Origin: a virus
Virus record (IMG/VR): IMGVR_UViG_3300025141_000746
Coordinates: 1 to 24,007 of that record
DNA: 24,007 nt
Direction: 5' to 3' (one strand)
The notes under the pieces are model-generated. The model was given only the letters and a program-made list of their open reading frames with translations, was not told the origin of the DNA and did no database searches. The position numbers and the translations under genes were made by a program. Below, one piece after another: positions 1 to 24,007 of this stretch; position 1 is the first letter of the stretch, and every line of letters begins with the position of its first letter.

Positions 1-33
1 TTGAGACCCCTGTATCCCCGGGCCTCCCTGCGG
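1..33 (-). repeat. 3' hairpin element, copy 1
   Basis: This is an imperfect copy of the element at 251-284. On the minus-strand RNA it starts about 10 bases after the stop of the histone-like gene and folds into GAGGCCC / GGGTCTC, a 7-bp stem containing one G-U pair, with a loop that keeps GGG...CAG. The same pair would be an A-C mismatch on the plus strand, so the fold favours a minus-strand transcript. What follows on the minus strand lies outside the window, so a U-tract cannot be judged. It is probably an mRNA 3' end, terminator or processing element. Confidence 0.55.
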
Positions 34-43
34 CTGTCAGAGT

Positions 44-232
44 TTAACCCGAGTTCTTGGTCTCTTGGACCTCGATACGGAGTTCCTGTGCTAGTGTCTT
101 CACTTCCTGCATATTTTTTCGAACACGCGTTCCTGCAGCGTTATTGCCGCTAGTAAAGAACTTGTCGTGATCGTCCCGAGTTTCCTCAAGGAGTGTAATC
201 AGTTGTTCTAGACGATTAGTTTCAGTAGTCAT
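44..232 (-). CDS. Histone H1-like (Hc1-type) DNA-binding protein
   Basis: A 62-residue protein. Its core, DKFFTSGNNAAGTRVRK around residues 23-39, matches the signature of the Hc1/HctA histone-like family (aromatic-GN-AAGTR-R-RK), followed by a helix running to VQE. Family members bind DNA non-specifically and compact the chlamydial chromosome; short versions occur in many bacteria and in some phages. The sequence is mostly helical with no membrane segment. It starts at ATG with the SD AAAGGAAGAG a few bases upstream, is the last gene seen in the minus-strand array, and directly follows the ssDNA-binding protein. That position suggests a role in handling replicating or packaged DNA, but this is inference. 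The family call is good; the function in phage is unknown. Confidence 0.75.
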   Translation of the reverse strand: MTTETNRLEQLITLLEETRDDHDKFFTSGNNAAGTRVRKNMQEVKTLAQELRIEVQETKNSG

Positions 233-250
233 AACTCTTCCTTTCTTTTT

Positions 251-284
251 TTGAGGCCCCTGATAACCCTAGGCCTCCCTGTGG
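251..284 (-). repeat. 3' hairpin element, copy 2
   Basis: The second copy of the element at 1-33. It begins about 10 bases after the gp32-like stop codon. The minus-strand RNA folds as GAGGCCT / GGGCCTC, a 7-bp stem with a terminal U-G pair, around a loop reading AGGGUUAUCAG. Both copies are flanked by CAGG on the 5' side and end in CTCAA. After the hairpin the minus strand reads AAAAAAAG rather than a U-tract, so this is not a classical intrinsic terminator. It also forms the 5' leader of the histone-like gene. Confidence 0.6.
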
Positions 285-292
285 GGGGGATA

Positions 293-1069
293 TTAGAGAG
301 CGCCAAGCTCTGCGAATGCAGCATCGACAGCATTAGCGTCGGTTTCGCCATTCTTGGTCCCGCCGTACTTCGTGGTCTCAGAAGAGACACTCTCAGCATC
401 GGTAACCTGAGCGTTCATAAATCCATCGAGGATGGTCTGAACGTCATTGGCAGACTTGCGCTCAAACAATCCGGCAAAATCCGGAATGCTATCGAGCAGC
501 TCTGCACACTTGTCGGGGGTCATATCCTCACACAGCGGGGAGGATCGACGACGAGGGACAAGCTTCGTCTGCGGGAACTGGGCCCCAGCAGGCTTACCAT
601 AAGTAAGAGTCAGGTCGGTGCCAGCCTCGGTGTCGGTGATATCACCATACTCCGGGTTGAGCACTAGCGTCAGGAGGTTCTCGTAGGCAGTCTTGCCGTA
701 CCCCCAGATGCGTACACCCCTGTCTTCCTCGCCACGTACCATGACAGGGCTGAAGAACCGCTGTCGCACAAACAGAGACTTTGCGGTCTTCTTGCTGTGG
801 TCGTCGTTGTTGTCGACTCCCTCGCGCCATAGCTGTGAGGCGAACTCACAGACCGGACAGCCATCGTCGAAGTTGCGCTTGGGGCAGAGGAATCCGCCCT
901 TCTCCACATTGTAGTGGAACCACATCTCCTTAAAGGGGTCGCCATCGGCTGTCGGAACAATGCGGATCGTCTGATCCCCGTCCTCCGGTCGCCAAAAGTT
1001 TGAATCGGAGTTACCCTCTCCGCGTAGGGATGAGAGCTTTGCCCTCATTGCGTCTAAATTGATACCCAT
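293..1069 (-). CDS. gp32-type single-stranded DNA-binding protein
   Basis: 258 residues. The N-terminal half has the T4 gp32 layout: a short basic N-terminus, then a core with a zinc site H52-X9-C62-X8-C71-X2-C74, close to the H-X12-C-X9-C-X2-C of T4 gp32. The phrases FWRPEDGDQTIRI and DPFKEMWFHYN resemble gp32 of marine T4-like phages. The C-terminal ~50 residues are polar and end in a mildly acidic tail (DANAVDAAFAELGAL), as expected for the protein-interaction tail of gp32. The protein coats ssDNA in replication, recombination and repair. The gene starts at ATG with SD AAAGGAAA and lies 31 bases after the tubulin-like gene. A hairpin spanning that gene's stop codon, then an A/U-rich leader, precede it and may form an autoregulatory operator. 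It is somewhat shorter than T4 gp32 (301 residues). Confidence 0.88.
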   Translation of the reverse strand: MGINLDAMRAKLSSLRGEGNSDSNFWRPEDGDQTIRIVPTADGDPFKEMWFHYNVEKGGFLCPKRNFDDGCPVCEFASQLWREGVDNNDDHSKKTAKSLFVRQRFFSPVMVRGEEDRGVRIWGYGKTAYENLLTLVLNPEYGDITDTEAGTDLTLTYGKPAGAQFPQTKLVPRRRSSPLCEDMTPDKCAELLDSIPDFAGLFERKSANDVQTILDGFMNAQVTDAESVSSETTKYGGTKNGETDANAVDAAFAELGAL

Positions 1070-1096
1070 TTTAATTTCCTTTCATTGGGTTAAAGT

Positions 1097-1120
1097 ACGA
1101 TCAACTAATCTCTTGATCGT
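1097..1120 (-). promoter_or_regulatory. Hairpin spanning the tubulin-like stop codon, 5' of gp32
   Basis: A perfect 8-bp inverted repeat, ACGATCAA / TTGATCGT, with the 8-base loop GAGATTAG. The TGA stop of the tubulin-like gene sits in the 3' arm. It is followed by about 27 unstructured A/U-rich bases carrying the gp32 SD. This could be a weak terminator, an mRNA end, or part of a gp32 translational operator like that of T4 gene 32, which is known to be a structured RNA followed by a single-stranded A/U-rich leader. No clear pseudoknot partner for the loop is visible. Confidence 0.5.
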
Positions 1121-1952
1121 CTAGTTGTAATTGTACCATAGATGAATGCTTAATGCAATAACAATATTTTTGTTCGTATGTGGTCTTAAAGACGCCGTAT
1201 GAAACGCTAACGTCTTCAGAGATCTTCGACTTCACAAAATTATTAATCTTCCTAAGAAGCGTACCGTCGTTCTTCAAGTCATCCTCATTGATACCATAGT
1301 AGTATACCACATCACGCACTCCTGTCAAGTCATAAAACCATTTTTCTTTTTCATCATCGTCTGACTCGACGTCGACGATACCAACGGTGCATATGCGGCT
1401 GATCTCTGATGGCCTTATGAAGTTTCCTATGACAGGCTCAGTGTGCTTGAAAACATTCATCATGTGTACCGTGTTTACGATCGCCTGATTGAGTGTTTCA
1501 TAATAACTGATGATTGACATATCTCCGATGCTTCTCTCGAGCATATTGTTATTGATAAGGATAACTCTCTCTAGTAGTCCAGAGCGAGCATATTCTTGTA
1601 AGACATTGCTAACTATTTTTTCTTGCTTTTTCTGATTCTCGCTCATTATTGACAGGTCGCCCTGAATATAGAGCACTGCCAAATTGTTATTCTTTAATTG
1701 TTCTAGAAGCCTCAGGGATCCGCCCGAAATGCTTCCAGCGCCGGCGACGACGACGATAACCTCCTCATCTTTAAACTTGAGCTTCTTTTTAAGATTTGGA
1801 AAATGTTCATCATACTCTTCATGGGTCTTTCTGTGTCTGATTGTAATGTCAGCATCTTTAGTCGTGTCAATACCGTACGTTTCGTACTGCGGAAACTTAG
1901 AAAAAACTTTCGCGATGTTGCAACCTGCTTTTCCAAGCCCCACTATTATCAC
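1101..1952 (-). CDS. Divergent tubulin/FtsZ-superfamily protein
   Basis: 283 residues that can be read against FtsZ from end to end. IIVGLGKAGCN (2-12) matches the first nucleotide loop (GVGGGGxN); YGIDT (26-30) matches the AINTD strand; VVVAGAGSISGGS (67-79) sits where the tubulin signature AGMGGGTGTG belongs; NNNMLE (134-139) matches the PNDRLL loop; residues 148-168 match helix H7; and YYYGINEDDL plus VSYGVFKTTYEQKYCYCI match the C-terminal domain strands (NITGGxDL and IIFGxVxDxxL). The signature loop is non-canonical, and the catalytic T7 loop (NxDFAD in FtsZ) reads GNFIRPSEI, without either aspartate. There is no long C-terminal tail. It starts at GTG, overlapping the MazG-like stop (GTGA). 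Phage relatives (PhuZ of jumbo phages, TubZ) make filaments; whether this one polymerises or hydrolyses GTP is unknown. The fold call is fairly secure, the role is not. Confidence 0.78.
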   Translation of the reverse strand: MIIVGLGKAGCNIAKVFSKFPQYETYGIDTTKDADITIRHRKTHEEYDEHFPNLKKKLKFKDEEVIVVVAGAGSISGGSLRLLEQLKNNNLAVLYIQGDLSIMSENQKKQEKIVSNVLQEYARSGLLERVILINNNMLERSIGDMSIISYYETLNQAIVNTVHMMNVFKHTEPVIGNFIRPSEISRICTVGIVDVESDDDEKEKWFYDLTGVRDVVYYYGINEDDLKNDGTLLRKINNFVKSKISEDVSVSYGVFKTTYEQKYCYCIKHSSMVQLQLDDQEIS

Positions 1953-2266
1953 TTCTCTTCAACCCACTCTAAAATAAGACCCTGGTCAAATCCACCACGC
2001 GTTATCCTCTTTGCGGTCGTTTGTGCTACCACTTGGCTGTCTCTGATCCCTAGGTGGTCGCAGATAAAATGAAAGATTTCCATAATGTCTGCGGCCTCTT
2101 CTGCACAGGGGTCTTCAATGAATTCCTGTACTTCTTCTTGAAGCTTCTTCATAGCGTAGCCCATCAGCTCTGTTTCTGATGCTTTTCTTGTGGCAAAGGA
2201 CTTGCCTGCGTCTGCAATCACTCCAGGGATACGGTCCCTGATTAACTTTTGATAGATCTTCTTCAC
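1949..2266 (-). CDS. MazG-like nucleotide pyrophosphohydrolase
   Basis: 105 residues. It opens with YQKLIRDRIPGVI, typical of the phosphoribosyl-ATP pyrophosphohydrolase-like branch of the all-alpha NTP pyrophosphatase (MazG) superfamily. It has the metal-binding pattern E44-E45-X2-E48 followed by E57-X2-D60. Such enzymes split (d)NTPs to NMP and pyrophosphate, as housekeeping against odd nucleotides or, as proposed for phage MazG, to adjust host nucleotide pools or alarmones. The substrate cannot be told from sequence. It starts at GTG, forced by the reading frame, overlapping the upstream stop by four bases (GTGA) with SD GGAG eight bases away. It is probably translationally coupled to both neighbours. 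Confidence 0.82.
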   Translation of the reverse strand: MKKIYQKLIRDRIPGVIADAGKSFATRKASETELMGYAMKKLQEEVQEFIEDPCAEEAADIMEIFHFICDHLGIRDSQVVAQTTAKRITRGGFDQGLILEWVEEK

Positions 2267-2490
2267 TGGTGGCGCTCCTCTTCCCGGGCCACCAAATATT
2301 CCAACACATCGCCAAGGGTCAGTTCTTGGTAGTCGCAGTCAAATGCTATGGCGCACTCCTCTAAGATCCCGATAATTTCAAGCCTGAAGTACCCCGATAC
2401 GCTATCGTGTTCGTGGATGCCATTAGTATAGCGCTTCGGTGACGGCATATGATATTTGGCTGCATTGATATCTATCACATTGTTCTTCAT
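2263..2490 (-). CDS. Small protein of unknown function
   Basis: 75 residues, not recognised. The sequence is moderately acidic at the C-terminus (LEYLVAREEERHQ) with a probable helical second half (residues 34-70) and two cysteines (in EECAIAFDCDY). There is no membrane segment or signal peptide. It overlaps the polymerase stop by four bases (ATGA) and the MazG-like start by four bases (GTGA), so it is almost certainly translated as part of this coupled block. A partner or accessory role in DNA or nucleotide metabolism is only a guess from position. Confidence 0.7.
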   Translation of the reverse strand: MKNNVIDINAAKYHMPSPKRYTNGIHEHDSVSGYFRLEIIGILEECAIAFDCDYQELTLGDVLEYLVAREEERHQ

Positions 2491-3674
2491 AATTTTAGTT
2501 CCTTCATTTCTCCAAGGTTTTTGCCAGCTGAGACATTAACCTTGAACATATCATACCGTGTTTTCCTGAACGTGTCAAGCAAATTCAGCAATTCATATCG
2601 ATCTTCTGCTGCGAGGTCGATATACACAGCGTCGTGAATAAGAAATGCGATGTGGCTTTTTCTCCCCTTCAAAAGCTCATAGACTTTGTAAGCCTGCTCG
2701 TGCACCATATCGATTGTGGTGCTTTGAACGATGTAATTGAGAGCGTGATGCTCATCTACATTCTCTATTATTCTACCATAATCTGTCTCAATTTTTAAGC
2801 CATCCCAGTACTTATCCCGGACTATTTTCTTGTTGTAAAGGGTCTCTAAGTCCTTGTTTTCCTTATTAGAATACAGCCACGCAAAGGTTTTTACTTTGGC
2901 TTCGGCGCGCGTCAGGTGACCCCCGAAAATGTTCTTAACATTCCAGTTGTGAATATCATTCTTGGGCTGTTCGACACCTGCGAGAGCCAACAACACCCTT
3001 AATTCGGCTGCATTGAAATCAAGCTCGACGAGGTAGTCGTTCTTTGGTTTAATACACGCGCGGAACTCCTTGTTCATCGTGAGAATCGGCAGGCTGTTTG
3101 GGTTTGTCGACAGGCGGCCCGTGATCGTGCCCCACGGGTTATAGTCGCACACGTGATTGACGGTTTGCAACGCACGGTGAAAGTTCATTCCGCGGACGCT
3201 ACTCAAAAGATGCCTGATCGGGTTGATATCGACACTGACGGTCTGCGACCGGATGCTGGAGAGCATTTCTACTAGGTTATACATGGCCTGATAGTTCTCG
3301 GGCCTCGGATGTGTCTCCAGGACATGCTTTGTGATCTTATTTTTGGCCTCAAGGTACTGAAAAAGGAAGTATTCGGGTACCGCGTCGTACAAACAGTTTT
3401 CTTCCATTGACAGGAGGGACGTTCTAAAGGCCTTGAGGCACGCTCTAAGCGTCTTCTTGATCTTTTCCCAGTCCTCCCTCATATCTTCCGGGCAAACGTC
3501 TGTAATCGTCGCTCCTTGGCTGTAGATGCGTCCGATCTCATAGAGGTCTCCGCGAAGATGAGGGGAGTACTCCCAGGTGCCGCCTTCAAGAGGCAGCTGT
3601 TGACCCGGTTTAATAGTGTTGTTAGCGTAATAGCCTACGCAATCGGCTTTTGTGTCTAGTGCTTGAAAAAGCAA
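2487..3674 (-). CDS. Family-A DNA polymerase, polymerase domain only
   Basis: 395 residues. All family-A polymerase motifs are present: TGRLS (185-189); motif A, D219-F-N-A-A-E224-L-R226 (DYSQIELR type); motif B with R256, K260, F264 and Y268 in exact Pol I spacing; the QSTTID segment (317-322, QGTAAD type); and motif C, H347-D348-A349. The usual HDE of motif C is HDA here. No 3'-5' exonuclease domain fits the N-terminal ~150 residues, and the protein is much shorter than Pol I or T7 polymerase. Phe264 at the E. coli Phe762 position predicts normal discrimination against dideoxynucleotides. The start is TTG with SD GGGAG five bases before; an in-frame TAG four codons upstream rules out extension. 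T4 itself uses a family-B polymerase, so this is a departure. Whether it is the replicative enzyme is unknown. Confidence 0.85.
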   Translation of the reverse strand: MLFQALDTKADCVGYYANNTIKPGQQLPLEGGTWEYSPHLRGDLYEIGRIYSQGATITDVCPEDMREDWEKIKKTLRACLKAFRTSLLSMEENCLYDAVPEYFLFQYLEAKNKITKHVLETHPRPENYQAMYNLVEMLSSIRSQTVSVDINPIRHLLSSVRGMNFHRALQTVNHVCDYNPWGTITGRLSTNPNSLPILTMNKEFRACIKPKNDYLVELDFNAAELRVLLALAGVEQPKNDIHNWNVKNIFGGHLTRAEAKVKTFAWLYSNKENKDLETLYNKKIVRDKYWDGLKIETDYGRIIENVDEHHALNYIVQSTTIDMVHEQAYKVYELLKGRKSHIAFLIHDAVYIDLAAEDRYELLNLLDTFRKTRYDMFKVNVSAGKNLGEMKELKL

Positions 3675-3683
3675 GGTGTCTCC

Positions 3684-4988
3684 CTAATATAGTTGCTGAG
3701 CAATCGAACCAGCTGTAGATATCTTACCAGTTCTGATCTGATTGTCAAGGTTTTTAAATATATTTATATTAAGTGCCGGGTATCCGAAGGAGTATATATA
3801 GTCCCGATAGATTAGATTGATATACCTCGCGACGTTTTCAACACCGGTCAAATTGGGGTTAGGGCGCACATGATATATTGAATTAAGTTCCGTTTTTAAC
3901 TTCTTTGTTACTTTAACGGGGACCGAGGCCTCTATGGAGCGAAGAGACAAATATAGATCCACCATTTTTTTGTCGGAGAGGAGGTCATCAGAGGAATTAG
4001 AGACCGGAAGCGGCGCGCGCAGAGTTTCCCTTACTTTAGATGTGCCACAGGACTCAGAAACTATCCTTTTTTCATAATACGCATTTCGTTCAATATATGA
4101 TTGATATGAATTAACTATGTACTGCTTGAGAATCGGCATATCGAAAAGATAGGTCGCATTATAAAAAACTGGAAAGAAGTTGTATTCATCAAGGGGGTAC
4201 TCTTCGGCACCGTATGCTGAGAATTGTTTTATCGCAGCTTCGGAAAACAGGTCTGCCGTGAGAAGCCACGGTGCGTTCTTGTTAACGATCAGCCCAAACC
4301 TTTTGGCGGAGCGCACATAAAAAGTATAGTTGGGGTCCTTTACGAACGATTCGTACTTATATTCGTCGTCATCAAATGGAGCAGTATCGATAGATATTGT
4401 CAGTCCGCTACTAAAGCCGCTAATCGCTCCAGTCAAAAGATAGTTTGTAAGGGTGATCGGGACATAGCCAGAAATCATTTTCAGATGCCGTGTAAATTCT
4501 GTCACAAATGAGGGGAAGTCAACAATCTTGTCGGTATATCTTGGTGTCTTGGTATCGAAGCTGCCGAATACAGTATTTAGGAACCCTGCGTAAATCGCTT
4601 TCGGATCCTCGTAGGCTCGTTGCGCCTTCATGTCTAACATTTGAGAATTTCCAGTGGACACACACACCCCAACCAGTTTGGCATTTCTCATATGGGCAGC
4701 AAACTCTTCGAATGCATCGACAACAAAGTTGGCTGCGAGCAAGTTTGATGTGTTGGCTGACTTTATTGCCTTAAGGGCGTTGGGGTCAATTAAAACTGTA
4801 TTCTGTAATCTGTCCACCTTCCCATAATACTGCTTATCGTACCAAGTGTCAAGGGGGCTCCAGATATTAGACGGATAAAGATCGCGATATAACAAACGCT
4901 GATAGTATGCTGCGAATGAACTAAGCCCGTTCTTCCCTCTAGGGGTTGGGTTAACGAAATCTTGTGGATTAAAGGTGAATGCTGCCAT
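3684..4988 (-). CDS. Uncharacterised protein, possibly virion-associated
   Basis: 434 residues; I do not recognise a family. It is rich in Tyr, Phe and Asn, with many predicted strands and helices and no signal peptide. Residues around 163-190 (MISGYVPITLTNYLLTG) are moderately hydrophobic but not a clear membrane span. The C-terminus (INIFKNLDNQIRTGKI ... IAQQLY) is helical. The start is ATG with the SD GAGGGG five bases upstream, and the SD overlaps the stop region of the hub-like gene only two bases away, so it is probably co-expressed with the baseplate genes. That suggests a structural or assembly role. The 9-base gap to the polymerase means that read-through would also link it to replication. 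Confidence 0.6.
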   Translation of the reverse strand: MAAFTFNPQDFVNPTPRGKNGLSSFAAYYQRLLYRDLYPSNIWSPLDTWYDKQYYGKVDRLQNTVLIDPNALKAIKSANTSNLLAANFVVDAFEEFAAHMRNAKLVGVCVSTGNSQMLDMKAQRAYEDPKAIYAGFLNTVFGSFDTKTPRYTDKIVDFPSFVTEFTRHLKMISGYVPITLTNYLLTGAISGFSSGLTISIDTAPFDDDEYKYESFVKDPNYTFYVRSAKRFGLIVNKNAPWLLTADLFSEAAIKQFSAYGAEEYPLDEYNFFPVFYNATYLFDMPILKQYIVNSYQSYIERNAYYEKRIVSESCGTSKVRETLRAPLPVSNSSDDLLSDKKMVDLYLSLRSIEASVPVKVTKKLKTELNSIYHVRPNPNLTGVENVARYINLIYRDYIYSFGYPALNINIFKNLDNQIRTGKISTAGSIAQQLY

Positions 4989-4990
4989 AA

Positions 4991-7900
4991 CTACCCCTCA
5001 TTCGCTTCGGTGGCTTGGCGCGCAAGCTCGGGGTCGTCTTGACGGCCAGTGTTGGAGTCGTACCCTTCGAGTGTGGCACTTCCACCTTGTTCCCGGGCTC
5101 GATCACCGGACCTCTCTGCAGCCAGCATCTCCCGGTATACCAGGCGGCCCCTCGAACCCAGCGACGGAATTGGGTTTTCACCGCGGTCGTAGCGTGCCTT
5201 CCTCTCCGCAGCGATGCGGTCGCTGTGCCGCCGGGCAGCGTTGGGCGCTGCGGTGCGGTCGCTGGGCCCCCGGGCAGCGTTGGGGGTCCCTTCGGACGGA
5301 GTTGACTCACTGGGGGGCTCTTCAGTTGGGGTCGTGGTTTTCTCATTGCTTGTGGGAGGGGTGCTCTGCCCTGTTTCCTTTTCTTTCTGGGCTTCCTTCT
5401 CTGCCTCTGTCCGTTTCGGGTTGTCAGATGGAGATTTCTCTGGTGCTGTTGGTGTGGTATTTCCATCACCACTATCGGGGAACTCAATTCCTTCTTGTAG
5501 TGCGGTGATTGAAGTTATGAATGAGTTTTCTGTTAGTTCTGACGACACTGACGTTACCAAATAGTATCCATGAAGCCCCAAATAACTTAGCTGTTCTTTG
5601 GTGGTGTTGATAAGTAGTGGACTCACATAAATCAGAGAGCCGTTTCGATAAAGGTTGTTGCCCACCAGCTTGATGTTCACTGAATATAGTTCTCGCAGCT
5701 GTTCTGCGCCCAGTGCGCCTTCCTTTTGAAGTCTTGCTTCTCGAAGGTAGGGCTGGTCTTCCCTTTGAAAATCCAGGGTCTTGATCAAGCTGCATGCTGA
5801 ACCAATATAGTGATGATAGATTCCCTTATTGATATCATCGTTAAAGTTTCCTTTGAGGTCGCGGCCCTTAGAATCAGTTGACACCAGGACCAATGCAGAC
5901 CCGAACTTGGAGGCATCATTAACATGACATCCGAGTTGGGATTTGGCTTTTGCAATTGCTTCGACGGTTGCGGTTCCCCCGAAACTTGTTTGATATAAGG
6001 ACAGAGGCTGGACATCAAATCGATTTGAGAAATTGAAGCCCGGGCCATAACACTTTGAGCGCAATGCGTTGGTGACCAACCCAGAGCACACATCCTTAAC
6101 AAATTTTAAAAAATAATATTTATCTCTCTGTTTGTCCACTACATTTTTAAGGAACCAGGCCTGAAATGCATCGAGCGATATTGGGATGTCCCCGATGTTT
6201 ATCCTCTTAAATAGCCTTGCGTTGCCGGAGCCCTTGCAAGCCAACTTATTTTTGATATTCATCTTCCGGGCTGCGACGAGCAGATTAATCACTTCCACCT
6301 CAGATAACAAAAAGTCGAACCCGGGTTCGCCACCAGGCATCGTGGCTAAAATTGTATCTAGAAGGTCTCCGAGATATATGTATGAAATTGTTATCACATT
6401 CGGGTCTTCGCCGGCGGCGTACTTGTCCCACGCCTCTTGATTTTGGCGCTTTTTTCGAGCTTCTTCGGTGGCTTCGGAGGCGGAGGTGTCGTCGTCGGAG
6501 GCTGCTGCAACATAATCTGTCTGTGCCCCAAGAACACTTGTTGGGGCGGCAGCCTCAAGGACCACCTCGAGTCTCTGTTGCGCAATCTTTTGTCTTTCGT
6601 TGAATGGCAACTTAGATAGTTTTGGTACTACGATTTGATCTATTGGTACTTCAATGCTATAAATTCTGTTGCTCCCATATACACCTTTTAATAATTTATC
6701 GTATTTCTCTTTTCTATCGGCTTGTTCTAGTTCGTCGATCTCTTTTAGTTTTTCTTCGTGATCTGGGGGATCGTCGCCATTTAGTTTCGCCTCCTCGTCG
6801 GCCTTTTTAATTTCTGCGCGCTTGTCGGCAATGTTTGACCCGCGCGTGCCCTCCATTAAAATATTGGCGTTCGGGGATGTTGCTAAGCCCGATATTGCTG
6901 CCTGGTAATCCACCGTCAGTGTCAGGCTCCCATTTTGATTGAATGAAATATCGTGCTTTACCATTTGTAGGAACAAGGAAACACGTGTGGCTGCGATGGC
7001 GGTGGCTAGTACCTCATATCGAGGCCTATTAGCTCCGGGGGCAGTCTTGTTGAGTTCTGGATATATATTTTCTAGGTTTGGCGGGACTGCCCAGCCGGCG
7101 CAGACTTTTATGCGATAGTCGTCGCCCTCGTATGCACGGTGTAGCTTTTCATCCTTGTCATTGCACTTTGGTTTACTAGGAGACTTCCCGGGTTTCTTTT
7201 TCTTTTTCCGGATGCCGGGGGAATTGATGATTAGATCCAGAAAGGTGGGTTCATCTCGGCCGGCCTGAGCCTTTCCTGCTGCGTCGGATGCCCCGGCGAA
7301 GAAATCGCCAATAGATTGAAAATATAGCACTAACGTTGCTGAGATGTTATTGTCAACTTCTGCTGGCTGCACGCCTTTTAGTTCCCACTTGAAGCTCTTG
7401 ATTCCGGCGCCTGCTGCTCGGCCGAGATCGCCAGATAGAATCTTGCTTACGTCGTCAGGAGAAAGAAAGTTTGGAATTCGTAAAGGTTTCTCTACGCCAG
7501 TGGGCTTCTTGGTTTTCTTATCATACTCGACGCGCGAGATCTTAATATAAGGAGATAGCAATCCGTGTACATCAGGACAAAGACTCATAATCTCTTTCAC
7601 CTCGGCAGTTTGGCCGCCATGATGGATGCGAGACATAACTGTGCCAGGGTCGGCGAGGGGGTCAGTAATGATTGTCGAGGAACCATAGTTTGACCGCGGT
7701 GGGTTTTTCTTAAGGATCCCTTGGTGGTGGTCTGCTAGTATGTGGAGGCGCTCAAGGAGAATACACTGAAAATCAATTGGCTTCGGGTCCAGCGCACCGG
7801 ATTCTTCTGCCAATTTAGCTTCTTTTTCCCGGGTCTTCTCGGCTTTTTTGGCTGCTTTGTCTGATTTCTTGACTGCCTCGTCAGGATTTTCTCCGGCGGC

Positions 7901-8011
7901 TTCTGCTTCCTTGCGCGCGGTTTCTCTGCGGTCATCGCGCTTGTCTCTCTTACTTTGAGCGCGACGACGGGTTTCCTCGTCGCCGAACACGATGTCCCAC
8001 ATGTATCCCAT
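4991..8011 (-). CDS. Large baseplate hub-like structural protein
   Basis: 1006 residues in three parts. The N-terminal ~75 residues are a highly charged, coiled-coil-like stretch of Lys, Arg, Glu and Ala. The middle (about 80-850) is a folded region. Its end, GNNLYRNGSLIYV followed by LGLHGYYLVTSVSSEL and SITALQEG (roughly 785-845), resembles the beta-rich domain closing tail hub proteins of the gp27/gpD type (GNPxLRPGDxxYV ... GxYxVxxVxH). The last ~155 residues are low-complexity Pro/Glu/Ser/Thr/Arg with a 13-residue tandem repeat. It lies between the gp53-like and unknown genes, in a baseplate setting. T4 gp27 has 391 residues, so this is a much larger version or a fusion. No lysozyme domain is seen. 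It starts at ATG; a second ATG three codons on is also possible. Confidence 0.55.
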   Translation of the reverse strand: MGYMWDIVFGDEETRRRAQSKRDKRDDRRETARKEAEAAGENPDEAVKKSDKAAKKAEKTREKEAKLAEESGALDPKPIDFQCILLERLHILADHHQGILKKNPPRSNYGSSTIITDPLADPGTVMSRIHHGGQTAEVKEIMSLCPDVHGLLSPYIKISRVEYDKKTKKPTGVEKPLRIPNFLSPDDVSKILSGDLGRAAGAGIKSFKWELKGVQPAEVDNNISATLVLYFQSIGDFFAGASDAAGKAQAGRDEPTFLDLIINSPGIRKKKKKPGKSPSKPKCNDKDEKLHRAYEGDDYRIKVCAGWAVPPNLENIYPELNKTAPGANRPRYEVLATAIAATRVSLFLQMVKHDISFNQNGSLTLTVDYQAAISGLATSPNANILMEGTRGSNIADKRAEIKKADEEAKLNGDDPPDHEEKLKEIDELEQADRKEKYDKLLKGVYGSNRIYSIEVPIDQIVVPKLSKLPFNERQKIAQQRLEVVLEAAAPTSVLGAQTDYVAAASDDDTSASEATEEARKKRQNQEAWDKYAAGEDPNVITISYIYLGDLLDTILATMPGGEPGFDFLLSEVEVINLLVAARKMNIKNKLACKGSGNARLFKRINIGDIPISLDAFQAWFLKNVVDKQRDKYYFLKFVKDVCSGLVTNALRSKCYGPGFNFSNRFDVQPLSLYQTSFGGTATVEAIAKAKSQLGCHVNDASKFGSALVLVSTDSKGRDLKGNFNDDINKGIYHHYIGSACSLIKTLDFQREDQPYLREARLQKEGALGAEQLRELYSVNIKLVGNNLYRNGSLIYVSPLLINTTKEQLSYLGLHGYYLVTSVSSELTENSFITSITALQEGIEFPDSGDGNTTPTAPEKSPSDNPKRTEAEKEAQKEKETGQSTPPTSNEKTTTPTEEPPSESTPSEGTPNAARGPSDRTAAPNAARRHSDRIAAERKARYDRGENPIPSLGSRGRLVYREMLAAERSGDRAREQGGSATLEGYDSNTGRQDDPELARQATEANEG
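5207..5284 (-). repeat. 39-bp tandem repeat inside hub-like gene
   Basis: Two adjacent copies of about 39 bp share GCAGCGTTGGG and GCGGTCGCTG blocks on the plus strand. They encode PNAARGPSDRTAA and PNAARRHSDRIAA in the low-complexity C-terminal tail of the hub-like protein. The reading frame is kept, so copy number could vary without disrupting the gene. Confidence 0.75.
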
Positions 8012-8023
8012 AACCCTATCCCC

Positions 8024-8365
8024 TTACCCTGCCGCGACGATTCTTAAGATGCTTTCGAGTGGCATAGGAATATAAATGACATCGCCTGTTTGAATGTGTG
8101 CTTCGGTTGGTTTTCTATTAAACAGGGCAATGACCCACCAATATTGAGCAGCACCATAGTTCTCGATTGCAAGTTTATAAAACCGATCGCCGGTGGACCA
8201 GATGTGTGTCTTCTTTGTCATACCAGAAATTTCAGCAACCGTGGGATACTCAAAGGTGGGAGTATCATAATGGCGAATGCCCTTTACATGTCTTTCTTCA
8301 AAGATATTATCATAAAGCGGCTCTCGATTATAGAAGATTGTGCGGTAATCGTATCGTGTAGGCAT
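8024..8365 (-). CDS. gp53-like baseplate wedge protein with LysM domain
   Basis: 113 residues. The C-terminal half contains a LysM-type module: DRFYKLAIENYG, then WWVIALFNRKPTEAHIQTGDVIYIP, with GDVIYIP being the classic end of LysM. T4 gp53 (196 residues), which links neighbouring baseplate wedges, ends in the same domain, and short LysM baseplate proteins occupy this position in many myoviruses. The N-terminal ~45 residues (Tyr/Arg-rich) would carry the wedge contact. The start is ATG with SD GGAGG nine bases upstream, three bases after the preceding gene. The LysM domain here is structural rather than cell-wall directed. Confidence 0.75.
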   Translation of the reverse strand: MPTRYDYRTIFYNREPLYDNIFEERHVKGIRHYDTPTFEYPTVAEISGMTKKTHIWSTGDRFYKLAIENYGAAQYWWVIALFNRKPTEAHIQTGDVIYIPMPLESILRIVAAG

Positions 8366-8368
8366 CAG

Positions 8369-9205
8369 TTATTTGCCTCCGGTGCCTTCGAGTACGGCGC
8401 CTTGGTCTGACTGCTTGATCGGGTCGCCGGGATCACCGGTGATCTCGTCCTTCTCATAAATAGTGGTCTGGTCGGTTCGCGTGCCCGGAATGATGGCTGG
8501 AGCGGCATTGGGGAAAACTGCACCGTCTTTGCCAAAGCTATATTTGCCACTCTTTTCAGACCAACCGGTGAGATGCTTGTGCAGTACCGTAAAGTCTAGC
8601 GTAAGGCTCACAACTTTAGGTACATACAATCCCTTGGTGCCCTTTTCTGTCTTTATAAAATCGACCATTTTTGTCTTCGTAGAGGACCCCGTATCTAGCT
8701 CGGCTGGCATCTCACCATCAGTTACCTCTTTGTAACCTTGTCCACTTATAAACCCACCCTGGTTCATATCGGGGCTATAAGAGGCGCCGCCAAGAAACCC
8801 TATCAATTGAGAACCATCGGTAGAGTCGGATATCAAATTTGTCCAGCGCATTCCCAGAAGCGGGCCGGCCTTTAGCGTGTTTTGAATGTTGCGACCTGAG
8901 TTTTCATATACTGGGTATAAAAAAGAAATTAACTTATTTATCCTGGCTAGATTCTGCACCGCCTGTTCAGCGTCACCGGACACCACATCAAACCCTAGGG
9001 AGATCTGACGCTGAGTATTCTGGAACGTCGCCAGTGGATCCATTCTACCATAGACAGTTTCTGTATTCCAAGTAGAGGTGAACTGGTCCGAAAACTCTGT
9101 TACCCAACCGCGAAAATCAATCGTTTGTTTGGTGGCCAAATGAGTAATATAAATCGTAAAGAATGTATTCTCAATTAATCCTGGATCATAGCTAGCTGCT
9201 TGCAT
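8369..9205 (-). CDS. Baseplate tail-tube cap/initiator-like protein
   Basis: 278 residues. The N-terminal third contains FRGWVTEFSDQFTSTWN, then VYGRMDPLATFQNTQR and NLARINKLISFLYPVY (about residues 31-100). I associate this pattern with baseplate-tube junction proteins of marine T4-like phages (gp48/gp54 type, tube-like fold). A second beta-rich part (LYVPKVVSLTLDFTVLHKHLTGW, about 193-215) follows, then a polar Gly/Asp-rich tail. Such proteins cap the baseplate and start tail-tube polymerisation. The order tape measure - this gene - gp53-like - hub fits. It starts at ATG with SD GAGG seven bases upstream, preceded by a CTATTTATT motif. Assignment to gp48 versus gp54 is not possible by eye. 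Confidence 0.6.
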   Translation of the reverse strand: MQAASYDPGLIENTFFTIYITHLATKQTIDFRGWVTEFSDQFTSTWNTETVYGRMDPLATFQNTQRQISLGFDVVSGDAEQAVQNLARINKLISFLYPVYENSGRNIQNTLKAGPLLGMRWTNLISDSTDGSQLIGFLGGASYSPDMNQGGFISGQGYKEVTDGEMPAELDTGSSTKTKMVDFIKTEKGTKGLYVPKVVSLTLDFTVLHKHLTGWSEKSGKYSFGKDGAVFPNAAPAIIPGTRTDQTTIYEKDEITGDPGDPIKQSDQGAVLEGTGGK

Positions 9206-9221
9206 GGTGGTACCTCAATGT

Positions 9222-9230
9222 AATAAATAG
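9222..9230 (-). promoter_or_regulatory. CTATTTATT motif (putative late promoter) for baseplate genes
   Basis: CTATTTATT on the minus strand, 16 bases before the ATG of the tube-cap-like gene and after the tape measure stop. The bases that follow (ACATTGAGGTAC) match those after the copy at 12772-12780 (GTTGAGGTAC). It is one of six copies in front of structural transcription units. Confidence 0.5.
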
Positions 9231-9253
9231 AGTTGCGATAAGAATTTTATAAA

Positions 9254-12200
9254 TTAACGCAGGCCAATTTCTTTCTTGAACTCGGCGCCCTTGAGGACTT
9301 CCATCACGACATCATGCAACTCGCGCTCGCCGATCTTAACCAGAACAGAATGCTTGTTAAAGTTTACAACTGGTTTTGAAATTGTAGAGTCCTTGGCTTG
9401 CGCGGCCTTTGAGAGTCGTTCGTCAGACGGCCAAGGGAAGGGCGTGTCTTCGGTCTTGCCAGCTGCTGCGGCATCCATCCGCTTCTCAGTTGCCTCGCGG
9501 CCGGGGGCGTTGGTATCTGGCTTATACACCGTATCTATGGTTAGCGTGGCCGACTTGTTAAACTCTGTGAGTGCTTCGAGCTTCGATAGTCCGATGACCT
9601 TTGTTGCGCCAGCGAAGGCTAACAGCGCCGGGGTGAGATAAGCGAGGGCGGCTGCTGTTGCCAAGATTCCGAGGGCTGCAGCGCCGATGCCCATAAGGGC
9701 AGCAGAGAACGCAATAACCTGTGGGAGTACTGCTACAAAAGAGAATATAGATGCCTTAAGGCTCTCTGTTCCCGCAGCAACTAGGTTCATTCCAGTGCCG
9801 ACGGTCATCAAAGCCCCGGCAAAGACCCCTAACACGGTAGAGCCGATCATAAGTGGATAGGCTGCGAGGAGGAGAGCTACTGCGAGAGCTCCCAACCCTG
9901 CAGCGCCTACGGCCGCACCATAGGCAAGGGTCACTAGACTCATTCCTAATGCTCCGAAGGCCTTGGCCGTAGCAAATATTTGATCTGCTGGGATCTTGAA
10001 CAACTGTTCTACTAAAATCGCCAGGCCCTTGGCGGCCAGATTGATACCGAACCCTAAGAGCACAGCGGCAGCCCCTAGAGCAGTGATTAAGACTGCCGTG
10101 GCGACGAGGGCCCAGCCTGCCGCCGCGGCTGCGACGGAGGCGCCTACAAGGAAATAGACGGCTGCTGAGAATATTCCCATCCCAATGGCTGCCGCAATCA
10201 GGTTTGGGCCGTCCAGATCCTTAAATAGAGGTATCAGCTGGGCTAGGCCCAACGCGGCAAGATTGATACCAAATCCCATCAAGATGGCGGCGACACCGAT
10301 GGCGCCAATAACCGCTGCCATGGCCCAGAGCATCGGGGCTGCGGCAGTTGACATAACCGCGGCGATAACAATTGCTGCTATGGCAGTCGAGAAAAAGATA
10401 AGCGAAAGAGCTGCAGCAAAGATCTGGCCACCCTTGAGGTCGCCAAATGCGGCCACCAACAACGACATGCCTTTGGCAGCAAGGAAAATGCCGCCGCCAA
10501 TAAGTAAGAATGCGATACCTAGGGCGATCAGTGGACCAGCAGCAGTCAGACTAGCGGTGGCAAGGATATATAGCATTCCAGCGAACAGGGCGCCTACGAT
10601 CACCAGTGCGACAAGGGCGCCAGCGATCTCTCCTCCGGACAAATCTTTGAATGCTAGCACCAGGTAGGAAAGACCATATGCAGCCACCGCGATGCCAGCG
10701 CCGATCATCATGATTGCGGCGCCGAAAGCGAGGATTTCTTTATATGTACCCTTCACAGCGTTGCCGAGATCTCTGGCGCCTGTTGCTGTATTAGACAGGA
10801 AGCTACCAATCCCCTTTCCGGCTTCGCCCGCGTCGTCGCCGGACTTCTTGGCAGCTCCGCCGAGGGCCCCCAGCGTGGCCTGTACCGCGACGATCCCGGC
10901 GGCGGCTTTGTAGGCAATGACCGTTAGCAAGAGAAGCCCGCCAACAATAATGATGAGCCACTTGCCGAAGGGGTTTGTCATTATTTTGACCAGGAGGTCA
11001 ACAAACCAAGTAATTGCTTTTATGACTGGCTCTAGTGCCACAAACATAGAGTTAAAGGCGTTTTTTAGCTTATCTATTTGCTTTTGTGACCGCATGGCAG
11101 TTTCTTTAATTTCTTCTTGGCGCTTGATTTCCAGTTCTTCGGCTGCGGATAGGTTACCAAACATTCTTCGGGCTTCATCAACACCAACACCGAGTGCATC
11201 GGCAATTGCCAACTGCTCATACTTGCCCATATCTGAGAATAACTGTCCACTGGCATCCATCGACTCAGTTAACATTTCCAAACGTTCTGATTCAGAGGCA
11301 TTCAACATATCGATGGAGTTTAGGTACGGTCCACCCAAAATAGCGTTTAGGCGCCCAACCTTTCCTGCTGCACCCTCGAAAGTATCGAATGCTTTGCCGG
11401 CGATGCTAACTAGCTGGCTAACTTCGAGTCCAGTTGCCTTGGATTGCTTCTGGAGATCCTGGAAAACACCGACGACGTCCTCGCCGTGGAAGGCTAGCTG
11501 TTTTGCTACTGATGAGAATTCCTGAAAGACTACTGTGGTCGATTTGCCAAGACTTTGGGCTGTGTCTTGCAGGGTTTGGTTTAATTCACCAAGTTGAGTT
11601 TCATTAAATCCTAATGATTTTGTCGCTTGATCCCACATCTTGGCAGTGGATTCGAGTGGAACATTAAGTTCCTGCAACAGTGCAGCTTGTCCGCGGAGAG
11701 AATCGGCGGTGGATTTGTTCAGCGTGGTAAAACTCGACATCCCTTGATATAGGGCCGCGTTTGCTGCGCCGGCTTTCACCGCGTCGACGCCATATTCGCG
11801 CAGTTCGTTACGTGTCTGGGCAATGCCCGCAGTATAGTCTGTCGCCGTTCCTGTGGCCTTAACCATGGCGGCATTGGCGTCGGCTGTTGCTACAGCGATC
11901 GTCAAAAGCTTCTCTACTATGCCGGCAGCCATGGCGCCGCTCGTGAACATCTCCTTGATTCCGCTGCCAAGTCCTTTGAGTCCCTCTGCAGTACTTGGGA
12001 TCAGTTTGCTCATCGATCCCAAGATGCCGTTGACTGGGAGAAGAGCAGCCACCATTGACTTACCCTTAGTTTCGCCGAGGTCGAACTGAGTGTTTAGTTC
12101 TTTTGTTGCCCGGGCCCATTCGTTCATCTCGGCTGTAGACTCGAACGTCTGGGCGATGAATTCTCTTTGTTGTTTGAGTTGGCGCGCTTCAGCCGCTTCG

Positions 12201-12424
12201 AGTTTTCCGATGAGTGCTAGCTTCGCCTCGAGTCGCGCGACGTCGTCGGCCGCGGCTGCTTGCTGGCGGGCGATGAAATCCTTCTCTCCCTCTCCACTAC
12301 GCTGGGTGCCGCCGCCGCCAAGCGGAGATGAACCACCGCCGCCTTCGCCAGACGCTGCGGCCATACCCTTGAGTTCATCAAGAATCTTCTGTAATATGGC
12401 TGCCTGATCAGCGGCGTCGGTCAT
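9254..12424 (-). CDS. Tail tape measure protein
   Basis: 1056 residues, the longest ORF, lying after the tail chaperones as expected. The N-terminus (1-120) is helical with a Gly/Ser linker (GGGGSSPLGGGG). Residues 120-480 are Ala/Leu-rich helix with heptad-like spacing. From about 485 (KWLIIIVGGLLLLTVIAY) to about 985 there is a long run of hydrophobic segments arranged as about five repeats of ~72 residues, each carrying (F)GINLAAxGLxxL...FKDL. A polar tail with FPWPSDERLSKAA and a basic end follows. Tape measures set tail length and enter or cross the host membrane during injection; the hydrophobic modules fit that step. The start is ATG with a weak SD (AAAGGG), 12 bases after the preceding gene. 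Length against the ~1.5 Å per residue rule predicts a tail of roughly 150 nm. Confidence 0.85.
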   Translation of the reverse strand: MTDAADQAAILQKILDELKGMAAASGEGGGGSSPLGGGGTQRSGEGEKDFIARQQAAAADDVARLEAKLALIGKLEAAEARQLKQQREFIAQTFESTAEMNEWARATKELNTQFDLGETKGKSMVAALLPVNGILGSMSKLIPSTAEGLKGLGSGIKEMFTSGAMAAGIVEKLLTIAVATADANAAMVKATGTATDYTAGIAQTRNELREYGVDAVKAGAANAALYQGMSSFTTLNKSTADSLRGQAALLQELNVPLESTAKMWDQATKSLGFNETQLGELNQTLQDTAQSLGKSTTVVFQEFSSVAKQLAFHGEDVVGVFQDLQKQSKATGLEVSQLVSIAGKAFDTFEGAAGKVGRLNAILGGPYLNSIDMLNASESERLEMLTESMDASGQLFSDMGKYEQLAIADALGVGVDEARRMFGNLSAAEELEIKRQEEIKETAMRSQKQIDKLKNAFNSMFVALEPVIKAITWFVDLLVKIMTNPFGKWLIIIVGGLLLLTVIAYKAAAGIVAVQATLGALGGAAKKSGDDAGEAGKGIGSFLSNTATGARDLGNAVKGTYKEILAFGAAIMMIGAGIAVAAYGLSYLVLAFKDLSGGEIAGALVALVIVGALFAGMLYILATASLTAAGPLIALGIAFLLIGGGIFLAAKGMSLLVAAFGDLKGGQIFAAALSLIFFSTAIAAIVIAAVMSTAAAPMLWAMAAVIGAIGVAAILMGFGINLAALGLAQLIPLFKDLDGPNLIAAAIGMGIFSAAVYFLVGASVAAAAAGWALVATAVLITALGAAAVLLGFGINLAAKGLAILVEQLFKIPADQIFATAKAFGALGMSLVTLAYGAAVGAAGLGALAVALLLAAYPLMIGSTVLGVFAGALMTVGTGMNLVAAGTESLKASIFSFVAVLPQVIAFSAALMGIGAAALGILATAAALAYLTPALLAFAGATKVIGLSKLEALTEFNKSATLTIDTVYKPDTNAPGREATEKRMDAAAAGKTEDTPFPWPSDERLSKAAQAKDSTISKPVVNFNKHSVLVKIGERELHDVVMEVLKGAEFKKEIGLR

Positions 12425-12436
12425 TTAGGAAGCCCT

Positions 12437-12754
12437 TTAGTTTTTAAACGGCCAGCGTAAGCCTGTCTCAGACTCGAAAGCCCGGATGGACCTGTCGAGG
12501 TTGCTCTTGTTCGTCATCGTGGTGTGGTCTGCCAGTCCATGTTTCATATATGAATCCATATATCGCTTTTCGCCCTTGAGCGCGGCGAAAAAGGATTCTA
12601 TTTGTTTTTGTGTCCCCTTGATAGACACGGGAAAGTCAAAGCCGGCTTGATATAAGTCAATCAACATGCCTCTAACTCCCTGTGCGAATGCAGAACTGGG
12701 GTTTCGAAATTCGTTTATACTTTTGTCGTTTAAATCAATTACTACTTTTTCCAT
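12437..12754 (-). CDS. Conserved-looking small protein before the tape measure
   Basis: 105 residues, not recognised. It is soluble and mixed alpha/beta, with VVIDLNDKSINEF at the start, then FPVSIKGTQKQIESFFAALKGEKRYMDSYMKHG in the middle and GLRWPFKN at the end. The hydrophobic-strand-then-helix pattern suggests a compact domain. It has its own terminator-plus-motif region upstream (12772-12815) and an ATG with SD GGAG or GAGG, and lies 12 bases before the tape measure, so the two are likely co-transcribed. A role in tape measure folding or tail assembly is suggested only by position. Confidence 0.7.
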   Translation of the reverse strand: MEKVVIDLNDKSINEFRNPSSAFAQGVRGMLIDLYQAGFDFPVSIKGTQKQIESFFAALKGEKRYMDSYMKHGLADHTTMTNKSNLDRSIRAFESETGLRWPFKN

Positions 12755-12771
12755 CTGGAGTGTACCTCAAC

Positions 12772-12780
12772 AATAAATAG
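12772..12780 (-). promoter_or_regulatory. CTATTTATT motif (putative late promoter) for tape measure operon
   Basis: CTATTTATT on the minus strand, 17 bases before the ATG of the 105-residue gene and 15 bases after the terminator stem at 12796-12815, preceded by TATATATAA. It is followed by GTTGAGGTAC, as in the copy at 9222. Position directly after a terminator supports a promoter role. Confidence 0.55.
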
Positions 12781-12790
12781 TTATATATAA

Positions 12791-12815
12791 CAAAAGCCGC
12801 TCAAAACTGAGCGGC
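12791..12815 (-). terminator. Intrinsic terminator after tail chaperones
   Basis: On the minus strand the RNA folds into GCCGCTC - AGUUUU - GAGCGGC (7-bp perfect GC-rich stem), followed by UUUUGUU. It starts eight bases after the stop of the frameshifted chaperone frame at 12824, separating the sheath-tube-chaperone genes from the tape measure unit. Confidence 0.8.
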
Positions 12816-12823
12816 CCTTATCA

Positions 12824-13021
12824 TTATCTCTTGGATTTTGCTTTTCTCATAGCATCATCCGACGCTTTCTTCTCGTCTTCGAATTCTTTGATTAATCTTT
12901 TAACGAACCATCTTCTTAATTGTGTCGGAAGATTATATGCTTCGAATATTGACCAGCCGCCGTGGTGTTTTAGAATAAACAGTTCTTCGTAGACTACTTC
13001 TTGGTACTCGCTACTTAGGCC
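12824..13021 (-). CDS. Second frame of tail assembly chaperone, reached by +1 frameshift
   Basis: A 65-residue open frame, in +1 relative to the upstream chaperone gene. It reads GLSSEYQEVVYEELFILKHH, then GGWSIFEAYNLP, then LRRWFVKRLIKEFEDE and a Lys/Arg tail. It contains no usable start codon: the frame opens after a TGA at about 13035 and its only Met is seven residues before the end. The pattern (short helix, HGG-W/F-S, xxLPxxLRRWF, charged helix) looks like the short downstream chaperone frames of phage tails. The upstream frame ends at CAG TTT TTT TGG; a +1 slip (or -2) on the T7 run at 13022-13028 joins the two, giving a product of about 349 residues. A homopolymer sequencing error is the main alternative, though the fusion would still be the real protein. 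Confidence 0.72.
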   Translation of the reverse strand, partial: GLSSEYQEVVYEELFILKHHGGWSIFEAYNLPTQLRRWFVKRLIKEFEDEKKASDDAMRKAKSKR

Positions 13022-13874
13022 AAAAAAACTGTGCCGTCAACGGCATACCCACCTTCTCCAGATGATCACAGTTATCACAAGAAAACTCAAAGGATAGGTC
13101 GATATCGGGGACCAAATTCTCATATGTTGCTCGGATTTCTCTAGTAATTAGAGTCGGGCACTGCTCGATAAACTTCTTAAGCATCGATGCGTCTGTAACT
13201 TCGTTGACACGGACGATAACCGCTTCTAATTGATCGGTGATGTTGGCATCCGGAAGCTTAAGCTTCTTTCGCTTCTCACGCAGCTTCATAATACGGTGTT
13301 CGTCTTGGCCACTTAACAGGCGAACCTCAACTTCAAGATCATTATACTTTGAAAGGACAATCTGATAGTTGCCGTTGTCTAAAGTTACAACATTCTCGGG
13401 TACATCCGTCTCTGCCTTGGGTTCGATCTCACTTAAGTCGACTGAGCACTCCTGTGAAGTGCTGCAAGCGGGACATCCGACAGTAACTGAATACTCCGGG
13501 CCGAAACCTGTGATTCTTGCCACAAGCAACACGGCATTCTTGTCGCCAACCAATAGGTTTGATGCTTTTATCTTTTTATTAACAATTAGAGAGTCTAACA
13601 AACGATCGAGAGCAATGCCTTTTTTAATTAAAGCCTCTGAGGTAAGAATATCTTCCTCTTTTGCTGTCATGTGTCGGATTTCTAGGGAATTAACCCCGTG
13701 AAGTGGATGATTCTCTGGGTATAGCTCTCCCTTGCTGGGGAGGTCCACAAACTCTGTTGGGTTTATGAATGAAAATATGTCTGCTGTGTTGTTTTCTACA
13801 ATGGGGGGTGGAGGAGCGGATGCGTCCGGTTGGGGGGCACCCGTTCTCTCCGAGTTATTTCTTCTTTTTGACAA
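13011..13874 (-). CDS. gp26-type tail assembly chaperone/baseplate protein with zinc ribbon
   Basis: 287 residues in the zero frame. A Pro-rich N-terminus is followed by INPTEFVDLPSKGELYP, HPLHG and IRHMTAKEEDILTSEALIKKG (about 38-85), the conserved start of the T4 gp26 family, and LLVGDKNAVLLVARI. Two cysteine pairs, C134/C137 and C266/C269, probably hold one zinc. T4 gp26 is classed as a baseplate hub assembly protein; the position here, between tube and tape measure, is that of the tail assembly chaperone. The start codon is TTG with SD AGAAGG six bases before; an in-frame TGA two codons upstream excludes extension, and the next Met is residue 69. The gene ends in AQFFWPK just after the T7 slip site, so it would make both this short form and a frameshifted long form. 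Confidence 0.8.
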   Translation of the reverse strand: MSKRRNNSERTGAPQPDASAPPPPIVENNTADIFSFINPTEFVDLPSKGELYPENHPLHGVNSLEIRHMTAKEEDILTSEALIKKGIALDRLLDSLIVNKKIKASNLLVGDKNAVLLVARITGFGPEYSVTVGCPACSTSQECSVDLSEIEPKAETDVPENVVTLDNGNYQIVLSKYNDLEVEVRLLSGQDEHRIMKLREKRKKLKLPDANITDQLEAVIVRVNEVTDASMLKKFIEQCPTLITREIRATYENLVPDIDLSFEFSCDNCDHLEKVGMPLTAQFFWPK

Positions 13875-13940
13875 ATGTCACCTTCTCTTTCTCTTTTTAG
13901 GAAGCTTCTTTGGGCTGTGAGTTTAAACTTCTTTGGACTA

Positions 13941-14564
13941 CTAGTCCTCTTCCTCTTTCGTCGTTTTGACTTTGACCGGACCGGGGTCGTTTGCACCGGA
14001 ACCATACCATGCCCAATCATACCTGAAAGTTATATCAATATTAAGTAAATCTTCTGTTGAATAGTCCAGGTCGCCAAACTTAACGTTTGTGATCCAAGGA
14101 TTTTTCAGTTCCCAAGTACCAATAAGTTCCCCTGACCCGCCTAGTTCGCGGATCCTCACATCGCCAAGAGCATCAAGAGCATCAAGTTTGTTGGGAGTAC
14201 CCGGGCCGACCGTGGATTCCCCGCCTTTGCCGGTGTTCCCGCCGAAGATGTCGCTCTGTTGAGTCGGGTCGAGGTACCCAGACTGGTACAGAGCCTCATA
14301 AAGAAGCGTGTTGCCATCGGGGTCGACGGCGTTAATAAGTTGGACAGTCACCGGGTCCCACGTAAGTGCTCCGGGATACCAATATGTGTTTCCCAAGAAC
14401 TTGTGTTCGGTCTCGCCGATTGAGTAGGCGGGCTTTGTAACCGTTTTGGCTAAATACTGTTTATAAGCTTCACCGCTAGGTGCGTTAGCGCCCAAAAGGG
14501 GAAGATTCAATAAAAATCTATGTGCTCTGCGCGGTTCTGATTTTGCGTCGTTCCAAAATGCCAT
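13941..14564 (-). CDS. Tail tube protein (gp19-like)
   Basis: 207 residues. The first half (RRAHRFLLNLP, then VTKPAYSIGETEHKFLGNTYWYPG and LTWDPVTVQLI) and the last strands (WELKNPWITNVKFGDLDYSTEDLLNIDITFRYDWAWY) are typical of the T4 gp19 tail tube family, where a beta-barrel monomer stacks as hexameric rings inside the sheath. T4 gp19 has 163 residues; the extra length lies in a Gly-rich loop around residues 105-130 (GGNTGKGGESTVGPGT). The C-terminus is very charged (KVKTTKEEED). The start is ATG with SD AGGAG; a terminator and a CTATTTA motif lie between it and the sheath gene, giving the tube separate high-level expression. Confidence 0.85.
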   Translation of the reverse strand: MAFWNDAKSEPRRAHRFLLNLPLLGANAPSGEAYKQYLAKTVTKPAYSIGETEHKFLGNTYWYPGALTWDPVTVQLINAVDPDGNTLLYEALYQSGYLDPTQQSDIFGGNTGKGGESTVGPGTPNKLDALDALGDVRIRELGGSGELIGTWELKNPWITNVKFGDLDYSTEDLLNIDITFRYDWAWYGSGANDPGPVKVKTTKEEED

Positions 14565-14590
14565 GTTCTTTAATCTCCTGTTAGATCTAA

Positions 14591-14599
14591 TTTAAATAG
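14591..14599 (-). promoter_or_regulatory. CTATTTAAA motif (putative late promoter) for tail tube
   Basis: CTATTTAAA on the minus strand, directly after the GC-rich hairpin at 14601-14622 and 26 bases before the tube ATG. The leader that follows contains the palindrome TTAGATCTAA and then the SD AGGAG. Confidence 0.5.
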
Positions 14600-14600
14600 T

Positions 14601-14622
14601 GCGAGGGGGATAAACCCCCCGC
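14601..14622 (-). terminator. Terminator hairpin after tail sheath
   Basis: The minus-strand RNA folds GCGGGGGG with CCCCCUCGC (8 pairs including one G-U) around a loop of about six bases, nine bases after the sheath stop. The tail is ACUAUUU rather than a pure U-tract, so termination may be partial. Confidence 0.6.
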
Positions 14623-14630
14623 TTTATTTT

Positions 14631-17519
14631 TTAATCTACGAATGCGGCTCCCGTTCTTGTAATGTTGAAGTCAATCGCGATGTATTCGATAGCGCGTGTG
14701 GGCTTCAAGAAGATCTGGGCGTACATGATATTGCGATCGACCAGATCGGGAGTTGTCGTAGTATTGTCAAGCACCACCTTGAAGTCAGAGAGACCGAAGT
14801 TGGACTTAACAGACTGCAAGAATGGATTGACTGTTGCAGTAAATCGATCCCAAGTAACCTGAATGTTTGGATCGAACAAGATGCCTGCTGCCATCCGCGA
14901 GATGCGCTTCTTCACGAAGATCATCAAGCGACGCACGTTAATGCGGTCGAGGGCCGAAGGCGTAACCTGCAGCGTCTTCTGACCGAAGATCACAATTCCC
15001 TCTGCGGGGAACTTGGCAATCGGGTTAACGTTGGCACCGTAGAGGTCATCACGGTCCTTGCGGCGCAGCTGGTGGGCTACGTCGACGACCGGGATACCAG
15101 CGGAGCCTTCTGTCAGTCCACCGCGGTTGAAGCCGGCTGGTGCGAACCAAACCTGCGTCTTGCGCTGGGAGCTAGAGAAGGTACCGAGTGCTGCGACAGA
15201 CGGCGGGATCCAGATGTTGGCACCACTTAGGGTGTCACGTGCGCGGAGCCACGGGTAGAATGTGCAGCCGTAAGAGGAGTTGAGGCCTCTGTCTCGCATA
15301 GCGTTAACAGTCTGCAGGATCTCGCTAGATGTGTTCTTGCGACGGTCGGCTGCTGACTCGTTTGACTGCTCGCGGGGCAAGTAGCCCTGAGCGACGTCGA
15401 TGATGGCTAGTGCGTCGGCGCGGTCTTCACAAATGTTGATGAGGTTCGTTGTCAAACCCTCATGGCGGAGACCCGGCATTGTTGCCAGGTTCATCTCAAC
15501 CACTTCCGGGTCGGCAACTGAATCCATCGCTCTGCGGATTGAGTTGAACGAGTAGCTCTTCTTGTCGTCGATAGCAGAGATGCCGTCGAGGATTCGGTTG
15601 TTGAACGGATCCATTTCTGTAATGTTCACTCCGTCAAATCCGCCGTACATCGGGACCGTGAAGCGGTCGTAGCCTGCGTCTAGGACACCCGTGACACTGT
15701 TGACGAATGTAAGAGAGTTGGTTGCGTGTGAGCCACTGACCCATACACCAGCTGAGCCAGAGACGTCATCAAGTGTAAACTCAACGGATCGCTCGCGTCC
15801 TGTGGCAACACCGTGCATAGAGCCGACGATTCCGCCGCGGGGGCGAAGAAGGTCGATTGTTGACTTGGCGAAGCGGGTGGAACCAGCGTCCACCGCGGTC
15901 TGGAAGCCGAAGTAAGCATCCGTGCGGTTGCTTAGGTTACCGGCAGAAGCGCTGACGCGCAATTCGGGTGCCGGGTATAGGATCTTGACTGCAAGGTCGT
16001 GGTTCGTGGCTGCAGACGCGGTGATGGCGAAAACAGAACCTGTAACAAAGGCGCCACTGGCGAGGTCCGGAAGTCCGCCGCCATTGGAACCAGAAACCCA
16101 GTTGCCGGTTGTGCTAGCACCTGTGTCCGAGTCAAGCTCCTCATCGTCATACTTGACCATACCGCGGAAACCATAAGGAAGTAGGCTTGGCTTGGCGAGG
16201 CCTGCATCTACATCGGAATCCATCTCCACGCGGATAAACTTGGAGTTGTTTTGCCAGTCGCCCTTCTGGACGTAGCGACGCTCGTCTTCGTCCCAAGATA
16301 TGTACTGGTTACCAATCTTGCGCGCAACGTAGTTGAGCGAATCAGGGTTAAGATCACAGGAGTTGAACTGCTCGACGACGCGGACTGTGTTATCGGAGTC
16401 GCTTAAGGAGCGGACGACGACACTGAAGGATCCGTAGCCGGACTCGCCGGTAGCGGAGGGCTGGATGTCCTGGATTGAAACCTTGATGTTGCGGTTAGAC
16501 CAGTCGCCCGGGTTGTCGAGGGCGTGAATAGCAAGCAAGCCAACCGGGGCAGCCGAAGGAGACGTACGATTGGAGATGATCGTGGGCGTCTGTGCTGACG
16601 ATGCGTCTGCACCTGATCCTGCGAAATTAGAACCGGAGGTGTCGGTGTTGTGCTGTAATTTTACAACAGCGCCGAACGTCCGGCTGAGCGCGGAGCCTTC
16701 CTTAGTGATGTTTGCCTTAAGGTGACGATCAAATGTCTCGCCCAAGAAGTAATTCTCTGTCGTGCCACCACTCGCGACGACATCGGAGTTAGTCATCTGT
16801 GGGTTTGTGTTGAGGACCTTGCGGATGTAGCGAGAGCTGTTCTCAGTAAAGTTGATTGTTGATGTTGTCTCGTCGGAGCCGTTCTTGATAAGCATCTTGA
16901 ACTCATAGGAAGTACCTGTATCGGTAGCGACCATAATGCTGCCGGTGTTAGCGACCGGAGAAATTACGGCTGCGCCCTTGCCGAGCGCACCGGAGCCAGA
17001 AGCAATCAGGTTACCAGACAGTTCGATTGTAGTACCCGAGGCGCCATAAATGATGGCAGCCAAAGCACCTGTCAACTGGATGGGGGCTCCCGCGGCGCTA
17101 GCTACCGAGTCTTCAAAAACGAATAAGCCATATGCGTTGTCCATGGTCCAGCCGGCTTCTCCAGCGGATCCTGCTGCAGGGCCACCGTCAGCAGTGGTCT
17201 GTGTTCCGAGGAGGCGAATGTAGGTTAGAGGGGAGCTGTTTTTGAGGTATGCCTGCGCGGCGTACGCTCCATAAGTGGTAGCGGATTTGTCCGTACCCTC
17301 GCGCCACACATCGTCACCTGCGCCGCCAGCAGCGGGGGTACCGAATACGTTAACAAACTCTTCAAACGAGTTCACTGTGATTGGGCGAAGGGAAGGTCCC
17401 TTTTCGGCGCGTCCAATGACGACCGGGCCGATGCCTGCCGGGGAAGCAGGAATCTGAGAGTTGTCGATCTCGTTGACGAAAACTCCGGGGGATACAAATT
17501 TAAACTTTTTAACTGACAT
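14631..17519 (-). CDS. Contractile tail sheath protein (gp18-like)
   Basis: 962 residues. The N-terminus KFVSPGVFVNEIDNSQIP, then GPVVIGRAEKGPSLRPITVNSFEEFVNVFG, is diagnostic of contractile sheaths. The C-terminal third matches as well: YPWLRARD, WIPPSVAALG, WFAPAGFNRGGL, FPAEGIVIFGQKTL, RRLMIFVKKRI and ILFDPN, ending in ITRTGAAFVD. T4 gp18 has 659 residues, so about 300 extra residues are inserted in the middle (roughly 110-600), a Ser/Gly/Ala/Thr-rich, beta-type region likely to be surface domains. Sheath subunits form helical rings around the tube and contract on infection. The start is ATG with SD AGGAG, preceded by a short 5' hairpin and a CTATTTA motif. Confidence 0.93.
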   Translation of the reverse strand: MSVKKFKFVSPGVFVNEIDNSQIPASPAGIGPVVIGRAEKGPSLRPITVNSFEEFVNVFGTPAAGGAGDDVWREGTDKSATTYGAYAAQAYLKNSSPLTYIRLLGTQTTADGGPAAGSAGEAGWTMDNAYGLFVFEDSVASAAGAPIQLTGALAAIIYGASGTTIELSGNLIASGSGALGKGAAVISPVANTGSIMVATDTGTSYEFKMLIKNGSDETTSTINFTENSSRYIRKVLNTNPQMTNSDVVASGGTTENYFLGETFDRHLKANITKEGSALSRTFGAVVKLQHNTDTSGSNFAGSGADASSAQTPTIISNRTSPSAAPVGLLAIHALDNPGDWSNRNIKVSIQDIQPSATGESGYGSFSVVVRSLSDSDNTVRVVEQFNSCDLNPDSLNYVARKIGNQYISWDEDERRYVQKGDWQNNSKFIRVEMDSDVDAGLAKPSLLPYGFRGMVKYDDEELDSDTGASTTGNWVSGSNGGGLPDLASGAFVTGSVFAITASAATNHDLAVKILYPAPELRVSASAGNLSNRTDAYFGFQTAVDAGSTRFAKSTIDLLRPRGGIVGSMHGVATGRERSVEFTLDDVSGSAGVWVSGSHATNSLTFVNSVTGVLDAGYDRFTVPMYGGFDGVNITEMDPFNNRILDGISAIDDKKSYSFNSIRRAMDSVADPEVVEMNLATMPGLRHEGLTTNLINICEDRADALAIIDVAQGYLPREQSNESAADRRKNTSSEILQTVNAMRDRGLNSSYGCTFYPWLRARDTLSGANIWIPPSVAALGTFSSSQRKTQVWFAPAGFNRGGLTEGSAGIPVVDVAHQLRRKDRDDLYGANVNPIAKFPAEGIVIFGQKTLQVTPSALDRINVRRLMIFVKKRISRMAAGILFDPNIQVTWDRFTATVNPFLQSVKSNFGLSDFKVVLDNTTTTPDLVDRNIMYAQIFLKPTRAIEYIAIDFNITRTGAAFVD

Positions 17520-17534
17520 TAGTTATGGTCTCCT

Positions 17535-17562
17535 ACATTGCGAAAATGTTCAAAGTAAATAG
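17535..17562 (-). promoter_or_regulatory. CTATTTACTT motif and leader hairpin for tail sheath
   Basis: CTATTTACTT (17553-17562, minus strand) lies 33 bases before the sheath ATG. The leader then forms ACATT-TTCGC-AATGT (17535-17549), immediately followed by the SD AGGAG. It resembles the arrangement before the scaffold gene. Confidence 0.48.
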
Positions 17563-17583
17563 TACTTAATAGGCTGAATAGAA

Positions 17584-18528
17584 TTATTCTCTGTAAAATC
17601 CATCTTTTGTTGATCTGGGGATGTCTCCCATTACAGTTCTTTCTCTTCCGATCTTGAACTCGACCGCGTTTTGGCGTCGTACGATTTTAGGCTTTTCTTG
17701 GTTTTCGCCCTCGCCTACCAGATACCCCAAAACATCGATTTTAACTGTGGTTTCATAGTTTCTCTGCTTCATTCCTAGGGCCGCTTTGTTAGAAGCGTCT
17801 GCAAATGATCCGTCGATAAAGACTTCATAAAAATGACCTTCGTTCTCGATTCTCTTGGGCATCCGGGAGTTTCCGGAGATCGTAAAGAATGGGCTTATAA
17901 GCGAGTTGAGCTGCTGTTGGTATTCAGTACGCAAAGAAATCTCATACGATACCTTAACCCAAACCGGGAGAGGTATCGTTATTGTTTCGTAAACTGTCTT
18001 GGATGCGGACATGTTTCTTTTGTTTGTATTTTTGGATTTGGTCGCTACATCTCCATTAATGCCGCGGCCGCGAGATGCGGCAGCATTTTCAAATTCGGCC
18101 GTCTTCTTTTGGTTTATTTGGCGCGCGATGGTGATAACCCCACCCTTTGCATCGGGTTCTGGATACATGTTGGCATAAACGGTGCCGCGGAAGTTTGGCT
18201 CTTTTACAACCGAGGACCGATTGATCGTTATTAACGGCAGGATAAGCGTCTCTTCAGAATCTCTTATGTCCTTGTTTTGCTTTATTTGATAGGCGCGTTC
18301 TGCGGTGACCCATAAAACAGGAACCTTTGTGAATCCTTTATTGGATGTCACCGATAAGTTAAGATCTTCATCAATGAAGCGAAGCATTGCTCCATCAATT
18401 GTTTCAAGATTTGAAGGGGCGAACTCTATCTCTCCTAAATGGGAAGCAACATTCTTATCTCCCACATAATCAAACTTATTCTTTTCTTTATTTTTTATCT
18501 CTTTTTCTGTTCTTTTGCTTCTCGACAT
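17584..18528 (-). CDS. Probable neck/tail-completion protein (gp14/gp15 position)
   Basis: 314 residues. Basic N-terminus (SRSKRTEKEIKNKEKNK), then VPVLWVTAERAYQIKQNKDIRD and LILPLITINRSSVVK (about 70-105). After a polar, variable loop (about 130-165) come ITIPLPVWVKVSYEISLRTEYQQQLNSLISPFF (about 178-210) and VKIDVLGYLVGEGENQEKPKIVRRQNAVEFKIGRER. I associate this pattern with neck/tail-terminator proteins of marine T4-like phages, and it sits between the gp13-like neck gene and the sheath. The Arg/Thr-Glu-Tyr-Gln-Gln segment probably faces the ring interface. The gene starts at ATG with SD AGGAT and lies four bases after the gp13-like stop. Whether it corresponds to gp14 or gp15 cannot be fixed by eye. 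Confidence 0.6.
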   Translation of the reverse strand: MSRSKRTEKEIKNKEKNKFDYVGDKNVASHLGEIEFAPSNLETIDGAMLRFIDEDLNLSVTSNKGFTKVPVLWVTAERAYQIKQNKDIRDSEETLILPLITINRSSVVKEPNFRGTVYANMYPEPDAKGGVITIARQINQKKTAEFENAAASRGRGINGDVATKSKNTNKRNMSASKTVYETITIPLPVWVKVSYEISLRTEYQQQLNSLISPFFTISGNSRMPKRIENEGHFYEVFIDGSFADASNKAALGMKQRNYETTVKIDVLGYLVGEGENQEKPKIVRRQNAVEFKIGRERTVMGDIPRSTKDGFYRE

Positions 18529-18532
18529 TTAA

Positions 18533-19801
18533 TTATCCTACGTAAATACCAGTTGGCACGTTCTTAAGGATCTTCTCGGTTGCGTCTTGCATTGATGAAT
18601 CCTGTACTGTCAACTTCTCGTATGTCATCTCATCCAAGAGAGTCTTCAGCTCGTTTCTCAGGTTGTCTTGCTCGGTGCGGGCCTGCGACAATAGATCAGA
18701 CGCATTTAGTGTGACGCTCTCACCTGGGATCGGGACCGTTGAAAACTTTCCTCTAACTTGTCCCAACATCTCTTTTGCGAGAGCGAGAGCAAATCGACGA
18801 ATCCATTGCTTTCCGATTGAGTTAATGTTCTCAAATGGAATATTTTGGAACGGGAGGGTGTTCATATTGTTGATACCGTCCGTACCCTGATTACCTCGAC
18901 CGGTCTCCTCCCAAGGCTGATATTCTTTATCAATTGTGAATTGAACCCAGAACTTTTCGGGACTGGTGGCATCCGGTTGAGGATATATACGCAACATATT
19001 GTCTTTGATCTCATAGGAGTAGTGGGATATCCGGGTCCACAGGGCATCTTCATATGCCATGGCCTGAAGCTTGTTCTGCCAGGCCGGCACTATCTCAAAC
19101 GTTGAGTCATCGGCGTATTGTCCATACGTTCTCATATTGCCCACAACCGAGAAGCCGCCATAATAACCATAAAATCTCCACATTGCACGGGGAGTCCTAA
19201 AGAACACTTTACGAATAATAAGCCTCTTGTCTTTTATCTTTCCGTAATATGGGACCGCGGTGTCGGTCGCAGATGATGCTGATAAAATAGTTTGCAGATC
19301 ATAATCTTGTTGTTGGCTCACGCGGTCCACAGACGCTGAGTAGATGGGAACTAGGCCGCCCATACCAGTTTCTGTCGCCAGGCCTTCTGAGATGCGTCGG
19401 ACGTATCCGTAATCAAATCGCGGATAGTTTAGGGCAACATTGGACCCCGAGAGGGCATCACCCTCTACAATTTGTCCGTTCTGATCAAATGAAGCTGTTG
19501 CGGCACCCAAAAAGGTAGACAGAGAGTTTTTGCTTTGATGTAGATTAATCAGATAGGAATATTCCAGAACTGATTCTTCGTATGCCGCGTATACATTACC
19601 TTCTGCCAGTTCGATATCCAAGATATCTCCGCCTAGCTTCTTGTAAGTGTATGCAACTTGATCTGCTGCACCCGAAAGAAACGCGTTCGACTCCGCATAC
19701 ATTCCAAATGGAAGTGTTGCGGCAACTTTTGAAATGCTGCCGGTGGCAGCCAGAATGTTGGCATTAGACGTTGATGCTGGCTGAAGATTGGGGATTGCCA
19801 T
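18533..19801 (-). CDS. Neck protein (gp13-like, head completion)
   Basis: 422 residues. Recognisable blocks are LPFGMYAESNAFLSGAADQV (about 30-50), YAAYEESVLEYSYLINLHQSKNSLSTFLG (about 72-100), a Trp/Arg/Tyr-rich centre (RAMWRFYGYYGG), and WIRRFALALAKEMLGQVRGKFSTVPIPG followed by LNASDLLSQARTEQDNLRNELKTLLDEM at the C-terminus. These match gp13-type neck proteins of T4-like phages, a connector ring under the portal that lets the tail attach. T4 gp13 has 309 residues, so this form is longer. The start is ATG with SD GAGG at the end of a TATAAATAG hairpin arm. Between it and the capsid gene are the terminator at 19835-19864 and a CTATTTA motif, so it is independently expressed. Confidence 0.75.
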   Translation of the reverse strand: MAIPNLQPASTSNANILAATGSISKVAATLPFGMYAESNAFLSGAADQVAYTYKKLGGDILDIELAEGNVYAAYEESVLEYSYLINLHQSKNSLSTFLGAATASFDQNGQIVEGDALSGSNVALNYPRFDYGYVRRISEGLATETGMGGLVPIYSASVDRVSQQQDYDLQTILSASSATDTAVPYYGKIKDKRLIIRKVFFRTPRAMWRFYGYYGGFSVVGNMRTYGQYADDSTFEIVPAWQNKLQAMAYEDALWTRISHYSYEIKDNMLRIYPQPDATSPEKFWVQFTIDKEYQPWEETGRGNQGTDGINNMNTLPFQNIPFENINSIGKQWIRRFALALAKEMLGQVRGKFSTVPIPGESVTLNASDLLSQARTEQDNLRNELKTLLDEMTYEKLTVQDSSMQDATEKILKNVPTGIYVG

Positions 19802-19813
19802 GTGGAGTTCCTC

Positions 19814-19834
19814 TATTTATACACTACTAAATAG
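19814..19834 (-). promoter_or_regulatory. CTATTTAGT motif with inverted TAAATAG arm before neck gene
   Basis: On the minus strand CTATTTAGT (19826-19834) starts directly after the capsid-gene terminator, 24 bases before the ATG. Its complement TAAATAG follows at 19813-19819, making a 7-bp inverted repeat whose second arm contains a perfect T4 late-promoter core, TATAAATA, 12 bases before the ATG. Which of the two is the promoter is unclear; the CTATTTA copy has the position seen elsewhere. Confidence 0.5.
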
Positions 19835-19864
19835 AAAGCCCCGCCTCAAAAGAGGCGGGGCTTT
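19835..19864 (-). terminator. Strong terminator after major capsid gene
   Basis: A perfect 13-bp stem (AAAGCCCCGCCTC / GAGGCGGGGCTTT) with a four-base loop, 28 bases after the capsid stop codon. On the minus strand it ends in CUUUCUAUUUAG; on the plus strand in CTTTCACTATTTTGACC. Its A/U-flanked symmetric form could work in both directions. Confidence 0.9.
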
Positions 19865-19892
19865 CACTATTTTGACCTTACGTCGGTTTATG

Positions 19893-21647
19893 CTAGACTA
19901 GGCTTTTAACAACAACTAGACCATACATGTCAGGACGCACCATTTTCTTGGCGTAACGGGTCATGACACCCTTACGAGGCACAAAGTCCTCGACGCCGAA
20001 GATCGTCGGTGTAGTCTGCAGCGGCACATAAGGTGCATACACGTAACCACTCTCAAGGAAGGAACTACCACGGCGGCCGACAAGAATCAACTCGCGAGGG
20101 AAGTAAGGATCGACAAGAATGTCGAACTTCTTCGAAAGCGAACCAACCTTAACAGCACCCGCGTCGCCGCGATCGCTATCAGCGGTCACGTTAGCACGGA
20201 AGCCAGCAGTGAACTCAAGGACGTTGGCAACTTCGGGTCCGCAGACGACGAAGTTAGCAGCACCACGGAGAGTCTTGCGGTGGATCTGAGCGGAGACATC
20301 ATTGATTGTCTCAATGAGGGTCTCGTACCACTCAGACACGTTACCGGTGAAGTCAGGGGCACCATTGGCACCAATTGCTTCACCAGTCTCGCGGTTCAGG
20401 AAATCACCTGGGGAGCGGGACCAGTAACGAACACCAGCGGTTGCACCACGGACGAGGTCCTCAAGGATCTCGCGATCGATCTCAAGAGCAATCTGCTCAG
20501 AGAGGATCTGGGTCAACTCAACCTCAGCATCAAGGTTGTGGTAGGCATTGAGATCTTGTCCCAATTCCGGAGTCCACTTAGCCTTGAGCTTCTTGGTGAT
20601 AGCTGTGACAGCCACGGAATCAACCTTGATGTCGATCTCGGGAATGTCATCACTGCCTTCGAGTCCCCAGAGGGGCTGAGCGAGGACAGAACCAATTGCA
20701 CCACCCGTGCCACTGAAGTTGTCAGTGATGGGGAAGGACGCAGTGAGGTCAGCGCCGCCGAGGAAGTCGCCTAGGGTGGTCTCAGTGTCATTACCATCAG
20801 TGATCAGCGTGAGCAGAACTTGTCCTGCTGTCACTGGATCCTGACGGGTGAGACGACGCACGAAGATACCCGTTGTCAAGTCAGCATTGTTGGCAAGCTG
20901 AAGGCGGAGCGCAACAAAGTCATCTGTGTTGAACTGCGCCCCTACTAGGTCCGACTCGGGGAGCGAACCGATAGCGAAAGCTGAGCCGGAAGCAATATCC
21001 GGATCAAACTGTAGGATGCCGGGCAACTCGTAATCCGAGTCGTTCGAGCCACCTGCGGGCCATACTGGCACACCATTGGCACCTACGGTACCGGAGACGC
21101 GGACAGTAATATCGTCCATAACGAGGGAACCCGTCGGAGACGAGTAACCGTTGTTGAGGGCGTAAGGACCACGCTCGGCGTTAACTCCGGAGAGCTGAAC
21201 ACCGCCGGTGATCTGTGAACCCACAACCCCACCACCATACAGCGATGTATCTACGGGGTATCCTAGACGGGGATCAGGCGCACTGCCTTCGGCGCCGCCG
21301 CCGATCTCACTGGAAACAGTGAAGTCGAGGAAGAAGATGAGGCCCGAGGGCAAGCTCATCGGCTGAACGCTAACGAGATCGTTAGCAATCAAGTTGCCGA
21401 ATACACGGCGAACGAGAGGGAATGCGACAGCCGCAAAGCCCTCAACGTCTCCACCACTCATGGATGAAGACTCACGTAGTAGCTCTTTTGCCTGATTCTC
21501 AAGCAATCGTGCCATACTATTCCGAGCGGAGTCGTCGCCGATACCCTCTAGAAGACCTGTGTTTTCCCACTTGTTAATGAGAGCAGCACCTTCTGTAGAG
21601 AGGTCGCGGTTGACGATACCTTCGGTTAATTTCTGTACAATAGACAT
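19893..21647 (-). CDS. Major capsid protein (gp23-like)
   Basis: 584 residues. The N-terminus INKWENTGLLEGI and MARLLENQAKELLRE (24-59), then FPLVRRVFGNLIANDLVSVQPMSLPSGLIFFLDF, is characteristic of T4 gp23. The prohead protease of T4 cuts after (I/L)XE; L57-R58-E59|S60 sits at the position of the T4 gp23 site (E65), so a ~59-residue propeptide is predicted. The C-terminal half (LTQILSEQIALEIDREIL, FVVCGPEVANVLE, ILVDPYFPRELILVGRRG, GYVYAPYVPLQTTPTI and RYAKKMVRPDMYG) is the conserved HK97-fold P-domain region. T4 gp23 has 521 residues. It starts at ATG with a strong SD AGGAGG, 30 bases after the scaffold gene, and ends in a strong terminator. It assembles with scaffold and portal into the prohead. 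Confidence 0.95.
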   Translation of the reverse strand: MSIVQKLTEGIVNRDLSTEGAALINKWENTGLLEGIGDDSARNSMARLLENQAKELLRESSSMSGGDVEGFAAVAFPLVRRVFGNLIANDLVSVQPMSLPSGLIFFLDFTVSSEIGGGAEGSAPDPRLGYPVDTSLYGGGVVGSQITGGVQLSGVNAERGPYALNNGYSSPTGSLVMDDITVRVSGTVGANGVPVWPAGGSNDSDYELPGILQFDPDIASGSAFAIGSLPESDLVGAQFNTDDFVALRLQLANNADLTTGIFVRRLTRQDPVTAGQVLLTLITDGNDTETTLGDFLGGADLTASFPITDNFSGTGGAIGSVLAQPLWGLEGSDDIPEIDIKVDSVAVTAITKKLKAKWTPELGQDLNAYHNLDAEVELTQILSEQIALEIDREILEDLVRGATAGVRYWSRSPGDFLNRETGEAIGANGAPDFTGNVSEWYETLIETINDVSAQIHRKTLRGAANFVVCGPEVANVLEFTAGFRANVTADSDRGDAGAVKVGSLSKKFDILVDPYFPRELILVGRRGSSFLESGYVYAPYVPLQTTPTIFGVEDFVPRKGVMTRYAKKMVRPDMYGLVVVKSLV

Positions 21648-21677
21648 TTTATAACCTCCTATATATGTTGTTGAATG

Positions 21678-22802
21678 TCATTTATTCAAACCTGCTAAAC
21701 GCAGCATACGACCCATATTTGGATCGATTGTTGCCTCGTTGTTTTTCTTAGAGTTGAGTAGGAGCGAAGTAGGTCTCTGTACTGCTTCACGAAGTGTCTG
21801 TGGACGAGTACGACGATTAGTCGAGGATCCCACTGCGTTTTGAACAGTTTCAAAAATCATACTTGCTTCTTCAACAGAATTGGCAGATTGAACAGCTTCG
21901 ACAATTTGTGTTTTTTGTCGCTCATTCAAGGAGGCGCTGTTTAATGCCTTGTTTTGATAAACAAGCTTGGCGTTTGCCAAGTTCAACTTAGTAAGCTGAT
22001 CCTTGGCTTCCTTAACAAGAGCACGAAGCTCTTGATTGGATTCTGTAAGTTTTGAGATCTTTGTCTCAAATAAATCTGTGTCGGGCACCACATCAACGGT
22101 TCCCATACTTTCGTCACCCTCTTCGTCTTCGTCGAGGTGGGCGGCGCTAGCGGCGGCCATGGCATCGTTGTTGGCTTGCTCGACGCTGTTGTCAGCGGAG
22201 TTAACAGATGCCCAGCCCTGCGGGCGCGGGGTCATATCTACAACCAACTCTTCGATAAGATCAGCAAGCATCTCTTCTGTAATGTTGATGTCTTCATCTT
22301 CTTCCAAGGACATCGATGATGGCGCGGATCGAGTTTTAAGATCTTCGTCCTCGTCGGAGTCTTGTTTGACAGCTGCCTGTGTTACTGGCTCATCTTCTAG
22401 TCCGGCTTCAGCGGGAGAGTCAATATCCAAGTAACCAGAGCCCTCTTCCAGAGCAATCTCGTCTGCCATGGCTGTGGCATCTATTAGATCATCTCCACCG
22501 ACAGCTTCGTCTTCTTCTTCAAGACGCTGTTTGAGTGCATCAAAATCGATTTCTATGATCTCTTCGGGAGCGACGGCCTCAAGCTCTTCATTTTCATAAG
22601 CCATGGGAACGTCATCGAGGAACTCTACGAGATCCGGGTCGACAGTATCGTCGGCCCCGCCGAGGTCTTGCTCTAATAGGCTGTCGAGTGCTCTCTTTAC
22701 CTCGCCAGAATATCTCTCTAGCACAGTATTCTCAGCATTCTTAAGGGCGGCCTCTTTGAGGGCTTTGGCATCTACGATTGCTTCTTCTAATAGTGAAGAC
22801 AT
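21678..22802 (-). CDS. Prohead core scaffold protein (gp22-like)
   Basis: 374 residues, very acidic (long runs of Glu and Asp between 40 and 240) and mostly helical. The C-terminal ~125 residues carry the gp22-family pattern: KLTESNQELRALVKEAKDQL, then KLNLANAKLVYQNKALNS, LNERQKTQIVEAVQSANSVEEA, RTRPQTLREAVQRPTS and MGRMLRLAGL. Coiled coil is likely at about 250-285. gp22 forms the inner core that shapes the prohead and is destroyed by the prohead protease; many LxE sites are present. Position directly before the capsid gene is that of T4 22-23. T4 gp22 has 269 residues, the extra length being the acidic middle. The start is ATG with SD GGAG after a 6-bp leader hairpin. No protease (gp21) gene is seen in the window. 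Confidence 0.85.
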   Translation of the reverse strand: MSSLLEEAIVDAKALKEAALKNAENTVLERYSGEVKRALDSLLEQDLGGADDTVDPDLVEFLDDVPMAYENEELEAVAPEEIIEIDFDALKQRLEEEDEAVGGDDLIDATAMADEIALEEGSGYLDIDSPAEAGLEDEPVTQAAVKQDSDEDEDLKTRSAPSSMSLEEDEDINITEEMLADLIEELVVDMTPRPQGWASVNSADNSVEQANNDAMAAASAAHLDEDEEGDESMGTVDVVPDTDLFETKISKLTESNQELRALVKEAKDQLTKLNLANAKLVYQNKALNSASLNERQKTQIVEAVQSANSVEEASMIFETVQNAVGSSTNRRTRPQTLREAVQRPTSLLLNSKKNNEATIDPNMGRMLRLAGLNK

Positions 22803-22817
22803 AAAATTAACTCCAGA

Positions 22818-22843
22818 TCTGATGACTTATCAGAAATAAATAG
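22818..22843 (-). promoter_or_regulatory. CTATTTATT motif and leader hairpin before scaffold gene
   Basis: CTATTTATT (22835-22843, minus strand) lies 32 bases before the scaffold ATG. Directly after it the leader forms TCTGAT-AAGTC-ATCAGA (22818-22834), then the SD GGAG. If transcription starts just downstream of the motif, the hairpin would be at the very 5' end of the mRNA, as in stabilised phage messages. Confidence 0.5.
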
Positions 22844-22893
22844 TTCGTAAGAGTGGGAAATGACTAATAGTTGTGATTTAGGATCTTTTGAAG

Positions 22894-23766
22894 CTAACCG
22901 GCTCCACCATTCTGCCCACCAAGGCGAAGGATCCTGACGGATGAGAAGTAGTTGTAGAAGGCAGTCCCGGAGGACACCTTGAAGGCTGCGAGGGCGAGCC
23001 TGAGTTCAGACGGCTTAAGCCCCCAGGCGGGCTCTGTGGATTGCCCGTATGTATTCACCGTCACGGCCCCAGCCTGCACCCAGCACCGCTGAGAATTGAT
23101 GTCCACCAGCGGAACAGCGCTGGTGTCTGTCGATGTTGAATGGGCACAGATCGCATTTCCTCCAGTGAAATACAAGACAAGCTCCATACTCCTGGGCTTG
23201 CTCTCCGACAAAGCGCCAGAATACGTCGTAACGGATTGCTGGGTTGGATTCCCGCTTACCTGCCAAGCCCTTGTATTGACCGAGCTGTAGTAAGTCCGAT
23301 AGTTAAGCCATTTGCTCACCGCTTTGAGGTCGGCGCCGGGTTGGTACAGAACAACCGCGTATCCGTCATACTGTGCGGCAGGGGTAACGGGCTCGTCGGT
23401 GAAGGCTTGAACGCAGATGACATCCCTGCTCGTTAGGTCTGGGATGCAGTCCGTCAGGGCTACCGTGAGACAGGGAGAGTCTAAGCCCTCATTCCAGGTG
23501 TTGGTGCCAGTTGCTGGGGTGACCTTGAGCCCAGAGCCGGCGACCCACTCGAGCGTACCGATAGCGTCGTCGGTATCTCCCGTGTCGTCCTCCTCAGCGG
23601 TCCATGTCGCGGTAGCCCCGTCAGCATTCCGCGTTCCAAGACTAAACGTCTCGTTGTGGGCGATCGCAGCAGAACTCTGCGTGGTGAAGTCTACGGAGTA
23701 CTCCTCGTACCAGTCGTCGTAGTCCACGGAGGAAATAACTCCGGCGATAGTTTTAATATTAGCCAT
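22894..23766 (-). CDS. Beta-rich protein, possible head decoration or fibre
   Basis: 290 residues from the chosen start, not recognised as a named family. It is rich in Ser, Thr, Gly, Ala, Tyr and Trp with alternating strands and almost no helix. The C-terminal LKPSELRLALAAFKVSSGTAFYNYF followed by SSVRILRL is typical of the closing strands of a lectin-like (concanavalin-type) jelly roll. There is no signal peptide. Start choice: the longest frame begins at 23799 (MSETSRI...), but its only SD-like sequence touches the ATG, whereas ATG 23766 (MANIK) has GGAG five bases before it. Codons look more GC-rich than in the replication genes. Lying just before the scaffold gene, it may be an outer capsid or fibre protein. 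This is inference. Confidence 0.55.
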   Translation of the reverse strand: MANIKTIAGVISSVDYDDWYEEYSVDFTTQSSAAIAHNETFSLGTRNADGATATWTAEEDDTGDTDDAIGTLEWVAGSGLKVTPATGTNTWNEGLDSPCLTVALTDCIPDLTSRDVICVQAFTDEPVTPAAQYDGYAVVLYQPGADLKAVSKWLNYRTYYSSVNTRAWQVSGNPTQQSVTTYSGALSESKPRSMELVLYFTGGNAICAHSTSTDTSAVPLVDINSQRCWVQAGAVTVNTYGQSTEPAWGLKPSELRLALAAFKVSSGTAFYNYFSSVRILRLGGQNGGAG

Positions 23767-23804
23767 ATCTACTCCATTTATTCTCGATGTTTCAGACATC
23801 CCTA

Positions 23805-23861
23805 TTAACCAATTTCCACATATGTACTGTCCGGATCAGTGTTTTTCTCTTTATAAGTCAT
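23805..23861 (-). CDS. Possible 18-residue peptide ORF
   Basis: ATG at 23861 with a good SD (AGGAG, spacing eight), followed by MTYKEKNTDPDSTYVEIG and TAA. The stop is six bases before the AATAGGGATG that opens the longer reading of the next gene. The length is small and there is no family match. It may be translated alone, act as a leader peptide, or be chance; the good ribosome-binding site is the only support. Confidence 0.3.
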   Translation of the reverse strand: MTYKEKNTDPDSTYVEIG

Positions 23862-24007
23862 GACGCGGTCTCCTAAGTACGCGCATTTTAGTAAAAGTTG
23901 TTACAATGTTCATGGTTGCGCCTGCTAAGTGATAATACACCCGGGTGCTTAAACATGCTTTTAGGTTAGATGGTCTAAGATCATAGGAAGGAGATGCATC
24001 ACTCGTT
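23862..24007. other. Non-coding right end of window
   Basis: No convincing gene. The stretch contains a 10-bp palindrome, CACCCGGGTG, at 23938-23947, and at 23985-23993 a plus-strand AGGAAGGAG that looks like a ribosome-binding site. The ATG at 23994 is too close to use it, so any plus-strand gene would have to begin past 24001. No promoter could be assigned with confidence. Confidence 0.3.

Follow-up and report, generated by a model that had tools for sequence, protein, structure and literature searches.

A predicted tubulin/FtsZ-fold protein encoded in the DNA replication gene block of uncultured Far-T4-like phages

The stretch of DNA analysed here, which we call the window, is a virus record of 24,007 bases representing a genome fragment, and all 20 of its main ORFs lie on one strand. 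Read along that strand, the T4-type structural genes are followed by a 434-aa ORF of unassigned function, a short family A DNA polymerase (PolA), a 75-aa ORF, a MazG-like gene, the gene that is the subject of this work (TUB), a gp32-like single-stranded DNA-binding protein (SSB) and a 62-aa Hc1-like protein (Table 1). A first-pass annotation had proposed that TUB is a compact tubulin/FtsZ-family protein of 283 residues, coupled to the MazG-like gene. The ORF is present on the minus strand, and its GTG start sits in the stop of the upstream MazG-like ORF, the two sharing the 4-bp overlap GTGA; the plus strand opposite TUB is stop-rich. The motifs highlighted in the same annotation can all be read in the translation, namely GLGKAGCN, AGAGSISGGS (residues 70–79), NNNMLE (134–139), GIN-DD (220–225) and YGVF-T (252–257).

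Table 1 Coordinates of genes in the window and of segments within TUB. Conservation counts for the TUB segments refer to 95 representatives at 75% identity.
Feature	Position	Strand	Remarks
T4-type structural block: gp53-like wedge, hub, tail tube, sheath, neck, gp23-like major head protein	8024–21647	−	
Short family A DNA polymerase (PolA), 395 aa	2487–3674	−	Polymerase part; no exonuclease domain matched
MazG-like / all-alpha NTP pyrophosphohydrolase-like, 105 aa	1949–2266	−	ExxE 45/48, ExxD 57/60 kept
TUB, compact protein with predicted tubulin/FtsZ fold	1101–1952	−	GTG start, 283 aa
gp32-like ssDNA-binding protein (SSB)	293–1069	−	
62-aa histone H1-like Hc1-domain protein	44–232	−	Strong Pfam match (2.6e-21); beside SSB in many relatives
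T1 glycine loop GLGKAGCN	1917–1940	−	Residues 5–12; G5, G7, G10 in 94/95; N12 not near-invariant
T2 loop with D29	1848–1874	−	Asp 91/95, rest Asn; matched to FtsZ NTD
T4-position loop AGAGSISGG	1719–1745	−	Residues 70–78; GxGx[IV]S[GA], relaxed form of GGGTG[ST]G
T6 loop with N135	1536–1556	−	92/95; aligned with FtsZ and TUB2 it is the putative guanine-site Asn
H7 helix	1446–1505	−	Residues 150–169; Y151 (Y65/F13/H10 of 95), N155 93/95; [YF]xxxN guanine motif
T7 position	1392–1445	−	Residues 170–187; no conserved NxDxx[DE], no H8 helix; R186 88/95
C-terminal activation-domain-like part, S7–S10	1143–1394	−	YYY[GA]I, SYGVF.T.Y
Subclade-specific tail ending DDQEIS	1104–1130	−	Predicted disordered, pLDDT < 50

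The first-pass annotation also assigned the gene to a T4-type phage and to a replication block, and both assignments hold: the window encodes head, neck, sheath, tube, hub and gp53-like wedge proteins, and TUB is flanked by PolA and SSB genes in the window and in its relatives. The order of the block is PolA, MazG-like, TUB, gp32-like SSB, RecA, 5′ exonuclease and DnaB. The SSB gene comes directly after TUB in 91 of 98 cases (104 distinct contigs), 95 of the 104 contigs have PolA at a distance of one to three genes upstream, and a MazG-like gene is the direct upstream neighbour in 81 of the 99 contigs that have an upstream gene. Among 142 loci found via SSB or PolA, a non-random set that has many contigs in common with the earlier scans, 130 carry TUB and the other 12 contigs end before the TUB slot. 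Synteny ties TUB to replication, and does not demonstrate direct contact with the replisome. Several features of the neighbours deserve mention in their own right. PolA (alignment A5) keeps the Asp of motif A and the HD of motif C, the usual Glu of HDE being Ala or Ser. The family assignment of the MazG-like protein is weak, with the Pfam dATP/dGTP pyrophosphohydrolase matching 2 of 11 members at a best E of 0.03. In the related contigs L057, L207, L212 and L059, TUB and SSB are separated by an ORF of ~320 aa that we read as a DNA methyltransferase. The 165-kb contig G001 holds RecA, 5′ exonuclease and DnaB, also ribonucleotide reductase and, besides the short family A polymerase, a bacterial-type PolIII alpha subunit of 1146 aa with a PHP domain (L252:1316-4756).

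In a gp23 tree of 8 sequences, from which T4 itself was left out and in which the RM378 branch is long, the window sequence groups at 100/100 with RM378 (Rhodothermus), immuto (Flavobacterium) and Mel-JY01 (Microcystis), apart from the cyano- and exo-T4 sequences. Judged by this marker, the window phage belongs on the Far-T4 side of the T4-type phages. Published host predictions for Far-T4 phages point to Bacteroidota (PMC7198788, PMC13037479); the window and G001 contain no tRNA for tRNA-based host prediction. No TUB match was found anywhere in RM378, immuto, Mel-JY01 or the 484-kb LR756508, although the last three share the order PolA...SSB-RecA-exonuclease-helicase (SSB and PolA by HMM). 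Since these cousins share the block but lack TUB, parsimony suggests, without a date, that TUB entered the block, or was lost around it, within the wider group. Between PolA and SSB, Mel-JY01, immuto and LR756508 carry an unrelated family of 129–151 aa with the motif HRKK..NT.YTIN (L481:6867-7256, L482:1346-1801, L483:9785-10174), and a 428-aa hypothetical protein beside SSB in Mel-JY01, considered as a candidate, is not a TUB homologue. Literature searches, which covered open-licence papers, turned up no tubulin described from a Far-T4 phage, and papers on the group (PMC4360716, PMC7198788) mention neither tubulin nor FtsZ.

The TUB family itself is large and constrained. Relatives in IMG/VR numbered 88 in a first scan and 163 in a second, on alignment A1, and a scan with a broader alignment (A7) reached at least 593 viral loci; divergent members share 33–43% identity. 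More than 100 distinct homologues, together with strong purifying selection (dN/dS ~0.01–0.1 in close pairs with measurable dS), establish TUB as a real gene. Searched against 50,697 phage records, the window TUB and the relative L366 had no match and L319 had chance-level matches only. The sole match in GTDB genomes lies in a WOR-3 MAG (L573, CP070664.1), and we rejected it as a chromosomal gene: it is a piece of a phage replication block with N-gaps on either side, apparently misplaced during scaffolding. A search for a TUB paralogue among the neighbour genes found none. One relative (G008:C1:57596-58432) lies in a 572-codon frame with a single internal TAG, possibly reflecting TAG recoding or read-through.

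Searches of Pfam, PHROGs, NCBIfam and, by sequence, the PDB did not identify TUB. Among 43 family members, the Pfam TrkA_N profile matches 32 (best E 8.8e-6) and Tubulin (PF00091) matches three (best E 0.011), and no member, divergent ones included, reaches the PF00091 gathering cut-off. Alignment of the TUB profile with an FtsZ set by hhalign gave P 0.03–0.07, near noise, and the TUB–FtsZ profile score of 23.6 was reached by one of 200 column shuffles. These results raise the question of whether the tubulin likeness is a modelling artefact and TUB belongs with the ordinary NAD(P)-binding Rossmann proteins of the TrkA_N/dehydrogenase type; the GxGxxG motif and D29 at the end of strand 2 would also fit an NAD site. 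The first-pass annotation had named better scores for another Rossmann-type family as evidence against its proposal, and at the sequence level TrkA_N does outscore Tubulin. In the window TUB, however, neither profile is above cut-off, the sub-threshold TrkA_N match covers residues 2–34, and the match to E. coli TrkA, which scores near FtsZ, spans just 17 residues of GxGxxG. A full-domain match to TrkA_N or to an NAD(P)-binding Rossmann protein was found neither in sequence nor among the best 50 fold matches, whereas the match to the tubulin fold is global.

An AlphaFold2 model of TUB from the 43-sequence alignment reached a pLDDT of 88.7 and a pTM of 0.88. Compared with the PDB by Foldseek, it gave 607 matches at E ≤ 1e-3, and FtsZ and TubZ structures account for every one of the best 50 of the 607 (best E 3.7e-13, probability 1.00, TMq 0.60–0.70); since the alignments span ~300–366 columns, both domains are covered. 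Among viral predicted structures, the top match (E 5.2e-12, TMq 0.74) comes from an uncultured Caudovirales phage and is named 'FtsZ Cell division GTPase'. A relative with ~54% identity, L076, was modelled from 10 sequences at a pLDDT of 71, with the GTPase half alone confident, and its five best fold matches are FtsZ. The TUB model contains the Rossmann-like GTPase domain, the H7 core helix and the C-terminal activation domain that define the superfamily, and its strand-helix order through H7 and S7–S10 is that of FtsZ. Structure prediction, the check proposed for the tubulin/FtsZ assignment, is therefore in its favour: TUB almost certainly adopts the two-domain tubulin/FtsZ fold as modelled, and belongs to the superfamily by this predicted fold, which would not have emerged from sequence methods alone. 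Given that the full-length model, and not a glycine motif, matches FtsZ and TubZ in the best 50 of 607 PDB hits, we consider an NAD(P)-binding Rossmann protein very improbable and largely refuted.

Within this fold, the nucleotide pocket of TUB seems to be kept, and the parts that normally burn GTP seem to be lost. Profile alignments of weak statistics place N135 at the guanine-site Asn, and Y151xxxN155 at the [FY]xxxN motif, of FtsZ and of a second phage tubulin described below (TUB2); residue 151 is Tyr or Phe in 78 of the 95 representatives. Eukaryotic tubulin puts Asn206, Tyr224 and Asn228 to the same guanine-site use. Because the TUB–FtsZ sequence link is near noise, these pocket equivalences could be off by at least one residue; and since a few divergent members lack Y151 or N155 (e.g. 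L356), guanine binding may not be universal. The NNNMLE motif assigned to T6 is present as stated, but residue 135 alone of its three Asn is conserved. The strict T4 signature GGGTG[ST]G does not occur in TUB, its fourth position being fully variable, and the stretch from T2 to S4 is shorter than in FtsZ, so that no segment clearly corresponds to the T3 gamma-phosphate loop. Residues 170–187, at the T7 position where FtsZ and tubulin have their catalytic acid, contain no conserved acid (E183 in 45/95, D176 in 22/95). The losses at T3, T7 and H8 had escaped the first-pass annotation. The reported absence of a C-terminal tail proved half right: TUB has no long FtsZ-type linker, but a short peptide, DDQ[DE]I[SG], is kept in ~41 of 43 sequences of the window's subclade, while about half of the wider-family representatives have no aligned residues there. 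Further near-invariant residues are Q22, Y23, Q119, Y121, R123, S124, H163, M164, R186, T189, T257, Y259 and Y265. Since TUB lacks a conserved T7 acid, departs from the strict T4 signature and stays below the PF00091 cut-off, we do not file it as an FtsZ, TubZ, PhuZ or PF00091 GTPase.

TUB shares with FtsZ (PDB 4dxd, 1fsz, 2r6r) the two-domain fold, the loop order, the glycine-rich T1, the T6 Asn and the [FY]xxxN of H7, at ~13% identity in the fold alignment; it differs in having no T3 of FtsZ length, a relaxed T4, no T7 acids, no H8 and no long linker, and in not being a cell-division gene. TubZ of Bacillus plasmids and Clostridium phage c-st (PDB 2xka) shares the fold, but TUB is shorter, lacks the T7 acids and has no recognised TubR-like partner; compared with TubZRC by gene neighbours alone, those of TUB are the MazG-like, PolA, SSB and Hc1-like genes. 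PhuZ (phiKZ TubZ) of the nucleus-forming jumbo phages is likewise a phage-encoded tubulin fold, with an acidic C-terminal tail as in the window's TUB subclade, yet TUB has no detectable similarity to phiKZ PhuZ (gp39; hhalign score 14.6, at or below column shuffles against FtsZ), lacks the T7 Asp, and resides in the replication block of Far-T4-like genomes (long contigs of 148–194 kb). It is conceivable that TUB nevertheless assembles, like PhuZ or TubZ, into conventional dynamic GTPase filaments by which phage DNA or particles are moved or centred, since its fold matches include TubZ protofilament structures and PhuZ assembly needs a C-terminal acidic tail (PMC3678025). However, the T7 catalytic Asp is kept in PhuZ and TubZ (PMC3678025), whereas TUB has neither a conserved acid there nor H8. 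With T3, the T7 acids and H8 lost and no TubR-like neighbour recognised, we regard a dynamic filament of this kind as quite unlikely.

Phages in need of a dynamic filament could instead use TUB2, in which T7 is kept. TUB2 is a 364-aa ORF (L484:7387-8481; G006:C1:103389-104477, minus strand) on the 166-kb contig G006, which also holds the TUB locus L375. Its motifs are canonical, with a GGGTGS signature and T7 QxFDSKDL; it passes the PF00091 cut-off in three contigs and aligns with FtsZ by hhalign at a probability of 97 (E 3.9e-11). At least 107 viral stretches contain a relative of TUB2, and no match was found in phage records. Both proteins have a tubulin GTPase domain, TUB by its model, but TUB2 has intact T4 and T7 and lies outside the replication block. 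TUB is also present on 5 of 12 long TUB2 contigs, and TUB2 on 2 of 9 long TUB contigs, in one of them as just a fragment at the contig end. A profile alignment of TUB with TUB2 extends over 193 columns with T1, T4, T6 and H7 in register (P 0.01), a weak but sensible bridge at the level of sequence. Tentatively, TUB may be a tubulin relative that has left the GTPase polymer cycle to become a core part of the replisome or replication compartment in a marine T4-type lineage of wide occurrence, and that in some phages, together with the canonical TUB2, forms a two-tubulin cytoskeleton linked to DNA replication, outside the nucleus-forming jumbo phages.

For TUB itself, we propose a model in which a divergent, compact tubulin/FtsZ relative acts as a guanine-nucleotide-binding, non-hydrolysing scaffold for the phage replisome, and we put its probability at about one half. 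According to this model, TUB would have become a fixed part of the replication module in a marine Far-T4-like phage lineage, and would be co-expressed with SSB, PolA and the nucleotide pyrophosphohydrolase. It would bind GTP, GDP or another guanine nucleotide without the usual polymerisation-driven GTPase cycle, and may form a static or nucleotide-gated scaffold, such as a short filament, a ring or a capping subunit, that holds or positions the replisome or ssDNA–SSB intermediates.

The coupling to the MazG-like gene invites a different reading, in which TUB is a guanine-nucleotide sensor or regulator that works with the MazG-like enzyme, senses GTP/dGTP or an alarmone and tunes the supply to PolA without forming a polymer. 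The GTGA overlap, the frequent position of the MazG-like gene directly upstream, its retained catalytic ExxE/ExxD residues and the loss of the polymer-specific T3 and T7/H8 from TUB would all suit such a role. Yet overlap and adjacency are usual in phage operons, some loci (L060, L065, L076, L167, L375) have PolA directly upstream of TUB with no MazG-like gene between, and TUB keeps an entire two-domain tubulin fold, which exceeds a sensor's needs; we think this role somewhat unlikely. Alternatively, TUB might disable host division by binding FtsZ ends and capping or poisoning the Z-ring. Its fold is FtsZ-like, and an FtsZ filament might be capped or frozen by a subunit that docks with its nucleotide face but has no T7 acids. 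However, even in highly divergent family members TUB stays locked among the DNA replication genes, and the DDQDI tail, the sole candidate docking peptide, is confined to part of the family; the phage FtsZ inhibitors known to us are small and lineage-specific. The strict slot and the selection on TUB favour a role in replication over FtsZ poisoning, which we consider unlikely.

The phage tubulins known to date are dynamic GTPase filaments, found chiefly in the nucleus-forming jumbo phages and in a small number of plasmid-like ones. In an uncultured marine lineage that is very common, TUB is an apparently obligatory companion of PolA and SSB, and it no longer has the catalytic elements by which the mechanism of the tubulin family is defined. 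If it acts in replication, the tubulin fold would here be used as a replisome part, and the family would serve as a natural experiment on the tubulin elements that assembly requires when there is no hydrolysis. The assignment names hundreds of proteins that had no annotation and supplies a marker for the phage lineage. Among records labelled as phage that do carry ftsZ, Acinetobacter phage MD-2021a, Listeria and Enterococcus wastewater contigs and fecal scaffolds look like bacterial contamination.
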